A DNA stretch of 64,000 nucleotides from Sphingomonas vulcanisoli (lineage in GTDB: Bacteria > Pseudomonadota > Alphaproteobacteria > Sphingomonadales > Sphingomonadaceae). This document shows, in pieces, positions 1-64,000 of this stretch. The position numbers and the translations under genes are program-made. The DNA lies in contig NZ_JAAOZC010000003.1 in the NCBI RefSeq assembly GCF_011761305.1, forward strand, positions 62,001 to 126,000, in the 5' to 3' direction. Position 1 is the first letter of the stretch. Each line of letters begins with the position of its first letter. The notes under the pieces are model-generated. The model had not been told where the DNA came from and made no database searches. It worked only from the letters and a program-made list of their open reading frames with translations.

Positions 1-249
1 ACGGCGATGGACAGCGCCCGTGCCGGCCTGCGCGCCACCTGCGATCAGCAGGGCGTGAAGATGCCCGCCGACGCCGATTTCGGCGCACTCGCTACCTGCG
101 GCACGCATATCCACGACATGGTGATGGCCTCGCTTCGCCAGGCCCGCGCCGAAGTCGCGGGCGATCGCTCGATCCCCAACGACGCCCGCGCCCAGGCGCT
201 CGCCGGGATCGACTCCGCCATCGCCAGCAACTCCGCCCGCCCGCACTGA
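1..249 (+). CDS. C-terminal fragment of an unrecognised protein
   Basis: The reading frame is open from the first base of the window to a TGA at 247-249, so this is probably the 3' end of a gene that begins upstream. An ATG at position 7 is in frame but has no visible ribosome-binding site. The 82 visible residues are alanine-rich and charged, with two cysteines (CDQQG and ATCGTH) and no motif I recognise. It could be the tail of a secreted or periplasmic protein. Function unknown. Confidence 0.5.
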   Translation, partial: TAMDSARAGLRATCDQQGVKMPADADFGALATCGTHIHDMVMASLRQARAEVAGDRSIPNDARAQALAGIDSAIASNSARPH

Positions 250-345
250 AATCCTGCGTTGTCGCGGATGCGACGAGCCGAGTGTCCGTTTCGGACCCGT
301 TCCCTCCCGTCATCGTTAGGCTCCCGCACATGATGGGAGTTGAGG

Positions 346-1125
346 ATGGCGGGATTGCTCGATGGCCGTGTGGCGCTGGTGACCGGCGGCGAATCCGGGA
401 TCGGTGCGGCGTCCGCCGTGGCGCTGGCGCAGGCGGGCGCTTCGGTCAGTATCCTCTATTTCCGCGATAAGGGCCTTGCCGATGGCGTCGCGGCGCAGGT
501 GACGGCGGCGGGGGCCAAGGCCACCACCGTCCAGGCTGATCTCGGCGACGAGGCGCAGGTCGCTGCGGCCTTCGCCGCCGTCACCCAGGCGCTGGGCACG
601 CCCGATCTCCTCGTCAATTCCGCCGGGCTCAACATGAGCGGCACCAACGTGACGGATATGGAGCTGGCGCAGTGGGACCGGCTCATCCGCACCGATCTCA
701 CCGGCGCCTTCCTCACCTCGCGCGCGCTGGCGCGGGGCTTGCGGGATGCGAAGAAGCCCGGCCGCATCATCAACATCAGCTCGATCCACGGCCAGGCGGT
801 GCGCGCGGGCGGGGCGGATTATTGCTCGGCCAAGGCGGGGCTTGAAAACCTGACGCGGACGATGGCGATCGAAGTCGCGCCGATGGGCATTACGGTCAAT
901 GCGATCGCGCCGGGCATGATCCTGACGCCGATGAACGTGCGCGCCGAGACCGACGCCGGCTATCGCGCCAGCCTCGAACATAACATTCCCATAGGCCGCG
1001 CCGGGCGGGCGGACGAGGTCGGTGCGATGGTCGTCTACTTGTGCTCCGATGCCGCCGCTTATGTCACCGGCGCGGTGCTGACGATCGATGGCGGCCTCAG
1101 CCTCGAAGCGGCATTGGGAGCCTGA
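346..1125 (+). CDS. SDR-family NAD(P)-dependent oxidoreductase
   Basis: A 259-residue classical short-chain dehydrogenase/reductase. The Rossmann nucleotide-binding motif TGGESGIG lies near residues 14-21, an NSAG motif near 90, and the catalytic YxxxK appears as YCSAK near 155-159 after the upstream serine (INISS). The C-terminus ends with the usual ITVDGG-like segment (LTIDGGLS). I place the start at ATG 346, preceded by GGGAG at 334-338, rather than at the upstream TTG 340. A GH130-like gene follows three bases after its stop, so the two are probably co-transcribed. This suggests a sugar or polyol substrate, as in glucose 1-dehydrogenase-like SDRs, but the substrate cannot be read from sequence. 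Confidence 0.88.
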   Translation: MAGLLDGRVALVTGGESGIGAASAVALAQAGASVSILYFRDKGLADGVAAQVTAAGAKATTVQADLGDEAQVAAAFAAVTQALGTPDLLVNSAGLNMSGTNVTDMELAQWDRLIRTDLTGAFLTSRALARGLRDAKKPGRIINISSIHGQAVRAGGADYCSAKAGLENLTRTMAIEVAPMGITVNAIAPGMILTPMNVRAETDAGYRASLEHNIPIGRAGRADEVGAMVVYLCSDAAAYVTGAVLTIDGGLSLEAALGA

Positions 1126-1128
1126 GCC

Positions 1129-2025
1129 GTGGCACAGATCGATTTCAACGTCGAAGCCACCGATGCGGTCAAGCTCGATGGGCCGAAGGAGCTGCTCGAG
1201 CGCGATCTGATGAGCCCCTATGTCTGGAAGGGGAAGGACGATGTCTTCCTGATGATGGTCCGCGCGGTGCCCAAGCCAGGCGCGAAGGGCGATAGCGGCA
1301 CGATCTGGTATGCCACGAGCAATGACGGCCTATCCTTCACCGCAACGGCCAAGCCGGTGATCGTGCCGGGGCCGGGGCCGGAAGATATCAGCGGCTGCGA
1401 GGATCCCACCGTCGTCGAGCGATCGGACGGGACGTATGTCGTCTATTATACCGGCGTCGATGCCAGCCGCAGCCACGGCGAGATGCTGTACGCCGAGGGC
1501 CCGTCGATGGGGAAGCTCGTCAAGAAGGGCGTCGCCATCCCATCGACCCCCACCGAGGGCAACGTCAAGGAAGCCACCGTCGATCGCACCAAGGCGGGCG
1601 CGTGGCGGCTGTTCTACGAATATGCCGCAGGCGGCGCCTCGCTCGTCGGTCTGGCGATCGGCGAGAGCGAGGCCGGCCCGTGGCAGCATGAAAAGCAGCC
1701 CTTCAAGCCCCGCCCCGATGGCTGGGACGCCTGGCACCTTTCCACCGGTCCGCTGCTGACCAGCGACAAGGATCATCCGGTGATGTTCTACAATGGCGCC
1801 ACCCAGGATGCGCGCTGGCGGATCGGCTGGATCGCCTTCGATGCCGAATATTCCAAAGTGGTCGATCGCTGCGTTGAGCCTTTGATCTCGCCGCCGCCCG
1901 CCGCCAACCGGCTGGATACGGATATCGTCTTTGCCGCTTCGGTGGTGATCGCGGGCGGACATCCGTGGCTCTATTATTCGCGCGGCGATGCGGCGCTATA
2001 TCGAGCGACTTTGAAGCGGAGCTAA
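1129..2025 (+). CDS. GH130-like five-bladed beta-propeller glycosidase/phosphorylase
   Basis: A 298-residue cytoplasmic protein (no signal peptide) with repeated propeller-blade signatures: an SPYVW segment, GCEDPTVV followed by DGTYVVYYTG, and a later VMFYNGA blade. The EDPT...YVVYYTG pair is typical of GH130 mannoside phosphorylases and related glycosidases. The start is GTG 1129, with GGGAG at 1116-1120 lying inside the end of the preceding SDR gene, so translation is probably coupled. The pairing with an SDR suggests uptake and turnover of a mannose-type or related oligosaccharide (inference). Phosphorylase versus hydrolase activity cannot be decided here. Confidence 0.75.
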   Translation: MAQIDFNVEATDAVKLDGPKELLERDLMSPYVWKGKDDVFLMMVRAVPKPGAKGDSGTIWYATSNDGLSFTATAKPVIVPGPGPEDISGCEDPTVVERSDGTYVVYYTGVDASRSHGEMLYAEGPSMGKLVKKGVAIPSTPTEGNVKEATVDRTKAGAWRLFYEYAAGGASLVGLAIGESEAGPWQHEKQPFKPRPDGWDAWHLSTGPLLTSDKDHPVMFYNGATQDARWRIGWIAFDAEYSKVVDRCVEPLISPPPAANRLDTDIVFAASVVIAGGHPWLYYSRGDAALYRATLKRS

Positions 2026-2032
2026 GCCTCCT

Positions 2033-2116
2033 CCGTTTGCCCTGAGCTTGTCGAAGGGCTGTTCTTCTTTCAGCGCTGAAAGAAGAACGGTGCTTCGACA
2101 GGCTCAGCACGAACGG
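2033..2116. repeat. Family D intergenic palindrome (GAGCTTGTCGAAG type)
   Basis: It lies between two convergent genes. The outer arms read CCTGAGCTTGTCGAAG and CTTCGACAGGCTCAG, and inside them sits a perfect 28-bp palindrome at 2061-2088. It may act as a bidirectional terminator. Relatives are at 30168-30256 and, more divergent, at 13791-13865 and 15645-15727. Confidence 0.85.
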
Positions 2117-2125
2117 AAAGGTTCG

Positions 2126-4717
2126 TTAGAAGCGATACGCGACCGTTCCCATCAGTGTCCTTGGCGCAAGCGGCATGCACTGGAGTACGCCACTCGTCCC
2201 CGCCACCCCGAACGTGCCGTTGGGGGCGGAGTTGAGCACACCCTGCGGCTCGGGCACGCAGGCCGCTTTGTTGAAAACATTCTTGAGCCCCGCGCTGATA
2301 TCGAAGCGGCTTCCCAGCACCGCACCCAGCGCAACGCGCAGATCGGAGAGCGCATAGCCACGAGTCGCCTGCGCGGGATTGAAGGCGCGCAGGTCCGCCT
2401 CGTAGTGGCTCTGCCAATAGCTGTGCCAGCTCAGCTCGAGCGCGCCGAGCGGCGTCGTGCGTGCGTACACCATCGATCCGTTGAGCTGCCATTTCGGCAG
2501 CGGAAACCGCGTGCCGCTGAGGTTGGTCGTGCCGGTGGGGAGCAGATAGCCGGGCGGGGGCGTGAAGCTGTAATCACTATAGACCGCATCGAGATAGCTG
2601 CCGGCTGCCTGCAGCGTCAGACCCTTGAGCGGGCGGGCCTGCACATCGAACTCGAACCCCCGCACCCGCGCGCGCCGGGCATTGAGCGTGACGTTATCGT
2701 TGGAGGTGCCCGTGCAGCTGCCGGCGTTGAACAAAGCCTGCGTGCAGACGTCGCCGGGCGCGGTGGCGATGGTCACGTTGGGCAGCGTGGTCTGTATCTG
2801 GATGTCGCGATAATCGGTCCAGTAAGCGGCGAAATTGGTGCGCAGCGGCACGCCCGCCAGCCGCCAATCCGATTTCAGCCCGATCTCATAATCCGTCACG
2901 CGCTCGGGCTTGGCGGTGATCACCGCCGGGTTGATTGCCGCGCTGTTGATCGCCCCGGAGCGATAGCCCGAGCGCGCGGTGGCGTAGGCAAGGGTGTTTC
3001 TCGCCACATCCTGATCCACGGCGACGGTCCAGGTCGGCCGGCGATACGTGCGTGTCACGGTGGTGCGGCATTGGTCGAGCGACAGCAGCCGCCCGCCGGT
3101 GTCGGTCAGGGCGCAGGCGCGGGTGAGCCCGGTATAGGTGATGCCGAGCAGGGTATAGCTGCCGGGATCGTAGACGCCGTTGGGAACGGTGGCGGTGGTG
3201 GGGGGTGTTGCCGGGAAGCGGATCGTCTGCGTCGCCAGCAGCGCATAGCGGTGATCGATCGTGTACCGCGCGCCCGCGGTCAGGCGGGTGTGTGGCGTCA
3301 GGGTGTAGGTGAGCTGGCCGTAGGCGGCATAGCTGCTGTTGCGCTCGCCGTTGCGGGTGGCATCGGTATAGGTGATCTGCCTGCCGCTCGCCGCCGCGGG
3401 CGCGATGCCGCTCGGCAGGAACAGCCAGAGTTGATCGCCATCGGTCGGGCTGGTCTCGCGGAAGCCAAACGCGCCCGCCGTCCACTTGAGCGTGTCGGCG
3501 AGCAGGTGCCCGTTGAAGGTCAGATCCGCCTGCCAGGATCGGTAATCGGGCGTGTCATAGGCATAGACGTTGGTGACATAGGGCAGGCCGCGGTTCTGCG
3601 AGGCGCCGGTGGCATCGAACCAGCGATAGGCGGCGATCAGCCGGGCGTCGACCTGCCCGAGCTTCCTGTCGATCGTCGCGGAGAGCGTCTGGTAGCGGCC
3701 CTCGTCGCGGTTGTTGATCGCCTGCTCGGTGCTCCAGAAGCTGCGGTTCGCCGCCCGCGCCGCCAGCGCGAGCGCGCTGTTATAGGCGGAAGGCAGCGTG
3801 CTGACCGCGGTGCCGGTGAGGTAATTGGCATAATAAGGCGTGATGACCGAGCCCCGGAGATCGGTGAAGCCGAGGCAGGTCGCGGGGATGTTGCAGACCG
3901 ACGGGCGGCCGTTGGAGAGCGTCGTGCCGATGAAGCTGCCGAGCGTCGTATAGGTCTGGCCGGTGTAATGCTCGTCGGAGACATTCGCGCGGAGCAGGAT
4001 GCTCCAGTCAGCCGGCGTCCATTTTGCCGAGAAGATGCCCCCCAGCTTGCGATAACCCATCGCAGGCGTGTCGTTACGGGCACCCGATACCGGATCGACA
4101 TAATAATTGCGGATGTAGCCGTCCGAATGATCGTAATTGAACGCGGCGCGCACCGCGAGGTTGGCGGTCAGCGGCAGGTTGAGCGCCCCTTGTACTGTGT
4201 GCAGGCCGTAATCGCCGAAGCTTGACCGCACATAGCCGCCGAAGTCGCGCGCCGGCTGCTTGGTCTCATAGAAGATCGCGCCGCCGGTGGTGTTGCGGCC
4301 CACCAAAGTCCCCTGCGGGCCTTTGAGCACCTGCACCGTATCGACATCGAACAGGCTGCCCGTCAGCCCCAGCGGCCGCGCATAATAGACGCCGTTCACA
4401 TAGACTGCGGCGGAGGTATCGAACTGCAGGCCGTTGCTCTGGAAATTCTGCTGGCCGCGGATCGTGATGTTGATCACGTCCTGCCGGAAGTTGCTCGGCT
4501 GCACGTAGAGCGAGGGTGTGGCGTAGCGCAGATCCTCGATCGTCTTGATCTGCAGCCGATCGACGGCGGCGGCATCGAAGCTGCTGATCGCAATCGGCAC
4601 CGATTGCTGCGGCTCGGCGCGCTTGCGCGCGGTGACGATGATCGTGCCGAAGGGATCGGCCGCGTCCTGCGCAAAGGCGGGCGTCGCCAAGAGCAGAGCG
4701 AGGAGGGCAGCGCGCAT
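2126..4717 (-). CDS. TonB-dependent outer-membrane receptor
   Basis: An 863-residue protein with a cleavable signal peptide (hydrophobic stretch ending AFAQ, about residues 1-17), a TonB-box-like segment (GTIIVTARKR, about 24-33), an N-terminal plug domain (about 35-165, including IRGQQNF and VLKGPQGTLVGRNTTGG) and a long beta-barrel ending in the aromatic terminus VAYRF typical of outer-membrane proteins. Such receptors take up ferric chelates, glycans or other scarce ligands using TonB energy. The plug wording resembles sphingomonad iron or glycan receptors, and no ligand can be assigned. A small secreted-protein gene lies 39 bp upstream on the same strand and may share its transcript. Confidence 0.95.
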   Translation of the reverse strand: MRAALLALLLATPAFAQDAADPFGTIIVTARKRAEPQQSVPIAISSFDAAAVDRLQIKTIEDLRYATPSLYVQPSNFRQDVINITIRGQQNFQSNGLQFDTSAAVYVNGVYYARPLGLTGSLFDVDTVQVLKGPQGTLVGRNTTGGAIFYETKQPARDFGGYVRSSFGDYGLHTVQGALNLPLTANLAVRAAFNYDHSDGYIRNYYVDPVSGARNDTPAMGYRKLGGIFSAKWTPADWSILLRANVSDEHYTGQTYTTLGSFIGTTLSNGRPSVCNIPATCLGFTDLRGSVITPYYANYLTGTAVSTLPSAYNSALALAARAANRSFWSTEQAINNRDEGRYQTLSATIDRKLGQVDARLIAAYRWFDATGASQNRGLPYVTNVYAYDTPDYRSWQADLTFNGHLLADTLKWTAGAFGFRETSPTDGDQLWLFLPSGIAPAAASGRQITYTDATRNGERNSSYAAYGQLTYTLTPHTRLTAGARYTIDHRYALLATQTIRFPATPPTTATVPNGVYDPGSYTLLGITYTGLTRACALTDTGGRLLSLDQCRTTVTRTYRRPTWTVAVDQDVARNTLAYATARSGYRSGAINSAAINPAVITAKPERVTDYEIGLKSDWRLAGVPLRTNFAAYWTDYRDIQIQTTLPNVTIATAPGDVCTQALFNAGSCTGTSNDNVTLNARRARVRGFEFDVQARPLKGLTLQAAGSYLDAVYSDYSFTPPPGYLLPTGTTNLSGTRFPLPKWQLNGSMVYARTTPLGALELSWHSYWQSHYEADLRAFNPAQATRGYALSDLRVALGAVLGSRFDISAGLKNVFNKAACVPEPQGVLNSAPNGTFGVAGTSGVLQCMPLAPRTLMGTVAYRF

Positions 4718-4756
4718 GCCCCTCCATCCCCGGCGATCCGGCGGCGCGCAACCGGC

Positions 4757-5014
4757 TTATTCGCAGGCGGACCAATCGCCACGATCGCACGCCGCGACGC
4801 GCCGCCGCCATTCGGCCATGTCGCGTTCGTAGCGGGCATGCGCTGCGCGATAGGCGGCGCTGCCCTGCGCATTGCTGTCGTTACGGCGTTCGACCACGGC
4901 GGCGGCGCGGCGGTTGAGTTCCTGCGTGCGCTCGCGATCGGCGCGGTGGGCGGCGTCCTCGTCCTGCGCGATGGCGGGTGTGGCGGTCAGCAGCAAGGCG
5001 AGGATCAGGCGCAT
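4757..5014 (-). CDS. Small secreted hypothetical protein
   Basis: Encodes 85 residues: a signal peptide (MRLILALLLTATPAIA, then QDED) followed by a highly charged, arginine- and alanine-rich helical segment with two cysteines near the C-terminus (ACDRGDWSACE) that could form a disulphide in the periplasm. An AGGA motif precedes the ATG at 5014. It lies directly upstream of the TonB receptor on the same strand and is likely in the same transcript. I do not recognise the family. Confidence 0.7.
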   Translation of the reverse strand: MRLILALLLTATPAIAQDEDAAHRADRERTQELNRRAAAVVERRNDSNAQGSAAYRAAHARYERDMAEWRRRVAACDRGDWSACE

Positions 5015-5121
5015 CCGATCGATCCTGCCGCGGTCGGCTGTCCCGGCGGTGAACGGGCGTTGCGCCTGCGATCGATGCGCTTAGGATCGCGCCGTTCGGA
5101 AATCCCGCGGCGAAAAGGCCG

Positions 5122-5901
5122 ATGATGATCGCACTGGCTATGCTTCTGGCCGCCGCCCCGCCGACCGCTGTCGAGGTGCGCCGCCTGCCCGCCGACGATG
5201 CGCGGCAGGGCGTGGCTTCGGGAGACGGCGCGCTGTTCGCGATCGACAATCGCGCCATCGCCCGGATCGATCCCGTGAGCGGCAAGGTGGCCGCGCGGTG
5301 GCAGGGGGACGAGGCGCATTTCAAGCATCTCAACAGCTGCATCGTCCATGGCCGCGCGCTGATCTGTGCGGGCTCCAACTATCCGGACCTGCCGATGGCG
5401 AGCCGGATCGAGACGTTCGATGCGCGGACGCTAGAGCATCGCTCGACCCGCGAAATGGGGCCGGGCTATGGCTCGCTGACCTGGGTCGATTGGCACGCAG
5501 GCGGCTGGTGGGCCTGCTATGCCAATTATGACGGCAAGGGCGGCGCGCCAGGCCGCGATCACCGCGCGACGACGTTGGTGCGCTACGACAAAGCCTTCCG
5601 CGAGACCGGGCGCTGGATCTTTCCGGACGCCGTGCTCGATCGCTTTGCGCCGCGCAGCTCGTCGGGCGGCGTGTGGGGCGGGGATGGCTTGCTCTATGTG
5701 ACCGGCCACGATCGGCCCGAGCTGTATGCGTTGCGCGTACCGGAGGGCGGGGGCGTGCTGGAGCTGGTGGCGACGATCGCGATTCCGACCGACGGCCAGG
5801 CGATCGGCTGGGACGAACATGCGCCGCGGCTGCTGTGGGGGATCGAGCGCAAGACGCATGAACTGGTGGCGAGCCGGCTGCCGGTGGTGGCGTCGCCTTA
5901 A
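5122..5901 (+). CDS. Secreted beta-propeller-like protein of unknown function
   Basis: A 259-residue protein with a short hydrophobic N-terminus (MMIALAMLLAAAPPTA) that looks like a signal peptide. The rest is rich in tryptophan, glycine and aspartate with repeated strand-turn units (DGALFAIDNR, GDGLLYVTGHDRPELYAL), suggesting a propeller or quinoprotein-like fold that might bind a ligand or track a substrate in the periplasm. No catalytic motif is recognised. It diverges from the small secreted protein/TonB receptor pair, sharing a 107-bp upstream gap. Confidence 0.7.
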   Translation: MMIALAMLLAAAPPTAVEVRRLPADDARQGVASGDGALFAIDNRAIARIDPVSGKVAARWQGDEAHFKHLNSCIVHGRALICAGSNYPDLPMASRIETFDARTLEHRSTREMGPGYGSLTWVDWHAGGWWACYANYDGKGGAPGRDHRATTLVRYDKAFRETGRWIFPDAVLDRFAPRSSSGGVWGGDGLLYVTGHDRPELYALRVPEGGGVLELVATIAIPTDGQAIGWDEHAPRLLWGIERKTHELVASRLPVVASP

Positions 5902-6028
5902 AACCCCTCCCCTTAGGGGAGGGGCAAGGGGTGGGGTAGCGGCGGCGGGGGCTCGATGCCCCTGGCGTCGCTTTTGGGGCGACCGGACTCCCCCACCCCA
6001 ACCCCTCCCCTGAAGGGGAGGGGCTTTA
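5902..6028. repeat. Family B intergenic palindrome (CCCCTCCCC/GGGGAGGGG)
   Basis: Two hairpins of the form CCCCTCCCCTtAGGGGAGGGG lie at the two ends. Complementary G-rich and C-rich stretches (GGGGTGGGG and CCCCACCCC) lie just inside and can pair with each other. It separates two convergent genes. Sister copies are at 31434-31580 and 60773-60882. Confidence 0.85.
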
Positions 6029-6030
6029 GG

Positions 6031-7662
6031 TCACCGCGGGCATTTCCTTGCGACGCTCACCAGACACTTCCCATCCACCTTGGGCGCCTTGATCTCCGCC
6101 ACCGCCGCCAGCGTCGGCGCGATGTCCACCGTTTCCGCCACGCCGGGCCGCGCGGGCTTCACGCCCGGCCACCAGAACAGGATCGGCACGCGGCGGTCCT
6201 CGTCCCAGGGCGTGCCATGGCCGGCGATCATATCGGCAGGCGCTTTGGGCATGTAGAGGCTGGTGTGGTTGCGGAACTCGACCGCAATGTCGCCGCTGCG
6301 CAGCGGATCATAGCTTTCGCGGTAACGCTGCAGCAACGTCAGCGTCTCGACGGGTTTGCCGACCGGCATCGGCGTCGCGGCGATTTCCTCGGGCGTATGG
6401 ACCGCGAACACTTCCGGTCGCGCCTTGAGCCAGGCGATCGCGGCGGCGCGGATCTGCGCGCGCGCTGCGGGATCGGCGACGCCGGTGATGAAGATCTGCT
6501 GCGCATCTTCGCCCTTCATCGCCAGATCGGGCAGACCGAAGCGCGCGCGCATCGCGGCGGTGAGTTCCTCGAGCAGATGGCCGGAATCGACCCGCTCCGC
6601 ATCGACGCCGGTCCCGCGCAACCGTTCGGCGGCGTCGTGCCCGCCATGGTCGGCGGTCAGCACGACGACATAGGGCACGTGCAGGCTGTCGAGCTTCGCG
6701 AACAATGCGCCAAGGGTCGCATCGAGCGCCGCCACCTGCGTGCACATTTCCGCCCCGCCGTTGCCGAAGCGATGGCCGACATAATCGGTGGCCGAGAAGC
6801 TCAGCGCGAGCAGGTCGGTCGCGGGGCCATGGCCGAGGTGCTCGCGATCAATCGTCGCGCGCGCGAAATCGAGCACCAGCGTATCGAACAGCGGCGAACT
6901 GTGCAGTTCGTTGAGGAAATCCTTGCCGCCGGGCTCCAGCCCCAGGCTCTGCTCGGGCGGCACCTTGCCCGACCGAGCGACCGGCCCGAACGTGTACGGC
7001 TTCTCCAGCGCGCGGCACGCCGCCGGGGCTTCGGGCCAGAGCGCGGGCGCCGAAGCCTTCCACGCCGCCATCGTCGCCTGGTTGAACGTGTCGGCGGGTC
7101 CGGTCACCGCGGGCGTCGCAGGTCCGGCATAGGAAGAGGTGCTGAAGCCCGTGCCATCCAACCACCACCAGACGCCGTCGGCATGTTTGCCGCCCATGGT
7201 GATCGCGGCACGGTCCTTGCCCGAAATCGCATAGACGCGCGCGCCCGGCTGCGCCGCCTTGAGCCAGCTGCCGAGCGTATCGACGTGCATGTTCTGCGGC
7301 CCGCGCGCATCGGCGTCGGCGCCGGGCACGCTGACGCAATAGACGCTTTTGCCCGTCGCGCGATCGTACCAGACATTGGCGACGATGCCCGTGGTGGCGG
7401 GGTGATCGCCGGTGAGGATGGTCGAATGGCCCGGGCAGGTCTCGGTCGCGGCGTGGCTCTGGTAGCCCGTAAAGCTCAAGCCCTGCGAGAGCCGTGCGAG
7501 GCCGCCGGTGTAAGTGGGGCGATAGCGTTGATAGAGCGTTAGCGCGAACTGATCGACCGAGATGGCGACGATCAATTTGGGTTGCCGTGGGGCAGGCGCA
7601 GCGGCGGCGGGTAACGCGCCGAGCGCCATTGCGATTGCTGCCGCCCAACCTGTCATCCGCAT
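6031..7662 (-). CDS. PafA-like alkaline phosphatase / type I phosphodiesterase family protein
   Basis: A 543-residue periplasmic enzyme with a signal peptide (AAAIAMALGALPAAAA) followed by KLIVAISVDQF, the first metal-binding aspartate. The nucleophile region is ATETCPGHSTILTG, with threonine as the likely nucleophile, as in PafA/nucleotide pyrophosphatase enzymes. Later metal ligands are the aspartate in SFSATDYVGH and the pair in LTADHGGHD. These enzymes release phosphate from monoesters or diesters in the periplasm. The frame is open 65 codons further upstream, but ATG 7662 has a good GGGAG site seven bases before it and begins a proper signal peptide, so the longer start is rejected. Confidence 0.9.
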   Translation of the reverse strand: MRMTGWAAAIAMALGALPAAAAPAPRQPKLIVAISVDQFALTLYQRYRPTYTGGLARLSQGLSFTGYQSHAATETCPGHSTILTGDHPATTGIVANVWYDRATGKSVYCVSVPGADADARGPQNMHVDTLGSWLKAAQPGARVYAISGKDRAAITMGGKHADGVWWWLDGTGFSTSSYAGPATPAVTGPADTFNQATMAAWKASAPALWPEAPAACRALEKPYTFGPVARSGKVPPEQSLGLEPGGKDFLNELHSSPLFDTLVLDFARATIDREHLGHGPATDLLALSFSATDYVGHRFGNGGAEMCTQVAALDATLGALFAKLDSLHVPYVVVLTADHGGHDAAERLRGTGVDAERVDSGHLLEELTAAMRARFGLPDLAMKGEDAQQIFITGVADPAARAQIRAAAIAWLKARPEVFAVHTPEEIAATPMPVGKPVETLTLLQRYRESYDPLRSGDIAVEFRNHTSLYMPKAPADMIAGHGTPWDEDRRVPILFWWPGVKPARPGVAETVDIAPTLAAVAEIKAPKVDGKCLVSVARKCPR

Positions 7663-7828
7663 CGTCTCGCTCCCACCGTTGAAAGGCGGCTCATGCGAGG
7701 CCCGCGTTGCGGATTTGTGACGGGCGAAGTTGAGGAAGTTGAGGATTGCGGAAGGAATTTGGCGGGACGTGCCAAGCCCTGCGCAAAGCACGATCGGCAA
7801 AGTCAGAACTACCGCGAACATCGTCAAA

Positions 7829-7857
7829 CCTGTACCATAAATGTTCCGTTTTGTCAA
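7829..7857 (-). promoter_or_regulatory. Possible promoter for the PafA-like phosphatase
   Basis: On the minus strand a perfect TTGACA (7857 to 7852) is followed 17 bp later by TACAGG (7834 to 7829), a weak -10 match. This leaves an untranslated leader of about 160 bp before ATG 7662. Only the -35 half is convincing. Confidence 0.4.
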
Positions 7858-7865
7858 GCTCCGAG

Positions 7866-7993
7866 ATCCTCCCCGATACGGGGAGGTGGCAGGCCGGAGG
7901 CCTGACGGAGGGGGCTATCCATCTGCGTCGCGTTCGATTTTGAGCCCCCTCCACCACGCTTCGCGCGGTCCCCCTCCCCGTGCCGGGGAGGAT
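7866..7993. repeat. Family A structured palindrome, copy 1
   Basis: The ends read ATCCTCCCC and GGGGAGGAT. Inner hairpins are CAGGCC-GGA-GGCCTG on the left and CGC-TTC-GCG on the right. It lies between two genes transcribed from the minus strand. The hairpin sequences differ from the other copies but remain paired. Confidence 0.85.
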
Positions 7994-7997
7994 CGCG

Positions 7998-8501
7998 TTA
8001 CCGCCGCCCCAGCGGGCCGAAGCTGAACAGGCCCCGGCGATAGTTCATCACGATCAGCGTCGGCGTGACATCCTGCCCCACATTGATTGCAGCCTCGATC
8101 GCATGGGGCTTGGCGTGGCCGAGATAGGGGTTGCCGGCGAAGCCGACGCCGTCGCGCAGCAGGCTGAAGCCGTGGCCACCGCTGGGGTTGTGGATCACCG
8201 CCAGCGCATAGGCGCCGGGCGAGGGCGCGCGCAGGCACAGTATCACCGGCCCGGCGGCGGGGACGGGCGCCACCGATCGGCGGAAGGCCTTGCCCGCAGC
8301 GATCAATTTGTTGTCGTCTTCCAGAAAGTCGTCGTCGTTGACGGGATAGAGTTCGGCGCGGAGCGTGCCCGTGCGGTGCGACAGCCCTTCGACGGTGATG
8401 CGGATCGCAGGGCCGCTCTCGTTGGGGCGGCAGGTGCCCTCCGCGACGCCGAGGCGCGGCGAGGAGGCGATCGCGGCGGCCATCGCGAGCAGCGCGATCA
8501 C
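7998..8501 (-). CDS. DUF2141 domain-containing secreted protein
   Basis: Encodes 167 residues: a signal peptide (VIALLAMAAAIASSPRLGVA) and one DUF2141 domain with the characteristic G-LR-ELYPV...AGKAFRRSVAPVP and PGAYALAVIHNPSGGHGF segments. The function of DUF2141 is not established; members are small secreted beta-rich proteins. The start is GTG 8501, which overlaps the TGA of the upstream membrane-protein gene (GTGA), so the two are translationally coupled. A long open frame upstream of this GTG is a shadow of the neighbouring gene. Confidence 0.85.
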   Translation of the reverse strand: MIALLAMAAAIASSPRLGVAEGTCRPNESGPAIRITVEGLSHRTGTLRAELYPVNDDDFLEDDNKLIAAGKAFRRSVAPVPAAGPVILCLRAPSPGAYALAVIHNPSGGHGFSLLRDGVGFAGNPYLGHAKPHAIEAAINVGQDVTPTLIVMNYRRGLFSFGPLGRR

Positions 8502-9427
8502 GCCTTGGCCTCCTCCGAAGCCCCCGCCAGATCGAGCGCACCAAGGCCCGCGCCGACCGCCAGATGGGCGGCCAGCGTCAGCCCCGCGATCAGCGAGACG
8601 AGCGCGGTGGTATCCGTCTCCCGCCCGATCATGAATGCGGCCAGCCCCGCGAACACCAGATCCTTGTTGGGAATCAAGGGAAGGCGCGAGACGAGCATCC
8701 GAAGCGTGACCAGCAGCAGCCACCAGCTGAGCGGTGCGCTCGGCATGATCATCGCCCATAGCGCGGCGGTGAGCGCCAGATTGGCAATGATGCGGACGAG
8801 GTGAACGCCCGCGATGAACAGCAGATCGCGGGTTCCGAGGCTGAACAGGAAGCGGCGGAACAGCATCGTCGCCAGCGATCCGACGGTGATGATCGCCGCC
8901 GATCCGGTGATCATCTCGCCATCGAAGCCCAGCTTGATGCCGTTGAGCAAGGGCCAGCAGGCCGCGACCAGCACCAGCGTCACGACATTGGCGACTGCGG
9001 CGGAGAGGATCGCGACGTCCTTCACCGCCCCGAACGGCGCCGTGACCATCGCGGCATTGCGGCGCGCCCAGGTGTAAAAATAGACCTCACCCGAATAGCC
9101 GAGCAGCACTTCGTTGGTGAGGCGTTTGCGCAGCAGCGGCAGGATGGCGCGCTTCGGGAGATCCCAGAGACGATGGAAGATCACCCACTCGCTGGCGGGC
9201 TGGAAGAAATAGCTGACGAGAAACACCGCCCAGAACAGCGGCGAGACCGGGGTCATCGCGATCAGGCGGTGGAAATCGAGATTGCGCAGCTGCAGGACGG
9301 CGCCGCCGAGGATCGCGATCGACAGCGCCGGCACCAGCCAGCGCTGCACGATCCCCGGCGAAAGCTCCATCCGCTCGAAGTCGAGCGGTGCGCGCGCCGG
9401 TTTCGATCGCGCTACCAAACTATCCAT
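8498..9427 (-). CDS. Integral membrane protein resembling the LPG-synthase/UPF0104 flippase domain
   Basis: A 309-residue polytopic protein with about seven or eight hydrophobic segments from residue 30 onward, and an N-terminal cytoplasmic stretch rich in arginine. The layout and the SEWVIFHRLWDLP and RLTNEVLLGYSGEVYFYTWAR segments resemble the transmembrane lysylphosphatidylglycerol-synthase-like (UPF0104) families that flip or transfer lipid-linked groups. It overlaps the DUF2141 gene by four bases. A divergent deacetylase-glycosyltransferase pair starts 233 bp away, so a role in a surface glycolipid is plausible but inferred. Confidence 0.65.
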   Translation of the reverse strand: MDSLVARSKPARAPLDFERMELSPGIVQRWLVPALSIAILGGAVLQLRNLDFHRLIAMTPVSPLFWAVFLVSYFFQPASEWVIFHRLWDLPKRAILPLLRKRLTNEVLLGYSGEVYFYTWARRNAAMVTAPFGAVKDVAILSAAVANVVTLVLVAACWPLLNGIKLGFDGEMITGSAAIITVGSLATMLFRRFLFSLGTRDLLFIAGVHLVRIIANLALTAALWAMIMPSAPLSWWLLLVTLRMLVSRLPLIPNKDLVFAGLAAFMIGRETDTTALVSLIAGLTLAAHLAVGAGLGALDLAGASEEAKA

Positions 9428-9660
9428 TCACCAAATCCTGAGCATGAAAGCGGATGTGCCGTCCCCGTTGGCAAGGTCATCTGCTTCATAGACGCCGCGT
9501 CGCCCTAGTTTCCGCAGTGTGAATTTAAGCTTTCGCTTCGTGCGGGTCAATTTCAGAGCTGTGGCGGAGAAGACTCACTTTGCGGCGAACCCGCTGCGGA
9601 ACGGGCCGATCGGCGGCGTCTTGCCGCTGAATGCTAGAGACCTCACCGCCGATTAGGATT
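9428..9660. other. Divergent gap without recognised gene
   Basis: A 233-bp region between the flippase-like gene and the deacetylase gene. It is likely to hold both promoters. A less GC-rich patch (GTGAATTTAAGCTTTCGC near 9520) is the best place, but no consensus pair is clear. Confidence 0.4.
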
Positions 9661-10443
9661 ATGGCGCCTGCCATGCCGCACTCCGCTGAAAAGCAGCTGC
9701 TGGTCTCGATCCACGACGTTTCGCCGGCGTTCGAGCCGCAGGTCGATCGGCTGCTCGGGCGGCTGACCGGGCTGATGGGATCGCACCGGCTGGCGATGCT
9801 GGTTGTGCCAGATCATTGGGGGCGCGCGCCCTTGGGGGCCGCGCCGGCCTTCGCCAGACGCCTGCGCGGCTGGGCCGATGCGGGTGTCGAGATGTTCCTG
9901 CACGGCTGGTATCATCGCGACGAGACCGCGCATGCGGGCCAGTGGGATCGCTTCAAGGCGCGGCATTTCACGGCGTCCGAGGGCGAGTTCCTCGGATTGT
10001 CCGAAGCGGTCGCGGAGCAGCGGATCGCCGAGGGCCTCGATCTGATCGAACAGGCGACGGGACGCAGCGCGGCGGGCTTCATTGCCCCGGCCTGGCTCTA
10101 TGGGCCGGGGGCCAAAGCGGCGTTGACCAAGCTGAACGTACCGATCGCTGAGGATCATCTGCGCGTCTGGCGCCCGGCCACGGGCGAGGTGCTCGCCAAA
10201 GGCCCGGTGCTGACCTGGGCGAGCCGCAGCCGCTGGCGCACCACCAGCTCGCTTGCCGCGACCATGCTCGGCCGCATCGCGCTCCGCCACCAGCCGGTGG
10301 TGCGCATCGCCGTTCATCCGGGCGACACGCACAAAAGCCTAATCCTCGCCGATATCGATCACACCATGCGCCACTTCCTGAAAACCCACAGGCCCGCGCG
10401 CTACGCCGATCTCGGCGCTCCTGCCTTGGCGGCGGCGGCATGA
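9661..10443 (+). CDS. DUF2334-family polysaccharide deacetylase-like protein
   Basis: A 260-residue protein with the deacetylase-type opening LLVSIHDVSP (catalytic aspartate near residue 20), a central HGWYHRDE metal-site segment near residues 90-97, FIAPAWLYGPG near 140 and a C-terminal IAVHPGD. These are hallmarks of the NodB-related DUF2334 family, which acts on N-acetylated sugars. No signal peptide is visible, so it probably works in the cytoplasm. I chose ATG 9661, with AGGA a few bases upstream; ATG 9673 is an alternative. The stop overlaps the next start (ATGA), tying it to the glycosyltransferase that follows. Confidence 0.8.
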   Translation: MAPAMPHSAEKQLLVSIHDVSPAFEPQVDRLLGRLTGLMGSHRLAMLVVPDHWGRAPLGAAPAFARRLRGWADAGVEMFLHGWYHRDETAHAGQWDRFKARHFTASEGEFLGLSEAVAEQRIAEGLDLIEQATGRSAAGFIAPAWLYGPGAKAALTKLNVPIAEDHLRVWRPATGEVLAKGPVLTWASRSRWRTTSSLAATMLGRIALRHQPVVRIAVHPGDTHKSLILADIDHTMRHFLKTHRPARYADLGAPALAAAA

Positions 10444-11606
10444 AGATCGTGGACGTCTGTGCGTTCTACGCGCCGCGCGGCGGCGGCGTGAAAACCTATA
10501 TCGAGCATAAATTGCGCGAAGGGCCCGCGCGCGAGCATGAGATCGTCGTGATCGCGCCCGGCAAGGAGGACCGTATCGAGCTGCGCGGGCCGCTGGCGCG
10601 GATCGTCTGGATGCAGTCGCCGATCTTCCCGCTCGATAGCAATTACCGCTTCTTCGCCGATCGCGATCGCCTTCATGCCCTGCTGGATGCCGAGGCTCCC
10701 GACATGGTCGAGGTCTCGTCGCCATGGCGCAGCGCATCGATCATCGCGGGTTGGCGAGGCGCCACGCCCAAGGCGCTGATCGCGCATGCCGATCCCTTGT
10801 CCGCCTTTGCCTATCGCTGGTTCGGCGGCGTCGCCGATCGGCCGACGATCGACAAGGGCTTCGATTGGTATTGGCGGCACCTGCGCCGGATCGACCGCGA
10901 TTTCGATCTGGTCGTGAGCGCCAGCGAGAGCCTGTCGGCGCGGCTGCGTGAGGGCGGGCTGACCAAGGTGGTGACCAACCCGATGGGCGTGGAGGCCGGG
11001 GTCTTCTCGCCCCTGCACCGCGACGAACGGCTGCGCGCCGATCTGCTCGCGCAATGCGGGCTGCCGGCGGAGGCGACGCTGCTGCTCGGCGTCGGCCGCC
11101 ATTCTCCCGAGAAACGCTGGGAGATGGTGATTGGCGCGGCGACAGCGGCGGGCGGTCGGGCGCCGGTCGGGTTGGTCTTGGTCGGCGGCGGGCGGACGCA
11201 CCGGCGCACCGCCAAGGCCATCGCCGGCAATCCGCACATCGTCGCCCTGAAGCCGATCGCCGATCGCCCCGCGCTCGCCCGTCTGATGGCCAGCGCCGAC
11301 GCGCTGATCCACGGCTGCGAGGCGGAGACCTTCTGTTTTGCGGCGGCCGAGGGGCTGGCCTCGGGCCTGCCGCTGATCGTGCCGGACGAGGGCGGCGCCA
11401 GCGACCAGGGCCGCGCCTCCGCGGGCTATCTCTATGAGGCGTCCAATCCGGTCGCCGCTACCGAGGCGATCCTGCGCTTCGTTCGCGATCGCGCGGCGGG
11501 CGTGTCGCGCGCTTATGCCGAGCCGCGCACCATGGCCGCGCATTTCGATGCCTTGTTCGCGATCTATGCGCAGCACGTGCGCCGCGACGAGCGCCGCCGC
11601 GCCTAG
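10440..11606 (+). CDS. GT4-type family 1 glycosyltransferase
   Basis: A 388-residue GT-B glycosyltransferase. The N-terminal domain opens with a glycine-rich loop (YAPRGGGVKTYIEH, about 9-22). The C-terminal nucleotide-sugar domain contains LLLGVGRHSPEKRW, followed by the retaining-GT acidic motif HGCEAETFCFAAAEGLASG (about 284-302) and LIVPDEGGA. It overlaps the deacetylase gene by four bases. The pair could add and deacetylate an N-acetylhexosamine on a lipid or glycan, with the neighbouring flippase-like protein as partner (inference). Confidence 0.88.
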   Translation: MKIVDVCAFYAPRGGGVKTYIEHKLREGPAREHEIVVIAPGKEDRIELRGPLARIVWMQSPIFPLDSNYRFFADRDRLHALLDAEAPDMVEVSSPWRSASIIAGWRGATPKALIAHADPLSAFAYRWFGGVADRPTIDKGFDWYWRHLRRIDRDFDLVVSASESLSARLREGGLTKVVTNPMGVEAGVFSPLHRDERLRADLLAQCGLPAEATLLLGVGRHSPEKRWEMVIGAATAAGGRAPVGLVLVGGGRTHRRTAKAIAGNPHIVALKPIADRPALARLMASADALIHGCEAETFCFAAAEGLASGLPLIVPDEGGASDQGRASAGYLYEASNPVAATEAILRFVRDRAAGVSRAYAEPRTMAAHFDALFAIYAQHVRRDERRRA

Positions 11607-11609
11607 CGC

Positions 11610-12392
11610 CTAATCGATCAGCACTTTCTTGAGCGCGGCCAGCTTACCCCTCAGGCCGCGCGCCTTATCGAACGTCTCATCGGCGGCGGCGCGATAATCG
11701 GTGTCCGTGCGCGCTTCTGCGAAGTTCTTCGCGGGCGTCACCGCCGAATAATAATAGAGCGCGATCGAGTTGCGCCGCACATCGGCGGGGCAGGAAAGCG
11801 CGTGCCGGTGGCCGTGGAACGAAGCATCATCGGTGGTGAAGACGAGCATGCGGTTCATCGTCGGCAGCAGCGACACCTCGGGCTCCCGCTGCGGATCGCT
11901 GAACAGCTCGATCCGGCCGCCCCAATCCTCCTGCCAATCATCGTTGAGATAGAGCAACACATTGAGACGGCGATAGAGCTGCAGCGGTTCGTGCCAGTTG
12001 AAATCGGCGTGGATCTTCAGATACCCCCCGGTTCCGATCGAATGGATGCCGCCCCCTTCCAGATACGGGTCCGGCACCAGCGCTTTCTCTCCGGTGAGTT
12101 CCTGAAGCCATTTGATGAAGCGCGGGCGGGAGGCCTCGTCGATGACGGTCTGGACAGAGGCGGGAAGCTTATCGATGTCGCCGCAATAGCGCTTCTGCTT
12201 GGAACCGTAGAACTGCTTTTCGCCATCCCATTCCGCGAAGGCTGCGATATCGCGCGCGCAGTCGGCCAACAAATCCTCATCCCACGAATCCTCAAAGAGG
12301 GCGTGTGGAAACGGAATCGCGGACGAATAGAGATCAGCATCGACAATTGGATACCGGAAGAGTGTCCGAGTCTTGGTGCTGATATCTTGCAT
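11610..12392 (-). CDS. 2OG-Fe(II) oxygenase family protein (first of two paralogues)
   Basis: A 260-residue enzyme with the jelly-roll iron site: HAD at residues 128-130, distal histidine in SFHGH (about 193), and arginine 206/207 as the likely 2-oxoglutarate anchor. Its core (LNVLLYLNDDW then WGGRIELF) closely matches the gene at 27679-28512. Related proteins hydroxylate protein or small-molecule side chains, and substrate is unknown. The frame extends to GTG 12416, but ATG 12392 is preferred; neither has a strong Shine-Dalgarno. It converges with the glycosyltransferase, with only three bases between the stop codons. Confidence 0.82.
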   Translation of the reverse strand: MQDISTKTRTLFRYPIVDADLYSSAIPFPHALFEDSWDEDLLADCARDIAAFAEWDGEKQFYGSKQKRYCGDIDKLPASVQTVIDEASRPRFIKWLQELTGEKALVPDPYLEGGGIHSIGTGGYLKIHADFNWHEPLQLYRRLNVLLYLNDDWQEDWGGRIELFSDPQREPEVSLLPTMNRMLVFTTDDASFHGHRHALSCPADVRRNSIALYYYSAVTPAKNFAEARTDTDYRAAADETFDKARGLRGKLAALKKVLID

Positions 12393-12489
12393 GGCGCTGA
12401 ACAATAGCGTCGACACAGGACGAGACGGCGATCTATCTGATCCAAATTGGATGCTTTGCCGCGATGCCGGACAGGGCTAGGTGAGGGGC

Positions 12490-12780
12490 ATGGACATCGA
12501 CAGCCTCGACGATCGCACCGCCGCCGCCGCCTTCCGCCGGCTGGTCAAACACCTCCGCCACCGCAGCGATGCGCAGAATGTCGATCTCATGGGGCTGGCA
12601 GGCTTCTGCCGGAATTGCCTGTCCGATTGGGTCAGCGAGGCGGACCCAGGCATCGATCGCGAGACGGCGCGGGAGGTGGTCTACGGAATGCCTTATGCGG
12701 AGTGGAAGAAGAAGCATCAGGCCGAGGCGACGCCCGAGCAGATCGAACGGATGAACGCGAGCGTGGCGAAGAATGCATAA
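12490..12780 (+). CDS. DUF1244 domain-containing protein
   Basis: A 96-residue protein matching the small DUF1244 family through the central GLAGFCRNCLSDW motif and the downstream YGMPYAEWKKKHQ. The two cysteines of CRNC suggest a metal or redox site, although the biochemical role is not known. ATG 12490 with AGGTG six bases upstream is preferred over GTG 12481. A palindrome follows immediately after the stop codon. Confidence 0.85.
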   Translation: MDIDSLDDRTAAAAFRRLVKHLRHRSDAQNVDLMGLAGFCRNCLSDWVSEADPGIDRETAREVVYGMPYAEWKKKHQAEATPEQIERMNASVAKNA

Positions 12781-12901
12781 GCCCTCTCCCCTCCGGGAAG
12801 AGGGTTGGGAGAGGGGGAGTTCGAGACGATTTAGCGCCCACTTCGTGGCATCTGGCGCCCCCTCTCCCCGGCCCTCTCCCCGCTGGCGGGGAGAGGGAGA
12901 C
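12781..12901. repeat. Family B-like palindrome (CCCTCTCCCC/GGGGAGAGGG)
   Basis: Inverted ends rich in CCCTCTCCCC and GGGGAGAGGG lie exactly between two convergent genes, starting right after the DUF1244 stop and ending at the dienelactone hydrolase stop. It may serve as a two-way terminator. Confidence 0.75.
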
Positions 12902-13750
12902 TCACCCCACCCCATTCGCCTTGAAGTGCGCAATGGCCCGCGTCCAGCCGTCCTTGGCCGCCGCCTCATTGTAGCTCGATCGATAATCGGCGTGGAAGCC
13001 GTGCTGCGCGTCGGGATAGAGGATCAGGTCCGATCCCGTCTTGCCCGCTGCCTTCAGCGCGGCGCGCATCGCCTCGACATCGCTGGGGCTGATGCCTTGG
13101 TCTAGCCCGCCGTAAAGGCCGAGCACCGGCACCTTGAGCTCGGCGGCGCGGGGGATGACGCCCTTGAGCTGGCCATACCAGGCGACCCCGGCCTTGACGT
13201 CCGGATCCTGCATCGCCGCGCGCCAGACCACCGCGCCGCCCCAGCAGAAGCCGGTGATGCCGATCTTGGCGGGCGCCACGAACGTCTGCGCCTTCAGCCA
13301 GCTAGTGGTCGCCAGGACATCGCTATCGACCTGTGTCGGCGTTGCCTGCGCCACGACCGCCATGATCTGCGTGCGATCGCTGAGCGCGGGCAGATTGACG
13401 CCGGCGCGATAGAAGAAATCGGGGGCGATCGCGACGTAGCCGAGCTTGGCGAAGCGGCGGCAGACATCCTTGATATAATCGTGGATCCCGAAAATCTCAT
13501 TGGCCACGAGGATTGCGGGGTGGTGCCCCGGGGTCTTGGGCCGCGCGACATAAGCGGGCAGAGGGTTGGGCGCGCCGTTGGGGATCAGCGCGGTTTCGAT
13601 GATCAGGCCGTCATCCGGCGTCGTGATCGGCGCGGCCTCGGCCGAGAAGGCGGCGACCGCATAACCTGCGAAGAACAGCCCGGCGGCGCCGCGTCGCGTG
13701 ACGTGGAAATCCTCGGGCGCGCTGCCCTCGGGGCGGGTGAGATGCTCCAT
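12902..13750 (-). CDS. Dienelactone hydrolase family protein, exported
   Basis: A 282-residue alpha/beta hydrolase. The nucleophile elbow is GFCWGG with cysteine, as in dienelactone hydrolases, followed by the acid near LYGGLDQGIS and histidine in AQHGFHADYR. The N-terminus carries a twin-arginine-like segment (VTRRGAAGLFFAGYAVAAFSAEA, residues 17-39), so the enzyme may be folded before export. It would open lactone rings or cleave esters. It converges with the DUF1244 gene and lies downstream of the rhamnose genes on the same strand, separated from rfbA by a palindrome. Confidence 0.88.
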   Translation of the reverse strand: MEHLTRPEGSAPEDFHVTRRGAAGLFFAGYAVAAFSAEAAPITTPDDGLIIETALIPNGAPNPLPAYVARPKTPGHHPAILVANEIFGIHDYIKDVCRRFAKLGYVAIAPDFFYRAGVNLPALSDRTQIMAVVAQATPTQVDSDVLATTSWLKAQTFVAPAKIGITGFCWGGAVVWRAAMQDPDVKAGVAWYGQLKGVIPRAAELKVPVLGLYGGLDQGISPSDVEAMRAALKAAGKTGSDLILYPDAQHGFHADYRSSYNEAAAKDGWTRAIAHFKANGVG

Positions 13751-13790
13751 CGTCGCGACTCCTCTTGGGATTTCTGCTCAACCTAACCGC

Positions 13791-13865
13791 TGGTGTCGAG
13801 CGAAGTCGAGACACGTTTGACCTCGGCGCTTATGGCACGTCCCTTCGACCACGCTCGGTGAGGGC
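13791..13865. repeat. Family D-like palindrome
   Basis: Arms GTGTCGAGCGAAGTCGAGAC and CCCTTCGACCACGCTCGG are partly complementary. It sits between rfbA and the dienelactone hydrolase gene. It is a diverged or partial copy. Confidence 0.6.
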
Positions 13866-13877
13866 CGGCGTAAGGCC

Positions 13878-14750
13878 TCAGATCTTCTCGTCGGCGATAT
13901 CGAGCAGGTAGCGGCCGTAGCGGGTCTTCTCATAGGTTTTGCCGTGGGCGCGGAGCTGGTCGCGGGTGATGAAGCCGTTGACGAAGGCGATTTCCTCCAG
14001 GCAGGCGATTTGCATGCCCTGGCGGTGCTGGACGGTGCGCACGAACTCGCTGGCCTCGAGCAGGCTGTCGTGGGTGCCGGTGTCGAGCCAGGCGTGGCCG
14101 CGGGAGAGCTGCTCGACCCAGAGCTCGCCCATCTCCATGTAGAAGCGGTTGAGATCGGTGATCTCCAGCTCGCCGCGCGGGGAGGGTTTCACCGCCTTGG
14201 CGAGATCGACGACGCGGTTGTCGTAGAAATAGAGGCCGGTGACGGCGTGGTGGCTCTTGGGGTGCTTGGGCTTTTCCTCGATCGATAGCGCACGGCCGTC
14301 CTCGGATAGCTCGACGACGCCATAGGATTCGGGATGCTCGACGCGGTAGGAGAAGACCGTCGCGCCCTGTTCGCGCGCCGCGGCGCGCTTGCAGCGCTCG
14401 CCGAGGTCCGCGCCGAAGAAAAGGTTGTCGCCGAGCACGAGGCTCGCGGCCTCGCCGTCGAGGAATTCCTCGCCGATCAGGAAGGCCTGGGCGAGCCCCT
14501 CGGGCCTGGGCTGGACGGCATATTGGATGTTGAGACCGAACTGCTCGCCGGTGCCGAACAGGCGGACATAATTGTCGAGATAGTCGGGCGAGGAGATGAT
14601 CAGGATGTCGCGGATGCCGCCGAGCATCAGCACCGACATCGGGAAATAGATCATCGGCTTGTCGTACACCGGCAGCAGCTGTTTGTTGACGGCGAGCGTC
14701 GCCGGATGAAGCCGCGTGCCCGTGCCGCCGGCGAGGATGATGCCCTTCAC
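13878..14750 (-). CDS. rfbA: Glucose-1-phosphate thymidylyltransferase
   Basis: A 290-residue RfbA/RmlA. It begins with the nucleotide-binding loop [14 protein letters not shown] and contains [26 protein letters not shown] with the catalytic aspartate, and [10 protein letters not shown] near the C-terminus. It makes dTDP-glucose from dTTP and glucose 1-phosphate, the first step of dTDP-L-rhamnose synthesis. The start is GTG 14750, overlapping the TGA of rfbD (GTGA). The longer open frame upstream reads across rfbD in another frame and is rejected. It is last in the rfbC-rfbB-rfbD-rfbA order. Confidence 0.96.
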
Positions 14751-15634
14751 TTTACGTCTGCCCCCAGAAGTTCGTCGGTGATTTCGTCGATGGCGGTCTG
14801 CCACGCGCGCGGCTGGATGCCGAACGCTTGTTCGAGCTTGGCGGTGGAAAGGCGCGAATTGGCGGGGCGCTTGGCGAGCGTCGGATAGTCGGCGGTGGTG
14901 ATCGCCTCGATCTCCGGGCGCGGGCGGCCGTGTGTCGCGGCGCGATCGAGCACCGCCACGGCGAGCTGGTGCCAGTTGGCCTCGCCCGCGTTGACGAAAT
15001 GATAGGTGCCCCACGGCGGCGCGGCATCGCGGGTGACATGATCGACCAGCGCCAGCAACGTCGCGGCGATGTCGAGTGCCGAGGTCGGGCAGCCCCATTG
15101 ATCACCGACCACGCGCAGCAGCGGACGGTCGGCGCCGAGCCGCAGCATCGTCTTGATGAAATTGTTGCCGAACGGGCTGACCACCCAAGCGGTGCGCAGG
15201 ATGATATGCCGGGGGTTGGCGGTGCGGACCGCCTGTTCGCCGCCTTCCTTGGAGGCGCCGTAGACGCCGATCGGCGCGACAGGGTCGCTTTCCTGATAGG
15301 CGCCGGATTGCGAACCATCGAAGACATAATCGGTGGAAAGGTGGAGGATCGGGATGCCCGCCTTGGCGCTGGCGGCGGCGAGCGCGGCGGGGCCGATGGC
15401 ATTGGCCTCCCAGGCGGCGGTGACGTCGGCCTCGGCCTTATCGACCGCGGTATAGGCGCCGGAGCTGATCACCGCCGACCAGTCACGCGACGCGACCATC
15501 TCCGCGCAGGATTCGGGATCGGAGATGTCGAGTTCGGCGCGGCGCGGCATCACCAGCTCGAAGCCTTCGGGCGCAAGGCGGGCGAGGGACTGGCCGACCT
15601 GGCCCGAGCCGCCGGTGACGAGGATGGGGTTCAA
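14747..15634 (-). CDS. rfbD: dTDP-4-dehydrorhamnose reductase
   Basis: A 295-residue SDR-like reductase: the Rossmann loop [14 protein letters not shown] at the start, STDYVFDG near residue 103, and the YGASKEGGE active-site YxxxK (about 128-133). It catalyses the last step to dTDP-L-rhamnose with NAD(P)H. The initiator is TTG (15634). The upstream GGGGGAGAGG that acts as Shine-Dalgarno lies at the edge of the family D palindrome at 15645-15727, so that repeat may contribute to its translation. The stop overlaps the rfbA start. Confidence 0.95.
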
Positions 15635-15644
15635 GCGCCTCTCC

Positions 15645-15727
15645 CCCGTTTGTCCCGAGCGCAGTCGAGGGACGTGCCACGGGCGAAAGTCGGGAACGTG
15701 TCTCGACTACGCTCGACACGAACGGGA
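15645..15727. repeat. Family D palindrome inside the rhamnose operon
   Basis: Arms CCCGTTTGTCCCGAGCGCAG and the complementary CTACGCTCGACACGAACGGG flank a GTGCCACGGGCG centre. It separates rfbB from rfbD in an otherwise tightly packed operon, so it probably arrived after the operon formed. Confidence 0.8.
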
Positions 15728-15740
15728 CAGGGGTGGTGGT

Positions 15741-16808
15741 TCACCCCTTCAGCCCCGCGCGCTGCGTTGCGCCTTTTTCCTGCACCAGCGGCCGCCACCA
15801 GCTCTCATTATCCAGATACCAGCGGATCGTCGCCTCGATACCGCTGTCGAAACTCTCCTGCGCCGTCCAGCCGAGCTCGCGCTCCAGCTTGCTCGGGTCG
15901 ATCGCGTAGCGCGCATCGTGGCCGGGGCGATCGGCGACGTAGGTGATCTGCTCCTTGTAGCTCTTGCCGTCGGTGCGCGGGCGGACCGTGTCGAGCGTCT
16001 CGCAGATGCGGTGGACGACCTCGAGGTTGGTCTTCTCCGCACGGCCGCCGATGATGTAGCTCTCGCCGATCGCGCCGCTCTCGAACACACATGTCAGCGC
16101 GCGCGCGTGATCCTCGACGAACAGCCAGTCGCGGACGTTGGCGCCCTTACCGTAGACCGGCAGGCCCTCGCCGCCGAGCGCCTTGATGATCATCAAGGGG
16201 ATCAGCTTTTCGGGGAAGTGATAAGGCCCGTAATTGTTCGAGCAATTGGTGACGATCACCGGCAGCCCATAGGTATCGTGCCAGGCGCGAACGAGATGGT
16301 CCGATGACGCCTTGCTGGCCGAATAGGGCGAGTGGGGATCGTAGGGCGTCTCCTCGGTGAAGAAGCCCTCGTCGCCGAGCGTGCCGAATACCTCATCGGT
16401 GGAGATATGGTGGAAGCGAAACTTTGCTTTGGCCTCGTCATCCAGCCCGCGCCAGTAGATCAAGGCGGCCTGCAGCATCGAGAAGGTGCCGACGATGTTG
16501 GTCTCGATGAACGCCGCCGGCCCATCGATCGAGCGATCGACATGGCTCTCGGCGGCGAGGTGCGTGACCACGTCGGGCTGATACTCGGCCATCGCCGCGC
16601 TGATCGCCGCCTGATCGCAGATGTCGGCCTTCAGAAACTGATATTTCGGGCTGTTGGCGATCGGTTCCAGGCTGGCGAGATTGCCGGCATAGGTGAGCTT
16701 GTCGACGTTGAGCACGCTGTGCGGCGTGTCGCGGATCAGGTGGCGGACCAGCGCCGATCCGATGAAGCCCGCGCCGCCGGTGACGAGGATGCGAAGAGGT
16801 TCGGTCAT
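15741..16808 (-). CDS. rfbB: dTDP-glucose 4,6-dehydratase
   Basis: A 355-residue extended SDR. It shows the glycine-rich loop [13 protein letters not shown] (residues 9-21), [13 protein letters not shown], the active-site run HISTDEVFG with Asp-Glu, and [10 protein letters not shown] supplying Yxxx[18 protein letters not shown] is also a family signature. It converts dTDP-glucose to the 4-keto-6-deoxy intermediate. The ATG at 16808 overlaps the TGA of rfbC (ATGA). Confidence 0.97.
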
Positions 16809-17368
16809 GCGTCGAGAGGCTCCAGCGGCTGGCCGTCATAAGTGAAGGGGGTGGTCGCCTCATCGAGGGCGGTGAGGATTTCGTCCTTCGGGCTGAGCTT
16901 CGGCCCTTCGGGTGGCAGCGGCCAGGGCAGCGCCACGGTCGGATCGTTCCAGATCACGCCGCCTTCGGATTGCGGCGCGTAGAGATTGCTGCACTTATAT
17001 TCGACCTCGGTATCGGGCAGCAGGGTGACGAAGCCGTGCGCGAAGCCGATCGGTACGAACAGCTGGTGGCCATTCTCGGCGGTCAGCTCGGCCGCGACCC
17101 ACTGGCCGAAGGTCGGCGAGCCCCGGCGCACATCGACCGCCACATCCCAGATCGCGCCCCGCACGCAGCGAACCAACTTATCCTGGCCATTGGGATCGGC
17201 CTGATAGTGAAGCCCGCGCAGCGTGCCGACGTCGCGCGACATCGAATGATTGTCCTGCACGAACGTCACCGCCACCCCCAACTCCGGATAGCGTCCGGCA
17301 TTGTAGGTCTCGACGAACCAGCCGCGGTCATCTCCAAAACGGCGCGGGCGGATCAATTTGACGGGCAT
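16805..17368 (-). CDS. rfbC: dTDP-4-dehydrorhamnose 3,5-epimerase
   Basis: A 187-residue cupin-fold epimerase with [30 protein letters not shown] (catalytic histidine), [15 protein letters not shown] and [11 protein letters not shown], the RmlC signature run. It inverts C3 and C5 of the 4-keto sugar. It is first in the rfbC-rfbB-rfbD-rfbA operon, so its upstream gap (17369-17430, holding the end of the TPR gene) is where the operon promoter would lie unless transcription continues from the TPR lipoprotein gene. Confidence 0.97.
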
Positions 17369-17430
17369 GCGGGCTCCCCAGGGTCGGCAAGCGTTCCGAT
17401 ACGGGAGGGGCGAAGGGCGGTCAAACTCGG

Positions 17431-18978
17431 TCAGCGGCGCTTTTTGGCCAGCTGCGCAAGCTCGGCGGTCGCCTCGTCAACGCAGGGCTGGTTGCGCGTG
17501 GCGGTGCAGGCGGTGCGGTAAAGCTCCCAGGCGATGCTCTGCGCGGGATGGCTCCGCGCGAAATGGGAGGCCAGACCTTCGGCGACCTGGGCCTGATTGT
17601 TCGCCAGCAGCCATTGCATGCGCGCGGCCAGCACGTTCGGATCGTCGGGAAAACGCGCGCTGGCGTCGCCCCAGGCGTTCGCCGCCAGCGTCGGATTGCC
17701 CCAAGCCGTGTAGATCTTGGGAACGAGAAGCATCGCCTCCACATTATTGCCATTAGCCGCTGCGGCAAGCTGTGCGTCGGTCAGCGCGTCGGCATAGCGC
17801 TTGCGCGCCAGGTAGACCTTGGCGCGGACGACCAACGCGGCATCGACTTGGCTGTCGAAGGCGAGCACGTTGCGCGCGACCGCCACGGCGCGATCGGGCT
17901 TCCCGGTCACCAGCAGTGCATTGGCATAGCTTGCCGCCGCTTCGGCGTTGCCCGTGCCGATGTTCGCCTTTTCAAGCGGCGCGAGCATCGTCAGCACGGT
18001 CGCGGCATGGCCGGTCGTGATGAGCAGATCGCAGAGCCCCGCCTGGCTGCGGCCATTGGCGTGGATCGCCATATCGACGATCTTGGCCAGCGCGGCGTCG
18101 GGCGGCAGCGTTGTTCGCCAATATTCGGCGGCGGCCAGCATCAGTTCGGCGAGATGGGGATAGCGGCCGATCAGATCGTTGACGATCGCGTCGGCCCCCT
18201 CCTTGTCGCCCCGGGCGAATTTCGCGCGTGCCGCCTCCATCTGATAGCGGGGATCGTCGGGCACCAGCCGCGCCAGCGTGAGCGCGGTATCGCGCACGCC
18301 CTGCAAATTACCCGCTTTCTGATAGAGTTGGAGCAGCTGGAGCGCGAGTTCCTTGTCGTCGGGGTTGAACACCGCCTGCTGCGCGAGCACGGCGGCGGCG
18401 GCGGCGGGCCGGCCCATCGCATCGAGAATATGCGCCTTCAGCGAATAGCCGCCGAGGCTTTGCGGCGCGATCTTGATCAGCTTGTCGGCATAAACCAGCC
18501 CCTGCGGCAGCTGCTTTTGATAGAGCGCGATCGCACCGAGCGCGAGCAGGCCGGCGATATCGTCCGGCGACAGCACCATCAGCGGATCGACATAATTCTT
18601 CGCGTCATCGTAGCGGCCTGCGCGCACTTCGAGGATCGCCAGGTTCTGGAGCGATTCGACGTTGGCGGGATCAAGATCGAGCGCGTGCTGGAAGGACATC
18701 GCCGCCAGCGCGGGCATCCCCGCCGCGCGCTGCGCCCGGCCGAGCTTCACCCAGCGGCGCGGCTCATTGCTGTCATATTTGACCGCCCTCTGCAGCAGCG
18801 AGATCGCATAGGGATAGGCCTGTACCGACATAGCGGTATCGGATTGCGCCTCCAGGGAATCGGCCTTCGGCACATTCTGCCCGCACGCCGCCAGCATCAG
18901 CGCAAGGCCCAGCACCAGGTGGAAAGGGCGCGGACGCAATAAAGCGCGGTCTGAATGGGAACTATGCAGCCTTTGCAC
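17431..18978 (-). CDS. TPR-repeat lipoprotein of the exosortase/EPS region (PrsT-like)
   Basis: Encodes about 515 residues. An N-terminal lipobox (LALMLAACG, cysteine near residue 32) predicts a lipoprotein. The rest is a series of helical TPR-type repeats (AYPYAISLLQRAVKYD, RRWVKLGRAQRAAGMPALAA, ANVESLQNLAILEVRAGRYD). Such proteins accompany EPS export and exosortase systems (PrsT family) and probably act as periplasmic scaffolds for polymer assembly. The start is uncertain: GTG 18978 or TTG 18939, neither with a clear Shine-Dalgarno. It diverges from the Wza-like operon, so both may share the control region 18979-19155. Confidence 0.8.
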   Translation of the reverse strand: MQRLHSSHSDRALLRPRPFHLVLGLALMLAACGQNVPKADSLEAQSDTAMSVQAYPYAISLLQRAVKYDSNEPRRWVKLGRAQRAAGMPALAAMSFQHALDLDPANVESLQNLAILEVRAGRYDDAKNYVDPLMVLSPDDIAGLLALGAIALYQKQLPQGLVYADKLIKIAPQSLGGYSLKAHILDAMGRPAAAAAVLAQQAVFNPDDKELALQLLQLYQKAGNLQGVRDTALTLARLVPDDPRYQMEAARAKFARGDKEGADAIVNDLIGRYPHLAELMLAAAEYWRTTLPPDAALAKIVDMAIHANGRSQAGLCDLLITTGHAATVLTMLAPLEKANIGTGNAEAAASYANALLVTGKPDRAVAVARNVLAFDSQVDAALVVRAKVYLARKRYADALTDAQLAAAANGNNVEAMLLVPKIYTAWGNPTLAANAWGDASARFPDDPNVLAARMQWLLANNQAQVAEGLASHFARSHPAQSIAWELYRTACTATRNQPCVDEATAELAQLAKKRR

Positions 18979-19155
18979 CGCTGCTGCGTAGAGGCTCGAT
19001 CGCGGTGCTTCAACCTTACAGCAACGAACGCGCGATATGGGGAGACCTCCGGGGTGCCGACTATGTTAACAAGCGAGAACGCCGGCGCGGCGGCATTGAC
19101 CGGCGTAGTGCGCAGGTCATACAGCGCGAGGGGCGTGGGGTTTTTTGAGAGCGGA
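18979..19155. other. Divergent control region between the TPR lipoprotein and the EPS export operon
   Basis: A 177-bp gap between two divergent transcription units. An open frame running through it on the plus strand is rejected as coding because it lacks a ribosome-binding site and precedes a proper signal peptide. A GGGGTTTTTTGAGAG run near 19136-19150 is the least GC-rich part. I see no convincing -35/-10 pair. Confidence 0.5.
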
Positions 19156-19788
19156 ATGAAGACCATGAAGCTTTCCCTATCTTCGGCATGCCTTTGGGCC
19201 GGCCTTGCGGCATCGGCGGCCATTGCCGCGCCGCCCGCCGCGCCGACGGCGGTACAATCCGCCGCGAGCGCACCGGCGTCGGGCACCTCCACCTATCGGA
19301 TCAGCCCGGGTGATGGCCTGGAGGTCTATGTCTGGGGCGACGAACGGCTGCAGCGGACGCTGACCGTACTGCCCGATGGCTCCTTTTCCTTCCCGCTCGC
19401 CGGCACGGTGATGGCGGCGGGGCACACCTCGAACGAAGTGGAGACCCAACTCTCCAAGCTGCTTGCCGGCCAGTATAAGGGCGTACCGCCACAAGTGACG
19501 GTCTCGGTCCGCGCGCCTTCGGGGATGCAGATCTCGGTGATCGGCAAGGTCCATTCGCCGGGCACCTTCTCGCCCACTCGCTATCTGACCGTGCTCGATG
19601 CGCTGGCGCTTTCGGGCGGGCCGACCGATTTCGCCGATGTCGGCGGCATCGTGGTGCTGCGCAACGTCAACGGGCGGCTGACCACGCTCAAGGCCAAGCT
19701 CGGCGGTATCCTGAAGGGCAAGGTGGGGGATGGCGATCTCGCCGATATCCCGATGCTTCAGGCCGGCGATACGGTAATCGTTCCTTGA
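19156..19788 (+). CDS. Wza-like polysaccharide export protein (exosortase-associated)
   Basis: A 210-residue periplasmic/outer-membrane export protein with a signal peptide (SACLWAGLAASAAIAA), a poly-export domain (YRISPGDGLEVYVWGDERL...VLPDGSFSFPLAGTVMAAG, about 48-90) and a SLBB-like domain (ISVIGKVHSPGTF...ALSGGPTDFA). It is shorter than E. coli Wza, as is usual for PEP-CTERM/exosortase-linked homologues. Start ATG 19156 is preferred (GAGAGCGGA just before it); ATG 19165 is possible. Its TGA overlaps the TTG of the next gene. It would form the export channel for the polymer. Confidence 0.9.
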   Translation: MKTMKLSLSSACLWAGLAASAAIAAPPAAPTAVQSAASAPASGTSTYRISPGDGLEVYVWGDERLQRTLTVLPDGSFSFPLAGTVMAAGHTSNEVETQLSKLLAGQYKGVPPQVTVSVRAPSGMQISVIGKVHSPGTFSPTRYLTVLDALALSGGPTDFADVGGIVVLRNVNGRLTTLKAKLGGILKGKVGDGDLADIPMLQAGDTVIVP

Positions 19789-20942
19789 GGAACCGCACGT
19801 CGCTGGCTCTGGCGATCGCCGGGGCAAGCGTGATGTCGAGCGCCGCAAGCGCCGCCACCACCACCTTCGGCGGCGTCGTCACCGCGCGCGCCGGCTACGG
19901 CAAGAATCCGAACTTTCAGTTCGGCGACGACAGCAGCGGTGCGCTGTTCGGCGGTACGCTTTCGGCGACACTGGCCCGGCTGACCGCAAAGGGCCGCACC
20001 GCGCTGACCGGCACCGCCGATCTGGCACAGGCGACCGGTGGGAGCGGCCGTACAGAAAACTATCTGGTACAGCTCAGCCACGCCCAGCAATTCACCCCCA
20101 AATTCTCACTGTCGGGGGATATTGCCTATGACGACAGCACCAACCCTTCCGCCAATTACAGCACCGAGAGCCGTGATCTGGTGCCCATCGGCGATGCTCT
20201 GACGATCGGCACGCATACCCGCCAGATCTCCGGCGACATCAACGCCGCCTATCAGCTGGATTCGAAGGACTTATTCCAGGGTGGGCTCGATTTCGCGCAC
20301 ACCACCTATGCCAGCGGGATCGGCAGTACCTACACGCAATATGGCGGCAGCCTCGGCTATCTTCGCACGATCAGCGCGGCGACGCGGATCGGCTTCCAGC
20401 TTTCCGCGCTGCACGTCGCTTCGGACAATTTTCCGGGCAGCTCCTCCTTCACAGGCGGCCTGGCGCTGACGCAGAAGATCGGTCCACGCTGGACCTTTCA
20501 GGGCGGGGTCAACGGTGTGCTGCAGAAGCAGGGCGGCGCCAGCTTCAAGACGATCGGCTTCAATGGATCGTTGTGCGGCGATTATCCGCGCTACACGATC
20601 TGTGTGCTCGGCTCCCGCCAGAGCGCGGCCAGCGGGATCGGTGGCCTGCGCATCGATACGCAGGGCGGCGCACGGTTGAGCTATAAGCTTTCCGCGGTGA
20701 GTACGCTCAGCGGTACGCTGACCTATGACATTTCGAATTCCAACAATCCGCTGCTGCCCACCCAGCGGTATATCGATGGCGCGGTGACCTATGCGCGCAC
20801 CATCACGCAGCGGCTGAGCGCGGGTGTTTCCGGCCGGTATCAGCGGCGGACAAGCGATTCGGTGAATGTCTTCACGGGCGGCCGTACGGTCAGCTATGTT
20901 GGCACCGTCAACGTGAGTTACGCTTTCGGAAGGACGTCCTGA
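19785..20942 (+). CDS. Outer-membrane beta-barrel protein of the EPS operon
   Basis: A 385-residue protein with a signal peptide (SLALAIAGASVMSSAASA) and a regular alternation of amphipathic strands, ending in the aromatic barrel terminus VNVSYAFGRTS. This is typical of the barrel protein found between the Wza-like and Wzz-like genes in exosortase loci; a role as outer-membrane secretin partner is inferred. It starts at TTG 19785, whose last two bases are the first two of the preceding TGA, and ends in TGATG with the next gene. This suggests translational coupling. Confidence 0.8.
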   Translation: MRNRTSLALAIAGASVMSSAASAATTTFGGVVTARAGYGKNPNFQFGDDSSGALFGGTLSATLARLTAKGRTALTGTADLAQATGGSGRTENYLVQLSHAQQFTPKFSLSGDIAYDDSTNPSANYSTESRDLVPIGDALTIGTHTRQISGDINAAYQLDSKDLFQGGLDFAHTTYASGIGSTYTQYGGSLGYLRTISAATRIGFQLSALHVASDNFPGSSSFTGGLALTQKIGPRWTFQGGVNGVLQKQGGASFKTIGFNGSLCGDYPRYTICVLGSRQSAASGIGGLRIDTQGGARLSYKLSAVSTLSGTLTYDISNSNNPLLPTQRYIDGAVTYARTITQRLSAGVSGRYQRRTSDSVNVFTGGRTVSYVGTVNVSYAFGRTS

Positions 20943-22393
20943 TGGCCAGCACACCCTATGGGCAAATGGAGGAGACCGGTGGCAGCAACGTGCTGGCGGC
21001 CCTCCCGACGATCCTGTGGCAGCGCCGCTGGATCATCATCGTCCCCGCGCTGCTGGCGGGCACGGGTGGTACGATCGCGGCTTTCACGATTCCCAAGGTC
21101 TATGAATCGAGCGCGACCGTCCTGATCGAATCGCAGCAGTTGGCGACCGACGATGCGACCACGATCAACGATCTGATCGACGAGCGCATCGCGCGCGCCA
21201 AGGAGCGTGTTCTCAGCCGCCAGATGCTGATCCAGCTGATCCGCGCCAACAATCTCTATCCGGAAGAGCAGCAATCGGGCGCCCCCTTTTCCACCATCGT
21301 CGACGATATGCGCGATGCGACCGTGATCACCGGCGTCGCGTCCGAAACATCGGGCCAGCGCGCGCTGATGGGGCAGCAGCAGACGATCGCGCTGCGCATC
21401 GCCTTCGATTATGCCGATCCTATAAAGGCGCAGGCGGTGACGCAGCAGTTCGTGAACCGCTTCCTGGAGGTCGACGCCAGCGCGCAGCAGAGCAAGGCGA
21501 CCGGTGCCGCCGTCAGCCTGGAACAGCAGGCCGCGGATCTACGCAACCAGATCCAGGCGATCGAGGATAAGGTCACCAAGATCAAGCAGGAGAATGGCGC
21601 AGTGCTCGCCATGTCCGCGGTCAGCACGGGCAATCCGCTGGCCGATGCATCGCGCATCGATGCCGATATCGCCAATCTGAATTCGGAGAATACCAAGCTC
21701 CAGGCGCAGTTGGGCGCAGGCGGCGGCGATGCCCAGGTGGCCCAGGCCGAGGCCAATTACCGCGCGCTGCGCTCGCGGTTGTCTGATACCCATCCCGATG
21801 TGATCGCCGCCAAGGCTGCGCTGGAGGCGATCAAGGCAGCGTCGGCGGGCGGCGGTAACGGCGCGGATTCGTTGGTCAAGGCGCAGATCGCCGCCAATCG
21901 TTCGCAGATCGCCTCGCTGCAGAGCGCCAAGGGCATGATGATATCGCAATCGGCGCAGGCCCGTGACGCACAGGCGCGTGGGCCGGCGATTGCTGCGGAG
22001 GTCGATCAGCTCGAAAAGCAGGCCGATGTGCTGCGCGATCAATATCGCCAGATCAATTCCAAATCCTCCAACGCGCAATTGTCGGCGAAGATGGAGACCG
22101 AGCAAAAGGGCGAACGCCTGACGCTCGCCGATCCGCCCGTCGTTCCCGATACGCCGATAAAGCCCAACAAGAAGATCTTGGTCGGCGGCGGCTTTGCGGC
22201 GGGGCTCGGTTTCGGGCTTGCGCTTGCCCTGTTGTTTGAGCTGCTTTTACGCCCGATCCGCGGCGCGGACGCGGTGAAGAATGCGACCGGTGCGGCGCCG
22301 CTCGCGATCATTCCCGATTATGGCCGTAAGGCGAGCTTCCTGATCCGCTGGCTCGAAAGGCGCAACCGCGCCCGAGCGGGTATCGGCGGCTGA
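20942..22393 (+). CDS. Wzz/GumC-type polysaccharide chain-length determinant
   Basis: A 483-residue inner-membrane protein. The first transmembrane segment is WIIIVPALLAGTGGTIAAF (about 31-49) and the last is ILVGGGFAAGLGFGLALALLF (about 414-434), with a long periplasmic coiled-coil region between (ALEAIKAA, QLEKQADVLRDQYRQINSKSS). ANYRALRSRLSDTHPDVIAAKA is the Wzz signature. It regulates polymer length and bridges to the export channel. The tyrosine-kinase part is encoded separately by the next gene. Confidence 0.93.
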   Translation: MASTPYGQMEETGGSNVLAALPTILWQRRWIIIVPALLAGTGGTIAAFTIPKVYESSATVLIESQQLATDDATTINDLIDERIARAKERVLSRQMLIQLIRANNLYPEEQQSGAPFSTIVDDMRDATVITGVASETSGQRALMGQQQTIALRIAFDYADPIKAQAVTQQFVNRFLEVDASAQQSKATGAAVSLEQQAADLRNQIQAIEDKVTKIKQENGAVLAMSAVSTGNPLADASRIDADIANLNSENTKLQAQLGAGGGDAQVAQAEANYRALRSRLSDTHPDVIAAKAALEAIKAASAGGGNGADSLVKAQIAANRSQIASLQSAKGMMISQSAQARDAQARGPAIAAEVDQLEKQADVLRDQYRQINSKSSNAQLSAKMETEQKGERLTLADPPVVPDTPIKPNKKILVGGGFAAGLGFGLALALLFELLLRPIRGADAVKNATGAAPLAIIPDYGRKASFLIRWLERRNRARAGIGG

Positions 22394-22415
22394 TCGATCA
22401 AAATGGAATAGAAGA

Positions 22416-23195
22416 ATGATATCGCCTTCCACGCCTGAAACGGCCGCGCCGCTGTACGATCTCGACGGAGATCTGCAGCGTTACATCGTGTCGACCGAAG
22501 GGCTGGCCGATCAACGCATCTTCGGCTTCAACAGCGCGGATTCGCGTGGCCGTCCGTTCAAGATGCTGCGCACCCCGATCGCCAAGCTGGTGCTGGAAAA
22601 AGGTGTGCGGATCATCGGCATCACGTCCGCTGCGCCGCATGTCGGCAAGACGTTCGTCACCGCCAATCTCGGCGCGGCCCTGTCGCGGATCGCCGAGCTC
22701 GATGTCTGCCTGATCGATCTCGATCTCCATCGCCCGGCGCTCGGGCCGCGGTTCGGCATGGAGGATATGGACGGCATCCACGATTACCTGACCGGCGATG
22801 TTTCCGATATCCGCACGATCGCCCACCGCGTGAATGACGAGCGGCTGGTGATCATTCCGGGCTTCCGCCGCGATGTCGCGACGGGTGAGCTCCTGACCAA
22901 TGCGCGCGGCGAGGCGATGTTCGCGGGGATGCGCGCAATGCCCAAATCCACGGTGGTGCTGGTCGACATGCCGCCGATCTTCGCCGACGATGATGCCCAG
23001 ATCATCGGCGCCCAGCTCGACGGCTTCCTGCTGATCGTCGAGGACGGCAAAAGCACCAAGAAGCAGGCCGAGGACACGATCCGCATCCTTCAGCCGACGC
23101 CGCTGATCGGCACGGTGCTCAATCGCTACCGCTACAACCTGTTCAACGATGAATATGGCTATGGCCGGAGTTATGGATACGGCGCTTATTATTGA
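22416..23195 (+). CDS. CpsD/CapB-type BY-kinase-like protein
   Basis: A 259-residue cytoplasmic P-loop protein. The Walker A segment is SAAPHVGKTF (about 71-80; lysine 78), Walker A' is LIDLDLHRP (about 99-107), and Walker B is VVLVDMPP. The C-terminal tail is a tyrosine cluster (YRYNLFNDEYGYGRSYGYGA), the site of autophosphorylation in bacterial tyrosine kinases. It works with the Wzz-like protein to control export. Walker A lacks the usual first glycine and second serine/glycine pattern (APHVGKT in place of the more common spacing), so activity is likely but not certain. Confidence 0.85.
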   Translation: MISPSTPETAAPLYDLDGDLQRYIVSTEGLADQRIFGFNSADSRGRPFKMLRTPIAKLVLEKGVRIIGITSAAPHVGKTFVTANLGAALSRIAELDVCLIDLDLHRPALGPRFGMEDMDGIHDYLTGDVSDIRTIAHRVNDERLVIIPGFRRDVATGELLTNARGEAMFAGMRAMPKSTVVLVDMPPIFADDDAQIIGAQLDGFLLIVEDGKSTKKQAEDTIRILQPTPLIGTVLNRYRYNLFNDEYGYGRSYGYGAYY

Positions 23196-23206
23196 GCGCG
23201 TTCCGG

Positions 23207-23294
23207 ATCCCCTCCCAGCAAGGGAGGGGAGCTAAGCAATTCCTGTCCGTCGCGCGTCATTTCCTGCCACCGCCTCCCCATCCAGGATGGGGAG
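23207..23294. repeat. Paired hairpins between the two EPS operons
   Basis: Two hairpins, ATCCCCTCCC-AGCA-AGGGAGGGGA (23207-23230) and CCTCCCCATCC-AGGATGGGGAG (23273-23294), separate the convergent EPS export and exosortase operons. They are of the same type as families A and B. Confidence 0.7.
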
Positions 23295-23314
23295 ATCATA
23301 GCAGGCCGTGCCGA

Positions 23315-24181
23315 TCAGCCCGCGGGTTTGGCGGCAGGCGCGGGGGCGCCGGCTTTGCCCTGATCTGGCGGGCCGAAGCCGCTCTGATAGGTTATCTTGG
23401 CGCCGGATTTGAGCGCATTAAGCTGATCCTGGAGCAGCGAAGCGAACTTCTGCTGGCGCCAGGCGCGTGTTGCGGTCTGCCTGGCGGCGGTAGGATCGGG
23501 CTGTACGGCCTGGCGCGCGATGATCACGTTGGCGGTCACTACGCCGGGCTGCGGGATCACGAACGGCTCGCTGGCGGGCAGCTTGTTGATCTGATCGAGC
23601 ACGGCGGGCGGCACCTGCGCGGTATCGAGATTGGCCTTGCCCCGCTTAAATTGAATGCCGAGCGTCGTCAGGCGTGCAGCGACGGCATCGAGCGAATGAT
23701 CCTGCGCCAGCGCCTCGAGCGGCTTGGGATTGGCGGGCGGGGTGAAGCGGATCTGATCGAGCTCCAGCACCTCGCGCTTGGCATAGGCATTGGGGTGATC
23801 GGCCATGAACTTGTCGAGCTCGGCCTGGGTGGGCACGGGCACCGACGAAAGCTGCTGTTTGGCGTAGGTCTGCGCGAGCAACAGCTCGTCCATCCGCCGC
23901 TTTTGGGCGAGGAATTCCGGCGTCTTGTCGAGCTTTTTGTCTTCGGCGGCGCCGACCAGCAGTTTACGATCGATGATCCGCTGCAGCAGCGCGCGCTGCA
24001 CCACCTGCTTATCCGCATCGGCCGGGAAGGACGTGCCGGTCAGCTCGGTATTGATCTCCTGCAGCGTCACTTCCTGGCCGTTGACGGTTGCCGCCACCTG
24101 ACCCGATGGGCCTTTCTTGTGGCATCCGGCCAACAGCGCCGTTCCCGCCATAAGGATCGCGATCGCGCCCTTGCTCTTCAT
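23315..24181 (-). CDS. epsD: EpsD-family peptidyl-prolyl cis-trans isomerase lipoprotein
   Basis: A 288-residue lipoprotein (lipobox ALLAGC, cysteine at 20). It has a SurA-like N-terminal chaperone helix region (NGQEVTLQEINTEL, VVQRALLQRIIDRKLL) and a central parvulin-like segment. This is the layout of EpsD-type PPIases found in exosortase/EPS loci, where they assist folding or sorting of secreted components. It is last in the minus-strand operon: glycosidase-like, exosortase, EpsI, EpsD. Confidence 0.87.
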   Translation of the reverse strand: MKSKGAIAILMAGTALLAGCHKKGPSGQVAATVNGQEVTLQEINTELTGTSFPADADKQVVQRALLQRIIDRKLLVGAAEDKKLDKTPEFLAQKRRMDELLLAQTYAKQQLSSVPVPTQAELDKFMADHPNAYAKREVLELDQIRFTPPANPKPLEALAQDHSLDAVAARLTTLGIQFKRGKANLDTAQVPPAVLDQINKLPASEPFVIPQPGVVTANVIIARQAVQPDPTAARQTATRAWRQQKFASLLQDQLNALKSGAKITYQSGFGPPDQGKAGAPAPAAKPAG

Positions 24182-24266
24182 TCAATCCAGCTCCTGCCCA
24201 CTCATTTCGAAATCGCTATCCTAAAGGCGCGCCAATTGCCAATCGATTGTCGTTGCCGCGGCGCAT

Positions 24267-24968
24267 TCATGCATAAGCCGGACCGACGAGCTTGCGCCGC
24301 CCATCGCGACCCGCATCGGCCAGCAAATCGCGGCAGAACCGCTCGAGCGCGCGCGTCGCATAGGCTTCGTCGGTATGGATCGTCGACACCCGCAGAAGCA
24401 AGCCATCGGGGATCTCGCCGACCAGATTGTTGCGCATGATCGCCAGCCGCTGCTGCGTCCAGCTGGTTGGCAGTACATCGCCGATCCGCGTCCAGTAGAG
24501 CACCTGTTCGGTCCGCGTGTCCGATGTCGCAGTGAAAAAGCGCGCGGGCAGCGCATCGCCTGGGCGCACGGTGAGCGGATGCAGCCTTGTATCGGTGAGG
24601 CGGAAGCCACTGGCCGGATAACAGATCTCGGGCCGATGGACCTGCAGCGCGCCGCCCTGGCTGCTGCCGTAGGCCGCCACCAGCATGATCGGCAGTTCAT
24701 TATCGGCGACATAGGATCGGCTGATCTGCTGATCGTAGAGCAATTTGGCGAGTGCATCCGGCGGTGGCAGGACGATCCCCGAGGCGGGTTCATAATGCCA
24801 CGGCCCGATCTTGAGCGGCACGACCTTTTCCAAGCCGCCCGGCGCGATGCTGGCGATACGGTGGCGCGGCGCGCGCGCCCAGGAGAGCCCGGCGGTGGCG
24901 GCCATTGCGCCGCCGATCAGCAGATCGCGGCGCGATGGCCGGCCGAGCTTGGGCAGATCGGTGCTCAT
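24267..24968 (-). CDS. epsI: Exosortase-associated protein EpsI
   Basis: A 233-residue EpsI-type protein: a twin-arginine-like start (SRRDLLIGGAMAATAGLSWA, about 12-31), then PLKIGPWHY, VAAYGSSQGGALQVHRPEICYPASGF and the C-terminal half with RVSTIH. The QVHRPEICYP motif is the family hallmark. It accompanies exosortases and may take part in processing or attachment; its exact reaction is unknown. Its ATG overlaps the end of the exosortase gene by four bases (ATGA). Confidence 0.92.
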   Translation of the reverse strand: MSTDLPKLGRPSRRDLLIGGAMAATAGLSWARAPRHRIASIAPGGLEKVVPLKIGPWHYEPASGIVLPPPDALAKLLYDQQISRSYVADNELPIMLVAAYGSSQGGALQVHRPEICYPASGFRLTDTRLHPLTVRPGDALPARFFTATSDTRTEQVLYWTRIGDVLPTSWTQQRLAIMRNNLVGEIPDGLLLRVSTIHTDEAYATRALERFCRDLLADAGRDGRRKLVGPAYA

Positions 24969-25888
24969 CCCTGGCCCGCCCGGGCAAGGCGGCGGCGGAG
25001 CGGCGCGATGATCATGTCGATCCCGAAGATGCCGAGCAGCGCGATCGCGAACATCGTCATGCCCGCGAAGCCGTGGAGGAAGCCCTGTGCCACCGGATCG
25101 CCGAAATAATATGTGATCAGGATCAGAACCAGCACGCGCACGAAATTGGCCAGCACCGCAACCGGCACGATCGCCAGCATCAGCAGCATCGCATAGCGCC
25201 AGTTCGCGTTGTGCCGCATATAGACATAGAACAGCCCGATCGCCGAAAGGCTGATGATCGAATTGAGCCCCGAGCAGGCGGCGGCGACCAGGATATCATA
25301 TTGATCGACGGTGATGATCACGCCGGTGCGCGCGATCGGAAAGCCGAAGGCATCGAGCAGCGCGACCGCAGCGCGGCTGATGCCGAGCTTCAGCGGCTGC
25401 GTCACCGCCGCCACCACCGAATCCGGCGGCGGGAACAGGAAGAAGAAATAGAGGATCGGAAACCAGATCAGCCGCATCGCACGCATGCCGAGGTAGACAT
25501 AAGCGACATCGATCAGCACCGCATACAGCGCATAGCCTTCGATTTCAGGCGTGCCGCTGATCCGTCCGAGCGCGTAGACGATCAGGAACAGCAGCAGCAG
25601 CGGCAGCGCGATCGCCAGGCTGCCCGGCGCGATGGCGGGCGTGAATATCTTGCGCATGCGCAGCACCAGCCACAGGCCGGTGGCGAGCACCACGGGGCCG
25701 TGCGCGCCCTGCTCGGTGGACCAGCTATCCTGCGCGACCATCACCATCGTCGGCACGATCAGCGCCAGCGCACCGAGCAGCAGCAGCCAGTGCCGCTCCA
25801 CGATCGCGTGCCGCCAATCGGGCGGCAGCAGATCGGCGCGGGCATGCGCCTCGGCTTCTTTGCTGGGATAAGTGGGTGTCGAGGACAT
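24965..25888 (-). CDS. Exosortase (XrtV-like)
   Basis: A 307-residue polytopic membrane protein with about eight hydrophobic segments. The sortase-like catalytic triad of exosortases is visible: cysteine in AAACSGLNS (about 205), arginine in ANFVRVL (about 251) and histidine in FLHGFAG (about 272). It cleaves a C-terminal sorting signal on exported proteins. EpsI is a separate gene here, not a fused domain. I chose ATG 25888 over TTG 25924 because the longer version adds an implausible arginine-rich leader. The XrtV sub-type is inferred from the accompanying EpsI and sphingomonad context. Confidence 0.9.
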   Translation of the reverse strand: MSSTPTYPSKEAEAHARADLLPPDWRHAIVERHWLLLLGALALIVPTMVMVAQDSWSTEQGAHGPVVLATGLWLVLRMRKIFTPAIAPGSLAIALPLLLLFLIVYALGRISGTPEIEGYALYAVLIDVAYVYLGMRAMRLIWFPILYFFFLFPPPDSVVAAVTQPLKLGISRAAVALLDAFGFPIARTGVIITVDQYDILVAAACSGLNSIISLSAIGLFYVYMRHNANWRYAMLLMLAIVPVAVLANFVRVLVLILITYYFGDPVAQGFLHGFAGMTMFAIALLGIFGIDMIIAPLRRRLARAGQG

Positions 25889-25949
25889 CGTCGGGCGCTT
25901 TAGTCGCCTGAACGATGGCGGCAATGGGTTTCGATCCGCTTAACACGGC

Positions 25950-27533
25950 TCATGGTGCAGGCTTCGCCGCGGCGCGGGGCTGCTGATCGCCGGGCAGTTG
26001 GTGGATGAAGTCGACCACCGCCCGCATCTTGGGCGCGTCGGACAGCGGCTGGCCGGTATAATCCAGATGTCCCCAGAAGCCGTTACCGATACCTTGATAC
26101 AGCACGAGCGTACCGCCGATCTCCTTTTGCCAGCGGCGCAGAAAGCTCATGTAGAGATCGTAAAGGCGCGGATCGTGGAGCAGATCCGTCATATCCTTGG
26201 TCATCGCCGGATCGAAGGCGTTGAAGCCCGGGCCGCCTTCGTAGGCGATCACCGGCAGGCCGTATTTGGCCGCCATCACCTTATTGTCGTGGGCGTCGCG
26301 CAGCACCTTGTCGATATAGCTGGGCGCTTTGGCAAGCGTCGCATCGATCCGTGCCTTGCCGGTGCCGGGAATATCGTTCGGGACATCTCCCCAATAAGGC
26401 GCGATCGCCAGCGCATCGACATATTTCCAGCTATCCTTGTGCCCCAGCCGCTGATCGCCGCGCTGCGCCCAGAGCTGTGACGCCATCACGCGGACGATGC
26501 GCTTTTCCTGGCCCTTGTAGACATCCCCCCAGATCATCATCAGCGCGCGAACGCGATCGGCATAATAATAATCGTTGGCCTTATCGTCGGTGACGCCCGG
26601 ATAGAGCATCTCGCCCTTGGCCGTGGCATCCTTGCTCTGCGTGAAAGAGTCGTTCCACACCTCGTTCGAAAGCTCGACATAGGCCTTGAGGCCGGGATCG
26701 AGATGATCGCGGACGTAGGTAGCGAAATTGCGGTAATACTCCTCGTCCGCATCCCAGGGCAGGGTGAACCAGGGATCGGAATGGAGCTGATTGGCGAGCT
26801 CCACCATATGTTCGAGCGCGACGCCGTTATCGATCTGGTTGAGCGATTGCGGGGTCGGGCGGATTGCCCAGGTCTGGTGGGGCTGGTTGTTCGTACGCAT
26901 CCAATCCATGAATCGGATGACGCGGAACGGCCGCATGTCGGCGAGATAATCGGATCGGAACATCGCGTCCGCCGCCACGTCGGGATAGCGGCAGGCGAGA
27001 TTGGTAAGCGCAGCGCCATTTTTCTCGGCCGTGAGATTCACCTGCAGCACCTGTTTGTCCAGCTCATGGCCGACGATGGTGAATTTAGTGCCCGACTGCG
27101 ACACCTCGCTGCCTAGGACGCCCTCTACCCGCCAGCCCGGTGAGATTGTGCAGCGGTACGTTCCGCGCACGAACGGCGTGGTGCCGTCGTGAATCTTGAA
27201 CAGCAAGGTGGTGCCGGCGGGTGTGTCGATCGGATGGCCGCCATCGTCGCGGCTGATCTTGGGCAACTCGGCAAGCGGCACATTGTTAACGAAGGGCGCC
27301 CCATGGCTCTTCACCGGATCGGCGAATGCGTCTTCGCTGTTGTAATAGGCTACCAAGCCGAGGTTCATGCCAACGATCGTCGGCGGCACGATGGCAGGAT
27401 CGATCCCGTGCGTCGGGCGGGTCTGCGCCTCGGCATCGGCCCAGCCGAGCCGGTGGCGGACGATCGGCGCCGCCGCCAGCGCCAGCACGATCAGCCCGGT
27501 GGCAACGCTTCCGATCTTCATAGCCCTGCCCAT
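25950..27533 (-). CDS. Secreted TIM-barrel glycosidase-like protein of the exosortase operon
   Basis: A 527-residue protein with an N-terminal signal anchor (VATGLIVLALAAAPIV), an N-terminal beta domain (about 70-170) and a central TIM-barrel region with FRVIRFMDWMRTNN, YVELSNEVWNDSF (glutamate of the NE pair as acid/base candidate) and VIAYEGGPGFN (candidate nucleophile). This pattern is seen in clan A glycoside hydrolases often annotated as cellulose-binding proteins. It likely trims or releases the exported polysaccharide. It heads the operon, with GAGGGG before ATG 27533. It ends in a proline/alanine tail, with no sorting signal. Confidence 0.72.
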   Translation of the reverse strand: MGRAMKIGSVATGLIVLALAAAPIVRHRLGWADAEAQTRPTHGIDPAIVPPTIVGMNLGLVAYYNSEDAFADPVKSHGAPFVNNVPLAELPKISRDDGGHPIDTPAGTTLLFKIHDGTTPFVRGTYRCTISPGWRVEGVLGSEVSQSGTKFTIVGHELDKQVLQVNLTAEKNGAALTNLACRYPDVAADAMFRSDYLADMRPFRVIRFMDWMRTNNQPHQTWAIRPTPQSLNQIDNGVALEHMVELANQLHSDPWFTLPWDADEEYYRNFATYVRDHLDPGLKAYVELSNEVWNDSFTQSKDATAKGEMLYPGVTDDKANDYYYADRVRALMMIWGDVYKGQEKRIVRVMASQLWAQRGDQRLGHKDSWKYVDALAIAPYWGDVPNDIPGTGKARIDATLAKAPSYIDKVLRDAHDNKVMAAKYGLPVIAYEGGPGFNAFDPAMTKDMTDLLHDPRLYDLYMSFLRRWQKEIGGTLVLYQGIGNGFWGHLDYTGQPLSDAPKMRAVVDFIHQLPGDQQPRAAAKPAP

Positions 27534-27678
27534 CGTTTATCCCCTCGGAAGCCCGTCATGCCCGCGATTGGCTTTGCGATGCAATCCGATAAGCAAAAGC
27601 CACATCTCGCCAGCCACGTGTACGGCAGCTAAGCAATGGGATGGCCCTTTAGGAAAGGGCGCGAAGGAAAAAGCGGCA

Positions 27679-28512
27679 ATGGCGGTTCTGGATCTGAAGC
27701 AGGCTGGTGGCTATTATCATTTCGATCGCGCGCAGTGCGTGGCTGAGGGCGAGAAGCGCGCTCAGCAATATCAGAACGCCGCGCCCTTTCCTCACATCCA
27801 GATGGACGATTTCCTCGATCGCGATTTCCTCAAGCGCCTGATCGCCGAATTCCCCGATCGCGATGGCCGCACTTATTTCGATCGCCCGCAGGAGCGGCTG
27901 AAATATCAATTTGATCCCAACACCGTCGATAGCCCGCTGGTCCGCAATTTGCTCGCCGAACTCAATGCCGAGCCGTTCCTTGCCTTCCTGAGTGCGATGA
28001 CCGGGATCGAGGGGCTGATCTCCGATCCTTATTACGACGGCGGCGGCCTGCATGAGACGATGTCCGGCGGTCACCTCAGCATCCACGCCGACTTCAACCG
28101 TCACGGCCAGATGAACGTCGAGCGGCGGCTCAACCTGCTGATCTATCTTAACGACGATTGGGACGAGAGCTTCGGCGGCGAGCTGGAGCTGTGGGACAAG
28201 AAGATGCGGGCCTCGGCGGTGTCGGTCGCGCCCATCCTGGCGCGCGCGGTGGTGTTCAGCACCACGCTGCAGAGCTTCCATGGCCAGCCCAACCCCCTGA
28301 GCTGCCCGCCCGATCGTTCGCGCCGATCGATCGCAACCTATTATTACACCGCCTTCGCCGCGAAGGACGATGCGCCGACGCGGACCACCACCTTCAAGCA
28401 GCGTCCCGGTTCGGAGGACAAGCGCGACTGGTCGGTGAACTATCTCCACTTCGTCGAGGATTGGGTGCCGCCCAAGCTGCAGAAGCTGGCGCGGCGGATC
28501 GTCTATCGTTGA
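27679..28512 (+). CDS. 2OG-Fe(II) oxygenase family protein (second paralogue)
   Basis: A 277-residue oxygenase. The iron ligands are HAD (136-138) and the histidine of SFHGQ (about 201), with arginine 215/216 as 2-oxoglutarate anchor. The core RRLNLLIYLNDDW and FGGELELW matches the paralogue at 11610-12392 almost residue by residue. The longer open frame to 27367 lacks a ribosome-binding site; ATG 27679 follows AAGGA. It diverges from the exosortase operon, so it may modify a secreted or exported substrate (inference). Confidence 0.85.
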   Translation: MAVLDLKQAGGYYHFDRAQCVAEGEKRAQQYQNAAPFPHIQMDDFLDRDFLKRLIAEFPDRDGRTYFDRPQERLKYQFDPNTVDSPLVRNLLAELNAEPFLAFLSAMTGIEGLISDPYYDGGGLHETMSGGHLSIHADFNRHGQMNVERRLNLLIYLNDDWDESFGGELELWDKKMRASAVSVAPILARAVVFSTTLQSFHGQPNPLSCPPDRSRRSIATYYYTAFAAKDDAPTRTTTFKQRPGSEDKRDWSVNYLHFVEDWVPPKLQKLARRIVYR

Positions 28513-28558
28513 AGGCGCACCCCCCGGTCCCCATCTTGTCTCCCGATAGGAGATCATA

Positions 28559-29104
28559 ATGGCGGATGAAGTTGCGACGGTGGCGGGCGGCTGTTTCTGG
28601 TGCGTCGAGGCAGTGTTTCAGGATATCGCCGGCGTGAAGTCGGTCGAGAGCGGCTATATCGGCGGTGAGGTGGTGAACCCAACCTACAAGCAGGTGTGCG
28701 GTGGCAATACCGGCCATGCCGAGGCGCTGCGCATCACCTATGACGCGGACGTGCTGAGCTACGGCGATCTGCTCGATATCTTCTTCCACACCCACGATCC
28801 GACCCAGCTCAACCGCCAGGGCAACGACATCGGCACCCAATATCGCTCGGCGATCTTCCCCAACTCGCCCGAACAGGAGGCCGAGGCCAAGGCCGCCAAG
28901 GCGCGCAACCAGCCGGATTGGGACAAGCCGATCGTCACCACGATCGAGCCCGACGACGTCTGGTATCCGGCCGAAGACTATCACCAGGGCTATTGGAACG
29001 GCGAAGGCCAGCGCAATCCCTATTGTCTCGCGGTGATCCCGCCCAAGCTCGCCAAGCTGCGCAAGAGCTATCAGGCGCGGCTGAAGGATGTCGCGGCGAG
29101 CTGA
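28559..29104 (+). CDS. msrA: Peptide-methionine (S)-S-oxide reductase
   Basis: A 181-residue MsrA with the catalytic GGCFWC (cysteines 12 and 15), GYIGGEVVNPTYKQVCGGNTGHAEA, FFHTHDPTQLNRQGNDIGTQYRS and the C-terminal AEDYHQGYW. It repairs oxidised methionine in proteins using thioredoxin. TAGGAG precedes the ATG. A family C palindrome follows. Confidence 0.97.
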   Translation: MADEVATVAGGCFWCVEAVFQDIAGVKSVESGYIGGEVVNPTYKQVCGGNTGHAEALRITYDADVLSYGDLLDIFFHTHDPTQLNRQGNDIGTQYRSAIFPNSPEQEAEAKAAKARNQPDWDKPIVTTIEPDDVWYPAEDYHQGYWNGEGQRNPYCLAVIPPKLAKLRKSYQARLKDVAAS

Positions 29105-29112
29105 GCTTTATC

Positions 29113-29199
29113 CGTCATGCCGGACTTGTTCCGGCATCCACCCATCCGCAGGTGCTGAGCATGCGGTGGGGTGGACCTCGGAACAAGTCCGGCATGACG
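29113..29199. repeat. Family C palindrome (CGTCATGCCGGACTTGTTCC)
   Basis: An 87-bp element between the convergent msrA and sua5 genes. Its ends are a perfect 21-bp inverted repeat starting CGTCATGCCGGACTTG, and each end can also fold on itself (CCGGA-CTTGT-TCCGG). Sister copies are at 40612-40697 and 42979-43066. Confidence 0.9.
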
Positions 29200-29204
29200 A
29201 AACT

Positions 29205-30143
29205 CTAACTTGGTACCGCGGCCCGCGCCAAACGATCGTTGATCGCAATGCCGAGGCTCGTGTTGGGGATGGGGGCTACTGCAATCCCTTTTCGTCCTGA
29301 TCCATCTGCCTCGTGAAGCGCATCAAACAGGTTCGCCGCCGCTTCGATAAGGTCGCCCGTGGCCGAGAGCGTGCGATCGCCGGCCACCGCACCGAAGCCG
29401 ATCAGCCACTCGTCAGCCCGCACGGTCTTGGCATTTAGGCGCAAGGGCAGAGCAGGGGCATAATGGCTGGCGAGTTGGCCCGGCGCTTCGATCTTGCCGC
29501 TGTCGGTCTCGATGAAGGGCACACCCGCCAGCGCCGCCAGTTCCTCGGCGCCAAGCTTGCCGGGGCGCAATAGCCGTAAGCCCGCCGCATCCACCGCGAC
29601 GATCGTCGATTCCAGCCCCACCGCCGTCCGCCCGCCGTCGATCACCAGCGGGATACGCTCGCCGAGCGATTTCACGACATGCGCGGCGCGCGTCGGGCTG
29701 ATCGATCCGCTGGCGTTGGCGGACGGGGCGGCGAGGGGGCGGCCGGTCACCTTGAGCAAGGCCTGCATCGCCGGATGCGCAGGCACGCGGATCGCAACGG
29801 TGGCAAGGCCCGCGGTTGCAAGGGCGGCGATCGGTGCGCCGGGTTTCAGGGGAGCGACGAGGGTGAGTGGACCGGGCCAGAACGCGCGGGCGAGGCGGAG
29901 CGCGGGCTCGGGAAAATCGGCGAGCTGCTCGGCCGCCGCAAGATCGGAAACGTGGACGATCAGCGGGTTGAAGGACGGGCGGCCCTTGGCGGTATAGATC
30001 GCGGCGACGGCCTGCGCATTGGTGGCATCGGCGGCGAGGCCGTAGACCGTCTCGGTGGGCACCGCGACGGGCTGGCCGGCGCGGATCAGATCGGCGGCGC
30101 GGGCGATCGCTTCATCGGTGAAAGGCAGGACTTCGGTAAGCAT
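29205..30143 (-). CDS. sua5: L-threonylcarbamoyladenylate synthase (Sua5 type)
   Basis: A 312-residue protein with the YrdC domain (PTETVYGLAADATN, KGRPSFNPLIVHV, LAAPSANASGSISPT) and the extra C-terminal Sua5 domain (about 200-312), which the shorter TsaC lacks. It makes the threonylcarbamoyl-AMP used for the t6A modification of tRNA, an essential step for ANN codons. It is flanked by palindromes on both sides. Confidence 0.95.
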   Translation of the reverse strand: MLTEVLPFTDEAIARAADLIRAGQPVAVPTETVYGLAADATNAQAVAAIYTAKGRPSFNPLIVHVSDLAAAEQLADFPEPALRLARAFWPGPLTLVAPLKPGAPIAALATAGLATVAIRVPAHPAMQALLKVTGRPLAAPSANASGSISPTRAAHVVKSLGERIPLVIDGGRTAVGLESTIVAVDAAGLRLLRPGKLGAEELAALAGVPFIETDSGKIEAPGQLASHYAPALPLRLNAKTVRADEWLIGFGAVAGDRTLSATGDLIEAAANLFDALHEADGSGRKGIAVAPIPNTSLGIAINDRLARAAVPS

Positions 30144-30167
30144 TGCGGGCCCGCTATCACAATCTCA

Positions 30168-30256
30168 CCCGTTTGCCCTGAGCCTGTCGAAGGGCTGCTC
30201 TTCCTTTTAAAGGTGGAAAAGAAGGACAATGCTTCGACAAGCTCAGCACGAACGGG
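30168..30256. repeat. Family D palindrome
   Basis: Arms CCCTGAGCCTGTCGAAG and CTTCGACAAGCTCAG match the element at 2033-2116, while the centre differs (CTTTTAAAGG). It lies between the sua5 start and the GntR stop. Confidence 0.85.
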
Positions 30257-30262
30257 GTTGAG

Positions 30263-30610
30263 TTAGGCGTCGGCGCGGTCGATCAATTCTTCCAGCTCAA
30301 GCCCCAGTCGGCGGATGCGCGCGCTGATCTCGGGCCATTCGAGGCTGAGGAATTCGGCGCGCGCACTGGCCTTGAGCCGCGCCGCCGCGCCTGGCGCGAC
30401 GAACATGCCGACGCCGCGGCGCACGGTAACGAGGCCGTCTTCCTGGAAGCTCTGATAGGCCTTGGCTACGGTCAGCGGATTGGCACCGCGCTCAGCCGCA
30501 AAGGCGCGAACCGATGGCAGCGCCGCGCCTTCCCCGATCTGGCCATCGAGGATCATCGCGACGATCTCGTCGCGCAGGCGAAGGTAAACGGGGCGATCGA
30601 GGCTCGGCAT
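30263..30610 (-). CDS. GntR-family regulator, short YtrA-like type
   Basis: A 115-residue protein with one N-terminal GntR winged helix (PVYLRLRDEIVAMILDGQIGEGAALPSVRAFAAERGANPLTVAKAY, about 6-53) and a short helical C-terminus, the layout of YtrA-type repressors that lack an effector domain. ATG 30610 is the only sensible start; the frame continues upstream through a palindrome and TTG codon without a ribosome-binding site. The near-palindromic operator just before the ATG implies autoregulation. No ABC-transporter partner is adjacent. Confidence 0.85.
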   Translation of the reverse strand: MPSLDRPVYLRLRDEIVAMILDGQIGEGAALPSVRAFAAERGANPLTVAKAYQSFQEDGLVTVRRGVGMFVAPGAAARLKASARAEFLSLEWPEISARIRRLGLELEELIDRADA

Positions 30611-30615
30611 GCGTG

Positions 30616-30635
30616 ATGCTGTGCTAACACAGCAT
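30616..30635. promoter_or_regulatory. Palindromic operator of the GntR gene
   Basis: ATGCTGTG-CTAA-CACAGCAT, two perfect 8-bp half-sites around four central bases, ends five bases before the GntR start codon. A GntR protein bound here would block its own expression. The very short leader may mean a leaderless mRNA. Confidence 0.75.
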
Positions 30636-30683
30636 GGCGCGCCTCGCAACTAGGTGAGAGATGCTGACCGATGTGCGGAATGA

Positions 30684-30807
30684 ATCCTCCCCCGCTAGGG
30701 AGAGGTGGCGCCGAAGGCGTCGGAGGGGACGGGCGGCGAAATTTTGAGGACATCGGGTCCTCCTGCTCCGTCAGCTGCGCTGACACCTCCCCCTGGCGGG
30801 CGAGGAT
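30684..30807. repeat. Family A structured palindrome, copy 2
   Basis: Ends ATCCTCCCCC and GGCGAGGAT. Inner hairpins are GCGCC-GAA-GGCGT and GTCAGC-TGC-GCTGAC, different in sequence from the other copies but still paired. Between the GntR gene and the nitroreductase stop. Confidence 0.75.
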
Positions 30808-30813
30808 TTAGGG

Positions 30814-31401
30814 TTAGACCAGGCCGCGCCACACCCCGATCACGTCGCTCGGCTCAGGCCTCGGCCGCTCGTCCTGCGGTCGGCTGGGTATGCCCAAAAA
30901 GATAAAGCCCGCGATGCGGTCGTCCGGCCCGCCACCGAACGCCTGGCACACCATCGGCGAGTAAGACGCCCAGCCGGTCAGCCAGCCGCCGACGAAGCCT
31001 TCGGCGTGCGCCGCGATCAGCAGGTTCATGCAGGCGGCGCCTACCGAAAGCTCCTGCTCCCACACCGGGATCTTGCTCGGCCGGACCGGGCAGGACAGCG
31101 CGACGACCAGGGCCGGGGCCTGGTGCGCGAATTGTTCGATCACCTCGTAGGGCGTTTCGCGGATCGTGCCGGTCTGCTCCTCCAGCGCATTGTGCAGGAG
31201 CTTGGCGAAATCGGCGCGCTTGTCGCCTGGCACCACCACGAAGCGCCACGGCGCCAGCTTGCCATGATCGGGCACGCGGATCGCTGCGGCGAGGATGCGT
31301 TCCATCTGATCGGGCGAGGGGCCGGGCGCGATCATGTCGCGCGGCTTGCCCGATCGGCGGGTGGCAAGCAGCGATTGGGTGGAGGTGCGGTCGTTGAACA
31401 T
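30814..31401 (-). CDS. Nitroreductase family protein
   Basis: A 195-residue FMN-dependent nitroreductase of the YdjA-like type. It has RRSGKPRDMIAPGPS near the start, AIRVPDHGKLAPWRFVVV with the flavin-binding histidine region, and a central SVGAACMNLLIAAHAEGFVGGWLTG. It probably reduces nitro or quinone compounds with NAD(P)H. The long open frame upstream is an artefact across a palindrome and is rejected; ATG 31401 gives the family length. Diverges from the POT transporter gene. Confidence 0.88.
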   Translation of the reverse strand: MFNDRTSTQSLLATRRSGKPRDMIAPGPSPDQMERILAAAIRVPDHGKLAPWRFVVVPGDKRADFAKLLHNALEEQTGTIRETPYEVIEQFAHQAPALVVALSCPVRPSKIPVWEQELSVGAACMNLLIAAHAEGFVGGWLTGWASYSPMVCQAFGGGPDDRIAGFIFLGIPSRPQDERPRPEPSDVIGVWRGLV

Positions 31402-31433
31402 GGAAGGAGCGGTATCAGGCAGGGGCGTCCGGC

Positions 31434-31580
31434 AAAAGCCCCTCTCCTTCAGGGGAGGGGTTGGGGTGGGGGCGAGCGAAGCGAGCCTCAGGCCTCGCCG
31501 CAAAAAGCGGCGGCGGGGGCATCGAGCCCCCGCCATCGCTACCCCACCCCTAACCCCTCCCCTGAAGGGGAGGGGCTTGA
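31434..31580. repeat. Family B palindrome between divergent genes
   Basis: CCCCTCTCCTTCAGGGGAGGGG at the left and CCCCTCCCCTGAAGGGGAGGGG at the right are self-complementary hairpins, with GGGGTGGGGG and CCCCACCCC just inside and an extra GGCGGGGGC hairpin in the middle. It is unusual in that the flanking genes diverge. Confidence 0.85.
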
Positions 31581-31632
31581 AACGAGAGAGAAGCGCCGTA
31601 GGCTCTCCGCTTCTCTTCGAGGCGCCCAGCTT

Positions 31633-33225
31633 TTGTCCGATACCGCGATCGATCCCAATGGCCCCAATCCCCCCGCCACCTTCCTTGGCCACCCGCGCGG
31701 GCTGTTCCTGGTCTTCATGGTCGAGATGTGGGAACGCTTCTCCTATTACGGCATGCGGGGGCTGCTGGTCTTCTATCTGACCAAGCATTTCCTGTTCGCG
31801 GACAAGGCCGCCAGCCTCACCTACGGCGCCTACACATCGATGGTGTTCCTGACGCCAGTGGCGGGCGGCTGGATCGCCGATCGCTGGCTCGGCGGGCGCA
31901 AATCGGTGCTGTTCGGCGCGACGATGATCGCTTGCGGGCACGGCCTGCTGGCGATCGAGGGGGCGATCGGCGGCACAAGCGCGGGGGCGCTCGATCTCTT
32001 CTATTTCGGGCTGGGATCGGTGATCGTCGGCACGGGCTTCGTGAAGGCCAATATCTCCTCGATCGTCGGCACGCTCTACCCGCGCGACGATCGGCGGCGC
32101 GATCCGGCCTATACCATTTTCTATATGGGCGTGAACCTCGGCGGCTTTCTCGGCGCACTGGTCTGCGGCTGGCTGGGGGAGCGGGTCGGCTGGACGTGGG
32201 GGTTCGGCGCGGCGGGGCTGGGCATGGTCGCGGGGCTCATCCTGTTCGCCTCGCAGCGGCACCTGCTGCTCGGGCGATCGGAGCCGCCCAATCCGGGCTG
32301 GCTGCGCGAGCGCCCGGCGGGTCTGCCGCGCGAGGCGTGGATTTATACGGGGGGCGTGGCCAGCGTCGCGCTGGCGTGGCTGCTCGTCCAGAATCAGGCG
32401 CTGGTCGGCACGCTACTGGCGGTCGCTGGGCCGCCGCTGGTCGCTTACATCCTGTGGTTTGCGATCCGCACCTTGCCGCCGGTGGAGCGCGACCGGATCT
32501 TCGCGGCGGTGGCGCTGATCCTCGGATCGATCGTCTTCTGGGCCTTCTTCGAGCAGGCCGGCTCGTCGATCAATCTCTACACCGATCGCAACGTCGATCG
32601 CACTTTGTTCGGCTGGAATGTGCCGGCGAGCATGTTTCAGTCGATCAACAGCTTCTGGATCATCGCGATGGCGCCGGTGCTGGCGGGGATCTGGACGTGG
32701 CTGGGGAGGAAGGGCTGGGAGCCTTCGGCGCCGGCCAAGTTCGGCCTGGGTATGATCCAGCTCGGGCTCGGCTTCCTGGTTCTGGTGTGGGGCGCGCGGG
32801 CCAATCCGGGCGTGCTGACGCCTTCGATCTATATCGTCCTGCTCTACCTGCTGCATTCCACGGGTGAGCTTAGCCTCTCGCCGGTCGGCCTCTCGGCGAT
32901 GACCAAGCTGGCGCTGCCGCAGATGTTCGGCCTGCTGATGGGCACTTGGTTCTTCGCGACGGCCACGGGCGAATATCTCGCGGGGGTGATCGCGGCGCTG
33001 ACCGGGGGCGTGCATAATGACGGCGGCGCGGCGACGATCACCATCTATTCCCGCGTCGGCTGGCTGGCGATCGGGGTCGGCGTGTTGTTCATCATCGTGG
33101 CGCCCTGGTTCAAGCGGCTGATGCATCTCGACACGCTGCGCGAGCCCGCGCATGATCTCGCCGGAAAAGAGGGGGTGGCTCAGCCGGACGCGGCGGGCGC
33201 GCATATCGACAGGGAGCTCAAATGA
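31633..33225 (+). CDS. POT-family proton-dependent peptide transporter
   Basis: A 530-residue major-facilitator protein with roughly 12 to 14 transmembrane segments. The POT signature MWERFSYYGMRGLLVFYL is near residues 30-47, followed by GGWIADRWLGGRKSVLFGA, and YTIFYMGVNLGGFLG later. It imports di- and tripeptides with protons. No ATG lies before the first helix; TTG 31633 with GAGG upstream gives the normal length. It overlaps the following amidohydrolase by four bases (ATGA), so the two share a transcript and probably link peptide uptake with peptide breakdown. Confidence 0.92.
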   Translation: MSDTAIDPNGPNPPATFLGHPRGLFLVFMVEMWERFSYYGMRGLLVFYLTKHFLFADKAASLTYGAYTSMVFLTPVAGGWIADRWLGGRKSVLFGATMIACGHGLLAIEGAIGGTSAGALDLFYFGLGSVIVGTGFVKANISSIVGTLYPRDDRRRDPAYTIFYMGVNLGGFLGALVCGWLGERVGWTWGFGAAGLGMVAGLILFASQRHLLLGRSEPPNPGWLRERPAGLPREAWIYTGGVASVALAWLLVQNQALVGTLLAVAGPPLVAYILWFAIRTLPPVERDRIFAAVALILGSIVFWAFFEQAGSSINLYTDRNVDRTLFGWNVPASMFQSINSFWIIAMAPVLAGIWTWLGRKGWEPSAPAKFGLGMIQLGLGFLVLVWGARANPGVLTPSIYIVLLYLLHSTGELSLSPVGLSAMTKLALPQMFGLLMGTWFFATATGEYLAGVIAALTGGVHNDGGAATITIYSRVGWLAIGVGVLFIIVAPWFKRLMHLDTLREPAHDLAGKEGVAQPDAAGAHIDRELK

Positions 33226-34631
33226 TCCGGTCCTTCACGATCCTTGTGAGCGCGCTGGCGCTCGCCGCCTGCGCCACCGCGCCGGCCGCCAAACCCCAAT
33301 CCAGCGCCAGCAGCGCGCCGCGCGCGCCGTTGCCCTGGACCACCGATCCCTATCCCTCGACCTATCACGCCTATCCGGGCGTGCCGACCTTGGTCACCAA
33401 CGTCACCATCCTCGATGGCGAGGGCGGGCGGATCGAGGGCGGATCGGTGCTGTTCGCGGATGGCAGGATCGTCGCAGTAGGCAAGAGCCTGAGCGCGCCC
33501 ACCGGGGCGACGGTGATCGACGGCACGGGCAAATGGGTGACGCCCGGCGTGATCGATATCCACAGCCATTTGGGCGATTATCCCAGCCCGCAGGTGCAGG
33601 CCAACAGCGACGGCAACGAGGCGACGTCGCCGACCACGCCTGAGGTCTGGGCGGAACATAGCGTCTGGCCGCAGGATCCGGGCTTCAGCCGCGCGCTCGC
33701 CAATGGCGGTGTCACCACGCTGCAGATCCTGCCCGGATCGGCCAACCTTATGGGCGGGCGATCGGTGGTGCTCAAGAACGTCTACGCCCGCACCGCGCAG
33801 GGCATGAAATTCCCCGGCGCGATGTACGGCCTCAAGATGGCGTGCGGCGAGAATCCCAAGCGCGTTTATGGATCGAAGGGGCGGGAACCCTCGACGCGGA
33901 TGGGCAATATCGCGGTCGATCGCATGACCTGGGCCAAGGCTGCCGAATATCGCCGCCGCTGGGACAAATATGAGCGCGACGGCGGCGAATTGCCCGACCG
34001 CGACATCGCGATGGATACGCTGGCGGGCGTGCTCGATGGCAAGATCCTCGTCCAGAACCATTGCTACCGCGCCGACGAGATGCAGAACGTGATCGATATG
34101 TCGAACGAGTTCGGCTACCATGTCTCCGCCTTCCACCACGCGGTCGAGGCCTACAAGATCGCCGATATCCTCAAGCAGAATGGAATCTGCGCCGCCGTCT
34201 GGGCCGATTGGTATGGCTTCAAGATGGAAAGCTACGACGGCATCGCCGAAAATCTCGCTTTGCTCCAAAATGCCGGCACCTGCGCGATGATCCATTCGGA
34301 CGATCAGAACGGCATCCAGCGGCTCAACCAGGAAGTCGCCAAGGCGCGCGCCGCCGGGCGGCGGATGGGGATCGACATTCCCGACGAAATCGCGGTCCAG
34401 TGGATGACGCTCAATCCCGCCAAGGCGCTGCACATCGATGACCGCACGGGCAGTTTGAAGCCCGGCAAGATGGCTGACGTCGTGCTGTGGAACGGATATC
34501 CGTTCAGCGTCTACACGCGGCCGCAGATGGTGTGGGTGGATGGCGCTTTGCTCTACGACAGCAACGATCCGAAGAAGCGGCCGGTGAGCGATTTCGAGCT
34601 TGGCCAGCCCGGCGAAGGAGATGTGAAGTGA
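33222..34631 (+). CDS. Amidohydrolase lipoprotein (imidazolonepropionase-like)
   Basis: A 469-residue lipoprotein (lipobox ALAAC near residue 17) of the amidohydrolase superfamily. The first metal motif HSH is in VIDIHSHLGDYP, with later metal histidines near VSAFHHAVEA, aspartate in IHSDDQ, and the C-terminal AKALHIDDRTGSLKPGKMADVV signature. Family members hydrolyse cyclic amides or peptides. ATGA overlap with the POT gene and GTGA overlap with the next amidohydrolase make a three-gene operon. Confidence 0.9.
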   Translation: MIRSFTILVSALALAACATAPAAKPQSSASSAPRAPLPWTTDPYPSTYHAYPGVPTLVTNVTILDGEGGRIEGGSVLFADGRIVAVGKSLSAPTGATVIDGTGKWVTPGVIDIHSHLGDYPSPQVQANSDGNEATSPTTPEVWAEHSVWPQDPGFSRALANGGVTTLQILPGSANLMGGRSVVLKNVYARTAQGMKFPGAMYGLKMACGENPKRVYGSKGREPSTRMGNIAVDRMTWAKAAEYRRRWDKYERDGGELPDRDIAMDTLAGVLDGKILVQNHCYRADEMQNVIDMSNEFGYHVSAFHHAVEAYKIADILKQNGICAAVWADWYGFKMESYDGIAENLALLQNAGTCAMIHSDDQNGIQRLNQEVAKARAAGRRMGIDIPDEIAVQWMTLNPAKALHIDDRTGSLKPGKMADVVLWNGYPFSVYTRPQMVWVDGALLYDSNDPKKRPVSDFELGQPGEGDVK

Positions 34632-36037
34632 GGGCGCGCAAGATCCTCCCCTGTAAGGGGAGGGGGACCATGCCGAGCATGGTGGAGGGGTATCCCGCTG
34701 TCGATAGGGCGACACCCCTCCGTCGCGCTTCGCGCGCCACCTCCCCTTCCAGGGGAGGATTGATTGCGATCGCTGCCGTTCTCGTCGCCGCACCGCTTCC
34801 CGCCGCGACGATCGCCTTTACCGGCGGCACGGTAGCACTGGGCGACGGCTCCGCGCCGATCGCCAATGGCACGGTGGTGATCGCCAATGGCCGCGTCGTC
34901 TCCGCTGGGGCCAACGCTGCCGTTCCGGCGGGCGCGCAGGTGGTGGACGTCCACGGCAAATGGGTGACCCCCGGCCTGATCGGTGCTTTGACATCGATCG
35001 GCATCCAAGACGTCGAGGGCGTGTCCGAGACAAACGACACGCGCAGCAAGAATTCGCCCTTCTCTGCCGCGATCGACGTATCCGACGCGATCGACATGAC
35101 CAGCCAGACGATCGGGGTCGAGCGTTCGGGCGGGGTCGTCCGCGCTTTCACGGCGGCCGACGCATCCAACACCATCTTCGGCGGGCAGGGGGCGTTCGTC
35201 AGCCTCGCCTCGATGGCCGAGCCGGTGATCAAGGCGCGGCTGTTCCAATATGCCGAGCTGGGCGAGGACAGCATGCGCTCCGGCGGCGGCACCCGGCCCG
35301 CGGCACATGCCCTGCTGCGCGCCGCGCTGGCGGCGGCGAAGAATCCGGCGCTCGCCTCCGATCTCTCCAAGGATGCTTTGATCACCCGTGCCGACGCCGC
35401 TGCTTTGCTGCCGGTGGTGGAGGGCCGTATGCCGCTGCTCGTCCATGTCGAGCGGGCGAGCGACATCCGCCAGGTTCTGCGCCTCAAGCAGGACTATCCT
35501 GCCTTGAAGCTGGTGCTGGTCGGCGTCACCGAAGGCTGGATGGTCGCGCCCGCGATCGCCGCCGCGCATGTGCCGGTGATCGCCGCCGCGCTCGTGGATC
35601 TACCTGAAAGTTTCGAGAGTCTCGCCGCGACGCAATCCAATGTCGGCCGGATGATCAAGGCCGGGGTGCAGGTCGCGCTGTCGACGATCGACGTCACCGG
35701 CGGCGGCCCGCAGCAGCGCAACCTCACCCAGTTCGCCGGCAATCTCGTGGCGTTGACCAAGGTGCCGGGGGCGAGCGGGCTCGATTGGGGAACGGCGTTC
35801 GCGACGATCACCTCGAAGCCCGCGGCGGTGATGGGCCTGCCCGATTACGGCACGCTCAAGCCCGGCGCGCATGCCGATGTCGTGGTGTGGGACGGCGATC
35901 CGCTGGAGCTGAGCTCGGCGCCGGTGGCGATGTTCATCGATGGCGTTCAGCAGCCGATCACCAGCCGCCAGACGCGGCTGCGGGATCGCTATGCGCATCC
36001 GGGGGAAGGGGCGCTGCCCAAGGCTTACGAGCGGTGA
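34628..36037 (+). CDS. Second amidohydrolase, metal motif lost, with a palindrome inside its signal region
   Basis: A 469-residue frame starting at GTG 34628, which overlaps the preceding TGA and has AAGGAG eight bases upstream. The protein begins MRARK, then about 39 codons are formed by a family A palindrome (34643-34760), then LIAIAAVLVAAPLPAA, a proper signal-peptide core. It seems the repeat entered the signal peptide in frame. Translation could also start at TTG 34760, one base after the repeat's own GGGGAGGA. In the body, the position of the first metal motif reads GLIGALTSIG instead of HxH, so it is probably a non-catalytic partner of the preceding enzyme. The C-terminus keeps the KPGAHADVVVWDGDP signature. 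Confidence 0.8.
   Translation: MRARKILPCKGRGTMPSMVEGYPAVDRATPLRRASRATSPSRGGLIAIAAVLVAAPLPAATIAFTGGTVALGDGSAPIANGTVVIANGRVVSAGANAAVPAGAQVVDVHGKWVTPGLIGALTSIGIQDVEGVSETNDTRSKNSPFSAAIDVSDAIDMTSQTIGVERSGGVVRAFTAADASNTIFGGQGAFVSLASMAEPVIKARLFQYAELGEDSMRSGGGTRPAAHALLRAALAAAKNPALASDLSKDALITRADAAALLPVVEGRMPLLVHVERASDIRQVLRLKQDYPALKLVLVGVTEGWMVAPAIAAAHVPVIAAALVDLPESFESLAATQSNVGRMIKAGVQVALSTIDVTGGGPQQRNLTQFAGNLVALTKVPGASGLDWGTAFATITSKPAAVMGLPDYGTLKPGAHADVVVWDGDPLELSSAPVAMFIDGVQQPITSRQTRLRDRYAHPGEGALPKAYER
34643..34760. repeat. Family A structured palindrome, copy 3, inside a coding region
   Basis: Perfect 10-bp ends ATCCTCCCCT and AGGGGAGGAT. Inner hairpins ACCATGC-CGA-GCATGGT and CGCGC-TTC-GCGCG. The frame of the amidohydrolase stays open through the whole element. 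Confidence 0.9.
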
Positions 36038-36042
36038 CTAAT

Positions 36043-36164
36043 ATCCTCCCCTGCAAGGGGAGGGGGACCATGCGCAGCATGGTGGAGGGGTGTTCTCGCT
36101 ATCCAAAAGGTGACACCCCTCCGTCATCGCTGACGCGATGCCACCTCCCCTTGCAGGGGAGGAT
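36043..36164. repeat. Family A structured palindrome, copy 4
   Basis: Ends ATCCTCCCCTGC and GCAGGGGAGGAT. Inner hairpins ACCATGC-GCA-GCATGGT and CATCGC-TGAC-GCGATG. It lies between the second amidohydrolase and the M13 peptidase, which converge. Confidence 0.9.
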
Positions 36165-36170
36165 AGGGCT

Positions 36171-38192
36171 TCACCAAATCCGCGTGCGCTTGTCGGGGGC
36201 GATGTAATATTTCTGGCCGGGCGTGACGTCGAACGCCTGATACCAGGCATCGATGTTGCGCTCCGGCCCGATCGCGCGGAATTTGCTCGGGGTGTGCGGA
36301 TCGGAGGCCATCTGGCTGCGCAGCGCATCGGCATTGGCCTTCTCGCGATTCTCCTGCGCGTGCGCCATGAAGAAACGCTGATCGCCGGTGAAGCCGTCCA
36401 GCATCGGCGCGGGCTTGCCGCCGAGCGAGCGGTGATAGGCGTCGAGCGCCACCAGCAGCCCGGCCATATCGGCGATATTCTCGCCCATCGTCAGCTTGCC
36501 GTTGACGTGCATGCCGGGGACGGGCTCGTAACTATCGTATTGCGCGCCGAAGCCTGCGGCCTGCGCTTCGAATCGCTTGGCGTCCTCGGGCGTCCACCAG
36601 TCGCGCAACGCGCCGGTCGCATCGATCTTGCGGCCCTGATCGTCGAAGCCGTGGCTGATCTCATGCCCGATCACCGCGCCGATCGCGCCATAGTTCACTG
36701 CCGGATCGGCCGCGGGGTTGAATGACGGTGGCTGCAGATAGCCCGCCGGGAAGACGATCACATTCTCCAGCCCGTTATTGTAGGCGTTCACCGTCTGCGG
36801 GGTCATGCCCCATTTCTGGTGATCGACGGGCTTGCCGAGATCATCGGCATGGTAGGCGAATTCGAAGGCCTGGCTGCGCTGGACGTTGCCGTAGAGATCG
36901 TTCGGATCGATCCTGAGCGCGGCATAGCTGCGCCACTTGTCCGGATAGCCCACCATCACGCGCATCCGGCTGAGCTTCTCAAGCGCGTGGGTCTTGGTGG
37001 CGGGGCTCATCCAGGTCAGCCCCTCGATGCGATCGTGCATCGCCGCCTTCAGATTGGCGATCATCGATACCATCTCTGCCTTGGCGGCTGGCGTGAAATA
37101 GCGTTCGACATAGGTCTTGCCGACCAGTTCGCCGAGCGAGCCATCGACGAGCTGGACGCCACGCTTCCAGCGCGGGCGCTGCTGGCTGACGCCGCTCAGC
37201 GTGCGCGTGAAGGCGAAGCGGCTATCGACGAAACGCTTGGACAGATAAGGCGAAGCATCGTGGGCGACGTGGAAGGCTTCCCAGGCCTGCAGCGTCGCCA
37301 GCGGGGTTTCGGCGTAGAGCGCCGCCAGCGCCTTGATCGCGGTTTTCTCGCCAACGATGATCGTGCCGGGATGCGTGAAGGTCGCCGCGTCGAGGTAGGT
37401 CTTCCAGGGGACGCCCGGCGCATAGGCCTCGATCTCGGGTAGCGTCATTGGGTTGACGACCTTGACGATGTCGCGCCGATCCTGGGCGCTCCAGCTCACC
37501 TGCGCGACCTTGGTCTCGAACGCGAGCACGGCATCGGCCGACCCCTTGGGATCGGGATAGCCGATCATCCCGAACAGCCGCTCGACATACGCATGATAGG
37601 CATCGAGTTGGGGCTTGAACTGGGCCTTCAGATAATAATCGCGATCGGGCAGACCGAGCCCATCCTGCCCCATCGCCAGCACGTTGAGCACGGGATGCCG
37701 CGGATCGGGGATGATCTCGAAGCCGAACAGGGTCGCGCCGAACCCGCGCGTGTTGGCCCCCATCAGCGCGGCGAAGGCGGTCTTGTCCCGCGTGGCGGCG
37801 ACGCGGGCGATATCGGGAGCGAGCGGCTTGGCATCGAGCGCCTCCACCCGCGCCTCATCCATGAAGCTGCCGAACATCGCACCGATCGGCGAAGTCTTGG
37901 GCGATTCCTCGATGATGGTGCGCAGCTGCACCTGCGAGAGCTTGTAATTATCGACGACCGGGCCAGCGTAGGGGATATCGGGATCGATCGTCGCATGATC
38001 GTACCAGGTGCCGTTGACGTAGCGATCGAAATCGTCCCCGGGCTTCACGCTGTGATCGCCGCCCGCCAGATCGATGCCCCATGGCGCATATTTCGCGGCG
38101 GACAGTGGCGCGTCTGCGGCCGCGCCCGGCTGTGCCCCGGCGATGGCGAGCAAGGATGCGGTGGCAAGCGCGATAAGGCGGTGCTTTGTCAT
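36171..38192 (-). CDS. M13-family (neprilysin-like) metallopeptidase
   Basis: A 673-residue exported zinc peptidase with a signal peptide ([21 protein letters not shown]). The zinc site is [12 protein letters not shown] (HExxH) with the third ligand glutamate in ENIADMAG, and the [21 protein letters not shown] substrate-binding motif precedes it. It degrades oligopeptides in the periplasm. ATG 38192 follows GGGGAG; the 17-codon longer frame is rejected. The gene converges with the amidohydrolase operon and may belong to the same peptide-use theme. Confidence 0.95.
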
Positions 38193-38321
38193 AGGTTCTC
38201 CCCAGTTGGCACGCACCTTATCGCCCGAAACGCGGTTTGCCATAGGCTTGCGCGGGCCACGTTGCCGGACCCGCGCGCGGGGCTTACACGTTCAACCGCG
38301 AAACGAAGTGAGAGCAGGACG

Positions 38322-39659
38322 ATGGCGCGCAAATATTTCGGCACGGACGGCATCCGCGGCCGCACCAACGAAGGCGCACTGACGCCCGAGACGGCGATGC
38401 GCGTCGGCCAGGCGGCGGGCGCGCACTTCCTGCGCGGATCGCACCGCCATCGCGTTCTGATCGGCAAGGATACCCGGCTTTCGGGCTATATGATGGAAAG
38501 CGCGCTGACCGCGGGCTTCACGTCGGTCGGCATGGACGTGACGCTCGTCGGCCCGATGCCGACGCCGGCGGTGGCGATGCTGACGCGATCGATGCGCGCC
38601 GATCTCGGCGTGATGATCTCGGCCAGCCACAACCCCTATGTCGATAACGGCATCAAGCTGTTTGGGCCGGATGGCTACAAGCTTTCCGACGATGCCGAGC
38701 TGGCGATCGAGAAAGCGATCGACCTGCCGCCGACGCTCGCGCCTGCCGAGACGATCGGGCGCGCGCGGCGCGTGGACGATGCGCAGGGCCGCTACATCAG
38801 CACCGCCAAATCGACCTTTCCCGATCACCTTCGCCTCGATGGGCTGCGCATCGTGCTCGATTGCGCCAATGGCGCTGCCTACAAGGTCGCACCTGATGCG
38901 CTATGGGAATTGGGCGCGGATGTGATCCCGCTCGGCGTTTCGCCCAATGGCTGCAACATCAACGACAAGGTCGGCTCCACCCATCCCGCGACCTTGGTCG
39001 CCAAGGTCAAGGAGACGCGCGCCGATATCGGCCTGGCGCTGGATGGCGATGCCGATCGGCTGATCGTGGTCGATGACCGGGGCGAGGTGGTGGATGGCGA
39101 TCAACTGATGGCGCTGATCGCAAGCAGCGCCGCCAAGGCGGGGACGCTCAAGGGCGATGGCGTGGTGGCGACGGTGATGTCCAACCTCGGGCTGGAGCGC
39201 TTTCTCTGGGGCCAGGGCATCGCGCTCCACCGGACACCCGTGGGCGATCGCTATGTCGTCGAGGCGATGCGCGCGGGTGGCTACAATATCGGCGGCGAGC
39301 AATCGGGGCATATCGTTCTCGCCGATTATGCCACCACCGGCGATGGCCTGATCGCCGCGCTGCAAGTGCTGGCCGCGCTGGTGGAAAGCGAGAAGCCCGC
39401 ACACGAATTGCTCAAACAGTTCGATCCGCTGCCGCAATTGCTTAAGAACGTCCGCTTCGCGGGTGGGCAGCCGCTGGAGGACGACAAGGTAAAGGCGGCG
39501 ATTGCCGACGCCGAAAAGGAATTGGGCGGCATCGGGCGGCTGCTGATCCGCAAATCGGGCACCGAGCCGCTGATCCGCGTGATGGCGGAAGGCGAGGATG
39601 AGGCTCTGGTCGGGCAGGTGGTGGATCGCATCTGCGAGGCCGTGCGCAAGGCGGCGTGA
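38322..39659 (+). CDS. glmM: Phosphoglucosamine mutase
   Basis: A 445-residue GlmM. It begins [12 protein letters not shown], carries the phosphoserine loop VMISASHNP (about 98-106), the metal loop [19 protein letters not shown] and the C-terminal phosphate-binding [15 protein letters not shown]. It converts glucosamine 6-phosphate to glucosamine 1-phosphate for UDP-GlcNAc, hence cell wall and lipopolysaccharide. AGGAC precedes ATG 38322. A longer upstream frame is antisense to the M13 gene and is rejected. Confidence 0.98.
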
Positions 39660-39675
39660 GTATGATCTGTTACCC

Positions 39676-39755
39676 CCGTGCTCCGGCGAAGGCCGGAGCG
39701 CTGGCGGCAAGCACAACGCTCTTCATCCAACGCTCCGGCCTTCGCCGGAGCACGG
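39676..39755. repeat. Palindrome between glmM and thiD (CTCCGGCGAAGG type)
   Basis: An 80-bp element with perfect 25-bp inverted ends (CCGTGCTCCGGCGAAGG...). Each end also folds as GCTCCGGC-GAA-GCCGGAGC-like hairpins. It separates two co-directional genes. Confidence 0.85.
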
Positions 39756-39762
39756 CAGAGGC

Positions 39763-40605
39763 ATGACCGTCCCGCGCATCCTCTCGATCGCCGGTTCGGA
39801 TTCGGGCGGCGGCGCTGGCATCCAGGCGGATATCAAGACCATCACCGCGCTCGGCGGCCACGCGATGACGGCGATCACCGCGATCACCGCGCAGAATACG
39901 GTGGGCGTCGCCGATATACTCGTTGCCCCGGTCGAGATGGTGATCGCGCAGATCGATGCGGTGGTCGGCGATATCGGCGTCGATGCGATCAAGATCGGGA
40001 TGATTGGATCGGCGGAGATCGCCGAGGCGGTGGCGGATCGCCTCTCCGAGCCGGACCTCGCCGATGTGCCGGTGGTGTTCGATCCGGTGATGGTCGCGAC
40101 GAGCGGATCGATCCTCTCCGATCCCGCCACGATCGAGTATTTCGTCGGCCTGCTGCGCCTAGCGACGCTGTCCACGCCAAACCTGGATGAGCTACGCGCT
40201 TTGGCTGGCGCAGACGTCCGTGACGAAGCGGATATCGCCGAAGTCGCAGCCCGGCTGATCGGCCTCGGCTCCGGCGATCTCCTCGTCACCGGGGTGCGCC
40301 TGCCCGGCGGCTGGGTGGAGGACGAGCGCGGCCGGATGGCGACCGACGGGCTGCTGTTCGATCTGCTCTATTCCGGCCGGCCCGAATGGAACGGGGTCAA
40401 CTGGTATGCAGAGCGGATCGATACCGATCAGGATCATGGCACCGGCTGCACGCTATCGAGCGCGATCGCGACGGGCCTCGGCGCGGGCTTACCCCTGATC
40501 GACGCGATCACGCAGGCACGCGATTTCGTCCGCAGCGCCCTGCTCGCCGCGCCGGGGCTGGGTGCGGGGCACGGGCCGATGGGGCAGGGCTCCGTGCACC
40601 TTTAG
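39763..40605 (+). CDS. thiD: Hydroxymethylpyrimidine kinase / phosphomethylpyrimidine kinase
   Basis: A 280-residue ribokinase-fold protein opening [22 protein letters not shown], the substrate-binding motif of ThiD, then [21 protein letters not shown] and the anion hole [13 protein letters not shown]. It phosphorylates the pyrimidine moiety of thiamine twice. No TPP-riboswitch-like structure is seen upstream; the space to glmM is filled by a palindrome. ATG 39763 follows AGAGGC. Confidence 0.96.
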
Positions 40606-40611
40606 TCGCTT

Positions 40612-40697
40612 GTCACCCCGGACTTGTTCCGGGGTCCACTCCTCATCTCGATCCGGAGCTTGCCGATGGGTGGATGCCGGAACAAGTCCGGCATGAC
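40612..40697. repeat. Family C palindrome
   Basis: Ends GTCACCCCGGACTTGTTCCG and CGGAACAAGTCCGGCATGAC. It lies between convergent thiD and the DNA glycosylase gene. Confidence 0.9.
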
Positions 40698-40699
40698 GG

Positions 40700-41191
40700 T
40701 TAGAGATGGTCGCGTAACACCAGCCACCGCTCGCGTTTTGCCATGCGCGTCATCCCGGCGTAAGCGGCGCTGGATGAGGGCAGATCGATCAGCGCGAGCC
40801 CCTGCACCCCGGCCAACTGCTTGCGCCCGCGCCGCGCCGCCTCACCGCCGTTGAACGCCACGGCGCGCAGGTCCGGTAGCGCCGCGACGAAGCCCGCCAG
40901 ATCGCGATGCACCGCCTCGCGGATCGCGCCATCCAAACTTCCCGGCCGGTGTGCTTCGGCGATCACGTCCCACAGCGCGATGCCGGCGGCGCGCAGCCGC
41001 TCTAGCCGTTCGGCATAGGGCAAGTCCGGCAATGGCTCTCCGATCACCTCGCCGATCAGCCACCAGAAGGCGTTGGTAGGGTGGGCGTAATATTGCGCTT
41101 GGCGGATCGATTCGTCGCCGGGCAGGGAACCCAGGATCAGCAGCCGCGCATCGGGCGCCACGCTCGGTGGAAAGGCAGATTTGCGCGTCAC
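40700..41191 (-). CDS. Hypoxanthine (deoxyinosine)-DNA glycosylase, uracil-DNA glycosylase superfamily
   Basis: A 163-residue protein with the motif LLILGSLPGDESIRQAQYYAHPTNAFW (about 16-42), typical of the bacterial deoxyinosine glycosylases in the Mug/TDG branch, and a late VAFNGGEAARRG and LPSSSAAYA segment. It removes deaminated bases such as hypoxanthine from DNA. It starts at GTG 41191, overlapping the TGA of the AI-2E gene (GTGA). The longer frame upstream is a shadow. Confidence 0.88.
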   Translation of the reverse strand: MTRKSAFPPSVAPDARLLILGSLPGDESIRQAQYYAHPTNAFWWLIGEVIGEPLPDLPYAERLERLRAAGIALWDVIAEAHRPGSLDGAIREAVHRDLAGFVAALPDLRAVAFNGGEAARRGRKQLAGVQGLALIDLPSSSAAYAGMTRMAKRERWLVLRDHL

Positions 41192-42267
41192 GCCTCGGGC
41201 AGTGCGTCGCCCTTGGGAATGTGCGCGACATAATCGCGCCACAGCAGCACCAAAGTCGCCATAACCGCCGGGCCGACGAACAGCCCGAGCAGCCCCAGCA
41301 CCTCAACCCCGCCCAAAATGCCGATCAGCACCAGCAGGAAAGGCAATTGCGTCGCGCCGCCGATCAGCACGGGGCGGACGAAATGATCGGCCACCGCGAT
41401 CACGCCCATGCCGATCACGAACACCGCCACCGCCCAGCCGAACGATCCCGCGCCGATCAGCAGGATCGATGCGATCCCGATCAGCACCGATGCGCCGAAC
41501 GGGATCATCGCGCCGACCGCGGTCAGCGCGCCGAGCAATAGCGGGTGCGGTACGCCCGCAATCAGATAGACGATCAGCATCACCGCGCCTTCGCCGAGCC
41601 CGACGAGCACCAGCCCATCGATCGTGCCGCGCACCGAAAGGATCACCTGCCGCCCCAGCCGCTCGCCCGAGTGGCCGAGCAGCCGCTCGCCCGCCAAAGC
41701 GAACTGACGGCAGATCGATACGCGATCGCGCAGCACGAAGAACAAGGCGAGCAGGGTGAAGAGGAAGACGATGGTTCGCCGCAGCAGATCGCGCCCGACC
41801 AGCTGGGTATGCCGGAGCAGCAGCCTGTCCTGGAAACGGTGGAACTGGTGTTGCGTCGCCTCGGCGGTGCCGAAATTATCCTGCCACCAGCGCGTGATAT
41901 CGTTGGAAAAGGGCAGGTGCTGGATGAAGAGCGGCGCGGGAATGCCGCTGCGCCGCGCTTCGCCGAACCAGCCGACCAGCCCGCTCGCCTCGCGCGCGGC
42001 CTCCACCACCACCAGCGCCAGGGGCACGAGGATCAGCACCGCGATCGCCAGCGTCGCGGCGGCGGGGAGCAGCGCTTCCTTGGTGCGCGGCCAGCGTCGT
42101 TCGGCGCGCGTGTAGAGCGGGTCGATCGCGATCGCGATCACCCCCGCCCAGACAATCGGGGCGACGAAGCTGTGCGCCACCCACAGGCCGATCCCGGCGA
42201 GCAGCAGCGCCACCGCGATCTTGGCGATCCGCTGGCTGCGCTCACGTCTGTCAGGCTCGTCGGACAT
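41188..42267 (-). CDS. AI-2E family transporter
   Basis: A 359-residue membrane protein with about eight transmembrane helices. The family signature is the GVPHPLLLGALTAVGAMIPFG region and the C-terminal LGGVEVLGLLGLFVGPAVMA. Members export autoinducer-2, or act as sodium/proton antiporters or general permeases; substrate is unassigned. ATG 42267 is preferred over the far upstream GTG in the same frame, which overlaps divergent rnhB. It is coupled to the downstream glycosylase gene. Confidence 0.9.
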   Translation of the reverse strand: MSDEPDRRERSQRIAKIAVALLLAGIGLWVAHSFVAPIVWAGVIAIAIDPLYTRAERRWPRTKEALLPAAATLAIAVLILVPLALVVVEAAREASGLVGWFGEARRSGIPAPLFIQHLPFSNDITRWWQDNFGTAEATQHQFHRFQDRLLLRHTQLVGRDLLRRTIVFLFTLLALFFVLRDRVSICRQFALAGERLLGHSGERLGRQVILSVRGTIDGLVLVGLGEGAVMLIVYLIAGVPHPLLLGALTAVGAMIPFGASVLIGIASILLIGAGSFGWAVAVFVIGMGVIAVADHFVRPVLIGGATQLPFLLVLIGILGGVEVLGLLGLFVGPAVMATLVLLWRDYVAHIPKGDALPEA

Positions 42268-42322
42268 GCGCCCGCTTTGCCCGCCGCTTCGGCGCGTGAC
42301 AAGCGCGGGGAAGGGCTGGCAT

Positions 42323-42970
42323 ATGGTTCCCATGCCTATCCAGCGCCCCTTCGCCTGCAAGCGCGCCAGCCTGTTCGAGGCGGTGATCGGCTGTGACGAG
42401 GTGGGGCGCGGCGCCTTGTGCGGGCCGGTGGTGGTGGCGGCGGTTTGGTTCGAGCCCGGCGCGCTGCCCAGGGGCGTGCTGGCGCGGTTGGACGATTCGA
42501 AGCGGCTCGATATCACCGAACGCGAGGCGCTCTATCCCTTGATCGCCAAGGTCTCCCGCGTGCGCTTCGCGGCGCGGTCGGCGCGCTACATCGACGTCTA
42601 CAACATCCGCAACGCCACGCTGCAGGCGATGACGCAGGCCGTGACGCGGCTCGAGGTGGATGCGCCGGTGCGGATCGACGGCATCGATGTGCCGCATGGC
42701 CTCAAGGAGCGCGGCCAGGCAGTGGTGAAGGGCGATGGCAAGGTGCCGCAGATCGCCGCCGCTTCGATCATGGCGAAGGTGCTGCGCGATCGGCTGATGG
42801 CCCGGCTGGGACAGCGGCATGTCCATTATCGGTGGGAGAGCAACGCGGGTTACGGCACGCGCGCGCATCGGGAGGCGATTGTGGCGCACGGGCATACGCC
42901 GCATCATCGCAAAAGCTTCGGGGACTTGTTCGCAACGATGTTGGGTGAGGCGGAGGAAGAGCTGGCCTGA
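42323..42970 (+). CDS. rnhB: Ribonuclease HII
   Basis: A 215-residue RNase HII with the catalytic GCDEVGRGALCGPVV (Asp-Glu near 25-26), DDSKRLDITERE, the aspartate in VRIDGIDVP and KGDGKVPQIAAASIMAKVLRD. It removes ribonucleotides from DNA. I chose ATG 42323 with GGAAGG eight bases upstream; ATG 42332 is an alternative. A family C palindrome follows. Confidence 0.96.
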   Translation: MVPMPIQRPFACKRASLFEAVIGCDEVGRGALCGPVVVAAVWFEPGALPRGVLARLDDSKRLDITEREALYPLIAKVSRVRFAARSARYIDVYNIRNATLQAMTQAVTRLEVDAPVRIDGIDVPHGLKERGQAVVKGDGKVPQIAAASIMAKVLRDRLMARLGQRHVHYRWESNAGYGTRAHREAIVAHGHTPHHRKSFGDLFATMLGEAEEELA

Positions 42971-42978
42971 TCTTTACC

Positions 42979-43066
42979 CGTCATGCCGGACTTGTTCCGG
43001 CATCCACCCATCCGCAGGCGCGGGGGCTTGTGGTTGGGTGGACCCCGGAACAAGTCCGGGGTGACG
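42979..43066. repeat. Family C palindrome
   Basis: Ends CGTCATGCCGGACTTGTTCC and GGAACAAGTCCGGGGTGACG, with one arm in the CATGCCGG form and the other in the CACCCCGG form. It lies between convergent rnhB and folP. Confidence 0.9.
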
Positions 43067-43068
43067 AT

Positions 43069-44157
43069 TTATAGTGGCGAAAGCGCCTCGTCCCTCAGCC
43101 CCCGCCAAACCTTCAGCGCCTGCACTGTCTCAAACGCATCATGCACCCGCAGCAACTGCACGCCCTGCGCCGCGGCCAGCGTCGCCAGCGCGACCGATCC
43201 CCCCAGCCTCTGCTCCACGGCCGCCTCGCCCGAAAGCGCACCGATGAAGCGTTTGCGGCTCACCCCCAACACGATCCCGCAGCCGAGCCCGTGGAACAGC
43301 GACACACCATTGAGCAGCGCCAGATTATGCCGGATCGTCTTGCCGAAGCCGATGCCGGGATCGATGAGGATGCGCGCGCGATCGATCCCCGCCGCCTCCG
43401 CTGCGGCAATCCGCGCCTCCAGCCAATCATAAACCTCGATCAGCATATCGGCGTAGTGCGGATCGCGCTGCATCGTCGCGGGATCGCCCTGATGGTGCAT
43501 CAGCACGATCGGCACGCCGCGCGCCGCGACAAGCGCCAGCATCCGCGGATCATACAGACCCGCCGAGACATCGTTGACCAGCCCCGCCCCCGCCGCCAGC
43601 GCCGCCTCGGCAACGCTGGCCTTGCGCGTATCGATCGAGACCGCGCAGCCGCCAGCCGCCGCCAGCCGCTCGACGACCGGCTGTACCCGCGCGATCTCAT
43701 CGCCTTCCCAAACAGCGGTCGCCCCGGGCCGCGTCGATTCGCCGCCGACATCGATCAGCGCCGCCCCCGCCTCCAGCATCTGCACGCCCGCCTCGCCCGG
43801 ATCGCCGTGCGCGCCACCGTCCGAGAAGCTGTCCGGCGTGACATTCAGAATCGCCATCACCTGCGGCTGATCGAGCCGGATGGTGCGCGTGCCTAACGTT
43901 AGCGGCGCGCGGGGCGCGGTCAGGCGGGCGATAGTGGCGCGCGCTTGTTCGGCAAGGGCGGAGGGCAAAGTATCGATCCAGCCATCCAGCCGCTCGACGG
44001 GCACCAGCTCATGCCGAACCCGGCGACCACCTTGTACGATGATCGCCTCGATCGCTCCGAACCAGCAAAGCCCGCCCGCTAGCCGCAGCACCTTCCCATC
44101 ATAGCCGAACGGCGAATCGACGAAGCCGGTGGGGCGTAGGTAGAGGTACTCTTCCAT
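43069..44157 (-). CDS. folP: Dihydropteroate synthase
   Basis: A 362-residue protein whose C-terminal 270 residues form DHPS: MAILNVTPDSFSDGG, ALIDVGGESTRPGA, the VLMHHQGDP segment, DPGIGFGKTIRHNLALL and VLGVSRKRFIG. It joins pterin pyrophosphate to p-aminobenzoate in folate synthesis. About 95 residues precede the catalytic domain, longer than classic FolP; such extensions occur in alphaproteobacterial homologues. The start (ATG 44157 or 44169) is uncertain. Confidence 0.95.
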   Translation of the reverse strand: MEEYLYLRPTGFVDSPFGYDGKVLRLAGGLCWFGAIEAIIVQGGRRVRHELVPVERLDGWIDTLPSALAEQARATIARLTAPRAPLTLGTRTIRLDQPQVMAILNVTPDSFSDGGAHGDPGEAGVQMLEAGAALIDVGGESTRPGATAVWEGDEIARVQPVVERLAAAGGCAVSIDTRKASVAEAALAAGAGLVNDVSAGLYDPRMLALVAARGVPIVLMHHQGDPATMQRDPHYADMLIEVYDWLEARIAAAEAAGIDRARILIDPGIGFGKTIRHNLALLNGVSLFHGLGCGIVLGVSRKRFIGALSGEAAVEQRLGGSVALATLAAAQGVQLLRVHDAFETVQALKVWRGLRDEALSPL

Positions 44158-44284
44158 TCCGTGTCTCATAGTGCGGAGCGGGCAGATCACCAGCAACGCA
44201 GAGGAACGCGACGTTTGCTAAAGCCGCTGTTCTGTTATTCAGCGTTCTTTCTTGTACCGTTTGCCATCGGAGGGTTGAAAAGAC

Positions 44285-45058
44285 ATGTCGCTCACCGATC
44301 GTGAAAAGGAGACGCTGCGGCTCTTGCTCGTCGGTCACGACGCGAAATCGATTGCCGGAGAGCTTGGTATATCGGTGCATACGGTGAACGAACGCCTACG
44401 CGACGCGCGGCGGAAACTTGGCGTATCGAGCAGCCGTGAAGCAGCCCGAAGGCTAGCAAGCCTTGATGCCAACGACCCCCAATTTCTCGCAGCCAAGGAT
44501 TTTGGGGTCGCGCCCATGGCTGTCATTGCCAAGGGCGATGCGCGCCCCAATCGGGGTCTTGGCGCTGGGCAACCCCTCGCCTGGTTAGGTGGAGGGATGA
44601 TCCTGATGTCACTGTTGGTCGCCGCAATCGCCATATCGTCTTTAATCCACGCGGGCGGCGGCGTCGCCCAACCGGCCAGTCCCGGCTTACAGCCGATCGC
44701 GGTGTCGCCAAACGCACCTCAATCGGCCGCCGCTTTGTCGGCGCGAAGCTGGGTTGCCTTGCTCGATGGTGCTCGATGGGCCGACAGCTGGACCGCTACC
44801 GGAGCGTTGTTCAAGTCTCAGATCACGCAGGCGCAATGGGCTACCACTGTAACAGGTGTTCGGGCACCACTAGGAGCCGCGTATTCGCGGATGTTACAGA
44901 CCGAGACGAAAACCGACGCACTTCCCGGGGCGCCAAAGGGCGAGTATGACGTCATTCAGTTCCAGACCAACTTTGCCCAGAAGCGGGATGCCGTAGAAAC
45001 CGTCATTCTTACCCGCGAAGGCTCGGTCTGGAAGGTGAATGGATACTTTATTCGCTGA
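44285..45058 (+). CDS. Membrane-tethered LuxR-type HTH regulator with C-terminal DUF4019-like domain
   Basis: A 257-residue protein. Residues 1-60 are a LuxR/sigma-4-like helix-turn-helix (LTDREKETLRLLLVGHDAKSIAGELGISVHTVNERLRDARRKLGV), unusually at the N-terminus. A single transmembrane segment (LAWLGGGMILMSLLVAAIAISSLI, about 98-121) follows, then an extracytoplasmic domain (about 150-257) resembling DUF4019 (SWVALLDGARWADSWTATGALFKSQITQ). The design suggests an envelope sensor that controls transcription from the membrane. GGAGGG precedes ATG 44285. The base composition is a little less GC-rich than its neighbours. Confidence 0.82.
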   Translation: MSLTDREKETLRLLLVGHDAKSIAGELGISVHTVNERLRDARRKLGVSSSREAARRLASLDANDPQFLAAKDFGVAPMAVIAKGDARPNRGLGAGQPLAWLGGGMILMSLLVAAIAISSLIHAGGGVAQPASPGLQPIAVSPNAPQSAAALSARSWVALLDGARWADSWTATGALFKSQITQAQWATTVTGVRAPLGAAYSRMLQTETKTDALPGAPKGEYDVIQFQTNFAQKRDAVETVILTREGSVWKVNGYFIR

Positions 45059-45109
45059 TTGCTGACCGGCAGCACCTAGAGGCAGCGGCCAGATCGAAAG
45101 GCCGCCGTT

Positions 45110-46515
<1,406 letters not shown>

Positions 46516-46647
46516 ATGGCTGACGGCGCCAAGATGGATATGCCTGCGCATGAACGCAGCTATGCCAGCTTCATCGCGATGGCCCGCTGGGGCGCTATCG
46601 CCGTTGCGATCATTGCCGCGATCGTTATTCTGATCATCGCGCGCTGA
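46516..46647 (+). CDS. aa3-type cytochrome c oxidase subunit IV-like small membrane protein
   Basis: Encodes 43 residues: a short polar N-terminus (MADGAKMDMPAHERSYASF) and one transmembrane helix (IAMARWGAIAVAIIAAIVILIIA). This size and layout match the alphaproteobacterial aa3-type oxidase subunit IV family, often found directly before pntA. TAGGA precedes the ATG, and the TGA overlaps the pntA ATG (TGATG), so it heads the pnt operon. Confidence 0.8.
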   Translation: MADGAKMDMPAHERSYASFIAMARWGAIAVAIIAAIVILIIAR

Positions 46648-47774
46648 TGGCGCAGCGGATCGCGGTCCTGCGGGAGGAGGCCGCGGGGGAGCGCCGCGTC
46701 GCCGCCACGCCTGAGACGGTCAAGAAGTATATCGCGCTGGGCGCGACCGTCGCGGTTGAGGCCGGCGCGGGCATAGGCGCTTCGGTCTCCGACGCCGCGT
46801 TCGCCGATGCCGGGGCCGAGATCGGGCCACGCGCGCAGGTGGTGGCCGGTGCCGACATCATTCTCGGCATCCAGGGGCCGGAGGTTGCGAGCCTCGCCGG
46901 CGCCAAGCCGGGCGCCTGGCTGGTCGCGGGGCTCAATCCCTTCGCCGAGAAAGCGCGGATGGAGGCGTATGCCGCCGCGGGCATCGAGGCGCTGGCGATG
47001 GAGTGGATGCCGCGCATCACGCGCGCGCAATCGATGGATATCCTCTCCTCGCAATCCAATCTCGCGGGCTACAAAGCGGTGCTGCTGGCGGCTGCCGAAT
47101 ATGGCCGCGCCTTCCCGATGATGATGACCGCGGCGGGCACCGTCTCCGCCGCGCGCGCCTTCATCATGGGCGTCGGCGTCGCAGGGCTGCAGGCGATCGC
47201 CACCGCGCGACGGCTCGGCGCGCAGGTCTCGGCTACAGACGTGCGTTCGGCCACGAAGGAGCAGATCCAGAGCTTGGGTGCCAAGCCGATCTTCGTCGAG
47301 AATGTGAAGGGGATCGAGGGCGAGGGCTCGGGCGGCTACGCCACCGAGATGAGCGAGGAATATCAGAAGGCGCAGGCCGAACTGGTCTCCGCGCATATCG
47401 CCAAGCAGGACATTGTCATCACCACCGCGCTGATTCCGGGGCGTCCGGCGCCGCGGCTGATCAGCGATGCGCAGATCGCAACGATGCGGGCGGGTAGCGT
47501 GATCGTCGATCTCGCGGCGGAAAGCGGCGGCAATGTCGAAGGCGCGGTCTCGGGCAAGACGATCGAGAAGCATGGCGTGAAGATCATCGGCGCCAAGAAT
47601 ATGGCCGGCACACTCGCCGCCGATTCCTCCGCGCTGTTCAGCCGCAACCTCTACAACTTCCTTTCCGCTTTCTGGGACAAGGAAGCGGGCAAGCCCGTGC
47701 TGGATGCGGAGATCGGCGATGCGATCCGGGTGACGCAAGGCGGCAAGATCGTCAGCGCGAGGCTGCTAGGGTGA
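46647..47774 (+). CDS. pntA: NAD(P) transhydrogenase subunit alpha part 1 (NAD-binding domain)
   Basis: A 375-residue soluble alpha-1 subunit: RIAVLREEAAGERRVAATPETVKKYIALG at the start, the RxR...LSSQSNLAGYKAV motif, the NAD-binding GVGVAGLQAIATARRLGAQVSATDVR (about 173-198), and GYATEMSE. It binds NAD(H) and works with the membrane parts to couple hydride transfer to proton flow, making NADPH. In this genome it is separated from its partner alpha-2 by a palindrome, a DUF559 nuclease gene and a small membrane-protein gene. Confidence 0.97.
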   Translation: MAQRIAVLREEAAGERRVAATPETVKKYIALGATVAVEAGAGIGASVSDAAFADAGAEIGPRAQVVAGADIILGIQGPEVASLAGAKPGAWLVAGLNPFAEKARMEAYAAAGIEALAMEWMPRITRAQSMDILSSQSNLAGYKAVLLAAAEYGRAFPMMMTAAGTVSAARAFIMGVGVAGLQAIATARRLGAQVSATDVRSATKEQIQSLGAKPIFVENVKGIEGEGSGGYATEMSEEYQKAQAELVSAHIAKQDIVITTALIPGRPAPRLISDAQIATMRAGSVIVDLAAESGGNVEGAVSGKTIEKHGVKIIGAKNMAGTLAADSSALFSRNLYNFLSAFWDKEAGKPVLDAEIGDAIRVTQGGKIVSARLLG

Positions 47775-47789
47775 TAGACGTTCGCCCCA

Positions 47790-47910
47790 ATCCTCCCCTG
47801 CAAGGGGAGGGGGACCATGCGCAGCATGGTGGAAGGGTATCCCGCTATCGAAAGGGTGACACCCCTCCGTCATCGCTGACGCGATGCCACCTCCCCTTGC
47901 AGGGGAGGAT
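47790..47910. repeat. Family A structured palindrome, copy 5, inside the pnt operon
   Basis: Ends ATCCTCCCCTGC and GCAGGGGAGGAT. Inner hairpins ACCATGC-GCA-GCATGGT and CATCGC-TGAC-GCGATG, nearly the same as copy 4. Its right end lies five bases before the DUF559 start codon and supplies its ribosome-binding site. Confidence 0.92.
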
Positions 47911-47914
47911 CTGA

Positions 47915-48289
47915 ATGCTTCAGGGTTTGAAGCATGTCGGCGGCCAGGCGCGCAGTCTTCGGCAGGACATGTCGTTGCCGGAAGTGCTATTGTGGCGCCT
48001 CCTCCGTCAGCGACCTGCTGGCCTCAAGTTTAGACGCCAGCATCCAAGTGGGCCTTATGTCGCCGACTTCTATTGCCATGAGGCGCGCCTTATTGTGGAG
48101 ATCGACGGCGAAGCGCACAACTTCGGTGATCGTCCCGCGAGAGACGCTGTCAGGGACTGCTGGTTTGAAGCGCGCGGATTGACCGTTTTCAGGCTCTCCG
48201 CCGCAGATGTCTTGCGCAATGTGGATGCCGCAGCGGATGCGATCACATGTGCTGCTCAAGTATCCTGTCCGGGGGAGGATCATCGGTGA
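47915..48289 (+). CDS. DUF559 (Vsr-like, PD-(D/E)XK) endonuclease domain protein
   Basis: A 124-residue protein of the DUF559 family: MSLPEVLLWRLLRQRPAGLKFRRQHP, YVADFYC with the catalytic aspartate (about 52), LIVEIDGEAHNFG with Glu/Asp (about 63-65), DAVRDCWFEARGLTVFRL and the VLRNVD tail. The fold is related to the Vsr nick endonuclease. The GGGGAGGAT end of the palindrome provides the Shine-Dalgarno. The last 25 bases contain a shortened repeat end (ATCCTGTCC-GGGGGAGGAT, 48262-48280), and the stop overlaps the next start. It interrupts the pnt operon and has no obvious metabolic link to it, so it is probably mobile. Confidence 0.88.
   Translation: MLQGLKHVGGQARSLRQDMSLPEVLLWRLLRQRPAGLKFRRQHPSGPYVADFYCHEARLIVEIDGEAHNFGDRPARDAVRDCWFEARGLTVFRLSAADVLRNVDAAADAITCAAQVSCPGEDHR
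48262..48280. repeat. Shortened family A end pair at the 3' end of the DUF559 gene
   Basis: A 19-bp copy of just the element ends, ATCCT-GTCCGGGGG-AGGAT, inside the last codons of DUF559. Its GGGAGG is correctly spaced to act as the Shine-Dalgarno for GTG 48286. Confidence 0.6.
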
Positions 48290-48450
48290 GTGAGGCGCTC
48301 AAGGCATGGGCGAAGGTGCTGGGCTTCCTGCTGGCCTTCCTCCTGATCCTCGGCTCCGTCGCCTATTTCACCGGACGCCTGGCCGGGCCGCGCGCGGATC
48401 GGCATGGCACCAAGTTCGTAACCCCACCGTCTGCGGAGGCTCGGCACTGA
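48286..48450 (+). CDS. Small single-span membrane protein in the pnt operon
   Basis: Encodes 54 residues with one transmembrane helix (VLGFLLAFLLILGSVAYFTG, about 9-28) and a basic C-terminal tail. The start is GTG 48286, overlapping the DUF559 TGA (GTGA), and its TGA overlaps the ATG of the next pnt gene. I do not recognise a family. Its position suggests an accessory role in the transhydrogenase, or a leftover of the original junction. Confidence 0.7.
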   Translation: MSEALKAWAKVLGFLLAFLLILGSVAYFTGRLAGPRADRHGTKFVTPPSAEARH

Positions 48451-48743
48451 TGGACTTTCTTTCGATCCTGTCGATCTTCGTAATGGCCTGTTTCGTTGGC
48501 TATTATGTCGTCTGGTCGGTGACGCCCGCGCTGCATACGCCGCTGATGGCCGTCACCAACGCGATCTCGTCGGTGATTATCGTCGGTGCGCTGATCGCCA
48601 GCGCGGCAGTGGGGATCGGCGGCAGCGGGGCGGCGTCCAAATGGCTGGGATTGCTCGCTGTCGTGTTCGCCAGCATCAACATCTTCGGGGGCTTCGCGGT
48701 GACCGCGCGGATGCTCGCCATGTATAAAAAGAAGGTGCGCTGA
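48450..48743 (+). CDS. pntA: NAD(P) transhydrogenase subunit alpha part 2 (membrane domain)
   Basis: A 97-residue membrane subunit with three hydrophobic helices: FLSILSIFVMACFVGYYVVWSVTP, then LMAVTNAISSVIIVGALIAS with the conserved TPLMAVTNAISSV, and WLGLLAVVFASINIFGGFAVTARML. It forms part of the proton channel of the transhydrogenase. In alphaproteobacteria the alpha chain is commonly split into two genes, as here. Confidence 0.95.
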   Translation: MDFLSILSIFVMACFVGYYVVWSVTPALHTPLMAVTNAISSVIIVGALIASAAVGIGGSGAASKWLGLLAVVFASINIFGGFAVTARMLAMYKKKVR

Positions 48744-48769
48744 TGCACCGCCGGGGGGATTGCTAGAAC

Positions 48770-50209
48770 ATGCACGAGGGGCTTCCGGTCAATCCGTGGG
48801 CGGCGCTGGCGTATCTGATCGCCGGCATCTGCTTCATCCTCGCGCTTCGCGGGCTATCCTCGCCGGTATCAAGCCAGCGCGGCAACCGCTTCGGCATGGC
48901 CGGCATGACCATCGCCGTGGTGACAACCTTGGTCACGCACTATCCGATGGTGGCGGGTGCAATCGACACCACGACGGCGATCGAAATCCTGATCGCGATC
49001 GGGATCGGCGCGGCGATCGGTATCCTCACCGCGCGGCGGATCGCGATGACCGACATGCCGCAGCTGGTGGCGGCGTTCCACAGCCTCGTCGGCTTGGCCG
49101 CCGTACTGGTGGCGTGCAGCGCCTTCCTCAATCCGGCAGCGTTCGGGATCGTCGATGCGGCGGGCCACATCCTTACCGTCAGCCGGATCGAGATGGGGCT
49201 GGGCGTCGCGATCGGCGCGATTACCTTCTCCGGCTCGGTGATCGCCTTCCTCAAGCTCAATGGCAATATGGGCGGCAAGCCGATCATGCTGCCGGGCCGC
49301 CACGTCCTCAATCTGGCCGTGCTCGCCGGCATCCTCGCTCTGATCGCTTACTTCACGCAGGATCAGAGCGGCTGGGTGTTTTGGACGGTGACGGGGCTGA
49401 GCTTCTCGATCGGCTTCCTGCTGATCATCCCGATCGGCGGCGCGGACATGCCGGTCGTCGTCTCGATGCTCAACAGCTATTCGGGCTGGGCGGCGGCCGC
49501 GATGGGCTTCACGCTGCACAATACGGCGATGATCATCACCGGCGCGTTGGTAGGCTCGTCGGGCGCGATCCTGAGCTACATCATGTGCCGCGCGATGAAC
49601 CGCAGCTTCATCAGCGTCATCGCCGGCGGCTTCGGCGCGGTCGCGGATACCAGCGGCGGCGAGGCCAAGGAGCAGCGCCCGTGGAAGCGCGGATCGGCCG
49701 AGGATGCCGCCTTCCTGATGCAACAGGCCAACCAGGTCATCATCGTCCCCGGTTACGGCATGGCGGTGGCGCAGGCGCAGCACGCGCTGCGCGAGATGGG
49801 CGACATCCTCAAGAAGGAAGGCGTCAGCGTCAAATATGCCATCCACCCCGTCGCGGGCCGCATGCCCGGCCACATGAACGTGCTGCTTGCCGAGGCGAAC
49901 GTGCCCTATGACGAGGTGTTCGAACTGGAGGATATCAACGGCGAATTCGCGCAGACCGACGTGGCCTTCGTGATCGGCGCCAATGACGTCACCAACCCCG
50001 CCGCCAAGACTGACAAGAGTTCACCGATCTACGGCATGCCCGTGCTGGACGTGGAAAAGGCCAAGACTGTCCTGTTTGTGAAGCGATCGATGGGCGGCGT
50101 CGGCTACGCGGGTGTGGACAACGATGTTTTCTACATGGATAATACCATGATGCTGCTGGCCGACGCCAAGAAGATGGTCGAGGAAATCGTCAAGGCGATG
50201 GCGCACTGA
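48770..50209 (+). CDS. pntB: NAD(P) transhydrogenase subunit beta
   Basis: A 479-residue subunit: about eight or nine N-terminal transmembrane helices (to about residue 265) and a C-terminal NADP-binding domain with VIIVPGYGMAVAQAQHALREM, VKYAIHPVAGRMPGHMNVLLAEA, YDEVFELEDIN and IGANDVTNPAA. It completes the proton-driven transhydrogenase that makes NADPH. It is followed, in TGATG overlap, by a small lysine-rich protein gene. Confidence 0.97.
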   Translation: MHEGLPVNPWAALAYLIAGICFILALRGLSSPVSSQRGNRFGMAGMTIAVVTTLVTHYPMVAGAIDTTTAIEILIAIGIGAAIGILTARRIAMTDMPQLVAAFHSLVGLAAVLVACSAFLNPAAFGIVDAAGHILTVSRIEMGLGVAIGAITFSGSVIAFLKLNGNMGGKPIMLPGRHVLNLAVLAGILALIAYFTQDQSGWVFWTVTGLSFSIGFLLIIPIGGADMPVVVSMLNSYSGWAAAAMGFTLHNTAMIITGALVGSSGAILSYIMCRAMNRSFISVIAGGFGAVADTSGGEAKEQRPWKRGSAEDAAFLMQQANQVIIVPGYGMAVAQAQHALREMGDILKKEGVSVKYAIHPVAGRMPGHMNVLLAEANVPYDEVFELEDINGEFAQTDVAFVIGANDVTNPAAKTDKSSPIYGMPVLDVEKAKTVLFVKRSMGGVGYAGVDNDVFYMDNTMMLLADAKKMVEEIVKAMAH

Positions 50210-50409
50210 TGGCGGGCACAAAGAAATCGTCTGGGAAGAAGGCTGCCCCCGCGAAAGCAGCGCCGGAGCAGCGCAAGCCGGCCAAGCCAAAGGCTTCGGG
50301 CAACAACACGGGTTTGCTGGTCGGCGCCGGTATTGGATCGGCGGCGATCGCGGCGGCCGTATTGTGGGTCAGCCGGGCCAAAAAGAAGCCCGAAGCGCCG
50401 ACGCGCTAG
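50209..50409 (+). CDS. Small lysine/alanine-rich membrane-anchored protein
   Basis: Encodes 66 residues. The first 30 resemble the basic tails of histone-like or H1-like proteins (KKSSGKKAAPAKAAPEQRKPAKPK), and a single transmembrane helix (GLLVGAGIGSAAIAAAVLWV) follows, then a short basic tail. It starts inside the pntB stop (TGATG), so it is translated with the operon. The function is unknown; the charged tail could bind DNA, RNA or anionic lipid at the membrane. Confidence 0.7.
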   Translation: MAGTKKSSGKKAAPAKAAPEQRKPAKPKASGNNTGLLVGAGIGSAAIAAAVLWVSRAKKKPEAPTR

Positions 50410-50418
50410 ACCCCCGCC

Positions 50419-51366
50419 TCAGGCTATTTTCGCGCGAAGCTGCGTCTTGCGCTTTCTCAATGTCGCGCCGCAGATTCCAAGCCCGCCCAGTAGGGTTTCC
50501 CAGGTCGTTGGCTCCGGCACGTCGCTGTTGAGCGCGCTGCCGAAGGTGATCGTGAAGCTCGGGTCGACGTCCACGGTGGCGGTGATGCCGATCGTGTAGG
50601 CGCCGGCCAGCAAATCCTTGTTAAGTGTGGCGTTGAAGCCGTTGGCGGCGTTGAGATCCACGATCTCGTTCACGCCATTGCCCGAAAGGATCAGCTGAAA
50701 GCTGTCGGATTGCGCGGCATCGCCGATCGAGACAGTGCTTGTGAACGGATTTTCACCGTTCCAGTTGAAGCTGTAAAACTGGTCGAGTGCATCGGGGCCG
50801 ACCGAGCCCGTGATCGCGCTGACCGCCTCCTGCGTAAGCACCGTGGGATCGGCTTGGGTGCCGCCCGCGACCGTGACCGGGGTGACCTGCGTGATGGCGA
50901 GATTGCCGTACCAATGTTCGTGATGGATATTATCGGGGGCGAGTGCGGTATCGTAAGTGTAATACGGCGATCCGGCGATCTGCGGCGTACCGAACAGATT
51001 ATATTCGGTCGCGCCGATCGTGAACGCCACGCCGTTCATGTCCAGTACGCTGCTTTGATCGGGTGCAAGCAGATCGTCATAATGGAAATGGCCGTCGTAA
51101 TAGACGTTCGGCGCGGAGGGGTTCGTCAGGTAGCTCAACGCTTTGCCGTCAAACGTCCCGGTCATGGCGGTGATGGCGTTGCTGGCGGATGTGACGAACG
51201 TACCTTGGCTAATGACCCGGCCGTCATATCCCGTCATGTTTCCTGCCTGAAGCGATGTGGGATAGTTTCCCACCGGCGTGCTGCCCGTGAAGCTATAGGT
51301 ATAGACGGTCGCATCAGCGGCGACCGCCGTCAGCAGGCACGCGGCCCCCAGCAGAAACCTTACCAT
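50419..51366 (-). CDS. PEPxxWA-CTERM sorting-domain protein
   Basis: A 315-residue secreted protein with a signal peptide (MVRFLLGAACLLTAVAADA), a beta-rich body with repeated acidic and glycine segments, and a C-terminal sorting signal: PEPTTWE, a hydrophobic stretch (TLLGGLGICGATL) and a basic tail (RKRKTQLRAK). It is a likely exosortase substrate, to be anchored or released during EPS secretion. The GGGGGG run before ATG 51366 is the ribosome-binding site. The longer frame upstream is rejected. Confidence 0.9.
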   Translation of the reverse strand: MVRFLLGAACLLTAVAADATVYTYSFTGSTPVGNYPTSLQAGNMTGYDGRVISQGTFVTSASNAITAMTGTFDGKALSYLTNPSAPNVYYDGHFHYDDLLAPDQSSVLDMNGVAFTIGATEYNLFGTPQIAGSPYYTYDTALAPDNIHHEHWYGNLAITQVTPVTVAGGTQADPTVLTQEAVSAITGSVGPDALDQFYSFNWNGENPFTSTVSIGDAAQSDSFQLILSGNGVNEIVDLNAANGFNATLNKDLLAGAYTIGITATVDVDPSFTITFGSALNSDVPEPTTWETLLGGLGICGATLRKRKTQLRAKIA

Positions 51367-51454
51367 GATCGAACCCCCCGATTCGGTAGAAAACCGGGCA
51401 GAAGCTAACACGGACAAGCCGGGCGAGCTATCACCGATCGGGGGGCTCGGCTGA

Positions 51455-52012
51455 CTATCCCGCTGGCACTTCCTCCGCATCGGCCTCCTGCGTCGGGCCG
51501 AGATCGCCGGTTTCCAGCACCTTGCCGTAAAGCTCGGCCTGGCGGGAGCGGAGCTGTTCGCCGATCGCGTCGAGGTCGATCTTGCCGGCCTCGTGGGCTT
51601 CCTTCATCTCTTCGAACAGTTCCTCATCCTCCTCGTCGATATGATGGATGGTCTGTTCGCCGAGGACGTGGATCTTCGATTTGTAGAGCTCTTCGGTGCC
51701 CTTCATCTGCGCGATCTGACCCGCGAGATCCTTGCCGGCCGCATGTTCGACGATTCCTTCGTCGACATCATCGCCCTCACCGATCGCCTTGGCCGCCGGA
51801 TAGAGGATCTCCTCCTCGATCGTCATATGCACATCGAGGCGCAGGCACAGCTCGTCGCCGATCTTCTTGAGCGCGGCGCCCTCCGCCTCCTGGGCGGCAT
51901 CGAACAGTTCGCGGAACGTATGATGCTCCGTCTTCAGAACCTGAAGGGCGAGCGGATCGTCCTTGGCGATCCGATGGAGACCTTCGCCGTTGCGCTGCGT
52001 GTATTTGCCCAT
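51455..52012 (-). CDS. Hemerythrin domain-containing protein
   Basis: A 185-residue four-helix protein with the di-iron ligand pattern HHTFRELFD, RLDVHMTIEEEILYP and HHIDEEDEELF. It could bind oxygen or nitric oxide, or act in iron or redox sensing. It diverges from the winged-helix regulator gene. Confidence 0.9.
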   Translation of the reverse strand: MGKYTQRNGEGLHRIAKDDPLALQVLKTEHHTFRELFDAAQEAEGAALKKIGDELCLRLDVHMTIEEEILYPAAKAIGEGDDVDEGIVEHAAGKDLAGQIAQMKGTEELYKSKIHVLGEQTIHHIDEEDEELFEEMKEAHEAGKIDLDAIGEQLRSRQAELYGKVLETGDLGPTQEADAEEVPAG

Positions 52013-52100
52013 GATCGCCTCCTGTTAGCCATCGCGCATAGCGTTCGGCAGCACCGCGGGTTCCGCTTGACGTGCGCAGGAGCCGCTGGGATCGTGGGCC

Positions 52101-52901
52101 ATGGCGGCGAAGGTTCTCATTCTCAGCGATGATCCGGGATGCGAGGCGGAGCTTGGCGGCCTGGTGCGCGCGGCCGGCGGCTGGGTCGCCGCGACCGGTA
52201 CACCGCAGGCTTTCGAGGGTAAATTCGATCTGATCCTTGCCGACCTGCGCGGGTTCGAGGCGTTCGAGCGTTTCGCCGATGGCGATACGCCAATCATCGC
52301 GCAGATCGATGCGCAGGCGATCGATGCCGCGGCGGCGATCCTCGGCAAGGCGGAGCTGCTCGTCGATCCCGATGCGGTGGAATGGGCGGCGGCGATCGCC
52401 GTCGCTCTGGCGCAGGACGGTGCTTCGGTGCGCGAGACGGGTCTGCCCGCCCTGCGCCAGTTGAGTGAGGAAGCGGGGCGCATCGCGCGCGCCCTGGCCG
52501 ATCTTGCCGCGGCGGCCCCGGCGGTTACGCACCCACCGGTCGTTTCCGCGCCTTCCTTATCCGATGGCGCACCGATCAACGCGGCCTTCGTGCGCCGCCT
52601 GATCCGCAAGCGGCGGCTACGCGAACGCTTCTTTGCCGCGGAGATTTTCGCCGATCCCGCCTGGGACATGCTGCTCGATCTATACGCCGCCCGGCTGGAG
52701 GGCGCGCAGGTGGCGGTCTCCAGCCTGTGCATCGCTGCGCATGTGCCGCCGACCACGGCCTTGCGCTGGATCCGGGCGCTGACCGATCAGGGCCTGTTCC
52801 TCCGCCTCGCCGATCCAGCCGATCGCCGCCGGATGTTCGTGGCGCTGAGCGAAGGCGCGGCCGAGCGGATGGCCGCTTACCTGGCGCTGGCCGAGGGCTG
52901 A
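52101..52901 (+). CDS. Winged-helix (MarR-like) regulator with degenerate receiver-like N-terminus
   Basis: A 266-residue protein. The N-terminal 110 residues look like a receiver fold (VLILSDDPGC, FDLILADLRG with an aspartate in the usual phosphorylation place) but the rest of the receiver pattern is weak. The C-terminal 110 residues are a MarR-type winged helix (MLLDLYAARLEGAQVAVSSLCIAAHVPPTTALRWIRALTDQGLFLRL, then DRRRMFVALSEGA). It may respond to a signal through the N-domain. It diverges from the hemerythrin gene, which it may control. Confidence 0.8.
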   Translation: MAAKVLILSDDPGCEAELGGLVRAAGGWVAATGTPQAFEGKFDLILADLRGFEAFERFADGDTPIIAQIDAQAIDAAAAILGKAELLVDPDAVEWAAAIAVALAQDGASVRETGLPALRQLSEEAGRIARALADLAAAAPAVTHPPVVSAPSLSDGAPINAAFVRRLIRKRRLRERFFAAEIFADPAWDMLLDLYAARLEGAQVAVSSLCIAAHVPPTTALRWIRALTDQGLFLRLADPADRRRMFVALSEGAAERMAAYLALAEG

Positions 52902-52999
52902 CTCGCGTTCGTCACCTTTGATGACATTGTGCCCGTGGCTTGCGGGTGAGGGTCTTATGGTTGGGTGACGTCTTCTCCGCAGTAGGAACGCGAGAATCA

Positions 53000-53095
53000 A
53001 TGATGCAGCGGCTTTCACCCATGGCAGCGATCCGGTTCGGCCTATTGAGCAGCGTGCTGCTATGGTTTTTCCTGCTGGTCTTCATCCGTTCATGA
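53000..53095 (+). CDS. Possible 31-residue membrane peptide
   Basis: An ATG-ATG start with a short basic N-terminus (MMQRLSPMAAIRF) and one hydrophobic helix (GLLSSVLLWFFLLVFIRS). The ribosome-binding site is weak (GAGAA at 52992). It could be real, as short single-helix proteins are common. Not proven. Confidence 0.45.
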   Translation: MMQRLSPMAAIRFGLLSSVLLWFFLLVFIRS

Positions 53096-53157
53096 TCGGG
53101 TGAGCCGATCAGACAAAGCGGATCAATCTGTTTCCCCGATCAGGTAGCGGAGCGTAA

Positions 53158-53289
53158 ATGGACGGCATGGACGGAACCAAGATCATGACGCAGCCCGCGA
53201 AGGAGGGCTTACCCGGCGGCCTGCTGCTCGGCATCCTTGCCTCAAGCGGCCTGTGGGTGCTCATTGCCGAACTGCGCCACTTCGTTTGA
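53158..53289 (+). CDS. Possible 43-residue membrane peptide
   Basis: Encodes a polar N-terminus (MDGMDGTKIMTQPAKEG) and one hydrophobic helix (GLLLGILASSGLWVLIAEL). GGAG lies five bases before the ATG. It sits just upstream of the tRNA promoter. Function unknown. Confidence 0.5.
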   Translation: MDGMDGTKIMTQPAKEGLPGGLLLGILASSGLWVLIAELRHFV

Positions 53290-53305
53290 GATCGAAGGCG
53301 CAGGC

Positions 53306-53334
53306 TTGATGCCCGCCGCCGCAGCGCTTAACGG
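53306..53334 (+). promoter_or_regulatory. Promoter of tRNA-Val
   Basis: TTGATG (53306-53311), 17-bp spacing, TAACGG (53329-53334), then 12 bp to the tRNA. The -10 TAACGG is the same as in the rplM promoter. Confidence 0.65.
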
Positions 53335-53346
53335 CTATCAACGCAG

Positions 53347-53422
53347 GGGCGCTTAGCTCAGTTGGTAGAGCATCTCGTTTACACCGAGAGGGTCGGCGGT
53401 TCGAGCCCGTCAGCGCCCACCA
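53347..53422 (+). tRNA. tRNA-Val(UAC)
   Basis: A 76-nt cloverleaf. The acceptor GGGCGCT pairs with AGCGCCC before ACCA, the D-loop is TTAGCTCAGTTGGTAGAGC, the anticodon stem TCTCG/CGAGA carries the loop TTTACAC with anticodon UAC, and the T-arm is GGCGGTTCGAGCCCGTC. CCA is encoded in the DNA. It reads GUA (and other valine) codons. Confidence 0.97.
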
Positions 53423-53488
53423 TTCCCTGAAATGCGAACCTGGCAATCGGCGCTTGCGGCTTCGTTGCGCTGCCGTCATCTTCACGCG

Positions 53489-54742
53489 ATGCGCACCCTG
53501 ATCCTCGCCGCCCTCCTCGCCACCTCCGCCACGGCGGCGCCGCCCGATCCCTATGCGGCGCGCGTCGCCCGAATCCTCAAGGCGACGCCGCTGATCGACG
53601 GGCACAATGATTGGCCGGAGACGCTGACCGGCGATGCCAAGGATGAGCGCTGGACGCTCGATCTGCGCTCCGGGCTCGACAAGCGCACGCATCCCTACAT
53701 GACCGATATCGCCCGGCTGCGGCAGGGCATGGTCGGCGGCCAGTTCTGGTCGGTGTTCGTCTCGGCCAACCAGCCCGAGCTGGATCAGGTCAAGCAGACG
53801 CTCGATCAGATCGATCTTGTCCGCCAGATCGTCGCGCGCTATCCGGAGACGTTCGAACTGGCGCGCACCGCCGCCGATGTCCGCCGCATCCACAAGGCGG
53901 GCCGGATCGCCTCGATGATGGGCGTCGAGGGCGGCGGCCAGATCGATGCCGATTTCTCGGTGCTTCGAGCTTATCATGAATTGGGCGCGGGCTATCTGAC
54001 ACTGGCGCATTTCAAGACGATCGCCTGGGCGGACAGCGCCACCGACGCGCCGACGCACGGCGGGCTGACGCCGTTCGGCATCGCGGTGGTGCATGAGCTC
54101 AACCGGTTGGGGATGCTGGTCGATCTGGCGCATGTCAGCGAGGGCACGATGCGCGCGGCGCTGGCGGCGTCCAAGGCGCCGGTGATCTTCTCGCACTCCA
54201 GCGCGCGGGCGCTTTCCGATCATCCCCGCAACGTGTCGGATGAGGTGCTGAAACTGCTCGCGGCCAATGGCGGGGTGGTGATGGTCAATTTCTACCCGGC
54301 CTATGATTCGGAGCCGCTGCGGCTGTGGAATGCGGAAAAGGCGGGCGCGGACGCCAAATATAAGGCGCTCGACATCGGCCAGCCGGACAAGGCCAAGGCC
54401 GATCTCGCCGATTGGGTGAAGGCGCATCCGGCGCCGCGCGTGACGCTGAGCCTCGTCGCCGATCATATCGATCATGTCGCCAAGGTCGCGGGGTATGACC
54501 ATGTCGGGCTGGGATCGGATTTCGACGGGATCGAGAGCGTGCCCGAGGGGCTGGAGGATGTCTCCAAATATCCGGCGCTGCTGGAAGAGCTGATGAAGCG
54601 CGGCTGGAGCGATCAGAACATCGCCAAGCTGGCCGGCGAGAATGTGCTGCGGGTGATGGCGGAGGCGGAGAAGGTTGCGGCCGGGATGAAGGGCGAGCCG
54701 GCGGCGACAGGGACTGAGGTGGCGATGGATAAGAAGCCCTGA
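53489..54742 (+). CDS. Membrane dipeptidase (M19/renal dipeptidase type)
   Basis: A 417-residue exported dipeptidase with a signal peptide (RTLILAALLATSATA). The zinc ligands are visible: LIDGHNDWPE (HxD), ASMMGVEGGG (bridging Glu), HLAHVSEG and the histidine in IFSHSSAR, and GLGSDFDG. It cleaves dipeptides in the periplasm, in keeping with the peptide transporters and peptidases elsewhere in the window. ATG 53489 is preferred over the frame's earlier start 53432. Confidence 0.95.
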   Translation: MRTLILAALLATSATAAPPDPYAARVARILKATPLIDGHNDWPETLTGDAKDERWTLDLRSGLDKRTHPYMTDIARLRQGMVGGQFWSVFVSANQPELDQVKQTLDQIDLVRQIVARYPETFELARTAADVRRIHKAGRIASMMGVEGGGQIDADFSVLRAYHELGAGYLTLAHFKTIAWADSATDAPTHGGLTPFGIAVVHELNRLGMLVDLAHVSEGTMRAALAASKAPVIFSHSSARALSDHPRNVSDEVLKLLAANGGVVMVNFYPAYDSEPLRLWNAEKAGADAKYKALDIGQPDKAKADLADWVKAHPAPRVTLSLVADHIDHVAKVAGYDHVGLGSDFDGIESVPEGLEDVSKYPALLEELMKRGWSDQNIAKLAGENVLRVMAEAEKVAAGMKGEPAATGTEVAMDKKP

Positions 54743-54822
54743 GCGAACGACCGCTATGGATGGGAAGCGGACTGGCAGGTATCAGCAGCAATTGAACATA
54801 GGCGGACTTACATTGTCGACAG

Positions 54823-55263
54823 CTATAGGCACGGGTTCATTACCGGCTCGCGCGGGATAGATAGAAGATCAGTTGTTTGCTTTTCCAGATTCATGGCCCC
54901 AGCACTCTGCAACGCGCTGTATATCTTAGCGGCGTCACCGATGCAGATATTTCCAGAAGAGCGTAGCTGTTGAAGCCCTTCCGATCGACGGGATTCAAGA
55001 TCGGCCTTTGACACCGGCCGTTTGCTGTTTTTGATTATAAAGTCGTCCATGCGATCGAGGGAGCGTTTCAGTTCGTTCTGAAAAGCAGCGTCTTCACCTT
55101 TGTGACATTCCAAACCGACGGCGCTAGCGGCTTGATAAATTCCCCACATGCACAGAACGGCGCCTTTGCCCGATTTATCAATCTGAACAACCTCATCGCC
55201 GATTGCAGGAGACATCGGCTGGAGGAGCATAAGACTAGGCGTAATGATCGAAACCTTGCGCAT
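54823..55263 (-). CDS. Hypothetical secreted protein of unusual composition
   Basis: A 146-residue protein with a possible signal segment (VSIITPSLMLLQPMSPAIG) and a helical charged body. Three cysteines (CMWG, LECHKG, GNICIG) could form disulphides. The gene is clearly less GC-rich than its neighbours, with codons such as TTA, AGA and ATA. No family recognised. It may have been acquired by transfer. Confidence 0.6.
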   Translation of the reverse strand: MRKVSIITPSLMLLQPMSPAIGDEVVQIDKSGKGAVLCMWGIYQAASAVGLECHKGEDAAFQNELKRSLDRMDDFIIKNSKRPVSKADLESRRSEGLQQLRSSGNICIGDAAKIYSALQSAGAMNLEKQTTDLLSIPREPVMNPCL

Positions 55264-55386
55264 AGTCGTTCTCCTCCCGATCTGCCGTCAACGCGATATG
55301 TCCGCTGTCGCCAGCTGCTTGCAAGGCCCGAACGGCAACATCTGGGGGCGGAAGCTGACGTTGCCCGCCGGCATACGTTCCCAAGA

Positions 55387-55419
55387 AAAGGGCGGCTCCG
55401 GATGCCGGGGCCGCCCTTT
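55387..55419. terminator. Terminator of the rplM-rpsI operon
   Basis: A GC-rich hairpin AAAGGGCGGC-(13)-GCCGCCCTTT with T runs outward on both strands (TTTTCTT on the minus strand). It stops the rplM-rpsI transcript. Confidence 0.85.
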
Positions 55420-55526
55420 CTGTTTCGATGGTCCGCCATGCCGTCAGACGTGACCGGCTGCGCCGATCCCGCTGCCCGTCGTGGCGAGTCTTCAGATTGC
55501 TTGCGCAATCCGAAGCCGCCCGTTTC

Positions 55527-56090
55527 CTACCGCTTCGAGAACTGGAAGCTGCGGCGGGCCTTCGCCTTGCCGTATTTCTTACGCTCGACGGTGCGGCTGT
55601 CGCGGGTGAGGAAGCCTGCGGCCTTTACCGGCGCGCGCAGGATCGGCTCATATTTGGTGAGCGCTTGGCTGATGCCGTGCTTCACCGCCCCGGCCTGGCC
55701 CGAGAGACCGCCACCGGCGACGGTGACGATCACGTCATACTGGCCTTCGCGCTCGGCGACCTGGAAGGGCTGGTTGATGACGAGGCGCAGCGTGGGGCGT
55801 GCAAAATAGACTTCCTGATCGCGGCCGTTGACCGTGACCTTGCCCGATCCCGGCTTGATCCAGACGCGGGCGACGGCATCCTTGCGGCGGCCGGTTGCAT
55901 AAGCGCGGCCCTGCGCGTCGATTTCCTGCTCGCGCAGCACGGCGGGGGTCGACGGCGGCGCGATCTCGCCGGCGAGATAGGCATCGGGGCTGACGACCTC
56001 GGTGCTGTCCGCGCCGGTAGGGACGGGCGCAGGCGCGGCCTGACCGGTGAGGTTCGCGAGATCGGCGAGAGACTGGCGATTATCGGACAT
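55527..56090 (-). CDS. rpsI: 30S ribosomal protein S9, long N-terminal extension
   Basis: A 187-residue S9. The last 128 residues are canonical ([80 protein letters not shown]), while the first 58 are an alanine/proline-rich extension that many bacterial S9 proteins lack. It overlaps rplM by one base (TAATG type). Confidence 0.97.
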
Positions 56091-56569
56091 TATGCGCCCA
56101 CCTTGTTCTTGCGGTTCATTCCCGCGATATCCATCACTTCCGGGCTCTGCGCGGCATGATCATGCTCGGCACCCTTGAAGACGCGCAGGTTGCGCATCTG
56201 CTGGCGGCCGAGCGGGCCGCGCGGGATCATCCGCTCGACTGCCTTTTCGAGCACGCGCTCGGGGAACTTGCTGTCCAGCACCTTGGCCGCGGTGATGCCC
56301 TTGATGCCGCCGGCGTAACCGGTGTGCTTGTAATAGACCTTCTGGCCGAGCTTCTTGCCGGTGAAGCGCACCTTATCCGCATTGATGACGATGACGTTGT
56401 CACCGCAATCGAGGAACGGGGTGTAGCTCGGCTTATGCTTGCCGCGCAGGACGTTGGCGATGATCGAGGCGACGCGGCCGACGACGAGGCCATCGGCATC
56501 GATCAGATGCCATTTCTTCTCGATCGTGGACGGCGTGGCCACCTGGGTGGTCTTGGTGAGCGCCTTCAT
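56090..56569 (-). CDS. rplM: 50S ribosomal protein L13
   Basis: A 159-residue L13: [61 protein letters not shown] and [29 protein letters not shown]. It is an early-assembly protein of the large subunit. It is first in the rplM-rpsI operon. Confidence 0.99.
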
Positions 56570-56657
56570 TGGGCTTCCTTGAAAGTTGGCGAAAGTGCCG
56601 CGAAGGCACTCGAAAACAACGAGGCGCCGCCCGGTTGGGGGCAGCGCCGCTGGAGGG

Positions 56658-56687
56658 CCGTTAGCGGCAGAGGGCGATAAAAGTCAA
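56658..56687 (-). promoter_or_regulatory. Promoter of rplM-rpsI
   Basis: On the minus strand TTGACT (56687 to 56682), 18-bp spacing, TAACGG (56663 to 56658). The leader is about 85 bp and includes an inverted GGGCGGCGCC segment that could be regulatory. Confidence 0.7.
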
Positions 56688-56730
56688 CAGATCGGGCCTT
56701 TTCTCGTGAGGTAAAATAATACCTCATGGA

Positions 56731-57504
56731 TCAGCGGGCGATGTCCTCGGTCAGAATCGGCTGGACCGCGCCGCCCCCGATGACAAGGCTGCGTTCGCGG
56801 TGCGCCGCCGCCAGAAGCCCGGTAGCGCGGTCGATCGTCAGGTCATCGCTTTGTTTGTAGACGGCGGCCTTGTCGCCGATCGGCGCGGTGGCGAGCGTGA
56901 TGCGGTAGCGGAGCAGGTCGTTCTCGATCGCGGTCAGCGTGACTTTGCCTGTGGCCGAGACCGGGCCGCCGGGGGTCGCGATCGTCGCCTTGAAATCGCT
57001 GCTGCTGCCGATCGCCAGTGGCGGCAGGCGCGGCGGCAGGATTTGTTCGAACGGCTCGCGCAGCCGCTGGTCGCGCGCGGTGGGGGCGGTTTCGGCATCG
57101 AGCACTTTATTGGTCATCGCCTTGGCGGCGGCGGGGAGCGCCGGATCGGCGTTGAACTTGGCGCGCAGCGCCGCGCGCGAGGCGAGGAAGGCGGCCCATG
57201 GCCTGTCGCTGTCGATCAGCTGCAAAGGAGTGCCGTCGGCCGCGAGGCGGAGCTTGCTCTCCACCCCGATCAGCGGCGCGAACAGCCGGGCGATCGCATC
57301 GCGCGCCTGTGGCGAGGCGTCCGACGTGCGCGACAGCGGGACGAGATGGGCGACGAGGCCGCGATCGTCGCGCGTAAAGGCCAGTGTCTCGCGCGTCGTC
57401 ACCGCTTCGTGTGCGGCGTAGAGATCGCGGATGGTGTAGGTGATTGTGCCCGGCGGCGGCGCGAAGGCGGGGGCGATCGCTGCCGCGAGCATCACGGCAA
57501 TCAT
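56731..57504 (-). CDS. Secreted protein of unknown function coupled to ctaA
   Basis: A 257-residue protein with a signal peptide (MIAVMLAAAIAPAFA). The body is a beta-rich domain with TITYTIRDLYAAHEAVTTRETLAFTRD and a late GGPVSATGKVTLTAIENDLLRYRIT. I do not recognise a family. Its ATG overlaps the TGA of ctaA (ATGA), so it may help heme A synthesis or the oxidase (inference). Confidence 0.7.
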   Translation of the reverse strand: MIAVMLAAAIAPAFAPPPGTITYTIRDLYAAHEAVTTRETLAFTRDDRGLVAHLVPLSRTSDASPQARDAIARLFAPLIGVESKLRLAADGTPLQLIDSDRPWAAFLASRAALRAKFNADPALPAAAKAMTNKVLDAETAPTARDQRLREPFEQILPPRLPPLAIGSSSDFKATIATPGGPVSATGKVTLTAIENDLLRYRITLATAPIGDKAAVYKQSDDLTIDRATGLLAAAHRERSLVIGGGAVQPILTEDIAR

Positions 57505-58532
57505 CGCCGGGGCGCCGTCCCCACGACATGCGCGCACCACACGAAGCAGGCGAGCAGCAGCGCCGCCACCGCCTGGTGCGCCACCGCGATCGGCAGCAGT
57601 ACGCCGGTGAGCAGGGTGGCGATCCCCAGCACGACCTGCAGCGCGACCAGCACAATGGCGTGAATGCCCGCCACGCGGCCGCCCTTCTTCCACGCGGATT
57701 GCGCCAGCAGCAGCGCCACCATCACCACCACCCACGCCCACCAGCGATGGATGAATTGCACCACGACAGGATTGTAGAAGAGGTTGAAGGCAATGCCCTG
57801 CGGCGCCCAGCCGCCCTGCGGGAAGAAATGGTCCCCCATCAGCGGCCAGCTCGAAAAGGCATAGCCCGCGCGCAGCCCGGCGGTGAAAGCGCCCAGCATC
57901 AGCTGCACCGCCAGCGCGAAGATCGCGCTGGCCGGATCGAGCAGCAGCCGCGCGCGGGGCTGCCCCTTGGCTTCACCGAACAGATCGAGCGCGGTCCAGA
58001 TCAGCACACCGTAGATCAGCATCGCCGCGAGCAGGTGGGTGGCGAGGCGGAGGTGGCTGACCTCGACCCGATCCTGCAGGCCCGAGGCGACCATCCACCA
58101 GCCGATCAGCCCCTGCAGCCCGCCCAGCGCCAGGATCAGCACGATCCGCCGCCCATAGCCGCGCGGAATCCAGCTCTTCCACCAGAAGACGAGCAGCACG
58201 ATTCCCAGCACCGTGCCGATGCCGCGCGCCAGCAGGCGGTGCAGATATTCCCAGAAATAGATGTGCTGGAAGCCCTCCAGCGTCATGCTCTTGTTGAAGG
58301 CGGCATATTGGGGGATTGCCTTATAGGCATCGAACGCCGCCTGCCATTGCGCGTGGGTGAGCGGCGGCAGCGTGCCGAGGATCGGATCCCACGTCACGAT
58401 CGAAAGCCCGCTTTCGGTCAGGCGCGTGATCCCGCCGACGATGACGATCCCGAACACCAGTGCGGCGACGACCAGCAGCCACTGGCCGAGCGCGCGGGGT
58501 TTGGGGTGGTAGGGGGAGCGCGTAAAGAACAT
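57501..58532 (-). CDS. ctaA: Heme A synthase (CtaA/COX15 family)
   Basis: A 343-residue membrane protein with about eight transmembrane helices. Family signatures are GGITRLTESGLSIVTWDPILG, EYLHRLLARGIG (heme-ligand histidine), HLRLATHLLAA, LGAFTAGLRAGYAFSSWPLMGD and FIHRWWAWVVV. It oxidises heme O to heme A for aa3 oxidase. Confidence 0.96.
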   Translation of the reverse strand: MFFTRSPYHPKPRALGQWLLVVAALVFGIVIVGGITRLTESGLSIVTWDPILGTLPPLTHAQWQAAFDAYKAIPQYAAFNKSMTLEGFQHIYFWEYLHRLLARGIGTVLGIVLLVFWWKSWIPRGYGRRIVLILALGGLQGLIGWWMVASGLQDRVEVSHLRLATHLLAAMLIYGVLIWTALDLFGEAKGQPRARLLLDPASAIFALAVQLMLGAFTAGLRAGYAFSSWPLMGDHFFPQGGWAPQGIAFNLFYNPVVVQFIHRWWAWVVVMVALLLAQSAWKKGGRVAGIHAIVLVALQVVLGIATLLTGVLLPIAVAHQAVAALLLACFVWCAHVVGTAPRR

Positions 58533-58841
58533 CGGGGCGCGCTATGCGGCGCGGTCGACGCGAACTCAATCCTCCCCGGCACGGGGAGGGGGACCATCCG
58601 CAGGATGGTGGAGGGGGCTATCCACCGGCGCTGCGCTTGATTGTGAGCCCCCTCCGTCATCGCTGCGCGATGCCACCTCCCCGTGCCGGGGAGGATGAAA
58701 CTTATCCATCGCGCGTTCAGCCTTCCCCGCGCTGTGGTAACGCCGCCGCACCGGCATCAAAGTTGTGGACGGCTTGATCCACGGATGTGGCGAACCTGTG
58801 TCAACGTCGCTAAGAGGGACAATTCGGAGAATGAAAACCTG
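58533..58841. other. Divergent gap between ctaA and dxs
   Basis: A 309-bp gap filled by a family A palindrome (58569-58696) and a 145-bp leader before dxs. I see a GTGGTAACGC segment that could be a -10 near 58735, but no reliable -35. No gene or RNA is recognised. Confidence 0.5.
58569..58696. repeat. Family A structured palindrome, copy 6
   Basis: Ends ATCCTCCCCGGCACGGGGAGG and CCTCCCCGTGCCGGGGAGGAT. Left hairpin ACCATCC-GCA-GGATGGT (other copies have ACCATGC/GCATGGT, a compensating change), right hairpin CATCGC-TGC-GCGATG. The flanking genes diverge. Confidence 0.9.
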
Positions 58842-60764
58842 ATGTCCAAACCCGAAACGCCCCTGCTCGATACCGTCAATCTTCCTCGGGATGTTCGCGC
58901 ACTGGACCAGAGCCGGCTGCGCCAGCTGGCAGATGAATTGCGGGCCGAGATGATCTCGGCGGTGTCGGTGACGGGCGGGCATCTGGGTGCCGGGCTCGGC
59001 GTGGTCGAGCTGACGACCGCACTCCATTATGTCTTCAATACGCCCGATGACAAATTGATCTGGGATGTCGGCCACCAGGCCTATCCGCACAAAATCCTCA
59101 CCGGGCGGCGCGATCGTATCCGCACGCTGCGGCAGGGCAGTGGCCTTTCGGGCTTCACCAAGCGCAGCGAGAGCGAATATGATCCGTTCGGCGCGGCGCA
59201 CTCGTCGACCTCGATCTCGGCGGCGCTGGGCTTCGCGGTGGCCAACAAGCTGGCGAACAAGCCGGGCAAGGCGATCGCGGTAATCGGTGATGGCGCAATG
59301 TCCGCGGGCATGGCCTATGAGGCGATGAACAATGCGGAAGCGGCGGGCAATCGCCTGGTCGTGATCCTCAACGACAATGATATGTCGATCGCGCCGCCGG
59401 TGGGCGGGCTTTCGGCCTATCTGGCGATGATCGTTTCCTCGCGGCCGTTCCTGTCGCTGCGTGAGGTTGCCAAGAAGATTTCGCGCAAGCTGCCACGCCC
59501 GATCAAGGATGCGCTGGAGAAGACTGACGAGTTCGCGCGCGGCATGGCGATGGGCGGCACGCTCTTCGAACAGCTCGGCTTCTATTATGTCGGCCCGATC
59601 GACGGCCACAATCTCGATCATCTGATCCCGGTGCTGGAGAATGTCCGCGACGCGGCCGAGGGCCCGATCCTCGTCCATGTCGTCACCAAGAAGGGCCATG
59701 GCTATGCGCCCGCCGAGGAGCGCGCCGATAAGCTGCACGCGGTGCAGAAATTCGATGTCGTCTCGGGCGTCCAGGCCAAGGCGCCGCCGGGGCCGCCGCA
59801 ATATCAGAACGTGTTCGGCGATGCGCTGGTCGAGGAAGCCAAGAGCGATCCGCGCATCTGTGCGATTACCGCCGCCATGCCCTCGGGCACCGGCGTTGAT
59901 CGCTTCGCCAAGGCTTTCCCGGATCGCAGCTTCGATGTCGGCATCGCCGAGCAGCATGCCGTCACCTTCGCCGCCGGTCTCGCCGCGCAGGGGATGCGGC
60001 CGTTCTGCGCGATCTATTCCACCTTCCTGCAGCGCGCCTATGATCAGGTCGTCCACGATGTCGCGATCCAGAATCTGCCGGTGCGCTTCGCGATCGATCG
60101 CGCCGGGCTGGTCGGCGCCGATGGCGCGACGCATGCGGGCAGCTTCGATCTCACTTATCTCTCGACGCTGCCCAATTTCGTGGTGATGGCGCCCGCGGAC
60201 GAGGCCGAACTCGTCCATATGGTCCATACCGCCGCGCAATATGACGATGGCCCGATCGCGTTCCGTTATCCGCGTGGGGCCGGCACCGGCGTGGCGCTGC
60301 CCGAGACGCCGCAGACGCTGGAGATCGGCAAGGGCCGTATCGTGCGCGAGGGCAAGGCGGTAGCTATCCTCAGCCTTGGCACTCGGCTGGCCGAAGCGCA
60401 GGCCGCGGCCGATCGGCTGGAAGCGCAGGGGCTTTCGACCACCGTGATCGATCTCCGCTTCGCCAAGCCGCTGGATAATGCGCTGATCCGCAAGACGCTG
60501 GCCACGCACGAAGTGGCGGTGACGATCGAGGAGAATGCGATCGGCGGGCTCGGCGCGCATGTGCTGACCCTGGCCTCCGACGAGGGGCTGATCGACGGTG
60601 GCCTCAAGCTGCGCACGCTGCGCCTGCCGGACATGTTCCAGGATCACGACAAGCCCGAGCTGCAATATGCCGAGGCGCGGCTGGATGCCGATGCGATCGT
60701 CGAGACGGTGCTGACCGCCTTGCGGCGGAATAGCGTGGGGATTGTCGAGGGGTTTAGGGCGTAA
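58842..60764 (+). CDS. dxs: 1-deoxy-D-xylulose-5-phosphate synthase
   Basis: A 640-residue thiamine-diphosphate enzyme with [45 protein letters not shown], the thiamine motif [20 protein letters not shown]...ILNDNDMSI, and the transketolase half with [18 protein letters not shown]. It makes the first MEP-pathway intermediate, also used for thiamine and pyridoxal. ATG 58842 gives the normal length; the earlier frame is rejected. It is the first of several isoprenoid/hopanoid genes here. Confidence 0.98.
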
Positions 60765-60772
60765 TTATCTTT

Positions 60773-60882
60773 AGCCCCTACCCTTGAGGGGAGGGGTTGG
60801 GGTGGGGAACGCACTCAACCCAAAGCGCCCAACCTCGATCGGACTACCCCACCCCCAACCCCTCCCCTGAAGGGGAGGGGCT
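60773..60882. repeat. Family B palindrome
   Basis: AGCCCCTACCCTTGAGGGGAGGGG on the left, CCCCTCCCCTGAAGGGGAGGGG on the right, with TTGGGGTGGGG and CCCCACCCCCAA pairing inside. Between convergent dxs and the MlaC/HpnM-like gene. Confidence 0.88.
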
Positions 60883-60887
60883 TGATG

Positions 60888-61463
60888 TCACCCTCCCGCC
60901 TTTGCATCCACCTGCTGCAGCCGCTTCGCTACCGCCGCTGCGCCGCCCGCAGCCGTGCTCGCCAGATCGGATTTCTGCACGGCGAGCTGGCTGACGCCAC
61001 CCGAGATCACGTCGATGATCGACCAGCCGCTTCCCGAGCGGTGGACGCGGAAGTAGAGGATGTCGCTGCCGATCCTCACCTTGACGATGCTGTCGTTCCC
61101 GCGCTGTTGCACCGTGGGATCGACGACGAATTTCTCGCCCGAATAGCTTTTGAAATTGCGTGCCAGGCTGATCGCCGAATGGCGGGTGAGTGCCTGGATC
61201 GCGGCACTCTTGTCGGCGGCGGACGCACTCGCCCAGCCCGGGCCGATCACCAGCGCCGCGATCGCGGGCATATCGTAGCTTTGCGCGACGATCGTCTGAA
61301 AGCGCGCGATGCGCTGCGCGGTCGGAAGGCCCTCCTTCATCACCGCTATGACCTTGTCATCATAAGCGGCGACATGCGCGGCGGCGCCGATTTCGGCGGC
61401 GTGCGAAGGCGCGGCAAGCGCCAAAAACAGCGGCAAAGCTGCAACAGGCAGGCGGAAATTCAC
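60888..61463 (-). CDS. hpnM: MlaC/Ttg2D-family periplasmic protein, probably HpnM
   Basis: A 191-residue protein with a signal peptide ([18 protein letters not shown]) and the Tol/Ttg2D (MlaC) fold: the conserved [32 protein letters not shown] and the [26 protein letters not shown] end. Members carry phospholipids between membranes, and one branch (HpnM) is tied to hopanoids. The hopanoid neighbours (ispH, hpnH, hpnG) favour HpnM, but this is inference. It starts at GTG 61463 with AAGGAG upstream. Confidence 0.7.
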
Positions 61464-61632
61464 GACGCTCTCCTTGTATCTCGGCGCTTCTAACGCACTT
61501 TGTGACCAAACGGGGGCTGAACGGTTGCTGTGGGGCGTAACAGTCATCGGGGCTTCATCCTGCCGCCCGCAAGGCTTGCTGCGCGGCGGCAAAGCGATCA
61601 AAGAGAAAGGGAGTTTCGCGTTGGGAGGTCCT

Positions 61633-62589
61633 TTGGCCAAGATCGTTCTTGCTCAGCCGCGCGGCTTTTGTGCGGGCGTAATCCGCGCGATCGACATCGT
61701 CGATCAGGCGCTCGATCGCGTCGGCAAGCCCGTCTATGTCCGCCACGAGATCGTCCACAACCGCCATGTCGTCGAGAAATTGCGCAACAAGGGCGCGGTG
61801 TTCGTCGAGGAACTGGATGAAGTACCCCCCGGCGAGGTCGCGGTGTTCAGCGCGCACGGCGTCGGCCGCGATGTCGAGGAAGAGGCCAGGATCGGCGAGC
61901 TGCAGGTGCTGGATGCCACCTGTCCGCTCGTCCGCAAGGTGCATTTCCAGGGCCGCCGCTATTTGAAGCAGGGCCGCAATCTGGTGCTGATCGGCCATGC
62001 CGGGCACCCGGAGGTGGTCGGCACGCTCGGCCAGATCGATGGCAAGGTGTGGCTGGCGGGCACGGTCGAGGATGTTGCCGGGCTGCCGTTGCCGCTCGAT
62101 GCACCGATCGCTTATGTCACGCAGACGACGCTTTCGGTCGACGATACGCGCGACATCATCTCGGCGCTGCAGGCGCGGTTCAGCGATGTGATCGGTCCCG
62201 ACGTCAAGGATATCTGCTACGCGACGCAGAACCGCCAGCAGGCGGTGCGCGATCTCTCCCGCGTTTCGGACATGATCATCGTTGTCGGTGCGCCCAATAG
62301 CTCGAACAGCAACCGGCTGCGCGAGATCGGTGAGGAAGAGGGGCTGCCCAGCTTCCTGATCGAGGATGCCACGCAGTTGGATCCCGCCTGGCTGCAGCAG
62401 GTGGAGGTGATCGGCCTCACCGCCGGAGCGTCCGCGCCCGAAGAGCTGGTGCAGGGCGTGATCGATCGCATCCGTGCCTGCCGCCCCGATATCGCCGTCG
62501 AGAAGCTCGACGGGATCGAGGAACATATCGAATTCCGCCTGCCGCCCGAGCTGCGCAAGCTTAGGCAACCGGCGCCCGTAGAAGGCTGA
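61633..62589 (+). CDS. ispH: 4-hydroxy-3-methylbut-2-enyl diphosphate reductase
   Basis: A 318-residue iron-sulphur enzyme. The three cluster cysteines are visible in [17 protein letters not shown] and [16 protein letters not shown], with [16 protein letters not shown] and [11 protein letters not shown]. It completes the MEP pathway. TTG 61633 matches the family N-terminus ([14 protein letters not shown]) and has GGGAGG upstream; TTG 61621 is also possible. hpnH starts nine bases after its stop. Confidence 0.96.
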
Positions 62590-62597
62590 CACCCTAA

Positions 62598-63746
<1,149 letters not shown>

Positions 63747-63750
63747 TCCT

Positions 63751-63768
63751 CGGCTGATCCGTCAGCCG
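63751..63768. terminator. Small hairpin between hpnH and hpnG
   Basis: CGGCTGA-TCCG-TCAGCCG lies between the convergent genes and overlaps the hpnG stop codon. It has no T run, so it may only weakly stop transcription. Confidence 0.35.
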
Positions 63769-64000
63769 GGAAACGCCATCCGCGCGCCGATCTTCTGCGC
63801 GCCCGCCTTCAGCCCGCGAAAGCCTTTCGCGAAATTTGCCATCGTCTTGACGACATCGGGCAATTGGCGGGGATCGGCGGCGAGGCTCTTGAGCATCGCG
63901 GGGGTATCGAGGCTGCCGTCGGGCTTCATGCAGACGGTGACCGCGTGTGGCAGCAGGTGGCCGGCCTCGTCCGATACAATGCGGACGATCACGAAGGGCA
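63762..64000 (-). CDS. hpnG: Hopanoid-associated phosphorylase HpnG, C-terminal part
   Basis: The frame is open to the edge of the window and reads PFVIVRIVSDEAGHLLPHAV at the edge, then LDTPAMLKSLAADPRQLPDVVKTMANFAKGFRGLKAGAQKIG, a typical end of HpnG, a nucleoside-phosphorylase-fold protein that removes adenine from adenosylhopane. The start lies outside the window. It converges with hpnH. Confidence 0.8.
   Translation of the reverse strand, partial: PFVIVRIVSDEAGHLLPHAVTVCMKPDGSLDTPAMLKSLAADPRQLPDVVKTMANFAKGFRGLKAGAQKIGARMAFPG

Follow-up and report, generated by a model that had tools for sequence, protein, structure and literature searches.

DUF559 nuclease genes between matched palindromic ends: a candidate very small mobile unit in the pnt operon of Sphingomonas and elsewhere

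Results and Discussion

DUF559 nuclease genes form a unit with the two palindromic ends that enclose them, and the gene-less palindromes scattered through the same genomes are gene-less copies of this unit. Gene and ends together are probably a single mobile element, of which the palindromes would be non-autonomous copies and whose spread the nuclease most likely drives. The evidence consists of the linkage of gene and repeat, the matching of the two ends within each unit, the co-segregation of nuclease clade with end type, the co-occurrence of gene and repeat across genomes, the dispersal of near-identical units, the empty sites, and the fold and conserved residues of the nuclease.

A unit in the pnt operon

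One such unit (locus L005) separates the two parts of pntA in the 64,000-nucleotide stretch of the Sphingomonas vulcanisoli genome analysed here, referred to as the window. Its features are as follows.

46647..47774, plus strand: pntA part 1 (AlaDh_PNT_N and AlaDh_PNT_C; Pfam E = 4e-40 and 3e-60), the upstream host gene
47790..47910, no strand: family A palindrome, recognised by its inverted arms, the two ends of the element joined, MITE-like, with AT at each terminus
47792..47810, plus strand: left hairpin CCTCCCC-TGCAA-GGGGAGG, strands 1 and 2 of the triplex motif, from the sequence
47831..47837, plus strand: putative third strand GGAAGGG, inward of the left hairpin, a mirror of GGGGAGG with one mismatch
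47890..47908, plus strand: right hairpin CCTCCCC-TTGCA-GGGGAGG, from the sequence, its GGGGAGGA being the likely DUF559 Shine-Dalgarno sequence
47915..48289, plus strand: DUF559 nuclease gene, 124 aa (Pfam PF04480), predicted Vsr/EDxHD-like PD-(D/E)XK fold
48262..48280, plus strand: decayed right end (GGGGAGGATC), encoding the DUF559 C-terminus; this end is complete in L055, L051, L060 and L118
48286..48450, plus strand: orphan 54-aa ORF, coding doubtful, whose first 4 nt (GTGA) overlap the DUF559 stop
48450..48743, plus strand: pntA part 2 (PNTB_4TM; Pfam E = 3e-34), the downstream host gene

The first-pass annotation had described a palindrome that adjoins the DUF559 gene and supplies its Shine-Dalgarno sequence, the whole insert splitting pntA-1 from pntA-2, and this description holds: the palindrome arms (47790-47813 and 47887-47910, 24 nt each) are 96% complementary, the DUF559 ATG lies 5 nt after the palindrome's GGGGAGGA, and the two pntA parts, both confirmed by Pfam, are just 3-50 bp apart in many relatives, which represents the empty site. 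Folded as single-stranded DNA, the palindrome (47790-47910) attains -46.7 kcal/mol (z = -9.1), a value equalled by none of 200 shuffles. The shortened repeat copy in which the gene was said to end is likewise present, and the GGGGAGGATC segment is read as a decayed right end because a relative, L055, has a full right end at the same place. The TGA stop of the DUF559 gene does overlap a GTG at 48286, as had been noted, but the 54-aa ORF taken to be the next gene has no homologue in any locus compared and no Pfam or NCBIfam match, and so may not be a gene; pntA-2 at 48450 is the first conserved gene downstream. A DNA methyltransferase gene (45110-46228, minus strand), presumably CcrM-like from its appearance, is located about 0.4 kb upstream of pntA-1.

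DUF559 genes lie between matched inverted ends

The 3.27-Mb genome contains five DUF559 genes, all five with GGGAG-type palindrome arms on both sides, although these belong to different subfamilies and the right arm at L005 is only a remnant. Inverted ends were scored by local alignment of the upstream flank with the reverse complement of the downstream flank, with a cut-off of 25. This score is reached by 113 of 140 DUF559 loci in the Sphingomonadaceae. The control, another small gene (PF01042), reaches it at 1 locus of 30 (Fisher 4e-16), and random window positions do so in 2 cases of 400. Outside the family it is reached at 12 of 27 DUF559 loci. The inverted ends of some loci are unclear, among them those of Sinorhizobium and Methylobacterium and about half of the loci outside the family; units of Deinococcus (two species, one unit inside a paa operon) and of Pseudanabaena score 51-68. 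Chance proximity of DUF559 genes and palindromes was rejected on the basis of the random positions, the control gene family and the shuffles.

Within the genus, the ends vary from unit to unit, yet left matches right within a unit. Both sides belong to the same end class in 98 of 118 units, whereas shuffling gives 35 on average and 50 at most. The proposal of the first-pass annotation that nuclease and repeat are one unit is supported. Its assignment of the repeat to one family fared less evenly: the palindrome family is real, 40 or more copies of it having been scored in the genome, but the repeats that accompany the nuclease comprise several matched subfamilies rather than a single family. 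In type C units the conserved stretch continues for approximately 25-40 bp past the hairpin, so that the true termini are not fixed.

A repeat arm lies within the ORF tail in 119 of 140 units, and in 53 of 140 the DUF559 stop overlaps the start codon of an ORF that is 100 codons or longer (15 of 90 for long window ORFs, a rough baseline); use of the repeat as a Shine-Dalgarno sequence is supported in L001, L002, L003 and L005. Such Shine-Dalgarno sequences and overlapping stop and start codons would also suit a host gene, that is, a nuclease of very-short-patch repair, of restriction or of housekeeping near which palindromes serving as expression signals (terminator or Shine-Dalgarno) were gathered by chance or selection, as would the DNA damage attributed to a DUF559 protein of Caulobacter (see below). 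This explanation is already disfavoured, and we consider it very improbable, given the patchy presence of the gene, its several copies per genome at unrelated sites, the end classes matched on both sides, and the existence of empty sites.

Variants of the arrangement were encountered at other loci. In G006, a DUF559 unit orthologous to L001 is missing its 5' half and has a different palindrome (CACCCCGGCCTTGAGCCGGGGTG) in place of it (L056:1416-1501). On two cyanobacterial plasmids (L361 and L362), DUF559 genes are found among GCCCCCTAAATCCCCC..GGGGG repeats that have the same hairpin and third-strand plan in different lettering, and these may bear on the abundant dispersed repeats of cyanobacteria.

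Gene-less palindromes

Gene-less palindromes far outnumber gene-bearing units. The pattern CCTCYCCN{2,12}GGRGAGG occurs 426 times in the genome of the window, versus 8 times for a reversed control. The termini of family A are sharp (RAT/CCTCCCC..GGGGAGG/ATY in 29 copies), and no target duplication was found in these 29 copies beyond the palindromic AT at both ends. The same two ends also enclose a DUF559 gene in L051, L060 and L118, and comparison with these units and with L055 shows the family A palindrome to be MITE-like, possessing the ends of a gene-bearing unit with the gene absent; the palindrome corresponds to the element's own two ends.

Eight more two-hairpin palindromic units of the same superfamily, in several subfamilies, are present in the 64-kb window (5904-6023, 7866-7992, 30685-30805, 31441-31575, 34644-34760, 36044-36164, 58570-58696 and 60777-60880), their hairpins about 95-115 bp apart where both fit the pattern. 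None of them encloses a DUF559 gene, the sole one in the window being that at pnt.

End architecture and the BoxC/PIT/TMECO repeats

Each end consists of a pyrimidine stem (Y), a loop, a purine stem (R) and then, on the inner side, another R strand, the third strand of the motif, which runs in mirror order. The third-strand match averages 0.90 over 275 ends, versus 0.71 when shuffled, and is 0.88 at offset 20 for the left end of L005. Judged by their sequences, the element ends appear to share the intrastrand-triplex architecture of the BoxC/PIT/TMECO repeats, and the letters of E. coli BoxC/TMECO are nearly equal to the ends of L037, L089, L217 and L227. These repeats, recognised since the 1990s and recorded from hundreds of genomes, are linked to genome instability, their origin being unexplained (PMC4666352). 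The intrastrand-triplex motif, earlier named BoxC or PIT, was described in more than 260 genomes by Holder et al. 2015, who demonstrated the triplex in solution for the E. coli sequence and stated that no mobility function had ever been found near such repeats (PMC4666352).

In E. coli the DUF559 gene is ycjD. A BoxC-like arm covers its stop codon, and TMECO number 9 follows some 200 bp downstream. No BoxC end was found upstream of it, and its inverted-end score is 15; ycjD may therefore be a decayed unit. At the position expected of the left BoxC lies an unrelated 37-bp hairpin, CTCATTCTGACAA..TTGTCAGAATGAG (L310:1961-1998). The full ycjD region is matched in 3334 of 5426 E. coli genomes; three strains without ycjD, upon inspection, had an efflux cassette at the spot and no clean empty site. 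The BoxC pair between hrpB and mrcB, about 110 bp, is present in some E. coli strains and absent from others with near-identical outer flanks, some unit-adjacent bases also differing. In E. coli 13081 (L323), this pair has lost the segment between its two GGGAGAGGG arms, as expected from recombination or slippage between the arms.

The nuclease

DUF559 is a very common nuclease family whose members are usually guessed to be repair enzymes. The window protein scores well above the cut-off of the family profile (PF04480, E = 1e-27, 96.6 bits against a cut-off of 20.6), and possesses all ten residues that are invariant in 54 homologues including YcjD (E23, W27, Q42, D51, E62, D64, H68, D77, R80 and R93). 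Among the structures that Foldseek matched to its AlphaFold2 model (pLDDT 86), 3hrl, a DUF559 protein, ranks first and the I-Bth0305I catalytic domain second (3r3p; E = 1.8e-4, TM 0.76 of target), ahead of Vsr. The model thus indicates that the window protein shares the catalytic fold of the EDxHD homing endonuclease I-Bth0305I, and one paper already groups DUF559 with EDxHD (PMC9403480).

Loss of a cytosine methyltransferase in Caulobacter leads to an SOS response in vivo and to DNA damage, for which VsrA, a DUF559 protein, is responsible, so that the family is able to act on chromosomal DNA; a role in very-short-patch repair has been proposed for this protein (PMC12907096). The DUF559 unit contains no methyltransferase. 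A targeted search of the open-access literature found no paper linking DUF559 to repeats.

Nuclease clade, end type and hairpin number

On a tree of 166 DUF559 domains (99 columns, with many poorly resolved forks), the end class changes 17 times, compared with 60 times when shuffled (minimum 49), and the host genus changes 121 times, compared with 134 when shuffled. The clustering of end class on the tree implies that each nuclease and its type of end move together; noise in the tree would be expected to blur such clustering, not create it.

Across 121 Sphingomonadaceae genomes, sampled at one per species, the hairpin count follows DUF559 (Spearman 0.72), and every one of the 43 genomes in which the count exceeds 20 has a strong DUF559 match. 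Among 144 genomes of other Pseudomonadota, DUF559 is present in 29 of the 32 that are hairpin-rich versus 6 of the 112 that are hairpin-poor (p = 3e-21); the exceptions outside the Sphingomonadaceae are three hairpin-rich genomes without DUF559 and four DUF559 genomes with few hairpins. When the genes' own flanking hairpins are subtracted, 9 of 13 within-genus contrasts are positive (Wilcoxon p = 0.010) and the phylum contrast is still 4e-12. That the nuclease drives the spread is the simplest reading of these results, because clade and end type co-segregate and the number of repeats depends on the gene.

Another transposase, of the RAYT or IS kind, could instead move both units and palindromes in trans, with DUF559 as cargo that aids retention or host repair. 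A Y1 transposase is indeed present in the genome of the window and in 22 of the 121 family genomes, where the hairpin average is higher. Y1_Tnp is absent, however, from 28 of the 43 hairpin-rich family genomes, so that RAYT was rejected as the general mobiliser; the Y1 (RAYT-type) genomes that lack a strong DUF559 have 1, 6 and 3 hairpins, and neutral cargo would not be expected to track end type by clade. We regard this explanation as improbable.

Insertion sites and dispersal

The pnt site was compared among relatives as the first-pass annotation had suggested. Of roughly 100 other pnt loci whose gap could be measured, 21 contain DUF559, 20 of them with hairpins, and most others are empty or contain unrelated genes; DUF559 genes elsewhere are linked with palindromes as described above, and the gene is not a fixture of this place in all relatives. 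The 22 pnt DUF559 loci, including that of the window, are all co-directional with the operon, and 21 have hairpins. This uniform orientation could be explained by selection or by site-specific homing. The pntA-1/pntA-2 gap is a general insertion spot; in L093, L094, L101, L107, L110 and L119, from other genera, it is occupied by 380-950 bp of varied sequence without DUF559 or hairpins.

Nuclease distances among the 22 pnt loci do not correlate with host PntA distances (rho 0.09, Mantel p 0.19), which disfavours vertical inheritance of the pnt copy. The same insertion sites recur in many genera; going by the sequence, we take these to be pnt, fabI-aroC, yqeY-dnaG and others. Together, the mismatch of distances at pnt and the recurrence of sites suggest repeated arrival at favoured sites in the manner of homing genes.

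Within one genome, L090 and L154 lie in unrelated surroundings yet share 96.3% identity over 491 bp, and in G004 three units at three places share 82-84% identity. The sister genome G045 has unrelated sequence and no DUF559 at the place of L090, and the unit is absent from the place of L154 in every sister-genome sequence inspected. Clean empty sites for L090 and L154 were sought in congeners, which lack the unit but in which the intergenic sequence has itself been replaced; the Sphingomonadaceae yielded no base-exact empty site. Phage records contained no DNA match to the L090 unit, and a search of a defence library returned just a weak, partial match to DpdF.

A close rival of nuclease-driven spread is that the gene invades palindromes: the palindromes would spread by other means, and a free-standing DUF559 homing gene would cut gene-less palindromes, or an intergenic site, and be copied into the break by way of matching arms. 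The resemblance of fold and residues to I-Bth0305I, the location of the DUF559 gene between two halves of a palindrome, the reuse of sites across genera and the unlinked distances at pnt are all in its favour. Whole units nevertheless disperse to unrelated places within one genome, and the abundance of palindromes depends on the presence of DUF559, which is unexpected if they spread without it; homing of this kind is, in our assessment, unlikely.

Proposed mechanism

Under the preferred explanation, that the nuclease drives the spread, a DUF559 gene and two palindromic ends would constitute a very small mobile unit of approximately 450-500 bp, each end being a C-rich/G-rich hairpin followed inward by a putative third purine strand (the BoxC/PIT/TMECO motif). 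Such a unit would settle between genes, often co-directionally within an operon, and because its ORF runs through the right end, where GGGGAG(A)GG could act as a Shine-Dalgarno sequence, downstream translation would survive. The Vsr/EDxHD-type nuclease most likely recognises the hairpin/triplex ends of its own class, or a site that holds one, and would cut or nick there, upon which repair could copy the unit elsewhere, or a bare palindrome that has the same two ends and is non-autonomous. The agency of the nuclease, its action on the ends and the chemistry of insertion are what we infer from the associations described above. Counting against this explanation are the lack of a target duplication beyond the palindromic AT, the unfixed termini of type C, the one-sided BoxC of ycjD, the loci with unclear inverted ends, the exceptional genomes outside the family, the uniform orientation at pnt and the repair role proposed in Caulobacter.

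A broader generalisation, which we offer tentatively and would put at a little short of even, is that these units represent bacterial mobile elements of a new class, present in several phyla, in which a lone PD-(D/E)XK (EDxHD-like) nuclease gene with intrastrand-triplex ends gives rise to BoxC/PIT-type repeats and spreads them by cutting DNA in or close to such structures, with no known transposase chemistry. The connections to BoxC/PIT repeats and to the homing-endonuclease fold are additions to the first-pass annotation. If BoxC/PIT repeats and DUF559 are parts of one mobile unit, two puzzles would merge into a single system open to experiment: a tiny selfish element whose ends are triplex DNA, which would use a nuclease instead of a transposase and enter operons without breaking translation. 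The corresponding family of small repeat-specific nucleases would be of use in the study of non-B DNA.

Comparison with known systems

The BoxC/PIT/TMECO repeats have in common with the units described here a hairpin with a third strand, a lettering almost identical to that of type B ends, an arrangement in inverted pairs of units with two types of end, and an intergenic location, but they have been known as repeats only (PMC4666352), whereas in the present case they bound a unit that contains a nuclease gene. The REP/REPIN repeats and their RAYT genes (REPtrons; PMC3733652) are similar in consisting of a single small nuclease-type gene flanked by palindromes, with many non-autonomous palindromes and a clade matched to repeat type. 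RAYT, however, is an HUH tyrosine transposase, whereas DUF559 is assigned a PD-(D/E)XK/EDxHD fold in a unit without an HUH enzyme, and the GTAG/CGTC tag at the hairpin foot of REPtrons has no counterpart at the termini of family A given above. MITEs of IS elements are comparable as short non-autonomous copies that share both ends with a gene-bearing unit, unlike which the DUF559 unit has no DDE/DEDD transposase and no clear target duplication.

EDxHD homing endonucleases (I-Bth0305I, PDB 3r3p) resemble the DUF559 units in the predicted fold of the catalytic domain and in being encoded by free-standing nuclease genes at repeated insertion sites. We know of no homing endonuclease genes that carry triplex-forming palindromic ends or have given rise to gene-less derivative repeats. 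Vsr and VsrA of Caulobacter are of the same superfamily; the Vsr fold is a weaker match to the model of the window protein than I-Bth0305I is, and VsrA, itself a DUF559 protein, is described in the accessible part of the report as a mismatch-repair enzyme, with no repeat association found there (PMC12907096).
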